Part shown: one piece after another, positions 1 to 64,000 of the stretch
Position numbering within the stretch: position 1 is the first letter of the stretch
Layout of the letters: each line of letters begins with the position of its first letter
Source: Cyclobacteriaceae bacterium
GTDB lineage: Bacteria > Bacteroidota > Bacteroidia > Cytophagales > Cyclobacteriaceae
Reading direction: 5' to 3'
DNA length: 64,000 nucleotides
Assembly: GCA_019638285.1 (NCBI GenBank)
Contig: JAHBUB010000002.1
Coordinates: forward strand, 124,001 to 188,000
Program-made: the position numbers and the translations under genes
Notes under the pieces: model-generated
The model's input: the letters and a program-made list of their open reading frames with translations, nothing else
The model's database searches: none
What the model was told of the DNA's origin: nothing

Positions 1-59
1 TCAGAAACGGCTACGGTTTCGATATCAAGAAAAAGAATATTATTTAACCCGGCATTCAT
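1..59 (-). CDS. 3'-5' exonuclease, N-terminal fragment (cut by window edge)
   Basis: Only the first 19 codons are inside the window. They read leftward from an ATG at 59 as MNAGLNNILFLDIETVAVS. The string ILFLDIETV is the exonuclease motif I (Asp and Glu metal ligands) seen at the start of the Bacteroidota 3'-5' exonucleases related to the PolB exonuclease fold. The function is inferred from this short motif alone. The gene is divergent from the LysR gene and shares the 104-bp region between them. Confidence 0.6.
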   Translation of the reverse strand, partial: MNAGLNNILFLDIETVAVS

Positions 60-101
60 AAGTGCAAATTACGTTAATCCTCATTACAAATTGTATTTAT
101 G

Positions 102-114
102 TATTCTGAGAATA
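102..114. promoter_or_regulatory. Candidate LysR-type operator (T-N11-A palindrome)
   Basis: The 13-base sequence TATTCTGAGAATA is a perfect palindrome around its central base and fits the T-N11-A shape of LysR-family binding sites. It lies 50 bases before the LysR start, between two divergent genes, which is the usual place for an autoregulatory site. Binding is an inference. Confidence 0.4.
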
Positions 115-163
115 TTATACTTTACTTTGTGTTTTCAAAAAAATATGAACATATTCTTTTTCC

Positions 164-1072
164 ATGATTTCCTTTAAACACAAGGTATTTTTTGAAGTAG
201 CACAGCAATTGAGTTTTACAAAAGCGAGCCAGGCATTGTATATCAGTCAACCTGCTATTAGCAAACACATTCGGTTGTTAGAAGAAGAATACAAAACAAG
301 TCTTTTTGAGAGGCGAGGAAATTCTATTGCGCTCACAGAAGAGGGGACGATACTGTTTAATTTTATTGTCCGTGGTCAGGCATTGGAAAGGCAGTTGGAG
401 CTTGAACTAAACACACATCGGGATCCGACAGAGATCAAAGGGGACCTTAAATTGGGCACAAGCACTACAGTGACCCTATATATTGTACCCCCCGTGTTAT
501 CAGGTTTTAGAAAGAAATACCCAGACGTTAGAATTAGCTTATTTAACCGAAATAGTGAAAATATATTGATAGCTCTTAAGGAGCGTGAAATAGACCTGGG
601 CATAGTGGAAGGAAAAGGTAAAATAGGTCAGGTAAAAAGCGAACTTTTCTTAACGGACGAGGTCTTACCAGTATGCTCAGCGCGCAGTGGTCTGGCAAAA
701 AAGCCAAGAATTGAAATTAAGGATCTTCTTGGTATTCCGATCGCGCTTCGAGAGAGAGGATCAGGCACACTGGCTACGGTGAAACATTCGCTGAGCGGGA
801 AGGGGATTAAGTTGAACGATCTGAATATTAGCATGCGCCTGGGAGGAACAGAGGCGCTTAAAAATTTTCTTTTGGCAGATGACAGTCTGGGGTTTTTACC
901 CGCAAGGGCTGTGGCCAGAGAATTGGCTTCCGGAGAACTTGTAAGAATATTCATTGATGATCTTACGATCACCAGACAATTTTATTTTGTGCAACGACAT
1001 GGAGATGAGAATCGTGGCTTAAATGCCTCTTTTATAAAATTCTCTAAAAACTACTATAACATTAAGTTATAG
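164..1072 (+). CDS. LysR family transcriptional regulator
   Basis: This is a 302-residue LysR-type regulator. The N-terminal winged helix-turn-helix spans about residues 1-60 (FKHKVFFEVAQQLSFTKASQ, then QPAISKHIRLLEEEY and LFERRG), followed by the linker helix. From about residue 90 to the end lies a periplasmic-binding-like effector domain of the CysB/CysL type. The length is typical. Its effector is not recognisable from sequence. It precedes the threonine synthase gene by 71 bases on the same strand, but a separate promoter appears to lie in that gap, so co-regulation with thrC is possible rather than shown. The palindrome at 102-114 is a candidate self-binding site. Confidence 0.9.
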   Translation: MISFKHKVFFEVAQQLSFTKASQALYISQPAISKHIRLLEEEYKTSLFERRGNSIALTEEGTILFNFIVRGQALERQLELELNTHRDPTEIKGDLKLGTSTTVTLYIVPPVLSGFRKKYPDVRISLFNRNSENILIALKEREIDLGIVEGKGKIGQVKSELFLTDEVLPVCSARSGLAKKPRIEIKDLLGIPIALRERGSGTLATVKHSLSGKGIKLNDLNISMRLGGTEALKNFLLADDSLGFLPARAVARELASGELVRIFIDDLTITRQFYFVQRHGDENRGLNASFIKFSKNYYNIKL

Positions 1073-1089
1073 GCAATAAAAAAACTGTA

Positions 1090-1121
1090 TTGGTATTAGA
1101 ATAGAGGCTCCGTTACTTTTG
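1090..1121 (+). promoter_or_regulatory. Candidate Bacteroidota promoter for threonine synthase
   Basis: TACTTTTG at 1114-1121 matches the -7 consensus TAnnTTTG. A TTG sits 21 bases upstream at 1090-1092. The thrC start codon is 22 bases downstream. The spacing is slightly long, so this is a moderate call. Confidence 0.45.
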
Positions 1122-1143
1122 AGCTTAAGCTTTTGAAATCGAT

Positions 1144-2316
1144 ATGGTAGTAAAAGAAAAAAAATCACTCGTTGCGTTTTTACAATGTTCTGGCTGCGGT
1201 AAAACTTATTCAGTGAATGAGTTACAAACATTTGCAGACTGTGATCAATGTGGAAAGAGTCCTTTGGTAGCCCACTATGATCTTTCGGATGGATTTAACA
1301 AAGATGAGATCAATCAAAAAGAACGGTCCATGTGGAGGTATCAGGGAATGCTACCTGTATTGGATGAAGCAAATATTGTAAGCCTTGGTGAAGGCTGGAC
1401 TCCCATGCTTCTTGCCGATCGTTTGTCGGCAAAGTATGGCATGAGAGAATTGCTGATAAAGGATGAATCAGCCAACCCAACAGGTTCTTTCAAAGCCAGG
1501 GGCTTGAGCATGGCGGTTTCCAAAGCCAAAGAGTTGGGAGTAGAGTGCTGCATAGTGCCCACTGCCGGCAATGCAGGAGGCGCTCTAAGTGCTTATTGTG
1601 CCAAGGCGGGAATGAGGGCTATTGTGGTAATGCCACGTCACACACCAGAAGCTTTTAAAAAAGAATGCCGCTATTTTGGAGCGGAGTTAATTGAAGTGGA
1701 TGGGCTTATCAGCGACTGTGGGAAAAAAGTGGCAGAAATAAAATTAACTACAGCTTGTTTTGATGTTTCTACCATGAAAGAGCCGTATCGTCTGGAAGGG
1801 AAGAAAACCATGGGGTATGAAATTGCTGAGCAGCTTAATTGGAGACTGCCGGATGTGATTCTCTACCCAACAGGAGGAGGGACTGGACTGATCGGAATGT
1901 GGAAAGCATTTCATGAGATGAAAGAATTAGGTTGGATAACAAGCCGTTTACCCCGAATGGTTGCAGTGCAATCAGCGAATTGCAATCCAATTGTTCAGAT
2001 TTTGGAAGGAAAACTGGATACAGTGAAAAACTATAAGGGCAGCCCCACTTTTGCTAATGGCTTGGCGGTGCCTACTCCCTTTGCAGAAAAGATGATTTTA
2101 AATGTGCTCCATGAATCCAAAGGAACAGCCATTGCGATTTCTGATGATGCAATAAAAGACGCGATGAAGGAGATTGCCTCCTTGGAGGGGTTGCTTGTAT
2201 GTCCTGAGGGTGCCGCATTGCTTCCAGCCATGAAAGCCCTACTTGATAAGGGAAAGATAGAAAGAAGTGAGTCTGTATTGATGCTCAATACAGGATTGGC
2301 TTATAAATATTTATGA
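1144..2316 (+). CDS. thrC: Threonine synthase (PLP-dependent)
   Basis: The product converts O-phosphohomoserine to threonine in the cytoplasm. The 390-residue protein begins with a zinc-ribbon-like segment (CSGCGKTY at about 15-22, then CDQC at about 34-37). It continues with a fold-type II PLP enzyme. The PLP lysine lies in NPTGSFKARG at about 112-121, and the phosphate-binding glycines are probably in PTGGGTG at about 243-249. Length and the short N-terminus fit the compact, archaeal-like threonine synthases found in Bacteroidota. Related PLP enzymes such as cysteate synthase or threonine dehydratase are alternatives, but the zinc ribbon favours ThrC. Its stop overlaps by 6 bases the end of the convergent small gene. 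Confidence 0.85.
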   Translation: MVVKEKKSLVAFLQCSGCGKTYSVNELQTFADCDQCGKSPLVAHYDLSDGFNKDEINQKERSMWRYQGMLPVLDEANIVSLGEGWTPMLLADRLSAKYGMRELLIKDESANPTGSFKARGLSMAVSKAKELGVECCIVPTAGNAGGALSAYCAKAGMRAIVVMPRHTPEAFKKECRYFGAELIEVDGLISDCGKKVAEIKLTTACFDVSTMKEPYRLEGKKTMGYEIAEQLNWRLPDVILYPTGGGTGLIGMWKAFHEMKELGWITSRLPRMVAVQSANCNPIVQILEGKLDTVKNYKGSPTFANGLAVPTPFAEKMILNVLHESKGTAIAISDDAIKDAMKEIASLEGLLVCPEGAALLPAMKALLDKGKIERSESVLMLNTGLAYKYL

Positions 2317-2709
2317 GTGTAGTACGCCTTCTTTGTCCAGCTCTTTGATAAAGGTTATGTTTTCTTCACGGATCACATCAGGAACAAACAGAAAGCGTTT
2401 GTCATAGATGGCACTTCCCACATAGTAGCTTACCCAATATTCATTATTCAGGTGAAAAACGGCAGGATCAATGGACTCCACGATCGCTGCATTATTGGCG
2501 GGTACTGTTTCTAGAAAATGACGCAATGTGGAAGTCATTTGCTTTTCGCCTTCTGCTTCCCCATATCCTTTGCTGGTGACCAATGTGTTTTCAATAGAGA
2601 ACTCATTTTTGTTGATCAGGTAAACTTTCCAGGAGCCTCCCTCTTCCTCTTCTTTTACAACAGCGAGTGTTACATTCTTTACTTCTGGAAATTCAATGTC
2701 CTCGATCAT
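2311..2709 (-). CDS. Conserved hypothetical protein, last gene of the PGI-lipB operon
   Basis: This is a 132-residue acidic soluble protein with no signal peptide. The ATG at 2709 (MIEDIEFPEV) was chosen over an upstream in-frame extension to 2967, because the extension is low-complexity and entirely antisense to, or within, the upstream hydrolase gene. Recognisable segments are TLVTSKGYGEAE, TSTLRHFLETVPA and VFHLNNEYWVSYYVG. From memory these resemble a Bacteroidota-wide family, sometimes mislabelled as a phenylalanyl-tRNA synthetase subunit. It carries no tRNA synthetase motif. It overlaps the end of the GH113 gene by 17 bases, so translation is probably coupled. The function is unknown. 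Confidence 0.75.
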   Translation of the reverse strand: MIEDIEFPEVKNVTLAVVKEEEEGGSWKVYLINKNEFSIENTLVTSKGYGEAEGEKQMTSTLRHFLETVPANNAAIVESIDPAVFHLNNEYWVSYYVGSAIYDKRFLFVPDVIREENITFIKELDKEGVLHS

Positions 2710-3751
2710 GAATTCTATTAAAGTTTTTTGAGATAATTTTTTCTGCCAATTTGCCTTGCGGTGTAAAGTCAATTTCATGGAGCGAATGTTCCTCATTCGG
2801 ATACCATTTCCAAAAATAGGCTCCGACCAACCATTCTTTCTGCCATGCCGACTTGAAGAAGGCCTCGTAGCACCTTGCTTGTGTCTCCGCAGAGACAATG
2901 GCATCTCCATTTTTCTGAGGCCACTTCCAGGGTTCAATGGCTGCATCCGTGGTGCTCCGGTAGCCAATTTCTGTAAAGATCACTGGCTTTTTATATTTTT
3001 TATAAACCTTCTCAACGGACGCTAAGTAATCGGACCAGTTAGTAACCAATTCTTCTGTACTTGGGTTATTGGTTTTGGATAAAGGGAAATAAGCTTGTAT
3101 GCCAATATAATCGAGCGCATCCCAAAACTTAATTTGTTTGTATTCTTCATTAAAGTTAGCAGCATAAGTTAGCTTACCTGAATACACTTTCCGAACTTCT
3201 TGAATAAGTTTTCGCCATTCTTCTTCATGTGTAGTGGTTATCGTGAGTTCAGTACCAACACAGAATATTTCTATTTTATTTTTCTCCGCAAGTCGTGCAT
3301 AGTGAAGAATAAACTGTTGATAGTTTTGAAACCAATTGTTCCAATCTTTGGCATCAGACATTTTTATTTCGCCTGGCCAACTGTTTCTGACCCAAAGATG
3401 AGGCTTGAGCAAAGTTTTAATATTCGACTTCCTGGCCAATTGGGTGGTTATTGCAATGCCCTGATCGGATTCTCCCCACCAGATATGATCGCTGTTGGTA
3501 TTCATGCGAATGGTAGGATCTGTTACGCTGCTTTGCCACGCAAAAGGTGTTTGAGAGATCCAGTTGATGTTATTGTAAACGAGGGGCTCAATTTCTTTTT
3601 CGGTGACGACTTGTCTTCCGCCCACCCAACAAACACCTTGCTGTTTTGTGGCCATTGGTACAATAGCCTCATCTGTAAAGGGGATCACAAATCTGGCAAG
3701 CAGGCCAAGAAGCAGAGCGCCTAGGATAATAAGAGGCAGTTGAGTTTTCAC
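2693..3751 (-). CDS. Glycoside hydrolase, GH113 (beta-mannanase)-like, membrane anchored
   Basis: This 352-residue protein has an N-terminal hydrophobic segment at about 5-24 that could be a signal peptide or anchor. A TIM-barrel glycosidase domain follows. The likely acid/base glutamate is E168 in FCVGTEL and the likely nucleophile is E261 in PVIFTEIGY; both lie at barrel-strand ends as in clan GH-A. GWW-type aromatics (HIWWGES, HLWVRNSWPGE) line the expected substrate cleft. GH113 enzymes cleave beta-1,4-mannan, but substrate specificity here is inferred. The gene sits 4 bases after lipB. The operon head encodes PGI/PMI, which could feed mannose phosphate into glycolysis, an attractive but unproved link. 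Confidence 0.75.
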   Translation of the reverse strand: MKTQLPLIILGALLLGLLARFVIPFTDEAIVPMATKQQGVCWVGGRQVVTEKEIEPLVYNNINWISQTPFAWQSSVTDPTIRMNTNSDHIWWGESDQGIAITTQLARKSNIKTLLKPHLWVRNSWPGEIKMSDAKDWNNWFQNYQQFILHYARLAEKNKIEIFCVGTELTITTTHEEEWRKLIQEVRKVYSGKLTYAANFNEEYKQIKFWDALDYIGIQAYFPLSKTNNPSTEELVTNWSDYLASVEKVYKKYKKPVIFTEIGYRSTTDAAIEPWKWPQKNGDAIVSAETQARCYEAFFKSAWQKEWLVGAYFWKWYPNEEHSLHEIDFTPQGKLAEKIISKNFNRIHDRGH

Positions 3752-3755
3752 TGAT

Positions 3756-4475
3756 TCAAGTTACAATCTCCATTTCAAATAGTGATACAATATTTTTTAA
3801 GAGAGATCTTTTAATCTGCTCCAAATCCTGAATTGTATCTAACTCCATTGCCATAGAAGCGACCGCTTTGCTATCGATTCCGCAGGGGATTATGTGTTTA
3901 AAATAACTTAAGTCAGTATTAATATTAAAAGCCAATCCGTGCAGTGTGACCCACCTGCTGGTTTTCACGCCCAAAGCACATATTTTTCTGCTTTTTTCTG
4001 CATCTTCAGGATCAATCCAAACGCCAGTAAGGTCATTAATTCTTCCAGCGGCAACCCCATATTCTTTCAATGTGAGAATTACGGCTTCCTCCAGTAATCG
4101 CATGTATTTGTGAATGTCGGTAAAGAAATTTTCCATGTCGATGACAGGATACACTACAATTTGTCCAGGGCCATGATAGGTAATGTCTCCCCCTCGGTTG
4201 ATGTGGAAGTAAGTGGCGTTGATGTCGCCCAGCCTTTCTTTAGGAATTAAAAGGTTTCTTTCGTTTCCGCTTTTTCCCAGGGTATAGACGTGCGGGTGTT
4301 CACAAAAAATCAGATGGTTAGCCGTTGGTTTTTGTTCTAATTCCGGCAGATCTCTGTTCTTTTTTTTAACCTCTAGGATTTGTTCAAAAAGCTTTGTCTG
4401 ATAATCCCAAGCCTTGGAATATTCTATTAGACCTAAATCAATGACTTCTGTTTTGCGATTGATAATGGAGTTCAC
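3756..4475 (-). CDS. lipB: Octanoyl-[acyl carrier protein]:protein N-octanoyltransferase
   Basis: LipB moves octanoate from acyl carrier protein to the lipoyl domains of 2-oxoacid dehydrogenases, the first step of lipoate synthesis. The family signature RGGDITYHGPGQ is at about residues 94-105. The catalytic lysine is K171 in CALGVK and the catalytic cysteine C198 in HIIPCGI, after HGLAFNIN. The chosen start is GTG at 4475 (239 residues). It overlaps the stop of the upstream isomerase gene in a GTGA arrangement, and homology begins immediately afterwards. The longer reading to 4568 would lie inside the upstream gene with no family similarity. It is the second gene of a leftward operon. Confidence 0.92.
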   Translation of the reverse strand: MNSIINRKTEVIDLGLIEYSKAWDYQTKLFEQILEVKKKNRDLPELEQKPTANHLIFCEHPHVYTLGKSGNERNLLIPKERLGDINATYFHINRGGDITYHGPGQIVVYPVIDMENFFTDIHKYMRLLEEAVILTLKEYGVAAGRINDLTGVWIDPEDAEKSRKICALGVKTSRWVTLHGLAFNINTDLSYFKHIIPCGIDSKAVASMAMELDTIQDLEQIKRSLLKNIVSLFEMEIVT

Positions 4476-5470
4476 TTTATTTTTTCTAACTCTCCTTTGA
4501 GGTAAGTGATTACTTCCACGGGATCGGGGTCCACCTTGTTTTCTATTGCCAGGTAATACGAAATCCAATCGGTGAGATGGATGAGGTGATAATATTGTTC
4601 CAACAAAGAAGCACCCTCTGCTACGATGTCAATTATGGGATTAGATTTTTTCTCAAAAATATCCCTGCATAGCTCCATTCGTTTTTCCACTCTTACGTGG
4701 TCATGATCGGTGTAGAGATAGATTACCTGACATTGTGATAACACCTGACCAGGATTTTCCCAACCGACAATTTCGTTGTGGTTCATTTCCGGAAATGTAT
4801 TTACATGTGCAAAGTGCTTCGCGTTTTCATTAAGTTGATTTTGAAACCTCACTGCCATTGCTTCGAGTCTCCCATCGCAATAAATAATGGGAAATTTTCC
4901 GTGTATTTTTTTGGCGATCAGTTCGGCTTGCGCCTGAATGGCCTTTTCTCCTCTGTCAAGATATTCTACTGCGTTCTCAGTTTCTTTGATAAAAGCGCCA
5001 CCGATCAGGTTGGTATGGTAAAGGGCATAAAGAAGTGATATCATGGCATAACCCAACATAGCACGCGGGCTGCTCGACCCCGCAGGCATTTGAATGTAAT
5101 GCAGGTTGTATTCTTTGGCTACTTCCAACACTTTACCGCCCGAAGTAATACAAATAATGTGCGCTCTCTTAAGTAACGCTTTTTGAATGGCAGAGAGCGT
5201 TTCTTCTGTGTCCCCACTGTACGAGCAGGCAATAAAGAGTGTATGTGGTCCGACAAATTGAGGGATATTGTACCCTTTGTTCACCATCATAGGGATAGGA
5301 ATTCGGCCGAAGGTCAGGGATTCTATCAGGTTGGCGCCAATACCCGATCCACCCATGCCGGACACAAGAATATTCCGAATGTCACTTCCGGGCCTTACTA
5401 AATCTACTGCTTCTCCTATTCGCAGCGCATCGGTAAGTTGACGTGTAAAACCTTCAATCAATTTTTTCAT
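4472..5470 (-). CDS. Bifunctional phosphoglucose/phosphomannose isomerase (SIS domain)
   Basis: The enzyme interconverts fructose 6-phosphate with glucose 6-phosphate and mannose 6-phosphate. The 332-residue protein has two SIS subdomains. The first carries GMGGSGIGANL at about 39-49 and SYSGDTEETL at about 83-92, which bind the sugar phosphate. The C-terminal half has the PGI/PMI signature LNENAKHFAHVNTFPEMNHN, with the conserved Glu and His residues expected for ring opening and isomerisation. It is the first gene of the operon isomerase-lipB-GH113-small gene and is driven by a good promoter at 5493-5523. SIS regulators lack this C-terminal region, so the enzymatic assignment is fairly secure. 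Confidence 0.88.
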   Translation of the reverse strand: MKKLIEGFTRQLTDALRIGEAVDLVRPGSDIRNILVSGMGGSGIGANLIESLTFGRIPIPMMVNKGYNIPQFVGPHTLFIACSYSGDTEETLSAIQKALLKRAHIICITSGGKVLEVAKEYNLHYIQMPAGSSSPRAMLGYAMISLLYALYHTNLIGGAFIKETENAVEYLDRGEKAIQAQAELIAKKIHGKFPIIYCDGRLEAMAVRFQNQLNENAKHFAHVNTFPEMNHNEIVGWENPGQVLSQCQVIYLYTDHDHVRVEKRMELCRDIFEKKSNPIIDIVAEGASLLEQYYHLIHLTDWISYYLAIENKVDPDPVEVITYLKGELEKIK

Positions 5471-5492
5471 TTTCTCTATTAACTTAAGGGTT

Positions 5493-5523
5493 CAAAGGTA
5501 CTTGCATGACGGATAAAATCAAA
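5493..5523 (-). promoter_or_regulatory. Bacteroidota-type promoter of the PGI/PMI-lipB operon
   Basis: Read leftward, TTTG (5523-5520) is followed after 19 bases by TACCTTTG (5500-5493), matching the Bacteroidota consensus for both boxes and their spacing. The isomerase start codon is 22 bases downstream. The -33 box lies inside the first codons of the divergent yraN gene. Confidence 0.7.
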
Positions 5524-5859
5524 AGAGGATTTGAAGGGGAAGGCTTGGCAATATCATTCTTGGAAAACAAGGGCTATCAATTAGTTGTGAGAAATTACAG
5601 GTATAAGCGTTCGGAAATTGATTTGATTGTGGAGAAAGATAACTGGCTCGTTTTTGTGGAGGTGAAAACCAGAAGCTCGGTTGCATTTGGTTATCCTGAA
5701 GAATTTGTGGACGAAAAAAAAGCGAATAAAATAATGGAGGGGGCCGAAAATTATATTATTGAAAACGACTGGAAAGGAAACGTGCGCTATGATGTGGTGG
5801 CAATAACTTTACAGGGAGATGAACCGGAGATTGTTCACTTTGAAGATGCTTTTTACTGA
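5506..5859 (+). CDS. YraN family protein (UPF0102, endonuclease-like fold)
   Basis: This is a 117-residue soluble protein of the YraN/UPF0102 family. The conserved core is visible: GFEGEGLAISFLENKGY (about 8-24), NYRYKRSEIDLIVEKD (about 29-44) and FVEVKTRSS (about 49-57). The Asp, Glu and ExK residues match the metal site of Holliday-junction-resolvase-like and restriction-like nucleases. The family's biochemical role is not settled. It is divergent from the isomerase operon with only 35 bases between. Its stop overlaps by 7 bases the end of the convergent YwqK-like gene. Confidence 0.9.
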   Translation: MTDKIKRGFEGEGLAISFLENKGYQLVVRNYRYKRSEIDLIVEKDNWLVFVEVKTRSSVAFGYPEEFVDEKKANKIMEGAENYIIENDWKGNVRYDVVAITLQGDEPEIVHFEDAFY

Positions 5860-6680
5860 CCTTTGCGATTGGAGTAAACTTCTTTTCCCTTATCATTCCA
5901 CTCACTGCGTACAAACGGGGTGAGTTGACGATCAAACGGATCCTGCGGAAAGACAATTATCTTTTTCCTTCTGCCATTCGGATAGTTTTCTATCCAATCG
6001 CCTACTTTATTGTCCCAGTGATATTCCCCCATTACAGCAATAGTTCCATTTTCATGGAACTGATAGTAGTAACCTTCACGTTCTCCAAATTCTACCGGGA
6101 TGATTTCCTTTATTTTAGTGCGCTCAGCTGGATCGTAGTATACAATGAGTGATTCTTTGGGCCATCCTTTATAATACTTCTCCTTGTCTACCAAAAGATT
6201 TTCTCTGTTGTACTGCATCCATCGCCCATGCTTGGTGCCTTTGTAGAAGATGCCTTCTTCCAGGAGGAGGTCACCTTGCATTTTTTTGTATGGCCCATGT
6301 AGGAGCACGCCTTTGCTTGGATCAAACGTGTTGGTTTTTCTTATTTCTCTTCGTGTAAAGTCATACCAGTAGATGTCTCTCACAAAACGGTTGGGTTTGT
6401 CGGGGGTTTTCAAATAATAAAACAGTTCAATGGTCACTTTGTCACCATACCCTTTGCGGGTAAACCCCTTCTTGGTTTTGATTCCGTAAAAGACCTTTTT
6501 CTTTGGCTTTTTCTTTTTGGTTACGATGGGCTCATCGATTTCCTCATCCAACTCCAGCAACTTAAAGGGCTTATCGGTATCAAAAGTAAATTGCCCCTCC
6601 ACAATGTGCGCTTCCTTACCAGGCTGAGCCAAAGCAAGGAAGGGGAGAAAAAGAATACACGTAAAAAGCAGAAATTTCAT
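5853..6680 (-). CDS. Secreted YwqK/MORN-like repeat protein
   Basis: This 275-residue protein has a signal peptide (MKFLLFTCILFLPFLALAQ, about 1-19) and a lysine-rich stretch (KKKKPKKK, about 55-62). The C-terminal half carries MORN/YwqK-type repeats such as LLHGPYKKMQGDLLLEEGIF, KHGRWMQYNRENLL, REGYYYQFHENG and KVGDWIENYPNGRRK. The family is often labelled antitoxin YwqK after a Bacillus gene, but nothing here indicates a toxin partner. A periplasmic or surface location is likely. Its upstream region begins with direct repeat copy A, which probably supplies its promoter. Confidence 0.75.
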   Translation of the reverse strand: MKFLLFTCILFLPFLALAQPGKEAHIVEGQFTFDTDKPFKLLELDEEIDEPIVTKKKKPKKKVFYGIKTKKGFTRKGYGDKVTIELFYYLKTPDKPNRFVRDIYWYDFTRREIRKTNTFDPSKGVLLHGPYKKMQGDLLLEEGIFYKGTKHGRWMQYNRENLLVDKEKYYKGWPKESLIVYYDPAERTKIKEIIPVEFGEREGYYYQFHENGTIAVMGEYHWDNKVGDWIENYPNGRRKKIIVFPQDPFDRQLTPFVRSEWNDKGKEVYSNRKGQ

Positions 6681-6708
6681 GGATTACCCTGTCTTTGCGA
6701 TTGGATAA

Positions 6709-6776
6709 CGAAGTTAGCGAAAAAATAGTCTATCACCTTTCAACAAAAAAGGGCCTGCGTTTTGGCAAGCCCTTTT
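6709..6776 (-). repeat. Direct repeat copy A (68 bp, terminator plus likely promoter) bounding the peptide cassette
   Basis: The 68 bases are identical to 9652-9719 except at two positions (66 of 68). The same orientation makes this a direct repeat 2.94 kb apart. It contains a hairpin (6747-6758 with 6765-6776, one mismatch) followed leftward by a run of T, so it can terminate the peptide genes that end at 6799. It also has an A/T-rich stretch reading TATTTTTTC leftward that resembles the -7 promoter box for the YwqK-like gene. Confidence 0.85.
6747..6776 (-). terminator. Intrinsic terminator after the peptide genes (bidirectional)
   Basis: AAAAGGGCCTGC pairs with GCAAGCCCTTTT across a six-base loop, with one mismatch. 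Poly-T follows on both strands (six T leftward, one extra rightward). It lies 22 bases beyond the stop of the first peptide gene. Confidence 0.7.
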
Positions 6777-6798
6777 TAGCTATTAGAACTGGAGAGGA

Positions 6799-6918
6799 TT
6801 AACGAACACCAACATACCCCAAAACGACACCAATTGCAACCGAGAATAAGAAAAGTGCAAGCCAACCAACGATTCCTCCTCTAGTTGCGTTCATTTCGAT
6901 TTCATTCATTTTTTTCAT
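6799..6918 (-). CDS. Double-glycine leader peptide 1 (bacteriocin-like precursor, 39 aa)
   Basis: A 39-codon gene reads MKKMNEIEMNATRGG followed by a 24-residue hydrophobic core. The leader ends in Gly-Gly, the cleavage site of C39 peptidases. The core begins IVGWLALFLF and ends GVVLGYVGVR; it has a GxxxG motif (GVVLG) and a C-terminal arginine and could form one membrane helix. It shares the leader pattern MKK-x5-M-x-x-T-(K/R)-GG and the exact 15+24 architecture with peptide 2. The ATG at 6918 was chosen by analogy with peptide 2; an ATG two codons upstream is also possible. A C39 peptidase is encoded 2.1 kb away. Two-peptide bacteriocin or signalling function is inference. It could alternatively be a small membrane subunit with a chance GG. 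Confidence 0.7.
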   Translation of the reverse strand: MKKMNEIEMNATRGGIVGWLALFLFSVAIGVVLGYVGVR

Positions 6919-6941
6919 AATCATTTATTTTAGTTAACACT

Positions 6942-7061
6942 TTATAACATCACACCGATTTGGATTCCGATCCAAAGACCGGCCAAAACAATTGCTATCC
7001 CTAAGAGAGCCCAAAAACCACCCTTGGTGGTTCTCATGACATTTTGTGATATTTTTTTCAT
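6942..7061 (-). CDS. Double-glycine leader peptide 2 (bacteriocin-like precursor, 39 aa)
   Basis: A 39-codon gene reads MKKISQNVMRTTKGG followed by a 24-residue core. The core starts FWALLGIAIV and ends GLWIGIQIGVML, containing two consecutive GxxxG motifs (G-L-W-I-G-I-Q-I-G). GxxxG motifs mediate helix pairing in class IIb two-peptide bacteriocins. The leader resembles that of peptide 1, which lies 23 bases downstream on the same strand, so the two are probably cotranscribed. The start codon is only 22 bases from that of the divergent membrane protein gene. Maturation by the C39 peptidase at 9050-9583 is inferred from the Gly-Gly motif. No immunity gene is obvious. Confidence 0.72.
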   Translation of the reverse strand: MKKISQNVMRTTKGGFWALLGIAIVLAGLWIGIQIGVML

Positions 7062-7069
7062 TAGTTTTG
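7062..7069 (+). promoter_or_regulatory. Candidate -7 box for the cassette outer-membrane-type gene
   Basis: TAGTTTTG matches TAnnTTTG and lies 14 bases before the ATG at 7084. A TTTG at 7043-7046 is 15 bases upstream, shorter than usual. If real, the promoter overlaps the first codons of peptide gene 2 and the transcript leader would be very short. Confidence 0.3.
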
Positions 7070-7083
7070 ATTTTGGTTGGATT

Positions 7084-9057
7084 ATGCCTATGAAGCTACA
7101 ATTTCCCTATTTCAAATCAATAATTATTTCGTTATTTTTTTTAGGAATATTTATTTTAACAGGGTTTAAGGCAAATTCCCAGTCAATCATCCAAGGGAAA
7201 ATTATTGAGAACGATACGGGATTGCCACTCCCCTATGCAAATGTATATTTGAAGGCTAATCAGAATATTGGAACCATAAGCAATTTGGAAGGCCGATTTT
7301 TACTTACGGTTTCAAAAATTTCTAGGACAGATTCATTAGTTATTAGCTATGTGGGATACACTACGATGGTAATAGCTGCTATGGATCTTCGTACCAAATT
7401 CAATGGAATAATAGGATTGCAAGAAGAAAAAAGAATACTGGAAAATGTGGTAATCCATTCTGAGGATACATTGAGGAAATTTTTAACACAGGTTTTTAAT
7501 CGAATAGGCAACAATTATCCGCAGGTAGGTATACTAACTACTGGATTTTATAGGGAAACAAATTGGCTGGAAAATGAAAAAAAGTTCATTTATTTTTCAG
7601 AATCCATTATTGAATTTTATAAACCTCCTTATAATCAAAGAAAGTTTGGTCCAGCAAGGATAGTTGAAGGGGCTAAAACTGAACTTAAGGACAGGCGTAA
7701 TTATTCAAATGTTTACTTTTATGCAGGCATCTATTCTCCTCAGAGATTTGATTTTGTAAAAGAGCGGATGGAGTTTATCAATCCAGTCCATTTTGATAAA
7801 TATTCTTATTCTGTTGAGGCTGAAGTTCAAAACAACAAGAATCGAATAATTATTATAACCTTTAAACCCGAAATAAAAAATGCCTTGTATGAGGGCAAAC
7901 TTTTTATCGACTCAGGTTCCAAAGCTTATATTAAGGCCGAATACAAACTCACACCATTTGGCGTTAAGAAGGAAAATTTTTTGAATACAATTGATTTAAG
8001 TTTCCAAAACAGAAACTATATAGTTCACTATAAAGAACAAAATGGTACATGGTACCTAGACTATGTTATTCAGGTGGCACTAATCAACAATAAAAAATTT
8101 GATAATAGAATTCGATATACGAACGAATTTGTCTCAACAAATAACGAAGAAGTAGACAATAATCCCATATCAGATAAGGATGCAATACCATTCCAGGCGT
8201 TCTATTCTACGCAGGAAGATAAGTTTAACAATGACTTTTGGAATAAGGAAGAAATCATTCCGCGAACTAAGGATTTACAGAAAACTGTAGATCTTCTTTT
8301 CAAAGATTCCGCTATGGTTAAAAAAAATGCCAAGAGTCTCAATGAAGTTGGGAACAATCGTTTGTTGAAATTTATTACCAGACTATCAACAAATGTTTCA
8401 ATCGCAGATGTTCCTTTGTATGTTAATAATGGTAATTACGAGCTAACGTATCCAAATTACTTTTCAATAAGTAAAAACGTAGAGCATAAGAGTAGCATTG
8501 TGGCAATTGGCTTTGATTTCAAATATTATCCAAAACCAAATAATGGCATTGTCTTGAAATATTATGGAAACATTACGAGTGGGGTAAAGTTAAACACTAT
8601 AAATTTATTGTATGAGAAAGACTTTAGACTGGCAGGACGAAAAAAACCAATTTATATTCAACCTTCAATTGGTATCTATTTTCAAAATTTATACCTGAAC
8701 CTGGGTGAATCCAATATCACCTCGGATTTTCAAATTGGCAGAAAACATTTCTATGACAGAGTCAATGTTGGAGTTGGGGAAGATAGATTTGGAATTATTG
8801 GCGCGGTGGAACTTGTATATAAGTTTAATTCCAGATTGGCCCTTATGACAAAAGCGACATCTTCGATAGCCGCAACAGGTAAGTGCAAAGTTTTAATTGG
8901 TGAAGTTCCAAAATCACTGATTGAAAAGTCAGCCAAAATGAACTTACAACAAGTTACGCTAACAAATAACAATAATTCTCAATCTGCGTCCCCGATAGGA
9001 ACCCTAAGGTTTATCCCAATAATTGAAATTGGTTTAAGGATTGGGTTAATCAAATAA
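7084..9057 (+). CDS. Carboxypeptidase-regulatory-like domain outer membrane protein in the peptide cassette
   Basis: This is a roughly 657-residue secreted protein. The start is ATG 7084 (or 7090), because the hydrophobic signal peptide (LQFPYFKSIIISLFFLGIFI...NSQS) begins there; codons up to 7024 would run into the divergent peptide gene. The mature N-terminus has a CarboxypepD_reg-like beta-sandwich (IIQGKIIENDTGLPLPYANV, then GTISNLEGRF and LVISYVGY), common on Bacteroidota outer-membrane proteins. The C-terminal half has many beta-strand-like segments (KYYPKPNNGIVLKYYGN, PIYIQPSIGIYFQNLYLNLG, LRFIPIIEIGLRIGLIK) suggesting a barrel, as in DUF5686-like proteins. No TonB-dependent receptor plug is evident. 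Composition is A+T-rich relative to neighbours. A role as receptor, exporter or immunity partner is speculative. Confidence 0.65.
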   Translation: MPMKLQFPYFKSIIISLFFLGIFILTGFKANSQSIIQGKIIENDTGLPLPYANVYLKANQNIGTISNLEGRFLLTVSKISRTDSLVISYVGYTTMVIAAMDLRTKFNGIIGLQEEKRILENVVIHSEDTLRKFLTQVFNRIGNNYPQVGILTTGFYRETNWLENEKKFIYFSESIIEFYKPPYNQRKFGPARIVEGAKTELKDRRNYSNVYFYAGIYSPQRFDFVKERMEFINPVHFDKYSYSVEAEVQNNKNRIIIITFKPEIKNALYEGKLFIDSGSKAYIKAEYKLTPFGVKKENFLNTIDLSFQNRNYIVHYKEQNGTWYLDYVIQVALINNKKFDNRIRYTNEFVSTNNEEVDNNPISDKDAIPFQAFYSTQEDKFNNDFWNKEEIIPRTKDLQKTVDLLFKDSAMVKKNAKSLNEVGNNRLLKFITRLSTNVSIADVPLYVNNGNYELTYPNYFSISKNVEHKSSIVAIGFDFKYYPKPNNGIVLKYYGNITSGVKLNTINLLYEKDFRLAGRKKPIYIQPSIGIYFQNLYLNLGESNITSDFQIGRKHFYDRVNVGVGEDRFGIIGAVELVYKFNSRLALMTKATSSIAATGKCKVLIGEVPKSLIEKSAKMNLQQVTLTNNNNSQSASPIGTLRFIPIIEIGLRIGLIK

Positions 9058-9583
9058 AGGTTTTTATAATTAAGTAAAATCCAGCTACAATTAAAATTAA
9101 GGATAGAGTGGTTCTTTTATTTAAAATAAATGAGACTACGAGAGATGTATTATTACGACTAGGAAATTTTTTGCCGATTGCGGGCGTAGAAGGAACTAAG
9201 ATTTTCCCAGACCAAATTTTCAAAAAATCCACCTCGCTTAACGGTGTAATCTTACCAGTAGAAGGGTTCATACAATAGGCATTACTAGTATCGACAACGT
9301 GTATCGCAACAAAGTGAGGAAAGAATTTTTTAATTCGTACATGGGCAATAAAAGGTGACCTCAATTGACTTAATGATTTGAAATCTGACACATAGCCAAT
9401 AGCCTCTATATTGAATTTCTCTAATAACAGGGACAAATCCATAAAACTATAGAAACCGATCTTTAGCGGATTGAATAATTTTAATTCAGATAACTCTACT
9501 TCAATGTTATAATGATGGAGAATTGCTTTTACGCAGGCAATACCACAATCTGAAATATCTGTTTGTTTGACATTAGGCATCAT
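9050..9583 (-). CDS. Stand-alone C39-family peptidase with C-terminal membrane anchor, no ABC transporter
   Basis: C39 peptidases remove double-glycine leaders and are normally fused to ABC exporters. Here a 177-residue protein carries the peptidase domain at about 1-135: QTDISDCGIAC with catalytic Cys13, FFPHFVAIHVV with catalytic His90, and CMNPSTGK where the usual Asp of the DP motif is Asn106. The H-to-N spacing of 16 matches the H-to-D spacing in the family. One hydrophobic segment (about 160-176, LSLILIVAGFYLIIKTF) ends the protein, so transporter and ATPase domains are absent. Asn can replace Asp in papain-like triads, so activity is plausible. The gene overlaps the convergent membrane-protein gene by 8 bases. 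Its upstream region holds repeat copy B. Confidence 0.8.
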   Translation of the reverse strand: MMPNVKQTDISDCGIACVKAILHHYNIEVELSELKLFNPLKIGFYSFMDLSLLLEKFNIEAIGYVSDFKSLSQLRSPFIAHVRIKKFFPHFVAIHVVDTSNAYCMNPSTGKITPLSEVDFLKIWSGKILVPSTPAIGKKFPSRNNTSLVVSFILNKRTTLSLILIVAGFYLIIKTFI

Positions 9584-9651
9584 TTATTTGACATGGATAT
9601 GGGTACCGTAAATTGCCGTCAATAAAATTCACGTGCTATTAGATTAAATAT

Positions 9652-9719
9652 CGAAGTTAGCGAAAAAATATTCTATCACCTTTCAACAAAAAAGGGCCTG
9701 CGTTTTAGCAAGCCCTTTT
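9652..9719 (-). repeat. Direct repeat copy B (68 bp) bounding the peptide cassette next to htpG
   Basis: This is the same 68 bases as 6709-6776 with two substitutions. It lies 18 bases beyond the htpG stop and 68 bases before the C39 peptidase start, so it can both terminate htpG and provide the promoter region of the peptidase gene. In copy A the same module separates the peptide genes from the YwqK-like gene. This arrangement suggests that htpG and the YwqK-like gene were once adjacent and the 2.9 kb between the copies was inserted. Confidence 0.85.
9690..9719 (-). terminator. Intrinsic terminator of htpG
   Basis: AAAAGGGCTTGC and GCAGGCCCTTTT pair around a TAAAAC loop (one mismatch), followed leftward by a T run. 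It is 18 bases past the htpG stop. Confidence 0.75.
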
Positions 9720-9737
9720 AATACATTTTTGTTTAGA

Positions 9738-11639
9738 CTATGAAACCAACTCTACACTTCTCTTAATAAAGCTCGTCAAGTCAGCGCCTGTGAGCATATT
9801 CTGCGAAAGCAATGCCAAATCATACGCTTGCTTGGCCAACTTTATTTTTTGTTCTTCCGTCTCGGCCTTCAATACTTTCTGAATCACATTGTGATTGGCA
9901 TTGACAGCCACATTGTAACTGTCAGGCATACCTCCCATAAAGGACATACCTCCACCACCGGTCTTGGCCATGTCTTTCATTCTCCTCATCCACTCGCTCA
10001 TGGTTACCGTTACAGGCAGGTCAGCAGGAGACATTGATTCAACCGTTAATGTCATACTTTGATTCTTAATGGCCTTCTCAAAGATTCCTTTGATTTGTTC
10101 CTCTTCTTCTTTGTTAAGAACGCTTTCAATCTTTTCATCTTTGGCGATCAACTTGTCGATGGTATCACTATCCACCCTCTTGAGCTGCGTGTTTTCAAGC
10201 TTCTGCTCAAGGTTGCTAATGTAATGGCTGTCCAAAACACCATCCATAAGTAACACATCGTATGATTTATCCTTCGCCATCTGAATGTAGGTGTCTTGTT
10301 TGCCCGCGTCAGAAGTATATAAGTAAATGGTTTGCTTGTCTTTGTCAGTTTGGTTGTCTTTTACTTTCTCTTTGTATTCATCAAAAGTGAAGTAAGCTCC
10401 ATCTACGTTTTTCAGTAATGAAAAATCCTTTGCTTTTTCATAAAACTTTTCATCACTGATCATTCCGTATTTCACGAAAATATTGATGTCATCCCACTTT
10501 TTCTCAAAGGCAGGACGATCTTTTTTGTACATGTCTCCCAACTTGTCGGCCACTTTTTTGGTAATGTGCTGACTGATCTTTTTAACACTCGAGTCAGATT
10601 GCAGGTAACTTCTGGAAACGTTCAGTGGAATATCTGGTGAATCTAACACCCCGTGTAGAAGCATCAGAAAATCAGGAACCACTTCTTTCACTTCATCAGT
10701 AATAAATACCTGACGGGAATAAAGCTGGATTTTGTTTTTTTGAAGCTCAAAATCATTTTTCACCTTCGGGAAGTAGAGCACTCCTGTTAGATTAAATGGA
10801 TAGTCTACATTCAGGTGAATCCAAAAAAGGGGATCTTCCGAAAATGGATATAGCTCTTTATAAAAATCCAGATAATCTTTATCCTTCAAATCTTTAGGAG
10901 ACTTGGCCCACAAAGGTTCGGGGTTATTGATAATGCGATCAACCTTTACCGATTTGTACTTTGGCTTTCCTTCCTTGTCCTCTCCATCCGGAATACTTTC
11001 TTCCTTGGTGCCGAATTTTATTTCAACAGGTAGGAACTTGCAATACTTTTCTAGGATTCCCTTTAATCTGTATTCGTCCAGAAACTCCTCGGAGTCTTTG
11101 TTGATGTGTAGAATGATATCGGTTCCTCTTTCCTTTTTCTTAGCGGGTTCAAGAGAAAACTCTGTAGACCCATCGCACGTCCACTTGGCTGCCTCGTCCT
11201 CTCCCACAGCGTAAGATCTGGAAATGATTTCCACATTGTCGGCCACCATGAAAGACGAATAAAACCCAAGACCAAACTTTCCAATGATGTCTTTAGCGTC
11301 TCCTTTGTCTTTGAATTTTTCCACAAACTCAGTGGCTCCGGAAAAGGCAATCTGGTTAATATATTTTTTTATTTCTTCTGCCGTCATTCCAATTCCGCGG
11401 TCGCTTACGGTGATGGTTTTTTTCTTTTTATCGAAACTTACCTCTACGCGGGTTTCTCCAAGTTCATCCTTGAACTCGCCCATTGCGGCAAGCTTTTTAA
11501 TTTTTTGCGTGGCGTCTACCGCGTTGCTTACCAGTTCCCTTAGAAAGATCTCGTGATCTGAGTAGAGAAATTTTTTGATGATGGGAAAGATATTTTCGGT
11601 ATGGATGGAAATTGAACCCTTTTCAGCAACAGTTGCCAT
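9738..11639 (-). CDS. htpG: Molecular chaperone HtpG (Hsp90)
   Basis: This is a cytoplasmic ATP-dependent chaperone of 633 residues, full length for bacterial Hsp90. The N-terminal GHKL ATPase domain shows FLRELVSNAVDA (about 33-44), SDRGIGMT (about 78-85) and GKFGLGFYSSFMVAD (about 120-134). The middle domain holds the conserved SRSYLQSD with its catalytic Arg, and the C-terminal dimerisation domain follows. A short glycine/methionine-rich stretch (KTGGGGMSFMGGMP) lies near residues 562-575. About 290 bases upstream, up to the RNase gene terminator, should contain its own promoter, but no clear consensus was found there. Confidence 0.97.
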   Translation of the reverse strand: MATVAEKGSISIHTENIFPIIKKFLYSDHEIFLRELVSNAVDATQKIKKLAAMGEFKDELGETRVEVSFDKKKKTITVSDRGIGMTAEEIKKYINQIAFSGATEFVEKFKDKGDAKDIIGKFGLGFYSSFMVADNVEIISRSYAVGEDEAAKWTCDGSTEFSLEPAKKKERGTDIILHINKDSEEFLDEYRLKGILEKYCKFLPVEIKFGTKEESIPDGEDKEGKPKYKSVKVDRIINNPEPLWAKSPKDLKDKDYLDFYKELYPFSEDPLFWIHLNVDYPFNLTGVLYFPKVKNDFELQKNKIQLYSRQVFITDEVKEVVPDFLMLLHGVLDSPDIPLNVSRSYLQSDSSVKKISQHITKKVADKLGDMYKKDRPAFEKKWDDINIFVKYGMISDEKFYEKAKDFSLLKNVDGAYFTFDEYKEKVKDNQTDKDKQTIYLYTSDAGKQDTYIQMAKDKSYDVLLMDGVLDSHYISNLEQKLENTQLKRVDSDTIDKLIAKDEKIESVLNKEEEEQIKGIFEKAIKNQSMTLTVESMSPADLPVTVTMSEWMRRMKDMAKTGGGGMSFMGGMPDSYNVAVNANHNVIQKVLKAETEEQKIKLAKQAYDLALLSQNMLTGADLTSFIKRSVELVS

Positions 11640-11870
11640 ATTCGTTGATTTGGTTTGATTAATAATTTACAGGGGAAACCTTTCAAAAGCCGTTCCATCA
11701 AGTAAAAGGTGACAGGATGGCAGGGAAGGGAGTTGTGGAATAATTAGGTGTTGTTTTGTGAGGACACGAAACAAAGGAGGGTCTGTGTTGAAATGGGTAT
11801 GTGTATTCTTAAGGATGACTTATTTTCCGATTTCACTTTTGTGGTCGGAGTTTAAAGAATGGATAGCGCA

Positions 11871-11904
11871 AAAAAAAACCGCAACACTTCTCATGCTGCG
11901 GTTC
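11871..11904 (-). terminator. Intrinsic terminator of the RNase E/G gene
   Basis: Read leftward, AACCGCA pairs with TGCGGTT around a GC-containing loop and is followed by eight T. It lies 27 bases past the RNase stop. It separates that gene from htpG downstream. Confidence 0.8.
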
Positions 11905-11930
11905 TAATTTTTAATTAGTCATTTAGACTT

Positions 11931-13526
11931 TTATTCTTCTGTTTGTGCTGGCGTAGCCGGTTGTCCATGCACTCCAGTATCAATCTCATCTCCGTCTTTT
12001 GTTAAGAATTTGAATTCTGTGATTGCCATGGAAGAATCCCTCACCAGTGTTATCCATTTCTTGTATTTAAAGAAAAGCTTTACGCGTTTTGAGATAATTC
12101 CAGTTGTATAGTAGGCATACACGAAGGGGTGAAGGGCCAGTGCCAAACCGGTTTCATTTTGTTTTATCAACAGATGATCCAGGTGTTGCTCTATCTCATC
12201 GGTGATCAGGATGCTTGCTGTAATGCTTCCGGTGCCATTGCAAGTGGGGCATACTTCCTTGGTGGTAATATCCATCTGTGGACGAACACGCTCACGGGTG
12301 ATTTGCATCAATCCAAACTTAGAAAGTGGAAGTACGGTATGCTTGGCACGATCGGCACCAGCCATTTCGTCCTTCATGGTTTTATGAATGAGGCGCTTGT
12401 TTTCAGCACTTCTCATATCAATAAAATCGACTACAATGATTCCTCCCATATCGCGCAGGCGCAATTGCCGCGCTACTTCTTTCGCTGCTTCTAAGTTTAC
12501 AGATAAGGCGGTGGTCTCCTGATTTTCTTCGCGATTGGATTTGTTGCCACTATTGACATCCACCACATGAAGTGCTTCAGTGTGCTCAATGATCAGGTAT
12601 CCACCCCCTTTTAAACTTACCGTTTGCCCGAAGGCAGACTTGATCTGTTTTTCTACGTTGAAATGCTCAAATATTTTGGCCTTGCCCGTGTACAGCTTTA
12701 CTATTTTTTCTTTGTCCGGAGCAATGGTCCTTATATAAGCACGGGTCTCTTCGTAAATCTTTTTGTCGTCTACCTGGATATTATCAAAAGATTCGTTGAG
12801 TACATCGCGTAGAATGGAAGAGGTTTTGCTTATTTCTCCAATTACTTTGTCGCGTGGATTGGCGGTTACTAACCTTTTGGTCCCTTCATCCCAGGTCTTG
12901 GTCAGGTTGCGCAGGTCCTTGTCCAGTTCAGCCACTTCTTTGCCCTCGGCAACGGTGCGTATGATGACCCCGAAATTTTCAGGTTTGATGGATTGGATAA
13001 GACGAAGAAGGCGTTTGCGTTCTTCACTGCTGGTGATCTTTTTAGAGACACTTACCGTGTTGCTAAAAGGAACCAGCACCAGGTAGCGGCCTGGTATGGA
13101 TAACTCGCACGAAAGTCGCGGCCCTTTGGTGGATATGGGTTCTTTTACCACCTGTACCGGAATGACCTGACCTTTGGAAAGTTGCTGGGATACTTTCCCA
13201 TGCTTGTCAATGTCTTTTTCCAGTTGGAGTTTATCCAACCGGCCTCCGGTAATCTTCTTTGCTCGGACTAGTTTGGTGTATTTTTGAAGTGAATTAAACT
13301 GTGCGCCAAGATCAAGATAGTGAAGGAATGCATCCTTTTCGTACCCAATGTCAATAAACGCAGCGTTAAGTCCCTGAACTACCTTTTTTACAGTGCCCAG
13401 ATAAATATCACCAACTAAAAACTTGCCTCCTTCCTCTTCGTGATGGAATTCTGCAAGATTCTTATCCTTGAGAAGTGCTATGCGACATCCGTTCTGAGTT
13501 GCGCTAATAATTAGTTCGTTACTCAA
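11931..13526 (-). CDS. rng: Ribonuclease E/G family endoribonuclease
   Basis: The product processes rRNA precursors and degrades mRNA. The 531-residue protein has an N-terminal S1-like region (LVGDIYLGTVKKVVQGLNAAFIDIG, split here as GTVKKVV and AAFIDIG, about 43-62). It also has the RNase E/G catalytic core with HVVDVNSG at about 322-329, the acidic metal ligands in GGIIVVDFIDM at about 362-372, and a Zn-link motif CPTCNGTG at about 427-434. Length fits the RNase G-type proteins of Bacteroidota, without the long E. coli RNase E scaffold tail. A 51-base gap separates it from the small basic gene upstream. Confidence 0.93.
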   Translation of the reverse strand: MSNELIISATQNGCRIALLKDKNLAEFHHEEEGGKFLVGDIYLGTVKKVVQGLNAAFIDIGYEKDAFLHYLDLGAQFNSLQKYTKLVRAKKITGGRLDKLQLEKDIDKHGKVSQQLSKGQVIPVQVVKEPISTKGPRLSCELSIPGRYLVLVPFSNTVSVSKKITSSEERKRLLRLIQSIKPENFGVIIRTVAEGKEVAELDKDLRNLTKTWDEGTKRLVTANPRDKVIGEISKTSSILRDVLNESFDNIQVDDKKIYEETRAYIRTIAPDKEKIVKLYTGKAKIFEHFNVEKQIKSAFGQTVSLKGGGYLIIEHTEALHVVDVNSGNKSNREENQETTALSVNLEAAKEVARQLRLRDMGGIIVVDFIDMRSAENKRLIHKTMKDEMAGADRAKHTVLPLSKFGLMQITRERVRPQMDITTKEVCPTCNGTGSITASILITDEIEQHLDHLLIKQNETGLALALHPFVYAYYTTGIISKRVKLFFKYKKWITLVRDSSMAITEFKFLTKDGDEIDTGVHGQPATPAQTEE

Positions 13527-13577
13527 AACTTTTAAATTGGATGTGTTAAAAAATTACATCGATTAGAAGATGTATTA

Positions 13578-13670
13578 CTACTTCTTGTTCTTGTGTCTGT
13601 TCTTTCTCAAACGCTTTTTGCGCTTATGAGTAGCCATTTTATGCTTTTTCCTTTTTTTACCGCTTGGCAT
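13578..13670 (-). CDS. 30-residue basic protein, AURKAIP1/COX24 (mS38-like) family
   Basis: The gene encodes MPSGKKRKKHKMATHKRKKR followed by LRKNRHKNKK, 30 residues of which about two thirds are Lys, Arg or His. It is too short for routine gene calling. From memory this matches the Bacteroidota AURKAIP1/COX24 family, related to the mitochondrial small-subunit protein mS38. A ribosomal location is inferred from that relationship and the basic composition. It lies directly upstream of the RNase E/G gene on the same strand, compatible with an rRNA-related operon. Confidence 0.8.
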   Translation of the reverse strand: MPSGKKRKKHKMATHKRKKRLRKNRHKNKK

Positions 13671-13685
13671 ACAAATTCCTTTTTA

Positions 13686-13703
13686 GTCCGCCAACTGGCG
13701 GAC
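13686..13703. repeat. Short perfect palindrome GTCCGCCA-AC-TGGCGGAC
   Basis: Eight-base arms surround a two-base centre between the TPR gene end and the 30-residue gene start. No T run follows on either strand, so it is not a standard terminator. It looks like a small REP-type intergenic palindrome. Confidence 0.6.
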
Positions 13704-13712
13704 GGTTTAACA

Positions 13713-14516
13713 TTATTTTAAATCCTTCAAATATGAATCGGCAGCAGCTTGCACGGCCGGATCATTATCTAATTTTTTCACAAGTTCAAATTGCTCTCTC
13801 GCCTTCTCCTTTTTATTGGTATTGAGGTAAGCTACCCCCAACAACAACTGACCCTGAACATGATTTGGATAAATAGCGATCAAATCAGTTAAGCGCTCAA
13901 TGGCACGGTCATACTGGCCTGACTGAATCGCAAGCATGCCCATATTAAACATAGCCTGTTCATTGGTTGGGTCCTGCTCCAAAACCTCTCTGAGCATCGT
14001 TATCCCCTGCATAGGGTTTTTTTCACTCAGGTAAGTCATTGCTATTTTGGTCTTCGCGTCTAAGTTGGCCGGGTCTGCCTCCAATACTTGCCCAAGAAAG
14101 CTTCTGGTCTTTTCAGCCATCTCGCTTTGCTTTTTAGGGTCTAGAGCAAACGTATATGCATCATAATAGCTATTTCCGGCTTTTATGAGGCTTTCCTTGT
14201 TTTTAAAGAACGATGCGGCTTTCTCAGCAAACCACGCAGCACTGTCAAATTGGCCCGCTTTACTGTACATGCTCGCCAAAGAGTCGGCAAAGATAGCACT
14301 TTTTTCATTTCCCGATGCCTCTAAGTACTGGGCGTTCAAGGAATTAATGGATTCTCTTAAAGCTGCAGGTGTAGTAGTGTGTGGATCCCCCGCCACCTCC
14401 TGCCCTTCCTTTGCAGTTATTTGGTCCGTGTTTTCAACCACCACTTTGGGGAGTAAGAACAACAACCAAACGATTGCCACACTGGCTACTACTAAGATAA
14501 TGCGTGTTTTTAACAT
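13713..14516 (-). CDS. Membrane-anchored tetratricopeptide repeat protein
   Basis: This 267-residue protein has an N-terminal transmembrane segment (about 5-24, IILVVASVAIVWLLFLLPKV) and a mostly helical body. TPR units are clear from about residue 140: ANLDAKTKIAMTYLSEKNPM, NEQAMFNMGMLAIQSGQYDR and HVQGQLLLGVAYLNTNKKEK. The domain probably faces the periplasm and mediates protein contacts. It is 66 bases downstream of the HU gene and may be cotranscribed. No enzymatic motif is visible. Confidence 0.85.
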   Translation of the reverse strand: MLKTRIILVVASVAIVWLLFLLPKVVVENTDQITAKEGQEVAGDPHTTTPAALRESINSLNAQYLEASGNEKSAIFADSLASMYSKAGQFDSAAWFAEKAASFFKNKESLIKAGNSYYDAYTFALDPKKQSEMAEKTRSFLGQVLEADPANLDAKTKIAMTYLSEKNPMQGITMLREVLEQDPTNEQAMFNMGMLAIQSGQYDRAIERLTDLIAIYPNHVQGQLLLGVAYLNTNKKEKAREQFELVKKLDNDPAVQAAADSYLKDLK

Positions 14517-14582
14517 TTCGACATTAGTGATGGGTCATTTGAAATAGTTAATCTGAATTCAGAACTATAACTAATGACAGAT

Positions 14583-14888
14583 TTATTTCTCCGCAAGTTG
14601 TTTTACTTTTTCGCTGTTTTTAATCCTGTTAACGAAAATCTTTGCAGGCTTGAAGCTCGGAACGTAGTGCTCATCTATTACTATAGCAGTATTGCGGGAA
14701 ATATTCCTTGCAATTTTTTTCTTTCTCTTTTTATTTACGAAACTACCAAAGCCACGGATGTAAATATTTTCACCGGAGGCCATGGAAGACTTTACGATAT
14801 TGAAAAACGCTTCTACGGTATGAGACACATCTGCTTTGTCTATTCCGGTCTTTTCAGCGATTTGTGTTATAACGTCTGCTTTGGTCAC
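14583..14888 (-). CDS. HU/IHF family DNA-binding protein
   Basis: This is a 101-residue nucleoid protein. It shows the HU fold: helical N-terminus MTKADVITQIAEKTGIDKAD, the motif GENIYIRGFGSFVNKKRKKK (about 40-59), the DNA-binding arm IARNISRNTAIVI, and VPSFKPAK with the family proline. It dimerises and bends DNA. A strong promoter lies at 14925-14954. The C-terminal extension is slightly longer than E. coli HU, as is common in Bacteroidota. Confidence 0.93.
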   Translation of the reverse strand: MTKADVITQIAEKTGIDKADVSHTVEAFFNIVKSSMASGENIYIRGFGSFVNKKRKKKIARNISRNTAIVIDEHYVPSFKPAKIFVNRIKNSEKVKQLAEK

Positions 14889-14924
14889 ATCGGTAAAGTT
14901 TAGGATTCTTGAAATTCAGGACGG

Positions 14925-14954
14925 CAAATTTAATCTAGAAACATCAAACCCAAA
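14925..14954 (-). promoter_or_regulatory. Bacteroidota-type promoter of the HU gene
   Basis: Leftward TTTG (14954-14951), 18 bases, then TAAATTTG (14932-14925) match both consensus boxes. The HU start codon is 36 bases downstream. Confidence 0.65.
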
Positions 14955-15064
14955 ATGAAATCTTTGATAATCACGAAGATGTGAATTAAAACCGTGGTAT
15001 TTCCGGAAACATTCCACTATTAAAGGTGGTTTTAAGACCTTCGTGAGGCGAATAGTTTATTTTG

Positions 15065-16141
15065 ATGAGTACAAGAGATTTTTCTAAAAAAATAATAAAC
15101 TGGTATTTGGTAGCTCTCCGGGACTTGCCCTGGCGCAAAACAAAAGATCCCTATCGTATTTGGCTGTCCGAAGTAATTCTTCAACAAACACGGGTGGCGC
15201 AAGGTTTGCCCTATTATAATGACTTTATTAAGAAATTTCCTAACGTTAAGTCGTTGGCGGCAGCCAAAGAAGATAAGGTGATGCGTACCTGGCAAGGATT
15301 GGGCTATTATAGCAGGGCGCGCAATTTGCATGCCTGCGCCAAAGTGATAGTTGAACGACACAACGGAAAATTCCCTAGAACATACCCTGAATTGTTAGCC
15401 CTTCCGGGGATTGGAGAGTATACGGCTGCAGCCATTGCCTCAATGGCATTTGACCAGCCCGAAGCAGTGGTGGATGGGAATGTTTTCAGGGTACTTTCGC
15501 GCGTATTTGGTATAGAGGAAGACACTTCAACCACTGCCGGCAAGAGGGCTTTTCGCCAAAAAGCAATGGAACTTTTGGATGTGGATCAACCGGGTGTTTT
15601 TAATCAGGCCGTGATGGAATTTGGAGCACTTTATTGTACTCCCCTATCTCCCCAGTGTTTGGATTGCATATTTTCTTCGAGTTGCTTCGCCAAGACAAGA
15701 CAAATGCAGGGTTTGTTGCCCCTGAAAACGAAGCGGGCAAAAATACGCTTCAGGTATTTTACCTATTTTATACTCATAAAAGACAATAAACTTGCTTTGA
15801 AAAAAAGAGATGCAAAAGACATATGGAGTGGTCTATACGATTTCTATTTGGTGGAGGGTAAAAGGTTGATGCAGCCAGAAAAGATAATTGAAAACGAAAA
15901 GGGTTTTGGGGGCATTCAACCTCACGTCAATATTGAATTTAAGAGTAAACCCTATAAACACATACTTACTCATCAGCATATCCTGGCGCAATTTGTAGTA
16001 CTGTCTTTGTCGCAGGGGATTCTAGCAAAAGATGCCGCTGCGAGTCTGGGGATGAGGCTTTATACCCCTCGTGAAGTAGCTACTTTACCCAAACCCGCAT
16101 TGGTTTCCCGTTTTTTAATGGAAAAGGGCATATTAGAGTAG
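15065..16141 (+). CDS. mutY: A/G-specific adenine glycosylase MutY
   Basis: MutY removes adenine mispaired with 8-oxoguanine. The 358-residue protein contains [11 protein letters not shown] with the catalytic Glu (about 34-44), the helix-hairpin-helix [17 protein letters not shown] (about 111-127) and [12 protein letters not shown] with the catalytic Asp (about 134-145). The 4Fe-4S cluster cysteines C-x6-C-x2-C-x5-C lie at about 190-206. The C-terminal NUDIX-like domain ends the protein. The ATG at 15065 was chosen; a TTG codon immediately before it adds only one residue. It heads the conserved Bacteroidota group mutY-ssb-gldE-gldD. Confidence 0.95.
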
Positions 16142-16155
16142 CCGAAGAAATTTGG

Positions 16156-16163
16156 TATTTTTG
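16156..16163 (+). promoter_or_regulatory. Candidate -7 box upstream of ssb
   Basis: TATTTTTG matches TAnnTTTG and lies 81 bases before the ssb start. No good TTTG was found at the -33 position, so this is weak. Confidence 0.3.
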
Positions 16164-16244
16164 CAATCCGGCTTTTCTTTAACCTGTTCCATTCGTTTTG
16201 GAACAGTGCTGTGTGTGTCGGGTGAGGAATTAATTCAAAAAATT

Positions 16245-16682
16245 ATGTCAGGTGTAAATAAAGTGATTTTGGTAGGACGTCTTGGAAAAGATCCGGAGGT
16301 ACGTCATCTGGAAAACGGGGCAACTGTGGCCAATTTTAGCATGGCGACCTCAGAAACCTACAAAGATAAAACAACCGGAGAGCGCAAGGAGATTACGGAA
16401 TGGCATAACATCGTATTATGGAGAGGGCTTGCCGATGTGGCCGCCAAGTATCTTCACAAAGGTGATTTGGTTTACATTGAAGGTAAGTTGCGCACACGTT
16501 CCTGGGAAAAAGACAATGTAACCCGCTACACCACTGAGGTGGTTGGGGACAATATGACCATGTTGGGCTCCAAATCATCAGGTGGAGGCAGCTCTGATTA
16601 CTCACCTTCCTCTGCAAACAGCGAGCAGGGTGGAGATACTGACTACAAGCCATCTGACGCGTCAGATGATTTGCCGTTTTGA
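16245..16682 (+). CDS. ssb: Single-stranded DNA-binding protein
   Basis: The 145-residue protein coats single-stranded DNA during replication and repair. The OB fold covers about residues 1-108 ([20 protein letters not shown], then [11 protein letters not shown]). A low-complexity Ser/Gly/Asp linker follows, and the acidic partner-binding tip SDDLPF ends the protein. The ATG at 16245 (MSGVNKVIL) was chosen because the OB fold begins there; upstream codons to 16152 have no family similarity. It lies between mutY and gldE. Confidence 0.96.
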
Positions 16683-16703
16683 TGTTGTACCTATTTTCTA
16701 ATT

Positions 16704-18059
16704 TTGGAAATACCCACTTCTTTAGACGAACCTCCAAGTAGCGCGCTACTTGCAGATTTATTATCGGGGAGCCCCGATCCATTTTTACTATTCGGTTTTA
16801 TTGCGATTATCATATTGCTTTTTATTTCTGCTATGGTGTCGGCTTCTGAGGTTGCCTTCTTTTCACTGAAGGCCAACGATTTGGAACAATGCAGGGAATC
16901 AGAGGATCCGAAGGACAAGAACATTGTTTTCCTTCTTAAAAACCCCCGACTTTTATTGGCTACGATTTTGATCGTGAATAATTTCGTGAACGTAGCCATA
17001 GTCACACTATCTACTTTTATGATGTGGGAATTGGCCGCTACCCGCAGTCCTGGTGAAATTGTTGTGGGAGCCGTTACATTCACCGTCACATTTGCCATTA
17101 CTTTTTTTGGTGAGATTATACCTAAAGTATATGCAGCACAGCGCAACCTATTCTACTCCCGATTGATGAGTCCGGTATGGAAAGTGTTACAACGAGTTTT
17201 TGCTCCTGTATCATGGATGTTATTGAAAGTGGGGAACGTGGTGGAAAGAAGATTCAAAAAGAAGGGGTACAGCACCACTGTGGAGGAATTGAATCAGGCA
17301 CTTGAGATTACTACAGAAAACAATGAAACGACTGCAGAAGAAAAAGACATACTTAAGGGGATAGTGAACTTTGGTACACTTACTGTGAAACAAGTCATGC
17401 AATCGCGCATGGATATATCTTCCGTGGATTATGATTTGAATTACAATGAACTGAGGGCCCAGCTGGATGCTTCCGGTTTTTCCCGGATGCCTGTTTACAA
17501 GGATACTATGGATAAGATTGAGGGGGTATTATATATTAAAGACCTTCTTCCTTTTCTGGATGAAAACGAAACATTTAAGTGGCAGAAGTTAATTCGGCCG
17601 GGCTTTTTCGTGCCGGAAACAAAAAAATTGGATTCCTTACTCAAGGACTTTCAAAGCAAGCGCGTTCACATGGCAGTAGTGGTGAATGAATATGGTGGTA
17701 CTTCAGGGCTTATTACATTGGAAGACTTGATTGAAGAAATCATTGGGGATATCAATGATGAATTTGATGATGAAGAGGAATCATTTGTTAAAATCGATGA
17801 AAATACATTTGTGTTTGAAGGCAAAACCTCTCTTCATGATTTTTGCAGAACCATTGGCGTAGAGTCAAATATATTTGATTCTGTAAAAGGAGAAAGTGAA
17901 TCATTGGGGGGGTTGATTTTAGAAATCAACTCTGCAATGCCCATGGCAGCTGATCAGATTACGTTTGATCGTTTTGTGTTCACAATTGTTTCAGTAGACA
18001 AAAGGCGCATTAAAAGAGTAAGGGTTTCGATTCATCAACCACCCACCCAAAAATCATGA
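16704..18059 (+). CDS. gldE: Gliding motility-associated protein GldE (CNNM/CBS transporter-like)
   Basis: This 451-residue inner-membrane protein has a DUF21/CNNM domain with about four transmembrane segments (about 28-50, 85-105, 112-132 and 155-175, the third containing AITFFGEIIPKVYA). Tandem CBS domains follow (about 205-330), then a CorC_HlyC C-terminal domain. The acidic hinge GDINDEFDDEEESF is typical of CorC-like proteins. GldE and GldD are needed for gliding and T9SS function in Flavobacterium. Translation appears to start at TTG 16704. It overlaps gldD by 4 bases (ATGA), supporting coupling. Confidence 0.9.
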   Translation: MEIPTSLDEPPSSALLADLLSGSPDPFLLFGFIAIIILLFISAMVSASEVAFFSLKANDLEQCRESEDPKDKNIVFLLKNPRLLLATILIVNNFVNVAIVTLSTFMMWELAATRSPGEIVVGAVTFTVTFAITFFGEIIPKVYAAQRNLFYSRLMSPVWKVLQRVFAPVSWMLLKVGNVVERRFKKKGYSTTVEELNQALEITTENNETTAEEKDILKGIVNFGTLTVKQVMQSRMDISSVDYDLNYNELRAQLDASGFSRMPVYKDTMDKIEGVLYIKDLLPFLDENETFKWQKLIRPGFFVPETKKLDSLLKDFQSKRVHMAVVVNEYGGTSGLITLEDLIEEIIGDINDEFDDEEESFVKIDENTFVFEGKTSLHDFCRTIGVESNIFDSVKGESESLGGLILEINSAMPMAADQITFDRFVFTIVSVDKRRIKRVRVSIHQPPTQKS

Positions 18060-18643
18060 TCTTATCTCGAAGCTTGTTGTTGGTAATGATTTCTGCTGCC
18101 ACTTTCAGTGCCTGTCAAACAGAATATACACCAAAGCCAAAGGGCTACAATCGATTGGTTTTGCCTCCACCGATTTACCAGGTAACACCGGATTCCCTGC
18201 CTTATTTTTTTAAGTATTCGACCTATGCGTTATTAAAAAATGACACATCATGGGTAAGGGAAAAACATTGGGTAGAAATAACATATCCGGAATTGAAAGC
18301 CACCATCCACATTACCTATAAGCAATTGGGAGGCAGTGAAAAATTATTGAAGGAGTATTTGAACGATGCTTATGTGCTCACCGCCAAGCATCAGATCAAG
18401 GCGTATGCGATAGACGAAAGCATTACCAAAACGGAAAGTGGGAAAGTAGCGGTAATTGCTGAAATAGATGGCGAGGTTCCCAGTCAGTTTCAGGTCACCA
18501 TGACAGATTCATCGAAAAACTTTTTTAGGGCTGCTTTGTATTTCAATGTCAAAGTTCAAAATGATTCCCTGCGTCCTGCCATTGAGTATGTAAAGAAAGA
18601 CATGATGGAGATGATCAATACGCTGGAATGGAAGGATAATTAA
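18056..18643 (+). CDS. gldD: Gliding motility lipoprotein GldD
   Basis: This 195-residue lipoprotein has a signal sequence ending in the lipobox FSAC, with Cys20 the predicted lipidation site. The GldD family segments YTPKPKGYNRLVLPPP (about 24-39) and YPELKATIHITYK (about 76-88) are visible. The protein acts in the gliding motor and T9SS machinery, with a biochemical role that is not defined. Its place immediately after gldE is the conserved order. Confidence 0.92.
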   Translation: MILSRSLLLVMISAATFSACQTEYTPKPKGYNRLVLPPPIYQVTPDSLPYFFKYSTYALLKNDTSWVREKHWVEITYPELKATIHITYKQLGGSEKLLKEYLNDAYVLTAKHQIKAYAIDESITKTESGKVAVIAEIDGEVPSQFQVTMTDSSKNFFRAALYFNVKVQNDSLRPAIEYVKKDMMEMINTLEWKDN

Positions 18644-18686
18644 GGATTATACATTGAGGCACTTGCTCTTTTATCTTTGCGAAATC

Positions 18687-18743
18687 CTTAGCGCTCTTTG
18701 CGTGGAACCATTTCACGCAAAGACCGTGAAAGAAGGCGCTAAG
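18687..18743. repeat. Intergenic imperfect palindrome
   Basis: CTTAGCGCT...CTTTGCGTG is mirrored by CACGCAAAG...GGCGCTAAG over 57 bases with a nine-base centre. It lies in the 330-base gap between gldD and the toxin-antitoxin pair. No T run follows. It resembles in style, but not in exact sequence, the palindrome at 59853-59942. Confidence 0.65.
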
Positions 18744-18879
18744 TTCTCAAAGCATTAATGCTGAGTTATAGTAAATTTGAATCTTGGCTAATTTTTCAGA
18801 AGAACATGATGGGAAAGATTAGCACTCTTTACAGGAAGAATTAAATTTAGATTCTGAATTTAATTCGGCATGGGGCTTG

Positions 18880-18968
18880 TCAACCCTGAAACCCTGACGG
18901 TAACGGCAGGATTCGTCATTAAAGTGCACTACTTTGTATTCTTCTAATGCATAATTTGGGTTAAATTT
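18880..18968 (-). repeat. Dispersed repeat copy 1 (inverted relative to 55303-55395)
   Basis: Read leftward, this segment matches 55303-55395 closely: both contain AATTTAACCCAAA, GCATTAGAAGA and CTTTAATGACGAATCCTG followed by CGTTACCGTCAGG. The last part can fold as a hairpin (CCTG-x-CG...CG-x-CAGG). Both copies share a reading frame giving FNPNxALExYK...FNDESCRYRQ, with differing third and other bases, so the unit may derive from coding DNA. Its edge is 6 bases from the antitoxin start and supplies a TAAATTTG box at 18962-18969. Confidence 0.7.
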
Positions 18969-18973
18969 GATGT

Positions 18974-19159
18974 ATGTTAACAAAAGAAAAACTTCTTCAA
19001 GCACTGAAGGATTTGCCTGATAAGTTTTCCGTTGAGGAATTGTTTGAGAGGGTCATTCTTCTTCAAAAAATAGAACTCGGAATGGAGCAAAGTGACAAAG
19101 GAGAGGTGTACTCTACTAAGAAGGCAAAAGAGAAGCTAAGAAAATGGCTTTTGAAGTAA
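18974..19159 (+). CDS. Antitoxin of a type II toxin-antitoxin pair
   Basis: This 61-residue, charged, mostly helical protein contains FSVEELFERVILLQKIELGM and ends EKLRKWLLK. Small proteins of this pattern precede ParE/RelE-type toxins in Bacteroidota, neutralise the toxin and often repress their own promoter. The gene overlaps the toxin start by 16 bases, a typical coupled arrangement. The ATG at 18974 follows directly after repeat copy 1, so the operon's control region lies within the repeat. Confidence 0.75.
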   Translation: MLTKEKLLQALKDLPDKFSVEELFERVILLQKIELGMEQSDKGEVYSTKKAKEKLRKWLLK

Positions 19160-19443
19160 AGTGGACAAGTCAAGCTATTGATGATCTATCATTCATTTCA
19201 GACTTTATTTCAAAAGATTCTCCCTACTTTGCGCAAGTACAAATTGAAAAGTTATTTCAACGTACCATCATTTTGGGAACGCATCCAAAAGCAGGACGCA
19301 TTGTACCTGAGGCTATTCAAGAAAACTTAAGAGAACTTACCGAGGGGAGCTATCGGATAATTTATCATATTTATTCTGCGATAGAATTGATATCATTACT
19401 GTTCACCATAGCAGCCGTCTATTGGGTGATAATCTTTAAGTAA
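19144..19443 (+). CDS. ParE/RelE-type toxin with frameshifted C-terminus
   Basis: This 99-residue protein belongs to the RelE/ParE superfamily: VKWTSQAIDDLSFISDFISK (about 5-24), HPKAGRIVPE (about 51-60) and LRELTEGSYRIIYHI (about 66-80). The expected family ending, ...V-H-H-S-x-R-L-L..., is absent from this frame. It is present in the +2-shifted frame: from 19389 the bases read DIITVHHSSRLLGDNL with a stop at 19437-19439. A single missing base near 19386-19388 therefore explains the odd hydrophobic tail. The toxin may be inactive, or the base may be a sequencing error. Its target (gyrase or mRNA) cannot be told from sequence. Confidence 0.75.
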   Translation: MAFEVKWTSQAIDDLSFISDFISKDSPYFAQVQIEKLFQRTIILGTHPKAGRIVPEAIQENLRELTEGSYRIIYHIYSAIELISLLFTIAAVYWVIIFK

Positions 19444-19448
19444 TTAGT

Positions 19449-21542
19449 GTGGCTAGTTTTTTTGATACTTCTATTGAATTTCTAAACGGCGTTGGACCTC
19501 AGCGCGCAGTTCTCCTACAGAAAGAGCTTAAAATTTTTACCTATGGCGATTTAATACAACAGTATCCGTTTCGCTATGAAGACAGAACCAAGTTCTATAC
19601 CATTGAAGAAGTAAATGAAACGATGCCTCATGTGCAGATCAAAGGAAAGATCCTTCGTTTTGAAATGATCGGAGGCGGAAGAAAAAAAAGATTGGTAGCC
19701 TATTTTCAGGACCCAACTGGCGAATTGGAATTGGTGTGGTTTCAGGGAATAAATTGGATTTTGGATAAGATTAAACCGGGCATTGAGTATGTAGTGTTTG
19801 GAAAACCCAATCGATTTGGGAGAACAATCTCTATTGCGCATCCTGAAGTAGAACCGGTAACTACCAACAAAGAGAAGAAAGGATTTTTGCAACCGGTTTA
19901 TCCTCTCACCGAAAGGCTCAGATCAAAATACCTCGATAACAAATTTTTAGTAAAGCTACAGCGAGAGTTGCTGACGATTGCTGTGAACCATATTCGTGAA
20001 ACGCTTCCTGAGGGGTTGCTACAGAAACAACATCTGATTCCAAAAAAGGAAGCGCTGGTCAACATTCATTTCCCTCAATCACTCCCGTTGTTATCGGCAG
20101 CACAACAACGATTGAAATTCGAGGAGTTGTTTTACATTCAATTACGGCTCATTAAAATGAAATTGGTGCGTCAGGAAAAATTTAGGGGCATTGTGTTTAA
20201 TGACGCCACCCTCCTCACGAAGTTTTATGAAGAGTATTTACCCTTTCCACTTACGGGAGCACAAAAAAGAGTAATAAAGGAAATTTATGCCGACATGAAA
20301 TCAGGCAAGCAGATGAACCGGTTGTTACAAGGGGATGTCGGTAGTGGAAAAACCATTGTGGCGTTTATTTGCATACTGTTGGTAATAGGTGGCGATGCAC
20401 AGGCTGCTTTGATGGCACCCACTGAAATACTCGCACAACAACACTATGCCAACCTGAAAAAGTATGCAGACCTCATGGGTTTGTCTATCTCATTGCTGAC
20501 TGGGTCAACAAAAAAGAAAGCAAGGACAGAACTCCACTACCGCCTGGAAACAGGAGAGTTAAAAATTTTAATTGGCACCCACGCCCTTATTGAAGATGGT
20601 GTAAAGTTTAACAAGTTGGGCCTGGCAGTGATCGATGAACAACATCGGTTTGGTGTGGCACAACGATCTAAGCTATGGCAGAAAAACAAAAATGTTTACC
20701 CGCATGTGTTGGTGATGACGGCTACTCCCATTCCCCGTACGCTGGCCATGACTTTGTATGGCGATTTGGAAATTTCTGTAATAGATGAATTGCCGAAAGG
20801 CAGAAAGCCCATTAAGACCACCCATCGATACGATTCGCACCGATTGCAAATCAATGAATTTATGCGACAGCAGATTGCTGCAGGCCGACAAATCTATATT
20901 GTGTATCCTTTAATTGAAGAATCAGAAAAGCTTGATCTTAAACACCTGATGGATGGTTATGAGAGTGTGGCGCGGGCTTTTCCGGATGTTCCCATCAGCA
21001 TTCTGCACGGCAAAATGAAACCCGATGCCAAAGAATATGAGATGGGACGTTTTGTAAAGGGGGAAACTAAAATTATGGTGGCCACCACGGTGATAGAAGT
21101 GGGCGTGGATGTACCCAATGCCTCGGTGATGATCATTGAAAGTGCAGAACGATTCGGACTTTCCCAACTGCATCAGTTAAGGGGAAGGGTAGGCCGTGGT
21201 GCGGAGCAATCCTATTGCATTTTGGTCACCGATTACAAGCTCAGTGCCGACTCTAAAATTCGGATGAACACCATGGTAAAAACCAACAATGGGTTTGAGA
21301 TTGCAGAGACTGACCTAAAACTCCGCGGCCCCGGGGACCTTATGGGCACCCAACAAAGCGGAGCGTTGGACTTACTGATTGCAGACTTGGGAAAAGATGG
21401 TCTGTTACTCCAACAGGCTAGGGATGTGGCTATTTCAGTGCTGGAGGCCGATCCTGACCTCGAAGAACCAGAAAATAAGCTAATCAAAGCCCAAATTGAG
21501 TCTTTGCGCAAAACAGCTGTGAACTGGAGTAGGATAAGCTGA
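19449..21542 (+). CDS. recG: ATP-dependent DNA helicase RecG
   Basis: RecG remodels stalled forks and Holliday junctions. The 697-residue protein starts at GTG 19449. The N-terminal wedge OB domain runs to about 180 (NGVGPQRAVLLQKELKIFTY at the start). The helicase motifs follow: Walker A GDVGSGKT (about 297-304), the RecG form DEQHRFGVAQRSK (about 397-409), TATPIPRTLAM and the arginine-finger motif QLRGRVGRG (about 577-585). The length is full. Confidence 0.96.
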   Translation: MASFFDTSIEFLNGVGPQRAVLLQKELKIFTYGDLIQQYPFRYEDRTKFYTIEEVNETMPHVQIKGKILRFEMIGGGRKKRLVAYFQDPTGELELVWFQGINWILDKIKPGIEYVVFGKPNRFGRTISIAHPEVEPVTTNKEKKGFLQPVYPLTERLRSKYLDNKFLVKLQRELLTIAVNHIRETLPEGLLQKQHLIPKKEALVNIHFPQSLPLLSAAQQRLKFEELFYIQLRLIKMKLVRQEKFRGIVFNDATLLTKFYEEYLPFPLTGAQKRVIKEIYADMKSGKQMNRLLQGDVGSGKTIVAFICILLVIGGDAQAALMAPTEILAQQHYANLKKYADLMGLSISLLTGSTKKKARTELHYRLETGELKILIGTHALIEDGVKFNKLGLAVIDEQHRFGVAQRSKLWQKNKNVYPHVLVMTATPIPRTLAMTLYGDLEISVIDELPKGRKPIKTTHRYDSHRLQINEFMRQQIAAGRQIYIVYPLIEESEKLDLKHLMDGYESVARAFPDVPISILHGKMKPDAKEYEMGRFVKGETKIMVATTVIEVGVDVPNASVMIIESAERFGLSQLHQLRGRVGRGAEQSYCILVTDYKLSADSKIRMNTMVKTNNGFEIAETDLKLRGPGDLMGTQQSGALDLLIADLGKDGLLLQQARDVAISVLEADPDLEEPENKLIKAQIESLRKTAVNWSRIS

Positions 21543-21638
21543 TTAGCCAAATCCCATGAGGTTTAGTGGCAGAATATTATTATCCGTGTGAGGGAAATCG
21601 CTCAGATTTCTTACATTTAATATCCTTAACCCTTGTCT

Positions 21639-22388
21639 ATGAGATGCTTATTAACCTTGTACTTCTTTGTACTGTTTATTGCTACCCCGGCTTTCTGTCA
21701 AAAGGTTCAAATTAACAAAGTAGAGCTGGCCGGGGAGAAAATAGTGGTTCATTATGATCTTGAGGATACAACCCCTGGCCATGAATATCTCCTCAACTTG
21801 TATTCTTCCGTAGATAATTTCAGTGCCCCGTTGACAAAAGTAACAGGAGACATAGGCGCAGAAGTAAAACCCGGGACTGGGAAAAAGCTAGAGTGGGCTA
21901 TTCGACAGGAGCTTGGGGGGTACAAAGGGAAGATCTCACTCGAAGTAAGGGGGAAAGTGTATACCCCCTTTGTTAAATTAACAAATTTCAATGTTTCGCA
22001 GTCGTACAAAAGGGGCAAGAGTTATCCATTGGAGTGGAAGCCCGGTGCAGCTAACCCTATTCAAATTGAACTTTTTAAAGGGGATCAAAGGATAAGTGGA
22101 GAGTCAAATCAGCCGAACTCGGGAAATTATATGCTCAACATTCCTCCTAAAGCGGAAAAGGGAGACGATTATAGATTAAGGATAACAGACTCACGTAATG
22201 GAGATGAGGTCATCTACTCAAAGCCCTTTACGGTAAAACCTAAAGTGCCATTGTTGCTTAAGGTTTTGCCTATTGTGGTTGTTGGAGGAGGAGCTGTTGC
22301 TTTTGTTGGAGGAGGAGGTGGTGGAGAAAGCCCAACAAATAGCAATGGAATCCTTGACCCCCCTCTGCCCTCGACCACAAAAAACTAA
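21639..22388 (+). CDS. Secreted Kre9/KNH-like Ig-domain protein with glycine-rich C-terminus
   Basis: This is a roughly 249-residue protein with a signal peptide (MRCLLTLYFFVLFIATPAFC) starting at ATG 21639; a TTG two codons earlier is less likely. Residues about 110-200 contain a Kre9/KNH-type beta-sandwich (NFNVSQSYKRGKSYPLEW, then YRLRITDSRNGDEVIYSKPF). Near the C-terminus a hydrophobic stretch (PLLLKVLPIVVVGGGAVAF) and poly-glycine precede a proline/threonine-rich tail, suggesting a single membrane anchor. It is 23 bases before the giant surface protein gene and probably in the same operon. The function is unknown. Confidence 0.7.
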   Translation: MRCLLTLYFFVLFIATPAFCQKVQINKVELAGEKIVVHYDLEDTTPGHEYLLNLYSSVDNFSAPLTKVTGDIGAEVKPGTGKKLEWAIRQELGGYKGKISLEVRGKVYTPFVKLTNFNVSQSYKRGKSYPLEWKPGAANPIQIELFKGDQRISGESNQPNSGNYMLNIPPKAEKGDDYRLRITDSRNGDEVIYSKPFTVKPKVPLLLKVLPIVVVGGGAVAFVGGGGGGESPTNSNGILDPPLPSTTKN

Positions 22389-22411
22389 TTGCCAATAACT
22401 AATTGACCCAT

Positions 22412-25400
22412 ATGGTTAAAAAATATCTAATCCTGCTTTTGTTTTATCTGCCTTTGATGCTTTCGGCACAGGATAAATATACGGCACTCAATGGCCCGTA
22501 TATTGGTACACCTACTAAAATCATTAGTGCGGGAGGGAATCTATTAGGGATGGTATCCGGCAATGGCATTATGAAAAGCACTGATGGCGGACTCAACTGG
22601 ACCGCCTCTAACACTGGTTTAACCAACCGAAATTTGGTGGATTTCACGAAAGATGCATCAACGGGCAAGTTGTATGCTTTAACATACAATCAAGTATTCA
22701 CCTCTGTTGATAACGGAGCCACTTGGACGCTTACGGCAAATACTGGTTTTCAACAAGCTAGATTTATTCGCAAAACAACCGGTTATGTTTTTATTGTGGG
22801 TTACAATAGCCTTATTTATCGTTCATCCAATGATGGGGTCAGTTGGGCTCAGTTGAATAGTTTTTCGGGTGATCCTCGGGATTTCGAAGTTAACTCTACA
22901 GGCTATTTCTACATAGCAACTTCAGGAAATGGAATTTTTCGATCGACTAACAATGGATTGGATGTTGACCAATTGGGGGCTGGAGAGGGGTTAACCGATC
23001 CAAATATTTACTCATTGGCAATAAACGGAACTAGCATTTTTGCGACATCCGGAACGGCCCCATTCAAATCGACCAACAACGGAGACTCGTGGGTTTCAGT
23101 AAAAAATAATATAACAGATGTCTATTTTGATTGGGCGACTAACATAGAAAAAGATCCATCTGGGAACATTTATTTATTTAACGGATCTAAAGTTTGGAAA
23201 ACCGTCAATGGGGGCACCAGCTGGACTTCTTTTGCCAGTCCACCGACAAGTGGAGGACAGCTTACAATGCCCTACTTCGAATCCGCTTCTACTTTTTACG
23301 TGGGTGTGGAAAATAAGCTCCTATATAAGACAGTAGATAGTGGGGTAAGTTGGACTCCATTAACCGAAAACGGAATAATTACTGCTTCTGGGAGCGACAT
23401 GATTATCTCTGATAATGGGCGATTGTTTTACACGACTGGCTTTCCCAATGGATTTTATATGTCCATTGATGATGGGGCAAGCTGGGATTTTTTAGGAAGC
23501 GGCACACTCAACCGCCAAGTATACGGATTTTATAAATCGGGCACTACCCTGTATGGGTACGGTTTAGGTATTATTAAAACAACAACTCCCTTCTCAAGTT
23601 GGACGGAACAAAACGCAGGAAGTTATTACTTCCAAAACCTCGCCTCTAATGACGGGGTGAATATGTATTCCTTTAGTTCTTACTACGATGGGCCTGATCT
23701 AAAATGGAGAGTGTTAAAGTCGAATGATAGTGGAGCAAATTGGACAGGGTTACCTTTGACTGGGGCGATGCCCTCTCCAACATGTAGCTATTTTCAGGAT
23801 CAAAATGATTTTATTGTAGGCAATGGAGGTAATTTGTTTATAAGGATTTATGAGAGCTGTTCTACAAATAAGAACGCAATATACAAGATTGATCCAGGGA
23901 CTGGAGCCACGACTCTAGTTGGCTCGCTTCCAGCAGTCAATAATATTGAAGACATAGAGTTCTTCAATGGAAAGCTCTATGTATTTACTAATAACGGAAA
24001 ATTAAATATTTCTTCTGATGGAGGTCTTACATGGAGTACTAAAACCACAAGCACCTCGAATGGCCGACTTAAGGTGATTAATGACAATACGTTTTTCATC
24101 CTAAACTCAAGTGTATTTATATCTACAGATGCAGGAGATAGCTGGGTGAATACGGGTTCACCGGGGTCAACCAATAAGTACAATCAATTCGCGCTTTTGT
24201 CATCGGCTAACTACGCCTACATATCTCAGTATCAAAACGTGATGTTTAAGAGCAAAACGCCTATCATACCTCCGGCTGCACCTTCAAGTCTGAGTTCGTT
24301 CTATTCTGATCGTAATAGTGTGGGTCTTATTTTTACAGATAACTCATCCAATGAAGATTATTTTGTAGTAGAAATGGCGGTAGGAGCAAGTACTCAATTT
24401 GACTCTGTTGCCACGACCACTCGGAGCGCGTCTTACGCAAGGAATCAGGCAGTAACTTATGTAGTCCGAGATGCCCAAAAGGTGACACTTCTGTCCAACA
24501 CTACCTATAAATTCAGGGTGCGCGCTTCAGCGGCTGGGGGGAAATCAGCGCCTAGCAACGAAATATCTGCCACCACCACGCAAGATTGTAGTGCTACGTC
24601 AGACATTCCACTTAACAGAAGTTGGACAGCTACCACTTTGAATTTAAGTGGCGTTGGAGTGAAGACAAAATTGAATCAAACAGTAACCGGTTCAAATGGG
24701 TTTTACGAAATAGAAGACATTGCATTGGGAGCCTCCACAGGACTATCCCCTCAGCCCTATGAGCCAGGGTATGCTTCATTTGATGAAAACTGTGGTGTGG
24801 TGTCAATGAATAATTTAGGAGATTTTCTCCCCAAAGGAAACGGTACTTGGAATGCGACCACAAAGAAAATAACAATTCCTTGGTTTACTCACCCTGCCTA
24901 CCCCTACCGTGAGGAAACAACTGTATTCACCCTGAATGCCACCGACCCAATACCGGCAGCTCCGACTGGTCTGACCGCTGCGGTTTATCTTCCCGGTGCC
25001 ATTTTGTTAAATTGGCAGAGTGGTAATTTCACGACAGCATTTGAGGTAGAGCGATCTTTAAATTCCGGCTCCGGTTTTGCAAAAATTGCGGATGTTACAT
25101 TCCCTAAAATTGCGTATAAAGATATTGACCCTACACTGGTCTCTGGAACAACTTACTACTACAGGGTAAAGGCTAAAAATACAACGGGTAGTTCTGCGTA
25201 CACGGCCGTGACAAACGCCATCCCAAGATCAAATTATTTATTTCTACCCATGGATAACCTACCGGCCCTAACTTACTCCCAGACGGGAGGAGGAGGCGCA
25301 TGGGGAGATGTGGATGGAGATGGCATCAATGATTTGTTCCTGCCGATTCTTAGGGATAGTTTGGGAAATGAAGTTCCCCCTGTCATCTTTAAAGGGAAGG

Positions 25401-26938
25401 GTATGGGGCAGTTCACCAAACTGGTAGTTCCGGAATTGGCCAACGAAGCGGCAGCAACCAGATCGGTAAAAATTATTGATGTAAACAACGATGGCTTGAA
25501 TGACCTGTTCCTGACTCGTCCATATTCTAATGACTTATTGCTGACAAAGAACGCTGATGGGTCCTACACAAAAACCCTGTTTACAGAATATATTCAGGGG
25601 GGAGTTCCCGGAGGAAGTTGGGTTGATTATGACAATGACGGGTACCTTGATTTGTTTGCATACACCTCGTTAGGGGCAGGGGTTGCCAGTGACAAGTACC
25701 TATTTCATAATAACGGTAACGGGACCTTTACAAGAATTACGGAAGGAGAACTAGTAACAGACTTTGGTGCCACCCGCGATGCAGAATGGGCTGATTACGA
25801 CAATGATGGGGATCAGGATGTTATTGTTCTTAACGTAGGTATTCTCCCCGGCATTCAATCTAATTCACGTCTTTATCAAAATAATGGCAATGGTACTTTT
25901 ACCAGGGTACTGGGTTCCGTTTTTGAAACCATTTTGAGTCAGGATAGAACAGCATCATGGGGTGACTACGACAACGATGGAGATTTGGATGTTTTTATCG
26001 GATCACAAACGCAAAGTGTGAATCCTCAATATATCAATCGATTGTTTAAAAATAACGGGGACGGCACTTTTTCTGAGGCAGTTGGATCTGTGGTTGAAGA
26101 AGGGGGGCTGGCAACCTTTGGAAGTGCCTGGGCAGACATTGACAATGATGGGGATCTGGATCTGCTTATAACGGGATATACCAATGTACTTTATTATAAT
26201 AACGGGGATGGCACCTTTACTAAGTACACTACTCCTGAATTATTCAATGCACCCTACCCAACCCTTCAAAAGCTATATGGCCCGGCACTTGAAGATGTGG
26301 ATGGGGATGGATTTTTGGATTTCCACAATGGCGGGTTTAGTAATCCGGAAATCCCTAACATTATTTATCGAAATACTACGGCTTCCTCGGGTGCAACAAA
26401 ATGGATTAAGATCAATCTAAAAGGAGTTACAAGTAATAAATCAGCTTTTGGCGCAAGGGTTTATGTTACAACTGGGTCAAAGACTCAAATTCGTGAGTTG
26501 CAATCCCATTCCGCGCACGCCACCCAAAGTAGCCCAACTTTACATTTTGGTTTGGGGAGTGCTTCGGTAATTAATAAAATTCGTATTGTCTGGCCTTCAG
26601 GGCTTGAAGAGATTTATAATGGCGTTGCCTCCAACCAAACCCTTAATTACGAGGAGGAAGGTACCTTGGACCACGATCCTCCCCTGATAAGCTTTACAGA
26701 GATCAAGTCGTTTGAGAAGGGAAGCCAGCAAGCCGTTTATTCCGTTGGTGTTACTGATGCTGAATCAGGTGTGGTATCGGGTAAAATGTTCTATAGAAAA
26801 ATAGAATCTTCCGGGAGCTTTTTAACCACAGCAGATATTCCGATAGTATCCGGGCAGGCAAGCTTCACAGTCTTAGAGTCTTGGCTGGACGACATGGGAA
26901 TGGAATATTATTTCACTGCAGTGGATGTGACGCGCTAA
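22412..26938 (+). CDS. Giant secreted sortilin/Fn3/FG-GAP/ASPIC repeat protein, N-terminal part
   Basis: The roughly 1508-residue product has a signal peptide (MVKKYLILLLFYLPLMLSAQ). About residues 30-620 are sortilin/BNR-like repeats with Ser/Thr-x-DGG-x-x-W units (STDGGLNW, SVDNGATW, SSDGGLTW). Two fibronectin-III-like segments lie at about 630-720 and 850-940. Seven FG-GAP/VCBS units follow with calcium-loop motifs such as DVDGDG, DYDNDGYLD and DIDNDGDLDL (about 965-1310). An ASPIC/UnbV domain (about 1340-1410, LHFGLGSAS...IRIVWPSGL) comes near the end. It stops abruptly at VDVTR, without a sorting domain. The T9SS sorting domain lies in another frame just downstream, so this is probably the 5' piece of one broken gene. 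ATG 22412 was preferred over TTG 22403. Confidence 0.8.
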   Translation: MVKKYLILLLFYLPLMLSAQDKYTALNGPYIGTPTKIISAGGNLLGMVSGNGIMKSTDGGLNWTASNTGLTNRNLVDFTKDASTGKLYALTYNQVFTSVDNGATWTLTANTGFQQARFIRKTTGYVFIVGYNSLIYRSSNDGVSWAQLNSFSGDPRDFEVNSTGYFYIATSGNGIFRSTNNGLDVDQLGAGEGLTDPNIYSLAINGTSIFATSGTAPFKSTNNGDSWVSVKNNITDVYFDWATNIEKDPSGNIYLFNGSKVWKTVNGGTSWTSFASPPTSGGQLTMPYFESASTFYVGVENKLLYKTVDSGVSWTPLTENGIITASGSDMIISDNGRLFYTTGFPNGFYMSIDDGASWDFLGSGTLNRQVYGFYKSGTTLYGYGLGIIKTTTPFSSWTEQNAGSYYFQNLASNDGVNMYSFSSYYDGPDLKWRVLKSNDSGANWTGLPLTGAMPSPTCSYFQDQNDFIVGNGGNLFIRIYESCSTNKNAIYKIDPGTGATTLVGSLPAVNNIEDIEFFNGKLYVFTNNGKLNISSDGGLTWSTKTTSTSNGRLKVINDNTFFILNSSVFISTDAGDSWVNTGSPGSTNKYNQFALLSSANYAYISQYQNVMFKSKTPIIPPAAPSSLSSFYSDRNSVGLIFTDNSSNEDYFVVEMAVGASTQFDSVATTTRSASYARNQAVTYVVRDAQKVTLLSNTTYKFRVRASAAGGKSAPSNEISATTTQDCSATSDIPLNRSWTATTLNLSGVGVKTKLNQTVTGSNGFYEIEDIALGASTGLSPQPYEPGYASFDENCGVVSMNNLGDFLPKGNGTWNATTKKITIPWFTHPAYPYREETTVFTLNATDPIPAAPTGLTAAVYLPGAILLNWQSGNFTTAFEVERSLNSGSGFAKIADVTFPKIAYKDIDPTLVSGTTYYYRVKAKNTTGSSAYTAVTNAIPRSNYLFLPMDNLPALTYSQTGGGGAWGDVDGDGINDLFLPILRDSLGNEVPPVIFKGKGMGQFTKLVVPELANEAAATRSVKIIDVNNDGLNDLFLTRPYSNDLLLTKNADGSYTKTLFTEYIQGGVPGGSWVDYDNDGYLDLFAYTSLGAGVASDKYLFHNNGNGTFTRITEGELVTDFGATRDAEWADYDNDGDQDVIVLNVGILPGIQSNSRLYQNNGNGTFTRVLGSVFETILSQDRTASWGDYDNDGDLDVFIGSQTQSVNPQYINRLFKNNGDGTFSEAVGSVVEEGGLATFGSAWADIDNDGDLDLLITGYTNVLYYNNGDGTFTKYTTPELFNAPYPTLQKLYGPALEDVDGDGFLDFHNGGFSNPEIPNIIYRNTTASSGATKWIKINLKGVTSNKSAFGARVYVTTGSKTQIRELQSHSAHATQSSPTLHFGLGSASVINKIRIVWPSGLEEIYNGVASNQTLNYEEEGTLDHDPPLISFTEIKSFEKGSQQAVYSVGVTDAESGVVSGKMFYRKIESSGSFLTTADIPIVSGQASFTVLESWLDDMGMEYYFTAVDVTR

Positions 26939-26981
26939 TGAAGGTAAGATCGCCTGCCACTGGAAGCTTTCATGCCTACTA

Positions 26982-28280
26982 ATGAAATTGACCGGAGCAA
27001 ATATTCCTAAATTGCCGAATCTGAGCTTTGGTGGAGCAATAGGTAATTACAGAATCTTCTCAATCCCTTATACCTTAAAGAATAATTCAATCAGCACATT
27101 ATTTAATAGTGTGGGTGGGCAGGATAAGACCAAATGGCGTCTTTTATCTTATAAATCCAGCCCTGAAGCATGGATTGATTTCCCAAGCGCTATTGAAAAC
27201 GGCAAAGGGTATCTTATTAACATCATTGATCCCGTGGAAATTACTCTTGGGGAGGCAACGGCTCCATCTTATAGTCAAGATAACCTCTACATGATGCCCT
27301 TAGTGCAGGGATTTAACCTGATAGGGAATCCCTATACTTTTTCCATTAAATGGGCAGATGTAGTAGCCGCCAACCCGACAGCTCAGGTGGAAGATCCGTT
27401 GTATTTTAACGGGTCATACTCTGCATTGACGCAACTTGATATATTTCAGGGAGCGTTTGTGTTTGCCAATGAGGCCGTCACCCTTTCCATCCCTATCGTT
27501 AACTCTTCAGGAGGGCGTGTTGGAAAGAAATCATGGGGTTCAAGGCTGGGAGAGCCAGATTGGGAACTTCCTTTTACCCTGACGCAAGGCCCAATTGAAA
27601 ATGAACTCGGGGCAATTGGTATGCACCAAGATGCCAGCATTGGCAAAGATAAATACGACAGAGTAACGGCACCTCGCATGTTTGATTATCTGGAAATGAA
27701 TTTTCACCACCCTGAGTATTTGGGAGGAAAGAATTTTTCTAAGGAAATGGTCACCACGAACGATGAGCATGTGTGGGAATTTAATATTGCCTCCAACTTA
27801 AATGGAGAAGCAACATTAAACTGGGATAATCTAAGCCTTGGTGAGAGTACCAAGGAACTGTACCTGCTGGACATTGCCAGACAACAGTTTATTGATATGA
27901 GACAGGTGAATTCTTATTCATTTACACCTAGGTCATCCAATCAGTTCAATGTTTACTATGGAGAAGATGTGAAGTCTAAGATTAAGCCTACGGCCATATT
28001 ACTAGGGGATGCTTATCCTAATCCCTCTTCCGGGGTGGTGACAATCCCCTTTACCTTGCCGGCCAAAGAACCACAGTACGGAGTAAGAATAGAAGTTTAC
28101 GATAACATGGGAAGAAAAGTTGCGACTTTAATTAACAAGACACTCGTTCCTGATTTCTACAGTATTCAATGGGATGCTAACAACAATGATTTTAGAAATG
28201 GACTTTATACGTATAGATTAATTGTAACCTACAAAGCTGGCTTTGATATTCAAACCAGAAAGATTGTCTTGAAAAAATAA
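26982..28280 (+). pseudogene. C-terminal piece of the giant surface protein with T9SS type A sorting domain (out of frame)
   Basis: This is a 432-residue reading frame without a signal peptide. It starts in the middle of a domain that surface proteins of this kind carry before their sorting signal (NLSFGGAIGNYRIFSIPYTL, about 9-28). The last 85 residues are a typical T9SS type A sorting domain: LLGDAYPNPSSGVVTIPF, then VYDNMGRKV, WDANNNDFRNGLYTYRL and IVLKK. Between the upstream stop (26936-26938) and this frame, the bases 26947-26979 encode RSPATGSFHAY in the third frame, as expected of an uninterrupted homologue. The parts thus look like one gene damaged by small insertions or deletions around 26930-26982. 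Sequencing error is the alternative. Confidence 0.65.
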
Positions 28281-28293
28281 TAACCCAAACGCC

Positions 28294-29487
28294 ATGAAAC
28301 CATCAATTAATCTTGTGATTCTATTTGTGCTAGGGGCAGTCTGTGTTTTAAATGCACAAAATGTAAGCACCAGGACTAATGACTTTGAAGTAGATTTTAG
28401 TGATCCTGATAAGCTCGTGTCTTCTATTATTCCTGTGATCAGCTGGATAACACCTGTGGCAGAAAGCAACTACTCCAATGAGAACAAGTATAAGATCAAG
28501 TTTGAGATAGAATCAGACAAGCCCATCAAAAACATCCAGATTATTATTAAGGAGAGTGAAGAATCTGCTTCTCGGGGAATGCTGAATGTGCAACCGGAAG
28601 AAGATCAAAGACACAATGCTGTTATAGAAAAGAACATCACATTAATGGATGGCAACAACGTCATTGAAATTGTGGCAGAAAATGAAGATGGCACTAAAAC
28701 AGTAAGCCATCGTACCATTAGAATAGGCGCCACTGCCCTGGCAGATGCCGCAAAACTAGATCGCACAGACTATGCCATCTTGTTTGCCACTAACGATTAT
28801 GACAACTGGCCAGATTTGGTTAACCCGGTAAACGATACCCGCATGATCGCCAAGGAACTGAGGGAGAACTTTGGCTATAAAGTAGAGATCGTGGAAGGAG
28901 GCTCTCAATCTGAGATACTTACTAAGTTAAGGGAGTATGCAGAGAAGAAATACAAACCATTGGATCAGTTATTTATATTCTTTGCTGGTCATGGCCAGTA
29001 TGATGAAACCTTTGGCGAAGGTTTTGTGGTGACCAAAGAGTCTCTTACTAACGATGTGGCTAAAACTACATATCTGTCTCATAACCGACTGCGGTCCATT
29101 ATCAACAACATTCCCTGCGAACATATTTTCCTTGCGATGGATGTTTGTTTCGGAGGAACATTTGATCAGGCCATGGCTCACCGTGGCTTAGATGAGGATG
29201 TATATAAAGAAGCTACCCAGGCTGAAATGGTGACCAGAAAACTTACTTACAAAACCAGAAAATATCTGACTTCTGGCGGCAAAGAATACGTGCCCGATGG
29301 AAGAGCCGGAATGAATTCACCATTTGCCAGAAAGTTATTGGAGGCCCTGAGAGGGAGAGGCGGCAAAGACATGATCCTGTCGCTAGGTGAATTGAATACG
29401 TATGTAGAAGCTTTAAAACCCCAGCCCAGAATGGGAGAATTTGGAGACAACGCTCCTGGAAGTGATTTTGTTTTTGTAGCGAGATAA
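28294..29487 (+). CDS. Secreted caspase-family (C14) peptidase
   Basis: This 397-residue protein has a signal peptide (MKPSINLVILFVLGAVCVLN, cleavage after AQ), an Ig-like domain at about 45-145, and a caspase/metacaspase p20-like domain at about 155-395. The catalytic His233 lies in FFAGHGQYD and Cys285 in AMDVCFGGT, both in canonical surroundings. Export suggests periplasmic or outer-surface proteolysis rather than cytoplasmic cell-death signalling. It begins 13 bases after the T9SS sorting domain fragment and is followed by a strong terminator, so it closes the operon started at 21639. Its substrate is unknown; processing of the neighbouring surface protein is a guess. Confidence 0.85.
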   Translation: MKPSINLVILFVLGAVCVLNAQNVSTRTNDFEVDFSDPDKLVSSIIPVISWITPVAESNYSNENKYKIKFEIESDKPIKNIQIIIKESEESASRGMLNVQPEEDQRHNAVIEKNITLMDGNNVIEIVAENEDGTKTVSHRTIRIGATALADAAKLDRTDYAILFATNDYDNWPDLVNPVNDTRMIAKELRENFGYKVEIVEGGSQSEILTKLREYAEKKYKPLDQLFIFFAGHGQYDETFGEGFVVTKESLTNDVAKTTYLSHNRLRSIINNIPCEHIFLAMDVCFGGTFDQAMAHRGLDEDVYKEATQAEMVTRKLTYKTRKYLTSGGKEYVPDGRAGMNSPFARKLLEALRGRGGKDMILSLGELNTYVEALKPQPRMGEFGDNAPGSDFVFVAR

Positions 29488-29505
29488 AATGCCCAAATAG
29501 ATATA

Positions 29506-29537
29506 AAAAGGTGAGCCATAAAACTCACCTTTTTTTG
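29506..29537 (+). terminator. Intrinsic terminator after the caspase gene
   Basis: AAAAGGTGAG pairs with CTCACCTTTT around CCATAAAA, followed by a T run. It lies 18 bases past the caspase stop. Confidence 0.88.
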
Positions 29538-29572
29538 TGCATAATTGGTAAATTAGACCCCTATTTGACAGA

Positions 29573-32239
29573 ATGAGGAGAGCCTATTTTATCTTTTACG
29601 TGACGCTGCTGCTAGCTCACTGTGCAGCTGGTCAGTCAGGAAACTACTTTTTGTCGCACTATGCCCCCACGGATGAAAACATTGACTATTTAAGTTTTGA
29701 CATCGTACAAACTGATCGGGGTGTAATCTATTTTGCCAATAAGGGCGGTGTAGTAGAGTTTGACGGAAGAAACTGGGATGTCATTGAATCACCGGGTGCC
29801 ATATACTCCCTTGCCGTTGCCAATGGAAATGATCTTTACTATGGCGGATTATCGGGCTTTGGTAAACTGGCACTGTCAGACGAAGGAGCAACAGTACTTC
29901 AGCCTCTTTCCTCTAATGTTAATGCTAGAAATATTTTCAAGTGTAAGGCCTTAAACGACAGGGTCTACTTTTTGAATGAGGGCCACCTCTATGGCTTCAA
30001 CATTAAAACACAATCTATTGATCTGACAATTGACGCCAGGACAGAGCATAGTTTTACCGGAATGTATGAATTGGATGATGCACTTTATGTGACGGATGCT
30101 GATTCTGAATTACTAAAACTTGATAACGGTAAGCTAGTACCTGCTCCTCTTTCGTTTTTAGTAGGAGATGAGTTGTTGTTTATAAACAGACTGGCAAACT
30201 CATCTCACTATTTGATAGGGACTTCATCCAATAGATTATTCAGTTATACTTCGGCACAGGTTCGCGAAATTAAAGGAGAGGATGCAGGGTATCTTCAGGA
30301 CAATGTAGTCGTAGCGGGGAGATGGGTGAATGAAAAATTAATTGCCATAGGCACCTTAAGTGGAGGAGTTATATTCATTAATCCTGAAACCGGGACCACC
30401 GAGCAAATTATTAATTATTATACTGGCCTGCCTGACAATGAAGTGTTTGCCTTAATGACAGACCTCAATCAGGGGGTATGGGTTGGGCATGACTACGGAT
30501 TCACTCGGATCGCCCCCTACCTGCCTTTCAAAACATTTAATCATTATCAAGGCTTGTCTGGCAATTTGCTTACTGCCTATTCAGACAAAGACCAGGTATA
30601 TGTGGGTACCTCGGTGGGCTTGTTCAAGCTCAACAAAGAAGAAATCTATGCAGAAGAAACTTATTATGTTACGCATTTGAGAAAAACCACCAGAGAAGAG
30701 GAGAAAGCGGAGCAGAAGAAAAGCAGAAGAGGACTCTTTGGATTCCTAAAAAGAAATAGGGATAAAGAAGAAGACCAAGGAGATGAGAAGTCAAAACAAG
30801 GGAAAGGGGTAAAGAAAGTGGTGGAGAAGCGAACAAGAAAGGTGCTTGAAGCCCTTGATTACGCTTACAAGAAAGTAGAAGGGATAGAGGGCAAGGTAAC
30901 CCAACTGATGAGCGTAGATGGCAAACTGCTGGCTGCTGGTGTGGGGGGTATTTTTGAGATCAAGGGTATGAAATCAACTCCTGTGTTAAGCACACCGGTT
31001 CGCACTATTTTCTATTCTCCTACTCTAAAGCAATTATTGGTGAGTACTTATAATGATAGGGTAAGAACATTGAGAAACAATTCGGAAAGATGGGAAGAAA
31101 CATTTTTACTAGATACACTCCGGGCATATGTAGGCAATATTTTTGAAGACCCTATTCAAAATATCTGGCTTTGTGGAAGGGCCGATGTAGTTAAGGTAGA
31201 GCTGGTAGATGGGAAGATAAGCACCATCTCTTCAGTGCCCTTTGAATCGACTGTTTTGGACGAAACAGTAGGTTTCACGCAAGGGACTGAAGTCTTTGTG
31301 GCTGCATCGGGAGCCTTTCATCGATACGATGCAATTACTCACAAGTTTGTAAAATATGATTTGTTGCCTGGCCCCAGAAAATACTTCACCTCAATGGGCA
31401 CCTTCTGGTACAACGATGGACACAAATGGGGAACCATCAATGTAAACCTCCAGAATAAACTGAATCTTCAATGGCTGGGACTATTTCCTGATATCCGCAC
31501 GCTTACAATGGCGGATAATGGAACAGGGCTTTGGCTCATTACATCCGATAATGAGCTTTATAAGTTCACCAAAACGGATTTTAATGAAGTAGCGAAAAAC
31601 TATCCCTTGTTTTTAAAGCAAGTGAGGGGCCCTGGCAATAAACTCTTGCGGAGCGGTCCAATTAATGTTGATCAGCAGGAAAGTTCATTGACCTTTGAGT
31701 TTATTCAACCAGAATACACCAATGCACTGGCCATAGAATATCAATATATGATTGAAGGGATTAGCAAATCCTGGTCAGACTGGTCGACTACTAATAACGT
31801 GGTCAATTTTCCTTTTCTGAACTCAGGCCATTATAAATTGCGGATAAAATCCCGTGATTTGTTTGGTAAGGAATCCGAACTGGCATCGGTGGATTTCAGA
31901 GTAGTCCCTCCTTACTGGAAGCAAACATGGTTTTACGGACTTGAATTTGTGTTTTTTGCGGTATTAGTATTTTTATCGCTGAAGTTAAGTGCCGCCAACA
32001 GAAAATACAGACACATTAGCCAGCTGCTGTCAATACTTACAGTGCTTATGCTCATTCAGCTTGTTCAGAATACAGCGGAGTCGTTTATCAGCGTACAAAC
32101 CACCCCCGTAACCGATTTTTTTATCCAGGTTTTTATAGCCTTGCTGATTTTACCTTTGGAGTCGAAAATGAGGAGATTTATGACAGAAGCTTCTGAGGGG
32201 CGATACGACTTGAAACGCTTAAAAGAAGTTAAACTATAG
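29573..32239 (+). CDS. Propeller/Y_Y_Y sensor-like membrane protein without kinase domain
   Basis: This 888-residue protein has a signal peptide (MRRAYFIFYVTLLLAHCAAG) and a long beta-propeller region (about 30-640, with units like DRGVIYFANKGGVVEFDG and NQGVWVGHDYGFTRI). A Y_Y_Y domain follows (about 695-780, IEYQYMIEGISKSWSDW...YKLRIKSRD). Then come about three hydrophobic segments (about 785-870) and a short cytoplasmic tail. Hybrid two-component proteins of this build normally continue into a histidine kinase; here there is none. A lysine/glutamate-rich insert at about 370-425 (EEKAEQKKSRRGLFGFLKR) interrupts the propeller. It could signal through partner proteins. Confidence 0.75.
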   Translation: MRRAYFIFYVTLLLAHCAAGQSGNYFLSHYAPTDENIDYLSFDIVQTDRGVIYFANKGGVVEFDGRNWDVIESPGAIYSLAVANGNDLYYGGLSGFGKLALSDEGATVLQPLSSNVNARNIFKCKALNDRVYFLNEGHLYGFNIKTQSIDLTIDARTEHSFTGMYELDDALYVTDADSELLKLDNGKLVPAPLSFLVGDELLFINRLANSSHYLIGTSSNRLFSYTSAQVREIKGEDAGYLQDNVVVAGRWVNEKLIAIGTLSGGVIFINPETGTTEQIINYYTGLPDNEVFALMTDLNQGVWVGHDYGFTRIAPYLPFKTFNHYQGLSGNLLTAYSDKDQVYVGTSVGLFKLNKEEIYAEETYYVTHLRKTTREEEKAEQKKSRRGLFGFLKRNRDKEEDQGDEKSKQGKGVKKVVEKRTRKVLEALDYAYKKVEGIEGKVTQLMSVDGKLLAAGVGGIFEIKGMKSTPVLSTPVRTIFYSPTLKQLLVSTYNDRVRTLRNNSERWEETFLLDTLRAYVGNIFEDPIQNIWLCGRADVVKVELVDGKISTISSVPFESTVLDETVGFTQGTEVFVAASGAFHRYDAITHKFVKYDLLPGPRKYFTSMGTFWYNDGHKWGTINVNLQNKLNLQWLGLFPDIRTLTMADNGTGLWLITSDNELYKFTKTDFNEVAKNYPLFLKQVRGPGNKLLRSGPINVDQQESSLTFEFIQPEYTNALAIEYQYMIEGISKSWSDWSTTNNVVNFPFLNSGHYKLRIKSRDLFGKESELASVDFRVVPPYWKQTWFYGLEFVFFAVLVFLSLKLSAANRKYRHISQLLSILTVLMLIQLVQNTAESFISVQTTPVTDFFIQVFIALLILPLESKMRRFMTEASEGRYDLKRLKEVKL

Positions 32240-32292
32240 GCATACCCTATATCCAGCAATTATTTTAATTAACTTCACTTTAATTAATTTCC

Positions 32293-33066
32293 ATGCTTAT
32301 GAAAAATATTTACATATCCATTATGGTGGCATTAATAGGATGGGCATGTCAATCCAAACCAGAGCCAGGCGACAACCCATACAATAACCCGGCTGCTGAA
32401 GGGTTTAATGCTGCTGAATCGGATCCTGCGGCCATTGAATTGGCCGATAGCATTATGGTGGCTCTTGGGGGCAGGAAAAACTGGGATGCAACTCGTTTTA
32501 TTTCGTGGAATTTTTTTGGAGCAAGAGATTTAGTCTGGGATAAGAAAGACGGACGGGTAAGAATAGAAAGCCATCGTGACAGCACCACATACCTACTCAA
32601 CCTTAACACAATGGAGGGAAGGGTGCAGGTCAAAGGACAGGAACTTACGCAAGCAGATTCATTGGCAAAAATGCTGGATCGGGCCAAGAAAATTTGGATC
32701 AATGATTCGTATTGGTTAGTAATGCCATTCAAACTAAAGGATTCGGGAGTTACACTTAAGTACTTGGGATCAGACACATTGGTAAATAAGCAGCGCTACA
32801 ATGTGTTGCAGTTGACCTTTGAGAATGTGGGCGCTACCCCCCAAAACAAATATCATCTTTTTGTGGATGTCCATGATAAGTTGATTAGATATTGGTCTTA
32901 CTACAGTGACGCCTCCAACGATTCAGCAAATTGGACCCGTCCCTGGGACAACTATAAAAAATATGGTAATATTTTGCTTTCGGCTGACCGCTCAGATGAG
33001 GGTGGGCCAAAGAATGTAAAAGTGGACGAAGCGTTGTCCGATGATTTGTTTACGAAATTTAAATAA
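32293..33066 (+). CDS. Hypothetical lipoprotein
   Basis: This 257-residue protein has a lipoprotein signal ending ALIGWACQ, Cys19 being the likely lipidation site. The mature part contains IELADSIMVALGGRKNWDAT and repeated beta-strands (YLLNLNTMEGRVQVKG, YHLFVDVHDKLIRYWSYY). This recalls LolA-like outer-membrane lipoprotein families and DUF6503-type proteins of Bacteroidota. It sits 11 bases before the DinB gene, so it is likely cotranscribed. An ATG two codons downstream is an alternative start. The function is unknown. Confidence 0.7.
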   Translation: MLMKNIYISIMVALIGWACQSKPEPGDNPYNNPAAEGFNAAESDPAAIELADSIMVALGGRKNWDATRFISWNFFGARDLVWDKKDGRVRIESHRDSTTYLLNLNTMEGRVQVKGQELTQADSLAKMLDRAKKIWINDSYWLVMPFKLKDSGVTLKYLGSDTLVNKQRYNVLQLTFENVGATPQNKYHLFVDVHDKLIRYWSYYSDASNDSANWTRPWDNYKKYGNILLSADRSDEGGPKNVKVDEALSDDLFTKFK

Positions 33067-33077
33067 GGTTTGTCTAT

Positions 33078-33596
33078 ATGATATTGAATCTCGACTCGGT
33101 ACCTCATTATTATAAGGGTTATGTAAAACTTATTGAAGAAACAGACCCCATTCAAGCGCTCAGAATTTCCGGTAATCGTGCACAGGAGCTAGTGCACACG
33201 ATTCCTGCAGACAAACAGGATTTTAAATATGCAGCGGATAAATGGACAATAAGGGAATTGCTCTGTCATATGGTTGATACTGAAAGAGTATTTGTTTATA
33301 GAGCATTGCGTTTTGCCAGAAATGACAAAACGCCTTTGTCGGGATTTGATGAGAAATGGTACACCCCGGAATCAAATGCGCATGGACGAGAACTTAAGAG
33401 TATTATTGCTGAGATGGCTCATTTGAGAACCTCTACTATTGACCTCTTTGCAAGCTTTACTACAGAAATGTTGTCCAGAAAAGGAGTGGCCAATGGGAAT
33501 GAGTTTTCAGTGGCATCTCAGGGTTTTATTATAGCCGGACATGAAACCCACCATTTGAAAATTTTAAAGGAGAGGTATTTCAGTGCCTGGGATTAA
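33078..33596 (+). CDS. DinB family protein (putative metal-dependent thiol S-transferase fold)
   Basis: This 172-residue four-helix-bundle protein of the DinB/YfiT family shows KWTIRELLCHMVDTE (about 54-68) with one His and SQGFIIAGHETHHLKIL (about 147-163) with three more. These are the usual metal ligands. Members include bacillithiol or mycothiol transferases and hydrolases, but substrate is not predictable. Its stop overlaps the start of the PBP4-like gene (TAATG). Confidence 0.85.
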   Translation: MILNLDSVPHYYKGYVKLIEETDPIQALRISGNRAQELVHTIPADKQDFKYAADKWTIRELLCHMVDTERVFVYRALRFARNDKTPLSGFDEKWYTPESNAHGRELKSIIAEMAHLRTSTIDLFASFTTEMLSRKGVANGNEFSVASQGFIIAGHETHHLKILKERYFSAWD

Positions 33597-34882
33597 TGGT
33601 GCGATTAAGTATTTACCTTCTTCTTTTATTATTGGTTTCTTGCGCGCCTCGCCTTAAGCTTCAAAAGAACCTTGTGAGGGCTGAGGTACAGTTTCAGGAT
33701 CATATCGGTTTGTTGGTGTATGAGCCTAAGACAAGAAAAACGATTATTGATTATAATTCAGAAAAGTACTTTACACCTGCCTCCAACACTAAAATATTTA
33801 CACTGTTAAGCAGTCTGCATCTAATTGGAGATTCAATTCCGGCACTTCGATATGTAGAAAGAGAGGACTCGTTAATATTTTGGGGTACAGGGGATCCATC
33901 ATTTTTGTATTCAAAAGTAGACCAGAATGATAAGGTTTATGATTTTTTAAAGAATCAATCGCTGCCACTTTATTTTTCTACATCCAATTTTTACCAGGAA
34001 CACTTTGGACCAGGCTGGGCTTGGGATGATTACAATTATAGTTATTCTCCAGAACGATCCTCATTTCCTGTTTACGGTAATAATTTGATGATCACCGATA
34101 GTGCGAATCAAAATATAAAAATATCGCCCTCACTTTTTAAAGATTCGGTGCAGGTGTTTCAGGTGAAGGAAAAGGGAAGACGAGTACATCGTGGCATTAA
34201 TGACAATTCAATAAAATTCTATAAAGGAGATGAGGAGAAATCATTCGCCAGAGAGATGCCTTTCCATGTGACACCTCAAATAATCACTTCTCTCTTAGAG
34301 GATACACTAAAACGAGATGTTACCTGGATTGAAAAGACAATTCCCATCGGGGCACAAACTTTGTATAGCGTTCCTTCAGACAGCTTGTATAAGGTGATGA
34401 TGCAGGAGAGTGATAATTTCATAGCGGAACAATTGCTGCAGATGTGCGCAGGTATTTTAAGTGACTCCTTGAGTTCCGACATAGCCATTGCCTATGCAAA
34501 AGAACATTTTCTTTTTGATCTTCCTGATAAACCTCAATGGGTGGATGGCTCCGGGTTGTCGAGATATAATTTGTTTACGCCACGATCAATTGTGAAAATG
34601 TGGGAGAAAATTCTGATGGTTGTTCCAAAAGAAAGGCTGTTTCAAATTCTCGCCATTGGGGGTGAGGCAGGAACTATTATAGATCATTACAAGGCTCCAA
34701 TGCCCTACATTTATGGTAAAACTGGAACGTTGAGCAATAATCATTGCCTGAGCGGATACCTCATCACTAAAAAAGGGAATTTGTTAATATTCAGTTTTAT
34801 GAATAACAATTATACCATGTCAACAGATGAAGTAAGGAGAAACATGGAGTCTGTCTTATTTGAAATACATGAACGCTACTAG
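33596..34882 (+). CDS. D-Ala-D-Ala carboxypeptidase/endopeptidase (PBP4-like, S13), lipoprotein
   Basis: This is a peptidoglycan-remodelling enzyme of 428 residues. The lipoprotein signal ends LLVSC with Cys16. The active-site triads are visible: S-x-x-K in TPASNTKIF (Ser63, Lys66), S-x-N in QESDNFIAE (about 272) and K-T-G in YGKTGTLSN (about 373). The inserted domains between the first two motifs are characteristic of class C PBP4/S13 enzymes. Translation overlaps the DinB gene upstream and the GH3 gene downstream (14 bases), placing three envelope genes in a tight operon. Confidence 0.88.
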   Translation: MVRLSIYLLLLLLVSCAPRLKLQKNLVRAEVQFQDHIGLLVYEPKTRKTIIDYNSEKYFTPASNTKIFTLLSSLHLIGDSIPALRYVEREDSLIFWGTGDPSFLYSKVDQNDKVYDFLKNQSLPLYFSTSNFYQEHFGPGWAWDDYNYSYSPERSSFPVYGNNLMITDSANQNIKISPSLFKDSVQVFQVKEKGRRVHRGINDNSIKFYKGDEEKSFAREMPFHVTPQIITSLLEDTLKRDVTWIEKTIPIGAQTLYSVPSDSLYKVMMQESDNFIAEQLLQMCAGILSDSLSSDIAIAYAKEHFLFDLPDKPQWVDGSGLSRYNLFTPRSIVKMWEKILMVVPKERLFQILAIGGEAGTIIDHYKAPMPYIYGKTGTLSNNHCLSGYLITKKGNLLIFSFMNNNYTMSTDEVRRNMESVLFEIHERY

Positions 34883-36119
34883 AAAAATTAAATTATTAGC
34901 CTTACTGATCTGCACACTGACCTATGCTGCTCAAGCTCAAGAGAGAGATAGTCTGGATATTAAGATTGGCCAAATGATTTTGATAGGAGTACCCGGTACC
35001 GAGGTCGATTCTATGGTGCTAAAGGAAATACGAGAGGGGAAAGCAGGCTCCATTATTCTTTTTGAAAAAAACATTTCAACAAAAAATTCTTTCTTACGAC
35101 TAAGAAACCTGGCTTGGACGTACCAGTCTGCTGCTCCTACCCCATTATTTATTTCTATTGATCAGGAGGGTGGAAAAGTAAACAGACTCAAAGAGAAGTA
35201 TGGATTTCCAAAATCGCTATCCGCGGCCAACATGAGTGCTTCGATCGATTCTGTGCGTTACTATGGAGAAACCACTGCAGCGACACTCATTGGACTGGGT
35301 ATAAATGTCAACTTTGCCCCAGTAGTAGATTTGGCTACCAATCCTAACAATCCCATAATTGCGAAAGTGGAACGATCGTTTTCTGCCAATGAAGACTCTG
35401 TAGCAATGTATGCTAAAGAATTTATTAAGACGCATAGGAGGTTAGGGGTGATTACTGTGCTTAAACATTTTCCGGGCCATGGTAGCTCAAAAGATGACAC
35501 CCACTTGGGGATAGCGGATGTTACAAAAACCTGGGAACCGAAAGAACTTAAACCCTATCAATCATTGATTGACTCTGGATATGTGGATGCGATTATGACG
35601 GCTCATATCGTAAATAGAAAATTGGATAACAAAGGGTTACCCGGCACACTATCGGCTCGAATACTGGATTCGTTATTGCGAAAATCACTCAAGTATAATG
35701 GTGTAGTATTTTCAGATGATATGCAGATGCATGCCATCACAAAACATTATGGATTTGAAGAGGCTATTAAATTGGCGGTGAATGCCGGGGTGGACATCCT
35801 TACTTTTTCAAATAATATTCAGGGGAGTGAAGATCGAACCGTGGACAAGGTTCATGCAATTATCCGAAGGTTTGTGATGGATGGCACAATATCAATAAGT
35901 CGAATTGATGAGTCCTATCATAGAATTATGAATTTGAAGAAGAAATTAAGTTCATCTCAGGCGGACTATTACCGGGTAGAATGGCTAAGATCACAGCAAG
36001 AAATTGAACAATATAAAACTAAGCTCAGGCAAACCGAATCAGAATTAAAAGTGTTGGAAAATAGAGGGGTAGGAAAGGAGTTAGAAGTGAAGTCAAAAAA
36101 GAAGAAGAGAAAAAATTAA
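34869..36119 (+). CDS. Secreted glycoside hydrolase family 3 (beta-N-acetylhexosaminidase-like)
   Basis: This 416-residue protein probably trims N-acetylglucosamine from muropeptides, as NagZ-type GH3 enzymes do. The ATG at 34869 gives a signal peptide (MNATRKIKLLALLICTLTYA, AQAQ). The NagZ signature KHFPGHGSSKDDTH is at about 198-211, with the His/Asp dyad, and the nucleophile Asp lies in VVFSDDMQMHAI at about 280-291. IDQEGGKVNRL at about 99-109 is also conserved. A lysine-rich coiled-coil-like tail (about 360-416) replaces the second domain seen in longer members. It directly follows the PBP4-like gene. Confidence 0.88.
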   Translation: MNATRKIKLLALLICTLTYAAQAQERDSLDIKIGQMILIGVPGTEVDSMVLKEIREGKAGSIILFEKNISTKNSFLRLRNLAWTYQSAAPTPLFISIDQEGGKVNRLKEKYGFPKSLSAANMSASIDSVRYYGETTAATLIGLGINVNFAPVVDLATNPNNPIIAKVERSFSANEDSVAMYAKEFIKTHRRLGVITVLKHFPGHGSSKDDTHLGIADVTKTWEPKELKPYQSLIDSGYVDAIMTAHIVNRKLDNKGLPGTLSARILDSLLRKSLKYNGVVFSDDMQMHAITKHYGFEEAIKLAVNAGVDILTFSNNIQGSEDRTVDKVHAIIRRFVMDGTISISRIDESYHRIMNLKKKLSSSQADYYRVEWLRSQQEIEQYKTKLRQTESELKVLENRGVGKELEVKSKKKKRKN

Positions 36120-36920
36120 TTGGAACCATTTAAAATAAATATTCCCAACGGGCCTAAAGTTCCCATTCTGTTGAGCTCACCGCACAGTGGTGTTGCATTT
36201 CCGGAAGAACTAAAAGGAGAATTTATAAAGGAAAAAATAAATCAGCCTGATGATACGGATTGGTTTGTTGACAAGCTGTATGATTTTGCGCCTTCTATGG
36301 GAATTACAACAATCACTGCAATGTACAGTAGATGGGTGGTGGATTTGAACCGTAATCCGGAAAGTAAACCACTTTATGGAGATGGTAGAATTATTACTGC
36401 CCTTTGCCCTACCACTGATTTTTTTGGAAACGCAATTTATAAGGACAATAGAAATGAAGTGACTCAAAGTGAAGTGAAAAGAAGGGTGGAGCAATACTAC
36501 ACTCCTTACCACCGAAAAATTCAAGAGTTACTCACTGATTTAAAAAATGAATTTGGCAAAGTCCTGTTGTGGGATTGCCACTCTATTAGGCAATTTGTAC
36601 CAACTATTCATGAAGAAAAATTTCCTGATCTTATTCTCGGGGATGTGGATGGCACATCGGCTTCACCTGGGTTGATAGAAACTGCTTTGGTCGGACTGGA
36701 AAATTCTGATTACAACGTAGCCCATAACCATCCATTCAAGGGAGGGTATATTACCAGAAGTTTTGGTAAGCCAATGGAAAACCAACATGCCCTTCAGCTG
36801 GAAATGAGTAAATTGAAGTATATGAAGGATGATGAGCTTGGGTATGATTCGGAAAAAGCCGAAGAGGTACGCACGGTCTTGAAAAATACTTTTGAGGGAT
36901 TGATAGAAGCACTGGGATAA
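36120..36920 (+). CDS. hutG: N-formylglutamate amidohydrolase
   Basis: The enzyme hydrolyses N-formylglutamate to glutamate and formate, the last step of the five-step histidine degradation route. The 266-residue protein shows LLSSPHSGVAFPEEL (about 17-31), the zinc-site residues in LLWDCHSIRQF (about 148-158), and HNHPFKGGYITRSFGKP (about 201-217). Translation starts at TTG directly after the GH3 stop. HutF, encoded 1 base downstream, makes its substrate, a strong functional match. Confidence 0.88.
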   Translation: MEPFKINIPNGPKVPILLSSPHSGVAFPEELKGEFIKEKINQPDDTDWFVDKLYDFAPSMGITTITAMYSRWVVDLNRNPESKPLYGDGRIITALCPTTDFFGNAIYKDNRNEVTQSEVKRRVEQYYTPYHRKIQELLTDLKNEFGKVLLWDCHSIRQFVPTIHEEKFPDLILGDVDGTSASPGLIETALVGLENSDYNVAHNHPFKGGYITRSFGKPMENQHALQLEMSKLKYMKDDELGYDSEKAEEVRTVLKNTFEGLIEALG

Positions 36921-36921
36921 A

Positions 36922-38352
36922 ATGGATAATAATTCGCTCCATAAAGCGTGGTCAGCCGACAAAATTACAGAATCTGTTGAGGGACTTACCTATTTCAAAT
37001 TCAAAGCCCTTCTGCAGCGAGATAATTGGTTAAGTCCCGCTTATGTAGGTATAGACAATGCCGGGATAATTAAATATTTATCCGATACCCCTCCCACCGA
37101 TGCTTTTGCCATGGATTCAGTAGATGGGTATGCTTTGCCGGGATTTCAAAATTCGCATTCTCATGCGTTTCAGTATGCGATGGCAGGTTTGGCAGAAACC
37201 CATCCAGCAGGTACCCATGATGATTTTTGGTCGTGGCGCGAAGCCATGTATCAATGTGCGCTCTCTGTTGACCCCGATCAGGTGGAGGCAATTGCCACTA
37301 TGCTGTATGCAGAAATGGTGCGTCATGGTTATACACAAGTAGCAGAGTTTCATTACTTACATCATGATAAGGAAGGCAATCACTATAATAATCCTGCTGA
37401 ATTGGGGGAGCGTATGGTAGCTGCCGCAAAAAGAGCCGGAATAAAAATTACTTTGGTTCCGGTTTTTTATCAGAAGGGCACATTTGGACAAGATCCACAG
37501 CCTCGTCAGCGCAGGTTCATTTCAAAATCAGTGGATGAATACTTCAAGCTCTTTGAAGCTTCGAAAGGGGCAATAAAGAATTATGAGGATGCCTCTATTG
37601 GTTTCAGTATACATTCTTTAAGGGCAGTAGATTTTAAGGACATAATGAAAACAGTGGAGTCCATACCATCGGACTTGCCCTTTCATATCCATGTGGCGGA
37701 ACAAAAAAAGGAAATAAAGGACTGTTTTGAGTATTGTGGTAAACGCCCCATGCAATGGGTGCTGGATAACCTTCCGGTGAATGAAAGATTTCATTTGGTT
37801 CACTCCACTCATTTGGATGACAGTGAACTTTCGCGCCTGGCAAAGTCAGGAGCAAGAGTAGTGCTGTGTCCTTCTACTGAAGGAAATCTTGGTGATGGTA
37901 TTTTTAGGATGAAGGAGTTTGTGAAACTGAAAGGGAGATGGTCAATCGGAACAGATAGCCATATTGGTATTAATCCTCTGGAAGAATTGAGGATGATTGA
38001 CTATCGTCAGAGATTAGTAACCAATGAGCGAAATACTTTTGAGGGTGATGCGGCCCATTATATGATTAATGAAGGGGTTGTTTCCGGACGAAAAGCAATG
38101 GGAATTGATTCGCAAGATAATTTTGAAATAGGTAGGCCGCTGGATGCCTTGGTTCTTGACGCAAAACCACCCCTGTTAGCAGCCACATCCCTTAAAAATA
38201 TAACCCCTACAATCGTCTATTCTACGGATACAAATTATGCCCTAGGGATCCTTATCAATGGAAAGTGGATTGTTAAAAACAATAGACATGCCGATGAAAT
38301 GGAAATTAGAAATAATTTTAGCCGCGCGCTTTCGCAAATGAAGAACCGATAA
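36922..38352 (+). CDS. hutF: Formimidoylglutamate deiminase
   Basis: HutF converts N-formimidoyl-L-glutamate to N-formyl-L-glutamate with release of ammonia. The 476-residue amidohydrolase has the metal-binding GFQNSHSHAFQYAMAG (about 74-89), HIHVAEQ with its metal His (about 255-261), HLVHSTHLDD (about 293-302) and the metal Asp in IGTDSHIGINPLEEL (about 341-355). Together with hutG it forms the lower half of histidine catabolism; hutH, hutU and hutI are not in the window. Confidence 0.9.
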   Translation: MDNNSLHKAWSADKITESVEGLTYFKFKALLQRDNWLSPAYVGIDNAGIIKYLSDTPPTDAFAMDSVDGYALPGFQNSHSHAFQYAMAGLAETHPAGTHDDFWSWREAMYQCALSVDPDQVEAIATMLYAEMVRHGYTQVAEFHYLHHDKEGNHYNNPAELGERMVAAAKRAGIKITLVPVFYQKGTFGQDPQPRQRRFISKSVDEYFKLFEASKGAIKNYEDASIGFSIHSLRAVDFKDIMKTVESIPSDLPFHIHVAEQKKEIKDCFEYCGKRPMQWVLDNLPVNERFHLVHSTHLDDSELSRLAKSGARVVLCPSTEGNLGDGIFRMKEFVKLKGRWSIGTDSHIGINPLEELRMIDYRQRLVTNERNTFEGDAAHYMINEGVVSGRKAMGIDSQDNFEIGRPLDALVLDAKPPLLAATSLKNITPTIVYSTDTNYALGILINGKWIVKNNRHADEMEIRNNFSRALSQMKNR

Positions 38353-38536
38353 TTAGCATCTAGCCACTATCCTACCCACAGACAGGAATACTATGGCTGA
38401 GGGTTCATTGGGTTTTATGTTAAAGGAATTTCTTATGTCCGCGCGTCCTCATGACAAATTGAGCCGATTAAATAATCCTTTTAGGATTCTTGAATTGATT
38501 TGTTGTACTTCGTTAGTTCCAAAACCTAAAATTATT

Positions 38537-41500
38537 ATGAGAAGAAATTATCTACTTACAGGTATCGCTATGTTATTTGTAAGTTTTGTTTTTGCGCAAA
38601 AAGGATCAAAAAAGGTGCCTTCTCAGCCTGCACAAAGCACCCTCGATGCAGATTTATATAAGGGTCTGAAATGGCGAAATGTAGGTCCTTTTCGTGGGGG
38701 TAGGTCCAATGCTATCTCCGGAGTGGTTAATAATAATATGGTCTATTACACAGGATATACCGGAGGAGGAATTTGGAAGACAGAAAACTCAGGTGCTTCA
38801 TGGAAAAATATATCAGATGGGTTTCTTAAATCAGGGTCGGTGGGAGAAATCGCCATTTCTGAATCAGACCCTAATGTAATCTATGTGGGAATGGGAGAAC
38901 ATGCCGTTCGAGGAGTAATGACTACCTACGGGGATGGTGTTTACAAGTCAACTGATGCAGGGGCTACTTGGAAGAATATAGGACTGGAGAAAACGAGACA
39001 CATCTCGGAAATAGCAGTGCATCCTACAAATCCAGATATTGTATTGGTAGGGGCGCAAGGCGCTGTGCATGGTCCAAGTTCTGATAGAGGGGTTTATAAA
39101 TCTGTTGATGGTGGGAAAACATGGAAGCGCACTTTGTATGTTGATGAGAACACAGGAGTATCCAGTCTCAACATGGACATGAATAACCCCAGGATATTAT
39201 ATGCGGCTACATGGGAACATAGGCGCCTTCCCTGGAAAGTAATAAGTGGTGGGCCCGGTTCTGCTTTGTGGAAATCTACCGATGAGGGAGAGACCTGGAA
39301 GAAAATTGTTGAAGGCCTTCCAAAAGATTTGGGTAAGATGGGGGTTGCAGTATCAAGGGCAAACTCTAACAGGGTATATGCCATTGTCGAGGCAGAAAAA
39401 TCCAAATCAGGATTGTATCGTTCTGATGATGGAGGCAATAAGTGGGCCTTACTGAGTAACAATCAGGATATCAGTTCTCGCTCGTGGTACTATATGGAGG
39501 TATTTCCAGATCCCATCAATGAAGACGTTGTTTATGTGTTGAACGCGCCTATGATGGTATCCATAGACGGTGGAAAGAATTTTGCAAACGTGCCCGTAGG
39601 GCATGGTGATACGCATGACTTGTGGATCAATCCAAAGGATAACAACAACATGATATTAGGAGATGATGGTGGAGGCGAAATTTCTTTTAATCGGGGAAAG
39701 ACATGGAGCACACAAGGCAATCAACCAACAGCTCAATTCTATAGAGTAGCTGTAGATAATGTATTCCCTTATAATCTTTATGGAGGACAACAAGATAACT
39801 CTTCTGTTGTGATTGCAAGCCGCACCAACTCTGCAGGTATTACTGAAAGAGATTGGTTTAGTGGGCCTGGTTGTGAAAGCGCATTTATTGTATTTGATCC
39901 AGCTAACCCTGTAAAATTAATGGGCGGGTGCTACCAGGGCAATATTGAAGTCCTGGACGTAAACACAAGGGAGTCAAAAGATGTGAGAGAGGACCCTGCT
40001 ACTTATCTTGCGTATGAAGCAAAGGATATGAAGTACAGGTTCAATTGGAATGCACCTATTGTTTCATCTCTCCAGGATAAAAATACTATTTACCATGCAG
40101 GCAATGTAGTTTTCAAGTCAACCGACTGGGGTCAAGGCTGGAAGGAGATTAGCCCGGATTTAACAAGAAATGAAAAGGCAAAACAAGGTGCAGGTGGAGG
40201 GCCATTTACCAATGAAGGAGCAGGAGGAGAGAATTATAATACCATTAGTTATCTGGCGGTGTCACCTCATGAGAAGGATGTAATTTATACAGGAAGTGAC
40301 TGCGGATTGGTTTTTGTAACCAAGGATGGTGGTAGCAATTGGGAAAACATAACTCCGCCAGGTGTACCTGAATCATTGATCAGTTCTATTGAGGTTTCTC
40401 CATTTGATAAGGGTACCGCGTACGTTGCAATTACACGTTACAAGTTCAATGACTTCAGTAACATGGCTTACAAGACTACTGATTATGGTAAAACCTGGGC
40501 TAAGCTTGGAGGTGGAATAGATAAGGATGATTTTATTAAAGTGATCAGAGAAGATAAAAAGGTGAAGGATTTACTTTATGCAGGATCAGAAAGAGGATTC
40601 TACGTTTCCTTTAATGGAGGAAAATCATGGAATAAGCTCCAACTTAATCTACCGATTGTTCCCATTACTGACTTGGGAATACATGAAAATGACCTAATAG
40701 CGGCTACAGGAGGACGCGCATTTTGGATATTGGATGACTTGGGGGCGATACAGCAGTCCAAAGGAAGATTTGGAAATGAGAAAGTGAAGTTGTTTACTCC
40801 AAAGCCCACTTATCGTTTAACAAGTTCCTCTCCGTCATGGGAATCATTGCCACCAAATGTGGGGGAGAATCCGCTGAATGGTGTTATCCTGGATTATTAC
40901 TTGAAGGAAAAAGCTGGCTCTAATGTGGTGACGCTTCAAATTCAGGAAATGAATGGCAGCGCCATCCGATCTTATACCAACATCAAAGACAAAAGCTTCA
41001 AACCCTATCCAGGTGGACCTTCAGCCCCCCAGGTCATACCCGCGGAAGCAGGAGTTAATCGGTTTGCATGGGACTTTCGGCATGAGAACATTAAGGACGT
41101 ACCCAATGCATTTGTGTATGGAAGTTATAGCGGCCACCGCGTAGCGCCAGGCAAGTATAAAGCGATATTGACTTATGGTGGAGAAACATCTTCAACGGAG
41201 TTTGAAATTATTTCAGATCCAAGGGTAAAGGCTACTTCGGCAGAGTGGGCAGCTCAGCAAGAGTTCCTTACCGCAGTAGAGTCCACCATCGAAGAGATTC
41301 ACGGATCAATTAATTCTATTAAAGAAGTGAAGAAACAGGTAGAACTGCACAATGAAATATTGAAACCCAAAGAAGGTACCGATGGGGTGGTGAAGGCAGG
41401 TGAAAAATTACTGGAAAAGATCAATTCATGGGAGTCAAATGTAATTGAAACCAGACAGCAGAATGGACAAGATATAATTAATTGGCCCAGTAAATTGAAC

Positions 41501-41719
41501 GCAGAATTTTTTCAATTGCTGGGAGTAGCGGACACGCATGACCCAGCACTTACAAAGGGCGTGAAGGACAGAAAACAGGAGATTGATAATCAGTGGTCCA
41601 AATTTAAGCAGGAAATGCAATCGATAATCGATAAGGATGTCGCCTCATACAATGATATGTTTAGGTCTGAAAACATTCCTGCTGTGGTGGTGAAAACGAA
41701 GGGTCCCGAAAAGATGTAA
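38537..41719 (+). CDS. Sortilin/VPS10-like BNR-repeat secreted protein, copy 1
   Basis: This is a 1060-residue secreted protein with a signal peptide ([20 protein letters not shown]). ATG 38537 is preferred; upstream codons to 38393 lack homology. Sortilin-type beta-propeller repeats fill about 40-780 ([33 protein letters not shown]). A beta-sandwich and helical C-terminal region follow (about 850-1060). Conserved landmarks [20 protein letters not shown] and [13 protein letters not shown] recur in the next gene, so the two are tandem paralogues. Members of this group are often annotated as glycosyl hydrolases, without catalytic residues I can verify. No T9SS sorting domain is visible. Confidence 0.8.
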
Positions 41720-41760
41720 TGTTAAGTACATGTTGAATTTATTTTAAATATTAATTTACG

Positions 41761-41793
41761 AAGAGGCTATCTGAATAGGTTAGCCTCTTTTTA
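41761..41793 (+). terminator. Intrinsic terminator between the sortilin-like paralogues
   Basis: AAGAGGCTA pairs with TAGCCTCTT and is followed by a T run. It lies 42 bases after the first paralogue's stop, so the second is probably separately transcribed or reached by read-through. Confidence 0.8.
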
Positions 41794-41821
41794 TAAAACA
41801 CCAACCTTAAACCCTTATACC

Positions 41822-44800
41822 ATGCGAATTAGATTTTTGACAATGTTTGTGTTTGCGATACTTATAGTTGTGGACACATCCGCCCAGAAAAAAAGGGGGG
41901 CTACACCCTCAAGTAATTCCAGCACCACATTAACATTCGATCAGCAATACTATGAAGGTATAAAATGGCGAGAGTTGGGCCCCTTTCGAGGAGGAAGATC
42001 TGTGACTGTTACTGGCGTAGTAGGAGATCCCAACACTTATTACTTCGGCAGTGTGGGCGGTGGTGTTTGGAAGAGTATAGATGCTGGGCAAACCTGGTTT
42101 AATATCACCGATAAATATTTTGGGGGTACAATAGGAGCAGTAGCGGTTTCAGAAAGCGATCCAAATGTTATTTACGTGGGCGAGGGAGAGCAGGGCGTGA
42201 GGAGCAACGTGTCATCTGGTTGGGGAATGTGGAAATCGATGGATGCTGGAGTAACATGGAAACATATTGGACTTACAGACTCTAAACATGTTGGAAGAAT
42301 TAGGATTCATCCCAAGGATCCTAACTTGGTATACGTAGCCGCAATGGGGAACTTATGGAAACCCAATGACATGCGCGGAGTATATAGAAGTAAAGATGGC
42401 GGTAGCACCTGGGAGAGAATATTATTTATCAATGACAAAGCAGGTGCTGTGGATTTAACATTTGATCCTAACAATGCACGTATTCTATATGCCAGTACCT
42501 GGAACATCAAAAGGAATGGATACAGAATGGACAGTGGTGGGCCTGATTCTAAATTATGGAAAAGTATTGACGGTGGTGATACTTGGGACGAGTTAACCGA
42601 TAATCCAGGAATGCCAAAGGGTCCGAATGGAATTATAGGGGTGGCTGTGTCGCCAATGAATTCCAATCGTGTTTGGGCTATTATTGAAAACACGGCTGGG
42701 GGAGTGTATAGATCGGATGATGCCGGAGCGACCTGGAAAAAAGTAAATGAAGACAGAGCGCTTCGTCAACGGGCGTGGTATTATACAAGAATTACGGCAG
42801 ACACTCAAAACGAAGATAAGGTGTGGGTGATGAACGTGAGCTATGGCGTTTCTAAAGACGGAGGCGTTTCGTTTGAGCTGAAAGACGCGCCTCATGGAGA
42901 TCATCATGATCTATGGATAGACCCAAATAATAATCAACGAATGATAATCGCAGACGATGGAGGGGCGCAGGTATCCAATGACGGAGGGGAAAACTGGACT
43001 ACCTATCATAACCAACCTACTGCTCAATTCTATAGAGTTTCCACAGACAATCATTTTCCTTATCGAATTTATGGAGCACAACAAGATAACTCAAGTGTTC
43101 GAATTAACCATCGTGGAAATGGAATATCCATTACCGAAAGTGATTGGATTGCATTGGCACTGGGAGAAAGTGCACATGTGGCACCCGATCCGCTAAACAA
43201 TAACATTATTTACGGAGGTGGATACAAAGGATACATGAACATGGAAAATTTGGAAACAGGTCAGGAAAGATCAACCAATGTGTGGCCCGATTTACCCGCT
43301 GGCTCAGGAGCCGATGTAATGAAATATCGATTCAACTGGAACTATCCAGTAGTGTTCAGCACCCACAATCCTAAAAAATTATATGCAGGATCAAACCACC
43401 TTCATGCCACAACCAATGGAGGCCAGAGTTGGGAAGTAATCAGTCCGGACCTGACACGCAATGATCCGGAGACTATTAAATCTTCGGGGGGTCCAATTAC
43501 ACAAGACAACACCGGAGCAGAGTACTATGCTAATATTTTCGTTATTACTGAATCGCCTTACACTGAAAATGAAATTTGGACGGGTTCGGATGACGGATTG
43601 ATTTATCTGACAAAGGATGGAGGAAAAACATGGGAAAATGTGACACCACCGATGGCGCCTAAAAACAATATGATGAATAGCATCGATGTAAATCCCTTTG
43701 TAAAAGGAGGGGCTTATGTAGTGGGAACTTCTTATAAATTTGGAGACAATACGCCCTACATTTATAAAACTGGAGACTATGGAAAGACGTGGACGCTGAT
43801 TACGCGTGGTATACCCTCTGAAGAATATGTGAGGGTAGTGAGGGCAGATCCAAAGCGTAAAGGGCTGCTATATGCAGGAACGGAAAAAGGGATGTGGATT
43901 TCATTTGATGATGGTGCCAGCTGGTCAGAGTTTCAATTGAACCTGCCTCCGGTTCCTATCCATGATTTGGCAGTAAAGAATGATAACCTAATAGCGGCCA
44001 CACACGGAAGAAGTTTCTGGATGATTGATGATCTCACCCCACTTCATCAAATGTCGCGGGAGATAGAAACCAAAAAGTCCTACCTATTTAAACCAATACC
44101 CACCTACAGGATGGCTGGCGGTTCAGGATGGGGCAGTCCTGATAGACGACTTGAAGGGGAGAATCATCCTAATGGTGTGATGATGCACTACTTTTTAGAA
44201 TCTGTTGATGAAAATAGTGAGGTGTCAATTGAAGTAATGGAAATGGACGGAGACATTATTCAAATATTTTCTAATAAATCAAAAGAGCGAGGCACACAAT
44301 TGAAAATAAACAAGGGGGGAAATCGCTTTGTATGGGACATGCGTTACCCTGGTTACAAAACATTTCCAGGTCTTGTATTTTATTCAGCGCCCAATATTGG
44401 TCCTAAAGCAGTACCCGGAAAATACAAAGCAAGACTAACTGCAAATGGACGAGTAACCGAACAAGAGTTTGAAATAGTAAAAGACCCACGCGTCTCTACC
44501 ACCCAACAGGAATTTCAGGATCAGTTTGATTTCCTTTCCAAAGTAAGAGATAAAGTGAGCGAGGCGCATCAAGGTATTTTGGATATCAGAAGAATTAAAA
44601 CGGATTTGAACTATGTGAAATCTAAGGTAGACCAGAAACCTGAAAACAAAAATTTGCTAGATGCAGTGGAAAAATTTGAGGATGACCTGACAATAATTGA
44701 GAACACTATTCATCAAACTAAAAATCAAGCAAGTCAGGATCCTTTGAATTTTGGCATTAAGCTCAATAATAGATTGGCTTTCTTAATGTATGAGCAAGGG

Positions 44801-44983
44801 ACAGGGGACTTCCCTCCTACACAACAGGCAGAACAGGTACGTGTAGAACTGTCAAGGCAAATAGATGATGAATTAAATAAATTGAATTCTCTTATTGACA
44901 CCAATGTGCCTTCTATCAATGAAATGATAAAGGAAAAGGGTATCGAGATGGTAATGAATAAAAAGGAACCAACTAAAATGTAA
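41822..44983 (+). CDS. Sortilin/VPS10-like BNR-repeat secreted protein, copy 2
   Basis: This 1053-residue paralogue of the preceding gene has a signal peptide (MRIRFLTMFVFAILIVVDTS, AQ). It repeats the landmarks [20 protein letters not shown] and [20 protein letters not shown], the DGG-x-x-W propeller units (SKDGGSTWERI, TKDGGKTWENV) and the same C-terminal helical segment (about 900-1053). Divergence is substantial, so the duplication is not recent. It lies 13 bases before the S10 carboxypeptidase gene and may form an operon with it. Confidence 0.8.
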   Translation: MRIRFLTMFVFAILIVVDTSAQKKRGATPSSNSSTTLTFDQQYYEGIKWRELGPFRGGRSVTVTGVVGDPNTYYFGSVGGGVWKSIDAGQTWFNITDKYFGGTIGAVAVSESDPNVIYVGEGEQGVRSNVSSGWGMWKSMDAGVTWKHIGLTDSKHVGRIRIHPKDPNLVYVAAMGNLWKPNDMRGVYRSKDGGSTWERILFINDKAGAVDLTFDPNNARILYASTWNIKRNGYRMDSGGPDSKLWKSIDGGDTWDELTDNPGMPKGPNGIIGVAVSPMNSNRVWAIIENTAGGVYRSDDAGATWKKVNEDRALRQRAWYYTRITADTQNEDKVWVMNVSYGVSKDGGVSFELKDAPHGDHHDLWIDPNNNQRMIIADDGGAQVSNDGGENWTTYHNQPTAQFYRVSTDNHFPYRIYGAQQDNSSVRINHRGNGISITESDWIALALGESAHVAPDPLNNNIIYGGGYKGYMNMENLETGQERSTNVWPDLPAGSGADVMKYRFNWNYPVVFSTHNPKKLYAGSNHLHATTNGGQSWEVISPDLTRNDPETIKSSGGPITQDNTGAEYYANIFVITESPYTENEIWTGSDDGLIYLTKDGGKTWENVTPPMAPKNNMMNSIDVNPFVKGGAYVVGTSYKFGDNTPYIYKTGDYGKTWTLITRGIPSEEYVRVVRADPKRKGLLYAGTEKGMWISFDDGASWSEFQLNLPPVPIHDLAVKNDNLIAATHGRSFWMIDDLTPLHQMSREIETKKSYLFKPIPTYRMAGGSGWGSPDRRLEGENHPNGVMMHYFLESVDENSEVSIEVMEMDGDIIQIFSNKSKERGTQLKINKGGNRFVWDMRYPGYKTFPGLVFYSAPNIGPKAVPGKYKARLTANGRVTEQEFEIVKDPRVSTTQQEFQDQFDFLSKVRDKVSEAHQGILDIRRIKTDLNYVKSKVDQKPENKNLLDAVEKFEDDLTIIENTIHQTKNQASQDPLNFGIKLNNRLAFLMYEQGTGDFPPTQQAEQVRVELSRQIDDELNKLNSLIDTNVPSINEMIKEKGIEMVMNKKEPTKM

Positions 44984-44996
44984 ACTAAGACTAGAA

Positions 44997-46469
44997 ATGA
45001 AAAAGTTAATTATTCTATTATTTGTATTTTTTTATTGTACGGCACAATCGCAGGATAAACCTACAGAACCTGTTCTTTCGAAAACTCAGCACAAACTCAC
45101 AATAAATGGACAGTCCATTAACTATACAGCGACCACAGGCTTTATGCTGATACCTGATGAAAACGGAAAGCCGAGAGGCAAGATGTTTTTTATTTACTAT
45201 CAGAAAGATGGCGTAACAGATCCAACCAAACGTCCTATTACTTATACCTTTAATGGCGGCCCGGGGGCACCCTCCATGTGGTTGCACATGGGAGCATTGG
45301 GCCCGAGAAGAATCGCCATGACAGATTTTGGAGCACCCACTCCCCCACCCTATAAAATTGTGGATAATGAATTCTCTTGGTTGGATGTTACCGATTTGAT
45401 ATTTATTGACCCGATAATGACAGGGTATAGCAGGCCCATAGATGGGGTTGATAAAAAGGAGTTTCTAGGATTTCAAGAAGATATTGAGTCGGTAGGGGCA
45501 TTTATTCACCTTGCTACAAGTCGGTTTGAGCGATGGGGATCTCCCAAGTTTATAGCAGGAGAGAGCTATGGCACTATTCGTGCATCAGGACTCTCCAGCT
45601 ATCTGGAACGAGCCTATGGCATGTACTTAAACGGAATTGTTCTTATATCAGCTGTATTGAATTGGCAAACAGAGGTAATGCACAAAGGGAATGATTTACC
45701 AGCAGTTACTTATCTGCCTACTTATTCTGCCATTGCTTGGTACCACAAAAAAGCCGACCCACAGTTTAAGGAACTAAAACCATTTCTTGACGAGGTGGAA
45801 AACTTTGCAATCGGTGAATATGCTTCTGCTTTGATGAAAGGCGACCAAATGACGGATGCGGAAAAACAATCAATCACCACAAAGCTTCATCGATACACTG
45901 GGCTAAGTGAGGAATATATCCGCCAAACAAATTACCGCATCGACATTGGAAGATTTGTAAAGGAGTTGTTACGTACGGATGGGAAAACAGTGGGACGTTT
46001 GGATGGCCGATTCACCGGATTAGACTATGATGACGCGGGAGAGCGCTATGAGTTTGATCCTAGTAATGCAGCTATTCTTGGACCTTACTCCATGGCCATC
46101 AATGATTATGTAAGAAGAGAATTGAAATTCGCTGAGGACAATCCTTACTATACAGGAGGAATGGCCAGACCCTGGAACTACAACAATGTGCAAAACCAAT
46201 ACCTTAACGTTGCGGAAAGTCTGCGTTCAGCCATCCATCAAAATCCTTTTCTGAAGGTGCATTTTTGCAATGCTTATTATGATTTAGCTACACCCTATTA
46301 CGGCACAGAGTATACTGTAAATCATATGTTTATTGACGAGAGTCTACGAAATAACATTACCATGTCTTATTATGAGGCAGGTCATATGATGTACATTCTT
46401 AAGCCAGCCCTTATTCAGATGAAAAAGGATATAGCTGACTTTTACAATAAAGCAGTAATCAAGAACTAA
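44997..46469 (+). CDS. Secreted serine carboxypeptidase (family S10)
   Basis: This is a 490-residue exported alpha/beta-hydrolase. Its signal peptide is MKKLIILLFVFFYCTAQSQ. TYTFNGGPGAPSMWLHMGALGP (split: NGGPGAPSMW) forms the oxyanion region at about 82-103. The catalytic Ser lies in IAGESYGTIRA (about 185-195), the Asp probably in NAYYDLATPY (about 422-431) and the His in YEAGHMMYI (about 461-469). It removes C-terminal residues from peptides, usually at acidic pH in characterised members. A bidirectional terminator follows. Confidence 0.9.
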   Translation: MKKLIILLFVFFYCTAQSQDKPTEPVLSKTQHKLTINGQSINYTATTGFMLIPDENGKPRGKMFFIYYQKDGVTDPTKRPITYTFNGGPGAPSMWLHMGALGPRRIAMTDFGAPTPPPYKIVDNEFSWLDVTDLIFIDPIMTGYSRPIDGVDKKEFLGFQEDIESVGAFIHLATSRFERWGSPKFIAGESYGTIRASGLSSYLERAYGMYLNGIVLISAVLNWQTEVMHKGNDLPAVTYLPTYSAIAWYHKKADPQFKELKPFLDEVENFAIGEYASALMKGDQMTDAEKQSITTKLHRYTGLSEEYIRQTNYRIDIGRFVKELLRTDGKTVGRLDGRFTGLDYDDAGERYEFDPSNAAILGPYSMAINDYVRRELKFAEDNPYYTGGMARPWNYNNVQNQYLNVAESLRSAIHQNPFLKVHFCNAYYDLATPYYGTEYTVNHMFIDESLRNNITMSYYEAGHMMYILKPALIQMKKDIADFYNKAVIKN

Positions 46470-46485
46470 GAAATGCTCAACAAAG

Positions 46486-46520
46486 AAAAAGCCTGTCTCA
46501 GATACGAGACAGGCTTTTTT
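46486..46520. terminator. Bidirectional intrinsic terminator between S10 and M28 genes
   Basis: AAAAAGCCTGTCTC and GAGACAGGCTTTTTT form a near-perfect stem around AGATAC, with A and T runs serving both strands. It lies between convergent genes. Confidence 0.9.
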
Positions 46521-46540
46521 GTTATGGAAGTTTTTTGCAA

Positions 46541-48001
46541 CTATTCATCACCCCATTTCCAATCTCCAGCGATTGTTAGCGGCTCTCTTAGGTTATTATC
46601 AATCATAAATTGCTTGGTAGTCTCACTGTCCATTTTCTTGGCAGGAAGTGTTTCGGCATTTGCCAAACCATACAGTATCATTGTGCCGAAACGGACAGTG
46701 TTTACCATATGCGCTTCGTTTACCAAATTGAAGTCGTCACAATCAGAGTGATAACATCCGTAAATAGAACGATCCAGGTTACTTATCACCCCCACAATAG
46801 GCACCCCTTCAAGCATAAACGGCTGGTGATCACTGTGCAAACCTGAACGATTGGAAGATTTATTTTGGAAGATGGTATCAATCTTATTGATTTCTGCTCC
46901 AAGTGCGGTGAAAAAATTCGGATCATCCAGTTTACCACCTGCATTTATACCAATAGGGTTTCCAGCCATATCCAAGTTCATCATGTACTTGATGCTTTCA
47001 ATAGTGCCGTTTTTAATCTCTTGCTCTACCATGTATCGTGAGCCCAACAGCCCTTGCTCTTCACCCATGAACATTACAAACTGAACAGTACGCTTGGGCT
47101 TAAGGTTGTTGGCTTTGAAAGTCCGTGCAATATCCAATACGGAAAATGAACCAATTCCATTGTCGATGGCGCCAGTAGCAAGATCCCAAGAGTCAAGATG
47201 TCCACCAATCACAATGCGCTCTTCGGGTAACTCAGATCCCTTTAGGGTGGCAACGACATCACGTGCTTTGATCAGATTACTGTGGTTTGTCATTTTGATG
47301 TGTGCTGAAACAGACTTGGTTTTTAGCTTTTCTTTAAGCTCCATTCCGTTTTCCTTTCCAATGCATACCGCGGGAATTGGAATTAATTCTCCGGTAACGG
47401 AGGCCGTTCCGGTAAGCAATACGCCATTAGGAACCTGATTGATAATCACAATTCCCTTGGCGCCATATTTAATTGCGATGGCAGTCTTCTCACTTCTGTG
47501 TAGATTATGTAATCCGTCAGGGCCTCCATCCAGAAGACCGATGTAAACGACTGCAATTTTGTCTTTAACAGCATTTGGTTTAGCGCTGTAATCAGCTTCT
47601 AAACCGTTACCCATATCAACGAGTTGACCGCTAACCTCTGACTCTACAGGTGAGTGAGCAAGCGTGACTGCGGGTACAGTCGCCCCGTCAATTTCTACTG
47701 CAATCTCACCCCTGGACCACGCCTTCACTTCGAACTCCAGGTATTTGACGTCATCAAATCCGTATTCTTTGAATTTGTTATACGTATACTCTTCTGCTTT
47801 ATGACCATTTTCCGATCCGGTAAGACGATGGCCAATGGTTGAAGTTGCCTCTCCTAGCGTAGCATAGGCTTTGGAGTTTTGTAGCACTTCGTCATTGATT
47901 CGCTGGAATGTTTCGGAAAGCGTTTCTTCTTTTTTCTGACCACAAGAAAATAAGAAAAGGCCAACCAACAGCAAGAGGTAATTGTTAAGTAATCTTTTCA
48001 T
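46541..48001 (-). CDS. M28 family aminopeptidase/carboxypeptidase, lipoprotein
   Basis: This 486-residue protein starts at ATG 48001, where a lipoprotein signal (MKRLLNNYLLLLVGLFLFSC, Cys20) begins. A protease-associated (PA) domain is inserted at about 130-250. The M28 di-zinc site is clear: His and Asp in VIGGHLDSWD (about 272-281), Asp in GAIDNGIG (about 285-292), Glu-Glu in MGEEQGLLG (about 319-327), Asp in NLDMAG and His in CYHSDCDDF (about 429-437). It removes amino-terminal residues, or acts as a carboxypeptidase in some members. It is probably exposed in the periplasm or at the outer membrane. Confidence 0.9.
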   Translation of the reverse strand: MKRLLNNYLLLLVGLFLFSCGQKKEETLSETFQRINDEVLQNSKAYATLGEATSTIGHRLTGSENGHKAEEYTYNKFKEYGFDDVKYLEFEVKAWSRGEIAVEIDGATVPAVTLAHSPVESEVSGQLVDMGNGLEADYSAKPNAVKDKIAVVYIGLLDGGPDGLHNLHRSEKTAIAIKYGAKGIVIINQVPNGVLLTGTASVTGELIPIPAVCIGKENGMELKEKLKTKSVSAHIKMTNHSNLIKARDVVATLKGSELPEERIVIGGHLDSWDLATGAIDNGIGSFSVLDIARTFKANNLKPKRTVQFVMFMGEEQGLLGSRYMVEQEIKNGTIESIKYMMNLDMAGNPIGINAGGKLDDPNFFTALGAEINKIDTIFQNKSSNRSGLHSDHQPFMLEGVPIVGVISNLDRSIYGCYHSDCDDFNLVNEAHMVNTVRFGTMILYGLANAETLPAKKMDSETTKQFMIDNNLREPLTIAGDWKWGDE

Positions 48002-48102
48002 TGTGTTGTTTAAAAATTTGATGCGCAAGATACCAAAGAAACCAGTAGGGCCCCTTAAAATTTATGCAAAAGGTCAATGATACGCTTTGTTAGCCTGGTC
48101 TG

Positions 48103-49008
48103 TTAAGTAGGTTGAGTAGCTGCAGTGTGCGACCAATAGGTAGAGATAGCAAGCCCCGAAAGGATGTGCCAAATGCCCCACCAGGCCGCAACGATAGCCA
48201 TCCCCCCAAGCCCCTGGAAAAAGCCAAAAATAAGGATAAGCCCAAGCCCTGAATTTTGAATTCCGGTTTCAAGTGCCAGTGTTTTCCTGTTCTCAAGACT
48301 CAACCCAAAAAGCCTTGCCACATTGTAACCGAGCAAAAGGGCCGCCAGATTATGAATGAAAACAATGACTATGACCAGATGAATGAATTCAAGAAAGGCA
48401 CCCACGTTCTTTAAAAAGGCCACAACTACAAATGTTGCAAAAATGAAAATAGAGAAAGGCTTCACTCGTTTTGAAATCTTCGCTGCAATAATGGGATACT
48501 TATTGCTAATGGTCATTCCTAATAACAAGGGTATACCTATAAGCATCGCAATGGTTATAAACACATCCCATAGATTTAAACGCACCTCATGTAAGATGTT
48601 GGCCGTAGGTGGGTACATGCTTGCCCATACCTGTAGGTTCAAAGGGGTCATTACAATGGCCAGTATCGTACCAATAGAAGTTAGGCTAACGGAGAGTGCC
48701 GTATTGCCCCTCGAAAGATGAGTCATAAAGTTGGAGATGTTTCCCCCCGGACATGCCGCCACGAGTATCATGCCCAGCGCAATACTTGGTGATGGCTGAA
48801 TGATCCATACCAATAAGAATGTGCTTGTCGGAAGAAGTATGAATTGCAGAAATAGCCCTACAAAGACAGCCTTGGGAGCTATAAAAACCTTTTTAAAATC
48901 TTCCAATTTGATGTCAAGCGCAATGCCAAACATGATAATGGCAAGACACAGGTTAAGCACCCAGAGAGAACTCTGACTAAAATTGAGATGAGCGGTATCT
49001 ATGGACAA
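48103..49008 (-). CDS. Bile acid:sodium symporter (BASS) family transporter
   Basis: This 301-residue inner-membrane protein has about nine or ten transmembrane segments. Family motifs are ALDIKLEDFKKV (about 30-41), ILVAACPGGNISNFMTHLSRGN (split: ACPGGNISNFMTHL, about 84-97) and LALETGIQNSGLGLIL (about 244-259). The Gly-Gly and Asn residues there form the sodium-binding crossover. Bacterial members carry organic anions, not necessarily bile acids. The substrate is unknown. It is a single gene between two peptidase genes on the same strand. Confidence 0.88.
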   Translation of the reverse strand: MSIDTAHLNFSQSSLWVLNLCLAIIMFGIALDIKLEDFKKVFIAPKAVFVGLFLQFILLPTSTFLLVWIIQPSPSIALGMILVAACPGGNISNFMTHLSRGNTALSVSLTSIGTILAIVMTPLNLQVWASMYPPTANILHEVRLNLWDVFITIAMLIGIPLLLGMTISNKYPIIAAKISKRVKPFSIFIFATFVVVAFLKNVGAFLEFIHLVIVIVFIHNLAALLLGYNVARLFGLSLENRKTLALETGIQNSGLGLILIFGFFQGLGGMAIVAAWWGIWHILSGLAISTYWSHTAATQPT

Positions 49009-49131
49009 AGTCTCAAGTGATTAGGTTGAACGAAGTAAAGGCTTCTTCATCTTTTATTTATCTCTTCTAATTGATTTCGAATATTATTTAAGCATAAAAA
49101 TCTTTTCAATACCGGAACAGCTCCAGTTGCA

Positions 49132-51483
49132 CTATGGCTTGAGGTTATCTTCAGAAAGCTTGAAAATACGCTTGTACTCATCTGTCCAGCTACTAGGCTC
49201 TACAAAACCATGATTTTCCATTGGATAAACAGCAAGTTCCCAGTTATCCTTGCCGAGCTCTATTAACCGTTGCGACAGCCGCACCGCATCTTGAAAATTA
49301 ACGTTGGTGTCTACCATTCCGTGGCAAATCAGAAGAGCGCCTTTCAAACCTTCTGCATGGTAGATGGGCGAACTTTTTGCGTAAGCAATACTGTCGGTGT
49401 AAGGTAAATTAAGAATATTGGATGTATAACCATGATTGTAGTGTGCCCAATCTGTAACGGGCCTTAGCGCTGCACCTGCCGCAAATACGTCAGGCGTAGT
49501 GAACAAGCCCATCAAAGTAATAAAGCCTCCATATGATCCTCCGTAAACGCCTATGCGCTTGGAATCTACATTGTATTTGTCCACCAACAGTTTTGCAGCA
49601 TCTATCTGATCCGTTAAATCCTTTCCGCCCATAAACCTGTAAATTCCCGTACGCCAATCTCGACCGTACCCTGCACTTCCGCGGTAGTCTACATCAATTA
49701 CAGTATATCCCTTATCAACAAGCATATTGTGAAACATATATTCGCGGAAATAACTGCTCCACCACTTGTGGGCATTTTGCAAGTAGCCGGCACCATGAAC
49801 AAAAATAACTGCAGGCCCTTTGTTAACGAGTGCTTTGGGTTGGTATAGTCTTGCATATACCTCTGCTCCGTCTCTTGCTTTAAATGTGATTATCTCAGGA
49901 TCTTTCCAGGGATAGGAATTGAACTCTGAAGATGTAGACTTTGTGATTTGATCAGACTTTCCTTTTGTTTTGTTCTCAGTGAGAAACAATTCCCAAGGCT
50001 TATTGCTGTATGAATACAGATCTGCCATCCATTTTTCATCTGGAGATAAGACTACTTGATGGCCTCCGGAAGTAGTGGTGAGTTGTTCTGCTTTACCTCC
50101 ATCCACGGAGATTTTGTAAAAGTGCTTTTCACCGGGATGCACCTCATTGGTGGTAATGTAAAAATATTTTTTATCCTTAGAAAGCTGTGCGGTTTGCACC
50201 TCATAACTTCCCGATGTTATACTTTGTTTTTTACCATTGGTAATATCTACAGTATATAAATGGGAATATCCTGTTTCTTCAGATTGAAACCAGATGCGTT
50301 TATTGTCGCCAAGCCATCCGGAGTTGCCAGCACTTAAGGAATACCCAATTCCAGGGCCTCCTATCCAGGCTTCATCCCTTTGCCTGTCTAAATTCTTGAG
50401 TTGGCGGGTTTGGAGATCAAGCGACATAATCCAACGATCTTTGTTGTCTGCAGCCCGGACCACTACAAAATTATTTTTTCCATCATCTGACCAGTAAGGA
50501 CCATTGATTACCACTGGTCTTGTTGTGTTTTCTTTTGATGGCTTGTTTGGATAGTCTTTTACATAATCAGGCTTATCTGTAATGCCAGGGATGCCATCTG
50601 TATTTATCCTATAAGTAGTGTCTCCTTTTATATCATAGATCCAAAATTCATAGGTATCAAGATTTACACCCACTTTAGTGCGACCAGGAATGTCTTCTGT
50701 AAATCCAGACTCTGTTACATAATTGGGAACAATAGTGGATTTCGCATCTTTCGCCTCTTTGGTTATTCGGTAAGTAATAAAATTTTCATTTGGACTTACC
50801 ATTAGATGGTCTACACTTTGTTCATTCAAATAGATAATGTGAGGGCGGTCAGGACGATTGGCTTTGTTAATTTTTTCGGCCGCCTTTTTATTTTCGCTTC
50901 TTTCCTTAAGTATTTGCATATGGGCAAGCTGATCTTGCTTCAACCATTCTTCTTGAGCGGTGGTTTTAGACTCTCCTTTTTTCTTGTCTTTTCTAAAGTC
51001 AGTTAATTGACTGAATGCCCCGCTGCTAATAGTCCAGGAGTATAAGTTATTTCCTGAAGTAAAAAAGATTTTGGATTCATCCTGAGAAAAGCGGGGAGCA
51101 AACTCTCTATCGATTGTATTAGAGATTTTTATGTTCTTATTGGTTGGGATGTCCAGTAAAAAAATATCGCCATATTTTTCATACACCTTTTTAGTGAATG
51201 ATTTGCTATAAGACCCATTGACAGAAGGTAAACTTCTTCTCGCTTTTGGGCTTACTTTTTGGGGCACTTTATTTGCAATTGAAATGGCATACAACGAATC
51301 GCCCGCTGCATTGGTGGGGTTCCAATTGAAATAAACTGTTTTGCTGTCTTCCGACCAAAATGCCTCAGAGGGCGATACACCCATCCACTTTGGGTCACGC
51401 ATAATTTTTTCTACAGTTAGGTCAGTCAATTGCTGTCCCCATACTGGGGAGGTCACAAACAAGAGGAGTATTATTTTTTTCAT
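49132..51483 (-). CDS. Secreted S9 family prolyl oligopeptidase (DPP IV-like)
   Basis: This 783-residue exported peptidase has a short signal peptide (MKKIILLLFVTSPVWG). An N-terminal WD/beta-propeller region covers about 25-500, with TolB-like strands such as FAPRFSQDESKIFFTSG (written here as RFSQDESKIFF). A C-terminal alpha/beta-hydrolase domain follows. The catalytic Ser is in GVYGGSYGGFITLMG (about 645-659), Asp in CHGMVDTNVNF (about 721-731) and His in PMENHGFVE (about 755-763). It cleaves peptides, often after proline. Confidence 0.9.
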   Translation of the reverse strand: MKKIILLLFVTSPVWGQQLTDLTVEKIMRDPKWMGVSPSEAFWSEDSKTVYFNWNPTNAAGDSLYAISIANKVPQKVSPKARRSLPSVNGSYSKSFTKKVYEKYGDIFLLDIPTNKNIKISNTIDREFAPRFSQDESKIFFTSGNNLYSWTISSGAFSQLTDFRKDKKKGESKTTAQEEWLKQDQLAHMQILKERSENKKAAEKINKANRPDRPHIIYLNEQSVDHLMVSPNENFITYRITKEAKDAKSTIVPNYVTESGFTEDIPGRTKVGVNLDTYEFWIYDIKGDTTYRINTDGIPGITDKPDYVKDYPNKPSKENTTRPVVINGPYWSDDGKNNFVVVRAADNKDRWIMSLDLQTRQLKNLDRQRDEAWIGGPGIGYSLSAGNSGWLGDNKRIWFQSEETGYSHLYTVDITNGKKQSITSGSYEVQTAQLSKDKKYFYITTNEVHPGEKHFYKISVDGGKAEQLTTTSGGHQVVLSPDEKWMADLYSYSNKPWELFLTENKTKGKSDQITKSTSSEFNSYPWKDPEIITFKARDGAEVYARLYQPKALVNKGPAVIFVHGAGYLQNAHKWWSSYFREYMFHNMLVDKGYTVIDVDYRGSAGYGRDWRTGIYRFMGGKDLTDQIDAAKLLVDKYNVDSKRIGVYGGSYGGFITLMGLFTTPDVFAAGAALRPVTDWAHYNHGYTSNILNLPYTDSIAYAKSSPIYHAEGLKGALLICHGMVDTNVNFQDAVRLSQRLIELGKDNWELAVYPMENHGFVEPSSWTDEYKRIFKLSEDNLKP

Positions 51484-51575
51484 GAGATGTTCTTGAATAT
51501 TATAGAGGAAACGTAAGCATAAGATGATTGATCACTAAGTTTTATGAATGGAAAATACTTAATCTTCGTGGAGGA

Positions 51576-51923
51576 CTAGCGGCTTCTGGATTTAAATATT
51601 TCTGAAAACATGCTGTTAAAAATGGATAAAATAAGACTAAAAGCAAGGGCCCACCAAAAACCATCCACGTTGAAGTTTGGTACAAAATAATCTACCATAA
51701 GGATGATAAGGGCATTAATTACCAATAGGAACAGGCCAAGCGTAAGAATGGTAATAGGAATGGTAAGCACTACCAAAATGGGCTTTACGATGGCATTGGC
51801 AAGCGACAATACAGCCGCAACCAACAGGGCATAGCCATAATGTTCCACATGGACACCCGGCAACAGGTATGCAGTGAGTAATACCGCCAAGCCGGATAAA
51901 AGAAAACGAACAATTCCATTCAT
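51576..51923 (-). CDS. Phage holin family (YvlD-type) small membrane protein
   Basis: This 115-residue protein has about four transmembrane segments: IVRFLLSGLAVLLTAYLLPG, YALLVAAVLSLANAIVKPIL, LTIPITILTLGLFLLVINAL and FWWALAFSLILSIFNSMF. The pattern NAIVKPILVVLTIPITILTLG is the YvlD/DUF360 hallmark. Despite the family name it is a chromosomal membrane protein of unknown role, with no phage genes around it. It is divergent from the nuclease gene. Confidence 0.85.
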   Translation of the reverse strand: MNGIVRFLLSGLAVLLTAYLLPGVHVEHYGYALLVAAVLSLANAIVKPILVVLTIPITILTLGLFLLVINALIILMVDYFVPNFNVDGFWWALAFSLILSIFNSMFSEIFKSRSR

Positions 51924-51990
51924 AAGATAAAATTTGATTCAAGTTCCGCTTTTAAGTCCAAAAGTCAAACTCTAATTTTGACGGAGGAGT

Positions 51991-53361
51991 ATGTACGCAA
52001 TTGTTGATATTGAGACTACAGGGGGGCATGCGGATAAACACCGGGTGACGGAGGTTGCTATCTATCATCATGATGGCATAAGGATTACCAATCATTATCA
52101 CACTTTAATCAACCCGGGCAGAAGTATTCCACATTTTATTACAGGTCTCACAGGCATCAACTATGAAATGGTGAAAGAGTCACCCTCTTTTGAACAAGTG
52201 GCTTTGGAAATTCATGAGCAGCTCAAGGATAGGATTTTCGTAGCACATAATGCCCACTTTGATTACAGCTTTTTAAAAAAGGAATTTGAAGAGGTGGGAA
52301 TCAACTGGAACACAAAAAAATTGTGTACTGTCAGATTAAGTAGAAAGATCATTCCAGGCTTAAGCTCCTACAGTCTTGGTAGATTGGCAGAAAGTCTTGG
52401 TATAATAATTCAGGGCAGGCATAGGGCCGGTGGCGATGCTGAAGCTACCTCGAGAATTTTTGATCTGTTGTTGAAAAGAGATTCAGAAGGAGTAATCTTA
52501 AAAGCACTTAAAAGAAACTCTGGCGAAACGACCCTTCCCCCTAATCTTCCGAAGGAAGACTATGACAGGCTCCCGGTAAAGGTCGGTGTATATTACTTTA
52601 TGGATGGGCGAGGAAACGTCATCTATGTGGGCAAAGCCATCAATATTAAAAAAAGAATTGCGGGGCACTTTACAGGGACAGCCCGTGAGTGGAGTCGATC
52701 CAACATCAGAAATGAAATCCATCACATTACTTACGAACTTACAGGAAGTGAGCTAATTGCGCTGATTTTGGAATCTCAGGAGATTAGAAGGTTGTGGCCA
52801 AAGTATAACCAGGCACAGAAACATAGATCAGAAGAATGGGGAATTTTTGATTATGAAGACAGGGCAGGTTATTTGAGATTTGCTATTAACACGGTGAAGC
52901 GGGGCACGAAACCATTGATAAGTTTTAGTTCAAAAGGTGATGTCTGGAATTTTATGTGGAAAAAAGTGAAGGAGTTTGAACTGTGCCCAAAATTATCCGG
53001 ACTACAAATAGCCAAAGGTTTGTGCTTTAGTTATCAGACAGGTGAATGTAAAGGGGGATGCATGGGGGTGGAGTCAACTAAGAAGTACAATAAGAGAATT
53101 CACGCCACAATAGAATCATTTTTTGAAGAGGAGAATTCTTTGGCGATCATTGGAAAGGGCAGAAAAAACAATGAACGCTCATTGGTGCTTGTAGAGAATG
53201 GTGCATACCTCGGATATGGATTTATTGATAAACAAGAAACACTGGTTGATTTTGAGTCTGCCAAGGGATTTATTAAAGTGGGTAAGGAAAATAAGATAGT
53301 TCAAAACCTGGTGAACTCTTATTTGGTAAATCCGAGAGATGCTAAGGTAATTGAGTTTTAG
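51991..53361 (+). CDS. DnaQ-like exonuclease fused to UvrC-type GIY-YIG nuclease with Fe-S-like cysteines
   Basis: This 456-residue fusion protein has, first, a DEDDh 3'-5' exonuclease (about 1-165): VDIETTGG (Asp6, Glu8), AHNAHFDYSFL and HRAGGDAEAT. A GIY-YIG nuclease domain follows (about 195-275): GVYYFMDGRGNVIYVGKA. It then carries C-x12-C-x7-C-x3-C (LCPKLSGLQIAKGLC...GECKGGC, about 331-356), matching the spacing of the UvrC iron-sulphur cysteines closely. Relatives are annotated as DNA polymerase III epsilon-like or Cho-like repair nucleases. An incision-plus-trimming role in excision repair is inferred. A GGAGGAG ribosome-binding site lies just before the ATG, unusually strong for this phylum. 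Its stop overlaps the convergent phosphatase gene by 4 bases. Confidence 0.88.
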   Translation: MYAIVDIETTGGHADKHRVTEVAIYHHDGIRITNHYHTLINPGRSIPHFITGLTGINYEMVKESPSFEQVALEIHEQLKDRIFVAHNAHFDYSFLKKEFEEVGINWNTKKLCTVRLSRKIIPGLSSYSLGRLAESLGIIIQGRHRAGGDAEATSRIFDLLLKRDSEGVILKALKRNSGETTLPPNLPKEDYDRLPVKVGVYYFMDGRGNVIYVGKAINIKKRIAGHFTGTAREWSRSNIRNEIHHITYELTGSELIALILESQEIRRLWPKYNQAQKHRSEEWGIFDYEDRAGYLRFAINTVKRGTKPLISFSSKGDVWNFMWKKVKEFELCPKLSGLQIAKGLCFSYQTGECKGGCMGVESTKKYNKRIHATIESFFEEENSLAIIGKGRKNNERSLVLVENGAYLGYGFIDKQETLVDFESAKGFIKVGKENKIVQNLVNSYLVNPRDAKVIEF

Positions 53362-54038
53362 TTTTTCTTTCTGCCTTCAATACCGGGATATAATTTGGGC
53401 ACAGGATCACTGACGAAACATTCTTGTGTTTCAATGTTCATCATGGAAAGCCTGCCTGACCACCCCGCTCCGGTGTCCATCATCCACACCTCACAGTATT
53501 GGATCGGCTTATCCTCCTTGATCGGGGTGTGCCCGATATAGACTGAGTCATATTGAGTGAGTCTTTTGGAATGGCCATGTTGCTCTTTGGCCATCCGTGC
53601 GAAATCTCTGTCCCATAAAAAGGTCTGAATGCCCTGATTATCAATCGAAGTTTTTATATCGATTCCAGCATGCACAAATAACCTATTGCGATTAATATAA
53701 TAAGGAAGGGCCAATTTCAATAGTTGAATATGGCTGTTCTGCACGTTGCCCTCATAAGAATCAATAGTTGCCTGCCCACCTTGATTGCGCCACGCTTCAT
53801 CGGCATATCCGATTTCCATCCAATTAAGGGCCATGAAATCGTGATTGCCCATTATGTATACTAAATTTTTGATTTGAAGCAGTTGGTCTATGGCTTGACG
53901 GGTTTCAGGCCATCCATCCACCACATCTCCTAAGCAGATGAGGGTATCTTTTTGAAAATTAAAACCAGAAATATCCAAACATTGCAACAATGCGCGATAA
54001 GAACCGTGAATATCACCTATGACGAATGTTTTGGGCAT
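53358..54038 (-). CDS. Calcineurin-like metallophosphoesterase (PPP/ApaH-like)
   Basis: This 226-residue cytoplasmic phosphatase starts at ATG 54038 (MPKTFVIGDIHG), where the catalytic domain begins; codons further upstream add no homology. Metal-binding motifs are GDIHGSYRALL (about 8-18), GDVVDGWPET (about 36-45), GNHDFMAL (about 64-71), FVHAGID and IGHTPIKED. It resembles the bacterial PPP serine/threonine phosphatases and the ApaH diadenosine hydrolases. Substrate is not predictable. Confidence 0.88.
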   Translation of the reverse strand: MPKTFVIGDIHGSYRALLQCLDISGFNFQKDTLICLGDVVDGWPETRQAIDQLLQIKNLVYIMGNHDFMALNWMEIGYADEAWRNQGGQATIDSYEGNVQNSHIQLLKLALPYYINRNRLFVHAGIDIKTSIDNQGIQTFLWDRDFARMAKEQHGHSKRLTQYDSVYIGHTPIKEDKPIQYCEVWMMDTGAGWSGRLSMMNIETQECFVSDPVPKLYPGIEGRKKN

Positions 54039-54170
54039 AGATTGTTTAGAATTGAATAGATGGCATGATAACAAGAGGAGTGGCCTTTAAATCCGATTCG
54101 CTCCATTTGTAACTAATTTGAACCTAATTCTTTATTATTGCGCTAAAATTAAGGGTAAAAGCATAGAAAT

Positions 54171-55160
54171 ATGGCGTTTGAGATGGAAACAGAAGTACAG
54201 CAAGAGCATACCCAGAAGGTAAAACGGGTTTATGCTGAAGTAGCAAAAGTGGTGGTGGGCCAGCAGTATATGGTCAATCGCCTGATGATAGGTTTGTTTA
54301 CCAATGGTCATATCTTATTAGAAGGAGTTCCGGGGCTTGCCAAAACACTTACTATAAGTACCGTGGCTCAGGTGCTACACCTAGATTTTGCACGTATCCA
54401 ATTTACACCTGATTTGTTGCCTGCTGACCTGGTGGGTACCATGATTTACAACCAAAAGGAAGGAAAGTTTGAGGTAAAAAAAGGGCCTATATTCGCCAAC
54501 ATAATTTTGGCCGATGAGATCAACAGATCCCCCGCTAAGGTTCAGTCGGCATTGCTGGAGGCCATGCAGGAGAAGCAGGTAACTATTGGAGAAACTTCTT
54601 TTAGCCTTGATCGTCCATTTTTGGTAATGGCCACGCAAAATCCTGTTGAAAACGAGGGAACCTACCCTTTGCCTGAAGCACAGATTGATCGATTTATGAT
54701 GAAGGTATTTGTTGATTATCCTTCTAAGCAAGATGAACTTGAAATAATGAGGAGGATTTCAAACATGCAGTTTGATTTTACAGTGAATCAGATCCTTACC
54801 AAGGAAGACATCTTTGCAATTCGCAAAGAAGTGAACAGTGTTAAAATTTCTGAATCATTAGAAAAATATATCATTGAGTTGGTGTCAGCCACTCGAAATC
54901 CAAAAGAATACAAATTGGATCATGAGGCACAGTACATACAATATGGTGCGTCACCCAGGGCAAGTATTAACCTTAATCTTGCCTCAAAGGCAATGGCTTA
55001 TCTTGAAGGCCGTGATTATGTGTTGCCAGAGGATATTAAAGAGATAGCACTGGACGTACTCAACCACCGTATCATCTTAAATTACGAAGCAGAGGCTGAT
55101 AATGTGCGTACCGCTGATATTATCAAAGTACTGCTCACGAAAGTTCCTATCAATAAGTAA
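54171..55160 (+). CDS. MoxR family AAA+ ATPase
   Basis: This 329-residue ATPase has Walker A GVPGLAKT (about 52-59), Walker B with sensor sequence IILADEINRSPAKVQ (about 108-122), sensor 1 in MATQNPVENEGTYPLPEAQ (about 159-177), and a C-terminal lid ending in the YGASPRASINL motif (about 261-271). MoxR ATPases act as chaperones for metal or complex assembly, usually with DUF58 and von Willebrand proteins. No such partner follows here; the next gene is on the other strand, leaving a 347-base intergenic region. Confidence 0.92.
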   Translation: MAFEMETEVQQEHTQKVKRVYAEVAKVVVGQQYMVNRLMIGLFTNGHILLEGVPGLAKTLTISTVAQVLHLDFARIQFTPDLLPADLVGTMIYNQKEGKFEVKKGPIFANIILADEINRSPAKVQSALLEAMQEKQVTIGETSFSLDRPFLVMATQNPVENEGTYPLPEAQIDRFMMKVFVDYPSKQDELEIMRRISNMQFDFTVNQILTKEDIFAIRKEVNSVKISESLEKYIIELVSATRNPKEYKLDHEAQYIQYGASPRASINLNLASKAMAYLEGRDYVLPEDIKEIALDVLNHRIILNYEAEADNVRTADIIKVLLTKVPINK

Positions 55161-55302
55161 CTTCTTAGCGTTTTTAAATACACCGGGTACATAGAAAACA
55201 TAGTTTAGTTAGATTCAATGCTATGTGGCCTATGTTATTTATTTGACACTCAAATGTAGCTCGGTCAGATTAACGTGCACAGGCCAGAATTACTTAGGAT
55301 TC

Positions 55303-55395
55303 TAATTTAACCCAAACTGTGCATTAGAAGATTATAAAGCAGGGTACTTTAATGACGAATCCTGTCGTTACCGTCAGGATTGTCAGGGTTAAACC
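55303..55395 (+). repeat. Dispersed repeat copy 2 (inverted relative to 18880-18968)
   Basis: The segment matches the leftward reading of 18880-18968, including AATTTAACCCAAA, GCATTAGAAGA and CTTTAATGACGAATCCTG. It also contains a hairpin, AATCCTG-x-CG-TTAC-CG-x-CAGGATT at about 55358-55381. In the shared frame it reads FNPNCALEDYKAGYFNDESC and then RYRQDCQG before a stop. It lies in the 347-base gap between the MoxR gene and the hypothetical gene, where no other gene was found. Confidence 0.7.
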
Positions 55396-55461
55396 TTGAC
55401 AATGAAAATCGCCAAAGGTGTTTTTGTAAAAAGGACGTAACGGGTTGATTTTCATTCGTCA

Positions 55462-55492
55462 AATCATGCAATAGAATTTCTATTGCATGATT
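55462..55492. repeat. Strong 13-bp hairpin
   Basis: AATCATGCAATAG pairs perfectly with CTATTGCATGATT around an AATTT loop. It lies 16 bases beyond the stop of the leftward hypothetical gene. The T run after it (leftward) is only a few bases, so it may be a weak terminator or a structural element. Confidence 0.65.
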
Positions 55493-55507
55493 ACGGCTTA
55501 GTAAGCA

Positions 55508-56206
55508 TCAATTCACTTTTCGTTGTCGCTCCTTATGGAGCTCAATTACTTTTTTAATTTGCTCGCTCGCTTGTACCACAGAATCTTGTGCAAGCTTGTT
55601 GTTTTCAAGTTTTTGTAATAGTACCGCATGTTCCAGTGCATTGGCCTTAAGACGCTCTTCCAATTTTACCTTGTCTTGTTCGTTGTTTGCAAGTTGAATG
55701 AAAAAGTCTTTGTTCTGATTAACAAGCCGTTGTGATTGTCTTGTAGTAGCATCGAAGGCCCGCTGTGCTTCATCGATCTGTGCCTGTATCTTGTCTTTAT
55801 AATATTTAATACCAAACTGGTACACCTCATTTTCTAAATCTTTTTTTACAATATCAATGTCATTCACTTGCCACTCTCCTTCCTTAATGCCAAGCCATAC
55901 CTCTACATTTTCGCCCTTTTCTTTGATGTCGGCATAAATGACTCCTGTTTTATATACTGTTCCTCCCAAAGCTGGTTCGCTGATACTGGTGAAGCGAGCA
56001 CCTTGCTTTAACTTGCCAAAATCTTTGAGGAATTTGTTCCATGAAATGATTACTGTTTCCTTTTTCCCCTCCAGGGCAGTAGAGAAACCATCACTTTCCT
56101 CCCCATTTATTTTTTGTGCTTGTTTTTCTGTCGTTACCTTTTGTCCCAATGCAGCAATGCTGATCAAAAGTGAGATAGTGATCAATTCAAACTTATTTCG
56201 GCTCAT
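55508..56206 (-). CDS. Secreted coiled-coil hypothetical protein
   Basis: This 232-residue protein starts at ATG 56206 (MSRNKFELITISLLISIAAL, then GQ), chosen because a signal peptide begins there; an upstream ATG at 56227 adds seven residues. The N-terminal half holds beta-strands (SWNKFLKDFGKL, GTVYKTGVIYADIKEKG). The C-terminal half is a long heptad-like helix (about 140-230, KDKIQAQIDEAQRAFDATT, LEERLKANALEHAVLLQKLE) predicted as coiled coil. A periplasmic location is likely. The family is not recognised. Confidence 0.7.
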   Translation of the reverse strand: MSRNKFELITISLLISIAALGQKVTTEKQAQKINGEESDGFSTALEGKKETVIISWNKFLKDFGKLKQGARFTSISEPALGGTVYKTGVIYADIKEKGENVEVWLGIKEGEWQVNDIDIVKKDLENEVYQFGIKYYKDKIQAQIDEAQRAFDATTRQSQRLVNQNKDFFIQLANNEQDKVKLEERLKANALEHAVLLQKLENNKLAQDSVVQASEQIKKVIELHKERQRKVN

Positions 56207-56244
56207 ACTGTTAGTATTATGAATCAAAGCTAATAATTATCCAT

Positions 56245-57165
56245 ATGCATAAAAATGTCCTGATAACTGGCGGTTCGGGCCTCCTTGGCACTAGACTCTC
56301 TACCATGCTAATGCAAAAAGACTACCAGGTTTCTCATTTGAGCCGTAGCAGTAGCCACGGTAGAATCCCTACTTACAGATGGAGTGTAAATGATGGAATG
56401 CTAGATAGACATGCTATTGAAGGAGTCGAATCCATTGTACATTTGGCAGGAGCGGGTATCGCAGACAAACGATGGACAGCAACCAGAAAAAAGGAAATTC
56501 TGGAAAGCAGAACTAAGTCAAGTGAATTGCTTTATCAGACCCTAAAGCAAAACACCCACCATGTTAAAACTTTTGTGTCCGCATCTGCCATCGGCATTTA
56601 TGGCGAAGGAGGGCCTGAAAAAATATTTACTGAAACGGATAAACCGGCAGATGGTTTTCTCGCTGATGTTGTCAAGCAGTGGGAAGAGTCAGTGGATAAA
56701 ATTGCTACCCTTGGCATTCGTGTGGTGAAAATCCGTATTGGTATTTTACTAAGTGGAAAGGGAGGAGCTTTGGCTGAAATGGTAAAGCCCATAAAATGGG
56801 GTGTAGGTTCACCCCTTGGCTCGGGCAAACAGATTTTGAGTTGGGTTCACATAGACGATGTGTGCAGAATGTTTATTAAGGCGATAGAGGATGAAATGAT
56901 GATTGGGGCTTACAATGCAGTTGCCAATAACCCTGTGAGCAATGAAGAATTGACGATGGCCATTGCCAAGGTGTTGGATAGACCACTTTGGGCGCCAAAT
57001 GTTCCCGGCTTTATTTTAAAATTTATGCTGGGTGAAATGTCGGAATTGGTTTTAAAAGGAAATCAAGTCTCATCCGAAAAAATTCGCAACCTGGGTTTTG
57101 AATTTGAGTATACTCATTTGGATAATGCGGTCAATGATTTATTGACTTCCAAGGGAAAAAGCTAG
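56245..57165 (+). CDS. TIGR01777 family NAD(P)-dependent epimerase-like protein
   Basis: This 306-residue short-chain-dehydrogenase-fold protein has the NAD(P)-binding glycines in VLITGGSGLLGTRL (about 5-18). The family signature HLAGAGIADKRWT is at about 67-79, FVSASAIGIYG at about 110-120 with the active-site Tyr, and SPLGSGKQILSWVHIDD at about 189-205. Relatives such as E. coli YfcH and human SDR39U1 have no firmly established reaction. It is divergent from the coiled-coil gene with 38 bases between starts. Confidence 0.9.
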   Translation: MHKNVLITGGSGLLGTRLSTMLMQKDYQVSHLSRSSSHGRIPTYRWSVNDGMLDRHAIEGVESIVHLAGAGIADKRWTATRKKEILESRTKSSELLYQTLKQNTHHVKTFVSASAIGIYGEGGPEKIFTETDKPADGFLADVVKQWEESVDKIATLGIRVVKIRIGILLSGKGGALAEMVKPIKWGVGSPLGSGKQILSWVHIDDVCRMFIKAIEDEMMIGAYNAVANNPVSNEELTMAIAKVLDRPLWAPNVPGFILKFMLGEMSELVLKGNQVSSEKIRNLGFEFEYTHLDNAVNDLLTSKGKS

Positions 57166-57381
57166 TCAATATTTTGGTGCTCATCTGTGTGTAATAAAAT
57201 TTTTACTAAACAACACGCAGTTAGTAAATGTGTCGGAAGAAAAACAAATAAATGCTTGAAAATAGTAGGCTCTTACGCGTTAACTACCGAACAAATATGG
57301 GTCAAATGTCTTATTGCATAATTTACACTATCGCTTGGATCGTATTCCCATTATATTAGCAGATCAAAATGAAACTTGAGT

Positions 57382-58110
57382 ATGGAAAGGGAAAAAGTAC
57401 CCTCAATGGAGGAAGAACACAAGATCAGAAAGGCATTTAAGGATAAGGATTGGACAGAGATCAAAAGCTCGGACTCTTGGGTGATTTTCAAAGTGATGTC
57501 TGAGTTTGTGCAAGGATTTGAAAAACTATCCAAAATTGGCCCTTGTGTTACTATTTTTGGTTCAGCGCGCACACAGCCGGAACATCCTTATTACAAAATG
57601 GCAGAAGACATAGCTTTTAAGCTAGTTCATCATGGATATGGAGTGATCACGGGTGGAGGGCCTGGAATTATGGAAGCGGGTAACAAGGGGGCCCATCGGG
57701 CGGGAGGTAAAAGTGTGGGATTGAATATATTTTTACCTCACGAACAAAAGGGTAACATTTATATTGATCCGGAGAAATTAATATCATTTGATTATTTCTT
57801 TGTACGGAAAGTGATGTTCGTAAAGTATTCCCAGGGCTATATCGTAATGCCCGGAGGATTTGGTACGCTGGATGAACTAACGGAAGCAATTACCTTGATT
57901 CAAACCCAAAAAATTGGTCGCTTCCCAATTGTTCTGGTGGGCAAAGAATTTTGGGGAGGAGTGCTTGATTGGTTTAGAAACACCCTGGTGAATGAAAAGA
58001 TGATTGATATAGAAGATTTTGATTTAATTAATTTGGTGGATACGCCTGAAGAGGCGGTTAAAGTGATAGACGATTTTTACTCTAAATATTTACTCGTACC
58101 CAATTTTTAA
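57382..58110 (+). CDS. LOG family protein (TIGR00730, putative nucleoside 5'-monophosphate phosphoribohydrolase)
   Basis: This 242-residue Rossmann-fold protein has GSARTQPEHPYYKMAEDIAF in the N-terminal part, GVITGGGPGIMEAGNKGAHR (about 92-111) and the LOG motif PGGFGTLDELTEAI (about 158-171). LOG-family enzymes release cytokinin-like free bases or hydrolyse nucleoside monophosphates. ATG 57382 (MEREKVPS) is preferred to an in-frame TTG two codons earlier. Its downstream neighbours follow closely (11 bases to the transglycosylase), suggesting an operon. Confidence 0.9.
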   Translation: MEREKVPSMEEEHKIRKAFKDKDWTEIKSSDSWVIFKVMSEFVQGFEKLSKIGPCVTIFGSARTQPEHPYYKMAEDIAFKLVHHGYGVITGGGPGIMEAGNKGAHRAGGKSVGLNIFLPHEQKGNIYIDPEKLISFDYFFVRKVMFVKYSQGYIVMPGGFGTLDELTEAITLIQTQKIGRFPIVLVGKEFWGGVLDWFRNTLVNEKMIDIEDFDLINLVDTPEEAVKVIDDFYSKYLLVPNF

Positions 58111-58121
58111 TTCAAAGTGTG

Positions 58122-59084
58122 ATGGAATATTTTTTGAAAAAATACCGTATTGAATTATTAGTCATTACCGGGTTGACCGTGCTTTTGTTTCTTGTCATTT
58201 TTATTAATAGTAGGGTTGAACATTTGGAAGAAGTTGTGGATTCTGAAAATATTACTGAAGTCGGGTTTGAAAATATAACTCAGGAGGATGGTCCCTTAAC
58301 CGCAATCTCTTACGACCTCCCTCAACGGTTGAGCTTTGCGGGTGAGGAGGTGCCATTGGATCGATCCGATTTACGCGAGCAGATCGATCAGGAACTTCAA
58401 ATCAATATTTATTTTCACAGTAATACTATTTTTTTAATTAAAAGAGCCAACAAATGGCTGCCACAATTTGAATCTATTTTAGAACGAAATGGCATACCGG
58501 ATGATTTTAAATATTTACCGCTTATTGAGAGCGGGTTACTTAATGTAGTTTCCCCTGCCAATGCCGTAGGGTTTTGGCAAATTGTGAAAAGTGCAGGGAA
58601 AGAAAACGGTCTTGAAATATCAAATGAAGTAGACCAGCGATACGATCCGATAAAAGCCGCAGAAGCTGCCTGCAAATATTTTAAGAAAGCATATGAAAAA
58701 TTTGGTAACTGGACATTGGTAGCAGCCTCCTACAACAGAGGAGTAAGTGGAATGGACAAGGCTATAAAAAAGCAAAAGGTAGATTCCTACTATGATTTAT
58801 TTTTAAATGAAGAAACATCCCGTTACGTATTCAGAATTTTGGCCATAAAAGAAATCATTGAAAACCCTGAGCGCTATGGATTTAAAATAAATCCTAAACA
58901 TCTGTATCAACAGGATTCAATACGGTACGTGGAGGTAAGCAGAACCATTCCGGATTTGGTTGACTTTTCTTTGGAACAAGGGACAAATTATAAATTGCTT
59001 AAGCGTTATAACCCCTGGTTGCGCGATGATAGGTTGACTGTAAAAAGAAACGAGACATACACAATCGCACTTCCTGCTATTTAA
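58122..59084 (+). CDS. Membrane-anchored lytic murein transglycosylase (SLT domain)
   Basis: This 320-residue protein cleaves peptidoglycan between MurNAc and GlcNAc. ATG 58122 is preferred over the adjoining GTG. A transmembrane anchor lies at about 10-28 (IELLVITGLTVLLFLVIF). The SLT domain shows the catalytic Glu in YLPLIESGLLNVVSPANAVG (about 129-148), FWQIVKSAGKENGLEI and AASYNRGVSGMDKAI. A single short C-terminal LysM-like stretch (YKLLKRYNPWLRDDRLTVKR) ends the protein, which makes it more compact than MltD. Confidence 0.9.
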   Translation: MEYFLKKYRIELLVITGLTVLLFLVIFINSRVEHLEEVVDSENITEVGFENITQEDGPLTAISYDLPQRLSFAGEEVPLDRSDLREQIDQELQINIYFHSNTIFLIKRANKWLPQFESILERNGIPDDFKYLPLIESGLLNVVSPANAVGFWQIVKSAGKENGLEISNEVDQRYDPIKAAEAACKYFKKAYEKFGNWTLVAASYNRGVSGMDKAIKKQKVDSYYDLFLNEETSRYVFRILAIKEIIENPERYGFKINPKHLYQQDSIRYVEVSRTIPDLVDFSLEQGTNYKLLKRYNPWLRDDRLTVKRNETYTIALPAI

Positions 59085-59085
59085 G

Positions 59086-59847
59086 ATGAAACCCTACCTG
59101 CTGATTGAAAACAACTGGAAGTATATCAAATATGCTTCATTTGATTTGGCCATATTGCCGTGGGGTGCCACAGAAGCACACAACTATCACCTTCCCTATG
59201 GTACAGACATTATTGAGGCAGAAGCGATTGCCGGGGAAGCTGCCCGAATGGCCTGGGAGGAAGGCTGCAAAATTATTGTACTACCAGTCATTCCATTTGG
59301 TGTCAACACAGGCCAACATGATGTAACGCTTGACATGAATATGAATCCAAGTACACAGTTTGTGGTACTGAAGGATGTGATTGAAGTATTAAACCGTCAG
59401 GGAATTTTTAAGTTGATTATATTAAACAGTCATGGAGGCAATGACTTTAAACCGATGGTCAGGGAGCTAGGTCTTCGTTTTCCAAAAATGTTTATTAGTA
59501 GTTGTGATTGGTTTAGGTCATTGGATCAGAAATTATTTTTTGAAAATAAAGATGACCATGCGGGAGAAATGGAAACAAGTCTGATGCTTTATCTTCGACC
59601 GGGCCTGGTATTGCCATTGCATGAAGCCGGTGATGGAAATTCAAAAAAGTTTAAGTTCAAAGCCATTCAAGAGGGATGGGCCTGGGCAGAAAGACAGTGG
59701 ATGAAAGTGACTAAGGACACTGGCGTTGGGGATCCGCGAAAAGCAACAGCAGAAAAGGGAGAAAAATACTTTAAAGCGGTGACTGAAAAAGTTGCGCAGT
59801 TTTTCATTGAGGTGGCTAAAACAAATAGAGATGATTTTTATGAGTAA
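59086..59847 (+). CDS. Creatininase family amidohydrolase-like protein
   Basis: This 253-residue metal-dependent protein has the family signatures ILPWGATEAHNYHLPYGTDI (about 23-42), ILNSHGGNDFKPMVREL (about 118-134) and DDHAGEMETSLML (about 162-174). These hold the Glu, His and Asp metal ligands. Family members include creatininase, mycofactocin-related MftE and FAPy deformylases, so the substrate cannot be named. It starts 1 base after the transglycosylase stop, implying cotranscription. Confidence 0.88.
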   Translation: MKPYLLIENNWKYIKYASFDLAILPWGATEAHNYHLPYGTDIIEAEAIAGEAARMAWEEGCKIIVLPVIPFGVNTGQHDVTLDMNMNPSTQFVVLKDVIEVLNRQGIFKLIILNSHGGNDFKPMVRELGLRFPKMFISSCDWFRSLDQKLFFENKDDHAGEMETSLMLYLRPGLVLPLHEAGDGNSKKFKFKAIQEGWAWAERQWMKVTKDTGVGDPRKATAEKGEKYFKAVTEKVAQFFIEVAKTNRDDFYE

Positions 59848-59852
59848 TTTCT

Positions 59853-59942
59853 TTTAACCACAAAGATCACAAAGGAAATGCCACAGAGTGCACAGAGCGC
59901 TTTGTGGTCCCTGTGAGACTCTTTGTGCCCTCTGTGGTTAAA
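59853..59942. repeat. Long imperfect intergenic palindrome (CACAAAG type)
   Basis: TTTAACCACAAAG...CACAAAGG on the left is mirrored by CTTTGTG...CTGTGGTTAAA on the right over about 90 bases, with a CACAGAG...CTTTGTG inner arm. It fills the gap between the creatininase-family and purine phosphorylase genes. Such palindromes recur in many bacterial genomes; no function is assigned. Confidence 0.7.
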
Positions 59943-59958
59943 TCATAATGAGAAATAA

Positions 59959-60774
59959 ATGATAAAAAAAATAAACGAAGCAGTTGAATACATAAAATCT
60001 CAAGGCGTACAAAATCCAGAGATTGGGATAATACTTGGAACAGGCCTGGGAGATCTTTTTACAAAAAAAACTGAAAACCCTATTGAAATTGAATATGGTT
60101 CAATTCCACATTTTCCGGTGTCAACGGTAGAGTTCCACAAAGGCAAATTGATCAGCGGAAGCATTAACGGCAAACAAGTACTGGCTATGCATGGCCGGTT
60201 TCACTATTACGAGGGCTACTCTGCCGATCAAATCACTTTGCCTGTTCGGGTGATGAAGGAATTGGGTGTAAAGTATTTGTTGATATCAAATGCTTCCGGC
60301 AACATGAATCTAAGTTGGCACAAAGGCGAACTGATGCTCATTGACGATCATATTAATTTACTACCAGACAATCCCTTGCGAGGCTCGAATATAGACTCAC
60401 AAGGTCCTCGCTTCCCAGACATGAGCCAACCTTATGATAAAAAACTAAATGATACCTTAAAAAGGATAGCAAGAGAAAAAGGGATAATGCTTAATGAAGG
60501 AGTTTATGTTTGCGTAACAGGCCCTAATCTTGAAACACGGGCCGAATATCGATTCCTAAGACTAATTGGAGCGGATGCCGTAGGCATGTCCACTGTTCCT
60601 GAAGTAATAGTAGCCAACCATGCCGGGCTTCCATGTTGCGCCATTTCTGTGCTTACGGATGATTGCGATCCTGATAATTTGAAACCAGCGAACATTTCAG
60701 AGATTATTGAAATTGCGGGAAAAGCAGAGGCCTCTCTCACCGACCTGTATATTGACTTGATTGGAGCATTGTAG
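59959..60774 (+). CDS. punA: Purine nucleoside phosphorylase
   Basis: The enzyme phosphorolyses guanosine and inosine in purine salvage. The 271-residue protein matches the trimeric PNP class: IILGTGLGDLFT (about 23-34), the phosphate site VEFHKGKL and MHGRFHYYEGYSADQ (about 78-92), SNASGNMNLSW, and the base site GPNLETRAEYRFLRLIGADA (about 190-209) with VGMSTVPE. Length is typical. It is preceded by the palindrome, so its own promoter is not evident. Confidence 0.94.
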   Translation: MIKKINEAVEYIKSQGVQNPEIGIILGTGLGDLFTKKTENPIEIEYGSIPHFPVSTVEFHKGKLISGSINGKQVLAMHGRFHYYEGYSADQITLPVRVMKELGVKYLLISNASGNMNLSWHKGELMLIDDHINLLPDNPLRGSNIDSQGPRFPDMSQPYDKKLNDTLKRIAREKGIMLNEGVYVCVTGPNLETRAEYRFLRLIGADAVGMSTVPEVIVANHAGLPCCAISVLTDDCDPDNLKPANISEIIEIAGKAEASLTDLYIDLIGAL

Positions 60775-60826
60775 TGGTGCAACCTTTAGTGGCAACTCAG
60801 TGTCTTTCTAAGATAAACTACCAAAC

Positions 60827-61690
60827 ATGAAAATACTCCTTACTATTATCGGTTTTCTAATAAGCATCACGCTTTGGGCCCAAAAGGAGGGAGACTACCA
60901 TCTGGACAAGGAGTTTGATTTAATTGCAAACGGAACTATTGAATTATCTTCATCCGATGCCAAAGTGACCATTGTCGGCACCAGTAGAAAAAATGTTCAT
61001 TTGAAAATTGATCGTACCATAGTAACCAAAGGATTTTTTTTTGGAAGTGATGATTTTGCGATAGAGATTGATAACTCCAATGGTAACCTTAAAATCGAAG
61101 AAAAAGCAAATTCATCAAGTCATGGAATTGTTGGTTACTACGATGAAGACTATGAAATTAGAATTGAAGCGCCTGAAGTTGCTAGTCTATTCATCAAAGG
61201 GGATGACGGTAATTATGAAATTAAAAATGTTAATGGGTCCATCTCAATGCGTGTAGATGATGGTGACGTAGCGTTATTTGGATGCAAGGGAGACAAATTT
61301 GGTTTTAGATTGGATGATGGAAATTTGGAAATGGATCAGGGGAAAGGAACAATTGAAATAAACGTGGATGATGGTGACGTGAACATCAGAAACGCCAACT
61401 TTTCCAAAATCGTTGCTGATGTTGATGATGGAGACATGATTATTGAGACCTCGCTTGCTGACAATGGGGAGTATAACATTCGGGTGCAAGATGGATTGTT
61501 TTCAATGTTTGTTACAAAGGGAGGAGGACAGTTTGATGTACACCATGATGATGCGAGAGTAACGGCAGAAGGTGCTTTTGATGTATACGAACAATCAGAA
61601 ACCTTTACCGGCTTAAAATTGCAACATGGCACAGCGAAGGTGGATATTAGGGCAGATGATGCAAGGGTGAGACTTTCTAAAGTAAATTAG
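60827..61690 (+). CDS. Secreted DUF4097-like beta-strand repeat protein with DDG/DDA repeats
   Basis: This 287-residue protein has a signal peptide (MKILLTIIGFLISITLWAQ) and regular short beta-strand repeats, as in the DUF4097 family. Turns are marked by acidic motifs: KGDDGNYEIKN, RVDDGDVALFG, RLDDGNLEMD, NVDDGDVNIRN, DVDDGDMIIE, HHDDARVTAEG and ADDARVRLS, spaced about 20 residues apart from residue 124 on. A right-handed beta-helix with a ladder of acidic, possibly calcium-binding, turns is inferred. It is located outside the cytoplasm. Its function is unknown. Confidence 0.75.
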   Translation: MKILLTIIGFLISITLWAQKEGDYHLDKEFDLIANGTIELSSSDAKVTIVGTSRKNVHLKIDRTIVTKGFFFGSDDFAIEIDNSNGNLKIEEKANSSSHGIVGYYDEDYEIRIEAPEVASLFIKGDDGNYEIKNVNGSISMRVDDGDVALFGCKGDKFGFRLDDGNLEMDQGKGTIEINVDDGDVNIRNANFSKIVADVDDGDMIIETSLADNGEYNIRVQDGLFSMFVTKGGGQFDVHHDDARVTAEGAFDVYEQSETFTGLKLQHGTAKVDIRADDARVRLSKVN

Positions 61691-61771
61691 AAATTTACTT
61701 TTTGTAACCACTAAGGGAGATTGTGAAAGACAATAAAATAGCCAGGGCGCAACCCACCTTATTAATAAACA

Positions 61772-63037
61772 TTACTCTTGTTTATAAATAATACCATCTT
61801 TCATTACAAAGGATACCTTCCTTAGATCAGATATATTTTTGGATGGATCTCCTTTTACAGCAACAAGGTCCGCGAGAAATCCGGGCTTTATCTCACCCAG
61901 GTTGGTCAGATGAAAAGTTTTCGCATTTACCGAAGTCACGGATTTCAAAACGGCCATGATATCCATTCCATAGTCCTTCATCATCTCCAGTTCCCTTGCG
62001 TTTTCCCCATGTGGAAACACACCCACATCCCCACCGGCTACAATTGTTACTCCGGCATTCAATGCACTTTTAAAGCTTGCCTTTTTCTCCAAAATTCTTT
62101 TTGGCTCGGGATCAATTCCTTTTTTCCAACCATTGTATTGCAAAATGGCATCACCTGCGGCCAGCGTTGGACAAAAGGCTATACCTTTCTCTTTCATTAG
62201 TTTGAAAATCTCATCATCGCCCTGATCGCCATGTTCAATGGTTTCTACTCCTGCCAATATGGCCCTGCGCATCCCTTCTTTTGTAGAAGCGTGTACTACG
62301 GTAGGCCTTCCACTGCTTTTTGCGGCTTCCACAATCAGCTTCAATTCCTCTATGGAGAATGTGGGGGCGGCTTCTCCGTGTACACCCCACCTATAGTCTG
62401 CGTATACTTTTATTACATCTGCGCCCTTTCCGATTTGGTCGCGGGTAACTCGGATCAAATCATTTCCATCTGCTGGTTCTGCGCCCAGCATCACCTCAAA
62501 ATCAGTATCAAATCCTTTTGGGCCATAACTTCCGGTAGCCACTATGGCTCTGCCGGCTACAATCATTCGGGGACCAGGGATTATCTCGTCTTCTATTGAT
62601 TTTTTCAAACCTACATCCGCATACCCAGCACCTTCTGTACCGAGATCTCTTACTGTGGTAAAGCCGGCCATTAATGTTTTTTTTGCGTGTATGGTTGCCC
62701 TTGCTACACGGTAAGCATCCGATTCTTTCATCACCTGATCATTCCAGGATGTTTGGTTGTAAGGATATAGCAGTAAATGAGAATGCCCCTCAATCATACC
62801 GGGCATAATGGTGGTGCCCGTGAGCATAAGTGCCGTGGCTCCTCTCGGTTTGATTATTTTATTGGCTGGCCCAACTTCTGTGATTTTATTTCCAGCAACC
62901 AAAACTACCCAACCCTCATGCATTTCGTTTCCATCAAACACACGATCGGGTTGGAGGTAGTAAGTTTGAGTTTGTGCATAGGGAACCTCTCCCTTAAAAA
63001 GCAACACAAAGCAGAATAGGATTGTTAGTGATTTCAT
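61772..63037 (-). CDS. Secreted amidohydrolase (imidazolonepropionase/prolidase-like)
   Basis: This 421-residue exported metal-dependent hydrolase has a signal peptide (MKSLTILFCFVLLFKGEVPY, AQ). The metal-binding sequence MPGMIEGHSHLLLYPYN is at about 78-94, lysine and histidine sites lie in GADVIKVYADY and VVHASTKEG (about 205-255), GVETIEHGDQGD at about 263-274, and the active-site Asp in VAGGDVGVFPHG at about 334-345. The group includes Xaa-Pro dipeptidases and other periplasmic amidohydrolases, so the substrate is uncertain. It is convergent with the DUF4097-like gene. Confidence 0.88.
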   Translation of the reverse strand: MKSLTILFCFVLLFKGEVPYAQTQTYYLQPDRVFDGNEMHEGWVVLVAGNKITEVGPANKIIKPRGATALMLTGTTIMPGMIEGHSHLLLYPYNQTSWNDQVMKESDAYRVARATIHAKKTLMAGFTTVRDLGTEGAGYADVGLKKSIEDEIIPGPRMIVAGRAIVATGSYGPKGFDTDFEVMLGAEPADGNDLIRVTRDQIGKGADVIKVYADYRWGVHGEAAPTFSIEELKLIVEAAKSSGRPTVVHASTKEGMRRAILAGVETIEHGDQGDDEIFKLMKEKGIAFCPTLAAGDAILQYNGWKKGIDPEPKRILEKKASFKSALNAGVTIVAGGDVGVFPHGENARELEMMKDYGMDIMAVLKSVTSVNAKTFHLTNLGEIKPGFLADLVAVKGDPSKNISDLRKVSFVMKDGIIYKQE

Positions 63038-63099
63038 TTTTCTGAATTATTAAATAATTTAATAGACTAAATTATGCAAAGGAATCTGGTATGTATTAA

Positions 63100-63756
63100 T
63101 TAGAATTCTATTCTTGCGCCAATACCTAACCCTGAAAAATCAATACTTTTAATTTTGGAGGCAATGGTTGTGGGTGTCTTTTGATTCGCAAAATCAAACA
63201 TGAGAAAAAAACTATAATTAGTTTCTTCTAAAGTTCGAAACCTAAGTCCAGATTCAATTCTTCCGCCAAAACCATTAGCTGGGGTGTTTTCAAATGACAT
63301 AAAATGATATTGGATGCCCGCTCCAACAAAAAACTTTTTTTGGTCGTCAATATGAAAGAATCGATCAAGCAATAATCCAGGGGAAAATCTCATGACAGAA
63401 AATCTGTTTTCTTTTGAATTAATGGTTACGGACTTACTGGCAATTCCAAAATCAGCCATGCACCTCAAGGTATAATTGTTGAATTTGATTGAAGGAGAAA
63501 AATTTAGATTTACTGCCTGGTTTATGGTTTCATCCCCAGTGTGTAAAAATACGATTCCATTTCCAATTTGAGCCTTGACATACTTTTGGATGTATGTATT
63601 TACTTCCATTGGATCAATAAACATAATTCCAATTTGGAATGAGGCTCCAAATCGGCTCGGTTTGGTTTTGTTCTCCGGGGGCAAATCAAAAATAACCTGA
63701 GCATAGAGAGTGTTTAAAAGGAAAAGCGAAATAGATATAAAAAGCCCCACTTTCAA
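63100..63756 (-). CDS. Putative outer membrane beta-barrel protein
   Basis: This 218-residue protein has a signal peptide (MKVGLFISISLFLLNTLYA, Q) and alternating beta-strands (FGASFQIGIMFIDPMEV, FFVGAGIQYHFMSF, SFFLMFDFANQK). It ends in Phe (GLGIGARIEF), the usual C-terminal signal of outer membrane barrels. Translation appears to begin at TTG 63756, because the upstream gene's stop is at 63760-63758 and no ATG fits the signal peptide better. The one-base gap suggests coupling with the upstream gene. Confidence 0.65.
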   Translation of the reverse strand: MKVGLFISISLFLLNTLYAQVIFDLPPENKTKPSRFGASFQIGIMFIDPMEVNTYIQKYVKAQIGNGIVFLHTGDETINQAVNLNFSPSIKFNNYTLRCMADFGIASKSVTINSKENRFSVMRFSPGLLLDRFFHIDDQKKFFVGAGIQYHFMSFENTPANGFGGRIESGLRFRTLEETNYSFFLMFDFANQKTPTTIASKIKSIDFSGLGIGARIEF

Positions 63757-63757
63757 C

Positions 63758-64000
63758 TTATGGGAGTTTTATAAGATTAAAAACCAATTCTCTTTTAGGT
63801 AGATTTTGATCTGCATACATGGCATATTCGTTATTTAAAAAAATCACTACAGGTGTGTTTGCATTTGCAATCGTTCCAATTGTCTGCTCCAACTTATCCG
63901 ATGGGTTGTATTTTTTAATATTTCCACCGTTTACGCAATAGATATCTCCTTTTTCGTTACCTCCAAAGTAATGTGCTCTACCCTTGCTGTAAGCATAGCG
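63758..64000 (-). CDS. Unknown protein, C-terminal 80 residues (cut by window edge)
   Basis: An open frame runs leftward from the window edge to a TAA at 63760-63758. It encodes RYAYSKGRAHYFGGNEKGDI, then YCVNGGNIKKYNPSDKLEQT and ending LPKRELVFNLIKLP. No family was recognised; the residues are compatible with a secreted or peripheral protein. It is immediately upstream of, and probably cotranscribed with, the barrel-like gene. Confidence 0.5.
   Translation of the reverse strand, partial: RYAYSKGRAHYFGGNEKGDIYCVNGGNIKKYNPSDKLEQTIGTIANANTPVVIFLNNEYAMYADQNLPKRELVFNLIKLP

Follow-up and report, generated by a model that had tools for sequence, protein, structure and literature searches.

A G+C-poor cassette, probably of foreign origin, that may mature Gly-Gly leader peptides without a peptidase-ABC transporter

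C39 peptidases that act on Gly-Gly leaders normally belong to an exporter, the peptidase-ABC transporter (PCAT). Class IIb bacteriocins consist of two different Gly-Gly leader peptides with GxxxG motifs, are cationic when mature, have a dedicated ABC transporter and kill bacteria only when both peptides are present. In the bacteroidetocin loci, as described in the accessible part of PMC6671954, a peptide gene encoding a Gly-Gly leader of 15-16 residues lies near a C39-containing gene, and the loci also encode a PCAT and a membrane protein, along with a thiol oxidoreductase in most cases; the two main bacteroidetocins have mature peptides of 42 aa with four cysteines. According to the accessible part of PMC5557850, FapD, a C39 peptidase of the Fap amyloid system, has a Sec signal and is periplasmic. 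FapD forms an exception to the exporter-bound enzymes, on the periplasmic side. Here we describe a cassette from a 64,000-nucleotide stretch of a Cyclobacteriaceae genome (hereafter the window) and compare it with these systems.

The gene set between htpG and the YwqK-like gene is real (Table 1), and we confirmed the arrangement given in the initial annotation, in which two Gly-Gly peptides, an outer-membrane-type protein and a transporterless C39 peptidase lie between repeats. The stop codons of the C39 gene and the large gene overlap convergently by 8 bp. Direct repeats are indeed present, but their length is 78 nt (94% identity between copies) and not 68 bp, the latter being a core with two mismatches. 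The repeat has just two copies genome-wide, both bordering the cassette, and no recombinase or transposase was found among the four intervening genes with Pfam and NCBIfam, so that a dispersed repeat or transposon was rejected. Folding gives both copies a hairpin that resembles a terminator (-20.7 and -19.0 kcal/mol), but this hairpin is absent from the list given by a consensus terminator scan. By eye, the left copy is similar to the sequence before the YwqK-like gene in another genome, G026. Promoter-like sites (18 versus 14.6 +/- 4.0 in shuffles) and terminator-like sites (3 versus 2.8) were about as numerous as in shuffled sequence, and Rfam gave no match at gathering score between positions 5000 and 13000. 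A single TAnnTTTG box at 7062, ahead of the large gene, is suggestive only.

Table 1. Features of the cassette and its borders in the window.
Feature	Position	Strand	Product	Remark
YwqK-like gene	5853-6680	-		
Repeat, left copy	6699-6776	.		hairpin plus region before YwqK-like gene; directly downstream of peptide genes
Peptide A gene	6799-6924	-	41 aa	
Peptide B gene	6942-7061	-	39 aa	
Large gene, outer-membrane-type protein	7084-9057	+	~655 aa	ATG at 7084 or 7090
C39 peptidase gene	9050-9583	-	177 aa	
Repeat, right copy	9642-9719	.		directly downstream of htpG
htpG	9738-11639	-		

The cassette has a G+C content of 33.6%, compared with 41.0% for the window, 40.7% for htpG and 42.0% for the YwqK-like gene. 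Equally G+C-poor were 3 of 612 cassette-sized stretches, all three overlapping the cassette, and third-position G+C was about 0.30 in the cassette against 0.47-0.48. In relatives, the site between htpG and the YwqK-like gene is empty, as insertion predicts, and none of the 16 readable junctions carried the repeat pair without the cassette. The low G+C content, the empty sites and a second locus elsewhere (below) support the earlier suggestion of foreign origin, which we regard as probable. Carriage by a phage was rejected, the 49 pattern matches in viral contigs including no relative. Carriage by a plasmid was likewise rejected: the C39 protein matched 258 records, none of them reaching 60% identity, and among the 20 listed every match to a named feature was to a peptide cleavage/export ABC transporter, while the large protein matched 4 records with a coverage of at most 57%.

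The same block is present at another site in a congener, G031, where its C39 and large proteins were located by single-sequence searches of 58 genomes. It sits after asd, with a G+C content of 32.9% versus 41.7% for the whole fetched locus, and retains the gene order, the orientations and the 8-bp convergent overlap of the window. The C39 proteins are 47% identical, the large proteins 38%, and peptide A is 53% identical to the sole peptide of G031, where the window has two. Thus, the peptide family does recur beside a stand-alone C39 gene, as the initial annotation had proposed to look for, in a second species and at a different locus. Synonymous change between the two cassettes is saturated, precluding a dN/dS estimate. 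A second C39 fragment in G031 ends at the contig edge, so this genome may possess a PCAT.

Of 62 congeners searched, 2 proved to carry the cassette, and the search of the remaining genome samples found it nowhere else. A scan of a named-genome collection, which picks up close relatives only, gave 55 pattern matches and one relative, in Mucilaginibacter (L048, 29% identical), the C39 of which is remote in the tree on a very long branch. A short C39 protein in G814 (162 aa) also lies far from the window and G031 pair on a long branch, with no Gly-Gly peptide detected by the leader rule within 15 kb. Further truncated C39 frames of 344-557 aa occur in the genus. No such cassette appeared among the literature matches listed, including the accessible parts of PMC10885120 and PMC10352776.

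The 177-aa protein matches Pfam Peptidase_C39 (E = 5.9e-23) and contains one C-terminal membrane helix and no ABC transporter part. Its strongest hydrophobic stretch is C-terminal (residues 159-177), with none stronger at the N-terminus. PHROGs assigns it to an ABC transporter family and its PDB matches include the PCAT1-type 4ry2 and ComA 8hf4. Judged by sequence, it resembles the N-terminal piece of a PCAT, which comprises the peptidase domain and extends roughly to the first membrane span, and it ends about where we take that span to end. It shares with PCATs the C39 domain, the catalytic Gln, Cys and His (here Q7, C13 and H90) and the association with Gly-Gly leaders; unlike them, it has no further membrane domain or nucleotide-binding domain and carries Asn as the third catalytic residue. 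While Gln, Cys and His are conserved in 72/72 aligned C39 domains, the third residue is Asp in 71, including that of G031, and N106 in the window. In a tree of these domains, the window and G031 sequences form a clade of their own (support 100/100), with branch lengths of 1.49 and 0.33, respectively. Because of the Asn for Asp exchange and the longer branch, the window enzyme may be weakening. Homology implies that this C39 protein would mature the peptides. A C39 family search of its own genome (99.39% complete) found no PCAT, returning the cassette protein and one 22-bit match, a 245-aa protein of a kind present across the genus.

Peptide A carries the leader MIMKKMNEIEMNATRGG and peptide B the leader MKKISQNVMRTTKGG, each followed by a mature part of 24 aa with a GxxxG motif. 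The leaders measure 17 residues in A (15 from an internal Met), 15 in B and 15 in the G031 peptide, much as in the accessible description of bacteroidetocins. By the same description the cassette differs from those systems in having no PCAT at the locus and in the cysteines of its three mature peptides (0, 0 and 1), fewer than the at least two of bacteroidetocins. These mature peptides, of 23-24 residues, are about one membrane span long and nearly uncharged (net charge about +1, 0 and 0, counted from sequence). Neither A nor B had a family match better than E = 0.01, and the best PHROGs match of A was at E = 0.02 or weaker.

Applied to the 64-kb window, the leader rule found two matches, peptide A by its strict form and peptide B by its loose form only. 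The controls, 20 stretches with a total of 360 kb, yielded 0 matches by the strict form and 4 by the loose form; peptide A is therefore well above chance, peptide B alone is not, and we accept the latter because it is adjacent to A. Of 20 PCAT loci, 9 together contained 12 peptides that pass the strict rule, compared with none in the 20 controls, indicating that such leaders accompany C39 proteins in the genus. With a profile built from the three cassette peptides, strong matches over the 62 congeners were confined to the two cassettes, and the peptides were not seen as inherited subunits without a C39 gene. Weaker matches were inspected at locus level in G818 and G821. The next-best match outside the cassettes (G818, E = 6.6e-4) is a Gly-Gly peptide flanked by two CarboxypepD_reg-family genes, of which Pfam confirmed one and the family profile the other, and its region adjoins an HlyD-type gene (named by eye).

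The large protein comprises a signal peptide (recognised by eye), a CarbopepD_reg_2 domain (Pfam E = 4.4e-12), a middle domain and a probable C-terminal beta-barrel, predicted from hydrophobic alternation only. It may have an outer-membrane role as partner, receptor or immunity factor. A LolA-like middle domain was rejected: 2 of 26 members matched it in Pfam, at best with E = 0.11, and PDB matches fell at the same place (3bk5, E = 0.12; 4z48, E = 0.34), but a tektin stands in the same PDB list at E = 0.043, which puts the similarity at noise level. At L050, L051 and L054, a full-length relative is present while the fetched stretch contains no C39 gene, and a single-sequence search returned no C39 match whatsoever from G047 or G049. 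Near PCATs, a profile with a strict two-sequence start detected CarboxypepD_reg proteins at 2 of 20 loci versus 0 of 20 controls. A six-seed profile, one seed of which (L200) was drawn from the tested loci, detected proteins of 300-700 aa at 3 of 20 versus 0 of 20, or 4 versus 2 at any length, and a broader profile found 5 loci versus 4 controls (20 each). The link between CarboxypepD_reg proteins and PCAT loci is weak.

We give a probability of about one half to the reading that this is a horizontally acquired, compact cassette for the maturation of Gly-Gly peptides that works without a PCAT. The C-terminal helix would anchor the C39 protein to the inner membrane, the peptidase domain facing the cytosol, and the enzyme would cleave the leaders after Gly-Gly. 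The hydrophobic helices of 23-24 residues thus released could insert and oligomerise in a membrane, and the divergent surface protein may handle, receive or guard against them. Several points count against this reading: there are only two examples of the cassette, the window enzyme may be weakening, G031 may possess a PCAT, relatives of the large protein occur without a nearby C39 gene, the link of CarboxypepD_reg proteins to PCAT loci is weak, and the two structure predictions made from single sequences were poor (mean pLDDT 29.6 and 43.8). We favour an intercellular role of the peptide over action on the producer because some Gly-Gly peptide genes of congeners, with a PCAT or HlyD-type gene in their vicinity, also adjoin CarboxypepD_reg genes. 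A more specific version is tentative: a captured PCAT peptidase, acting as a tail-anchored protease, would switch span-length peptides to a membrane-active form, with the CarboxypepD_reg/barrel protein as outer-membrane receiver or guard and the block moving between sites.

A decaying PCAT peptide locus that lost its transporter, leaving the C39 stub, the peptides and the accessory gene as passengers, could account for where the C39 protein stops and for N106 and the long branch in the window, and broken PCATs are known in the genus. We nevertheless consider decay rather unlikely, as the 177-aa length, the same ends and the 8-bp overlap are kept in two species at two sites, with frames intact despite 38-47% amino-acid identity, and as the stubs of the broken PCATs (G207, G028 and G820) still have an ABC half next to them, which the cassette lacks.

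Less probable again is a protease-switched peptide acting on its producer, in which the leader masks the helix and intracellular C39 cleavage frees a pore or stress peptide for self-killing or dormancy. The want of a transporter in the cassette and of any PCAT found in the genome fits this scenario, as do the C-terminal span on the protease and the span-length peptides. Against it, no sensor domain was found, an outer-membrane-type partner is not an obvious fit, and none of the four proteins encoded by the cassette matched a PADLOC model at E = 0.1, on which ground a defence protein was rejected.

The two-peptide class IIb bacteriocin that the initial annotation proposed, here taken with a surface protein that confers immunity, did not hold up well and seems slightly less credible still. 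Two neighbouring Gly-Gly leader peptides with GxxxG in the window agree with it, peptide B by the loose rule only. However, the mature peptides are short and nearly uncharged, the cassette has no dedicated transporter and, since the G031 block has one peptide, an obligatory two-peptide bacteriocin is unlikely.

Very improbable is a Fap- or pilus-like role, in which an ABC-less C39 protein licenses peptide export through the outer-membrane protein. In its favour is a weak similarity to the FapD (E = 4.1e-7) and FilB (E = 6.8e-5) models, far below their cut-offs. FapD too lacks ABC parts and belongs to a system with an outer-membrane protein, but in the accessible part of PMC5557850 it has a Sec signal and is periplasmic, where the cassette protein has a predicted C-terminal span, and its system is an amyloid one where the cassette has span-length peptides.

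If the cassette does work without a PCAT, a cytosol-facing, exporter-free C39 peptidase with span-length substrates would mean that leader removal is separable from export. The cassette would then be a small, tractable system, and its leader protease might prove handy. The cassette could further point to a function for some members of the large CarboxypepD_reg protein family.

The two peptide genes, the large gene and the C39 peptidase gene proposed by the initial annotation to lie between direct repeats at the htpG/YwqK-gene junction were seen in the window, which belongs to a 3.98-Mb genome (G000). The repeats were present and 94% identical, although they measured 78 nt and not the 68 bp first given. 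By position, they are the htpG/YwqK-gene intergenic region in duplicate, comprising a hairpin and the stretch 5' of the YwqK-like gene, and no third copy was found in G000. The low G+C content of the block was also borne out (33.6% versus 41.0%), as only 3 of 612 block-sized stretches were as low, all three overlapping the block.

Layout of the cassette and its flanking genes in the window
Feature	Position	Strand	Remark
YwqK-like gene	5853-6680	-	one flank of the cassette
Two peptide genes	between htpG and YwqK-like gene	-	inside repeats
Large gene	between htpG and YwqK-like gene	+	inside repeats
C39 gene	9053-9583	-	inside repeats
htpG	9738-11639	-	other flank of the cassette

An empty site in relatives had been proposed as a check on insertion. 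The YwqK-like protein was matched in 57 of 58 genomes searched, and the junction was readable, with htpG inside the fetched flank, in 16 of the 30 loci returned; in the remaining 14, the window's own included, htpG was not seen in that flank, and they were uninformative. The gap was 53-152 bp in 14 of the 16 readable junctions, while those of G026 and G012 held other genes (about 1.1 and 1.0 kb). G026, the closest relative by YwqK-like protein (90%), has different genes at this position, and the junction of G017 (84%) is empty. Because relatives' junctions are either empty or otherwise filled, the cassette looks like an arrival in the window genome, and the junction like a site of gene turnover. 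By eye, the G026 junction (L056) contains a MarR-type regulator and an NTF2-like secreted protein, and that of G012 (L079) a barrel-type membrane protein.

Among 58 relatives searched, close matches to the C39 (177 aa, E 8.7e-48) and to the large protein (E 4.1e-131 versus 9.3e-50 for the next best) were detected only in the congener G031, where the two genes adjoin. This second block runs C39 (+), large gene (-), peptide (+; located by reading the locus), which is the window's relative order and orientation, and the stops of the C39 and large genes overlap by 8 bp in both genomes. The peptide gene is followed, as judged by eye, by an inverted repeat that has a run of T. The expectation that such peptides occur beside a stand-alone C39 elsewhere thus held in G031, but with one peptide there, not two. 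The G031 block sits after asd, and the htpG/YwqK-gene gap of that genome is 64 bp. A lemA-type gene lies behind asd within the fetched flank in 16 of 21 congener asd loci, at 400 bp or less in 14 of them, G000 included, these distances being approximate, as the lemA query starts with surplus residues. The block has 32.9% G+C versus 41.7% for the whole fetched locus, and any direct repeat found at its flanks was at most 19 nt long. Adjoining it is what looks by eye like a photolyase-like stretch split over several frames (L049:10016-10860); in G008, a 430-aa frame after asd has a similar start.

A C39 profile was built from these two copies, which it matches by construction, and run over overlapping draws from the order (390 genomes), the phylum (395) and the family (390), with at most 8 candidates scored per genome under cut-offs of 1e-20, 1e-24 and 1e-27. 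G000 and, where drawn, G031 scored about 1e-102, and the next match 1.1e-29. The other listed matches were frames of 587-847 aa, the length of peptidase-containing ABC transporters (PCATs), with the sole exception of a 181-aa frame in G207, a broken PCAT. Among 62 congeners, Peptidase_C39 matches occurred in 55 at E 0.01 (48 above cut-off), and a profile of the three cassette peptides gave three matches below 1e-15, its own source peptides, followed by E 6.6e-4 and weaker. Together, these searches place the cassette in 2 of 62 congeners. In L088 (G207), L010 (G028) and L253 (G820), the PCAT gene is interrupted downstream of its C39 portion, and the ABC half remains alongside. Many congeners also encode a protein of some 240-250 aa whose C39 score is borderline, as at G000:C16:35580-35792.

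PCATs fuse the C39 peptidase to an exporter, whereas the cassette C39 has no transporter. The main competing explanation, that a PCAT locus has decayed, is disfavoured by an equally short, intact C39 being kept in two species. Among solved sequences, the cassette C39 hit PCAT and ComA entries (E 2.2e-14 at best), with alignments reaching residues 173-181 of those chains. In a tree of 72 domains, retained from 99 C39 frames in fetched loci after duplicates and short spans were dropped, a branch supported at 100/100 sets the pair apart from the others; the placement of the pair among other C39s is unsure because branches are long. The catalytic Q, C and H are conserved in all 72 domains, and the third catalytic residue, Asp in the other 71, is Asn in the window C39, whose branch is longer than that of its G031 sister. 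Since papain uses Asn as third catalytic residue, the window enzyme may be active. Its top hydrophobic stretch, residues 159-177, is predicted with confidence as a helix, although the model is poor elsewhere, and the basic residues ahead of it suggest a cytosolic peptidase domain. No transporter gene was found in either block, nor a PCAT in G000 by C39 family search. G000 and G031 each encode five ABC_membrane proteins of 590-610 aa, so that none stands out as export partner.

The cassette peptides have leaders of 15-17 residues that end in Gly-Gly and carry Thr at -4, Met at -7 and Met or Ile at -12, and mature parts of 24, 24 and 23 residues with GxxxG. Their net charge of about +1, 0 and 0, together with the single peptide of G031, disfavours the class IIb (two-peptide) bacteriocin initially proposed. 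A strict leader rule was passed by window peptide A and the G031 peptide, and only a loose one by window peptide B. In 20 PCAT loci, picked for contig room from 67 C39 places of at least 39 bits, the strict rule found 12 peptides in 9 loci and none in 20 control stretches; the loose rule found 16 in 10 loci and 4 in 4 controls. Adding two G818 contigs, selected for a PCAT and a peptide match, brought the strict count to 14 peptides in 11 of 22.

The large protein starts with a signal-type sequence followed by CarbopepD_reg_2 and a middle domain; in its C-terminal part, hydrophobic alternation suggested a barrel. A LolA-like hint in the middle domain was set aside as noise. In an alignment of this protein and its G031 counterpart with 24 of 27 sequence-found relatives (L037, L046 and L047 excluded), CarbopepD_reg_2 was present in 26 of 26, partly built in by the similarity-based choice. 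About the first 400 residues are shared, and among six proteins compared, the C-terminal part is common to the cassette pair alone. Elsewhere in the alignment, fusions join the CarboxypepD_reg front module to a domain of beta-lactamase type (2 of the 26) or M1-peptidase type (3 of the 26), L053 (G041) being one such member.

Bacteroidetocin loci contain a PCAT (PMC6671954) and so differ from the transporterless cassette. FapD likewise lacks ABC parts, but is periplasmic (PMC5557850), whereas the peptidase domain of the cassette C39 would face the cytosol. A leader-protease review (PMC10885120) deals with C39 as a part of PCATs, and with excised domains used as tools. The matches listed from the open-licence literature, a scope outside which most subscription journals fall, included no description of a cassette of this kind.

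The most economical account of these sequences is a block that would have moved horizontally, in which a tail-anchored C39 would mature span-length peptides paired with an outer-membrane-type protein. In G010 (L200) and on both G818 contigs (L177, L178), members of the large-protein family likewise adjoin a GG peptide gene; these CarboxypepD_reg genes encode about 400 aa and lie near PCAT or HlyD-type genes. Over the 20 PCAT loci, the CarboxypepD_reg excess is small and hinges on the size limit. GG peptides and CarboxypepD_reg proteins may be paired in this genus.
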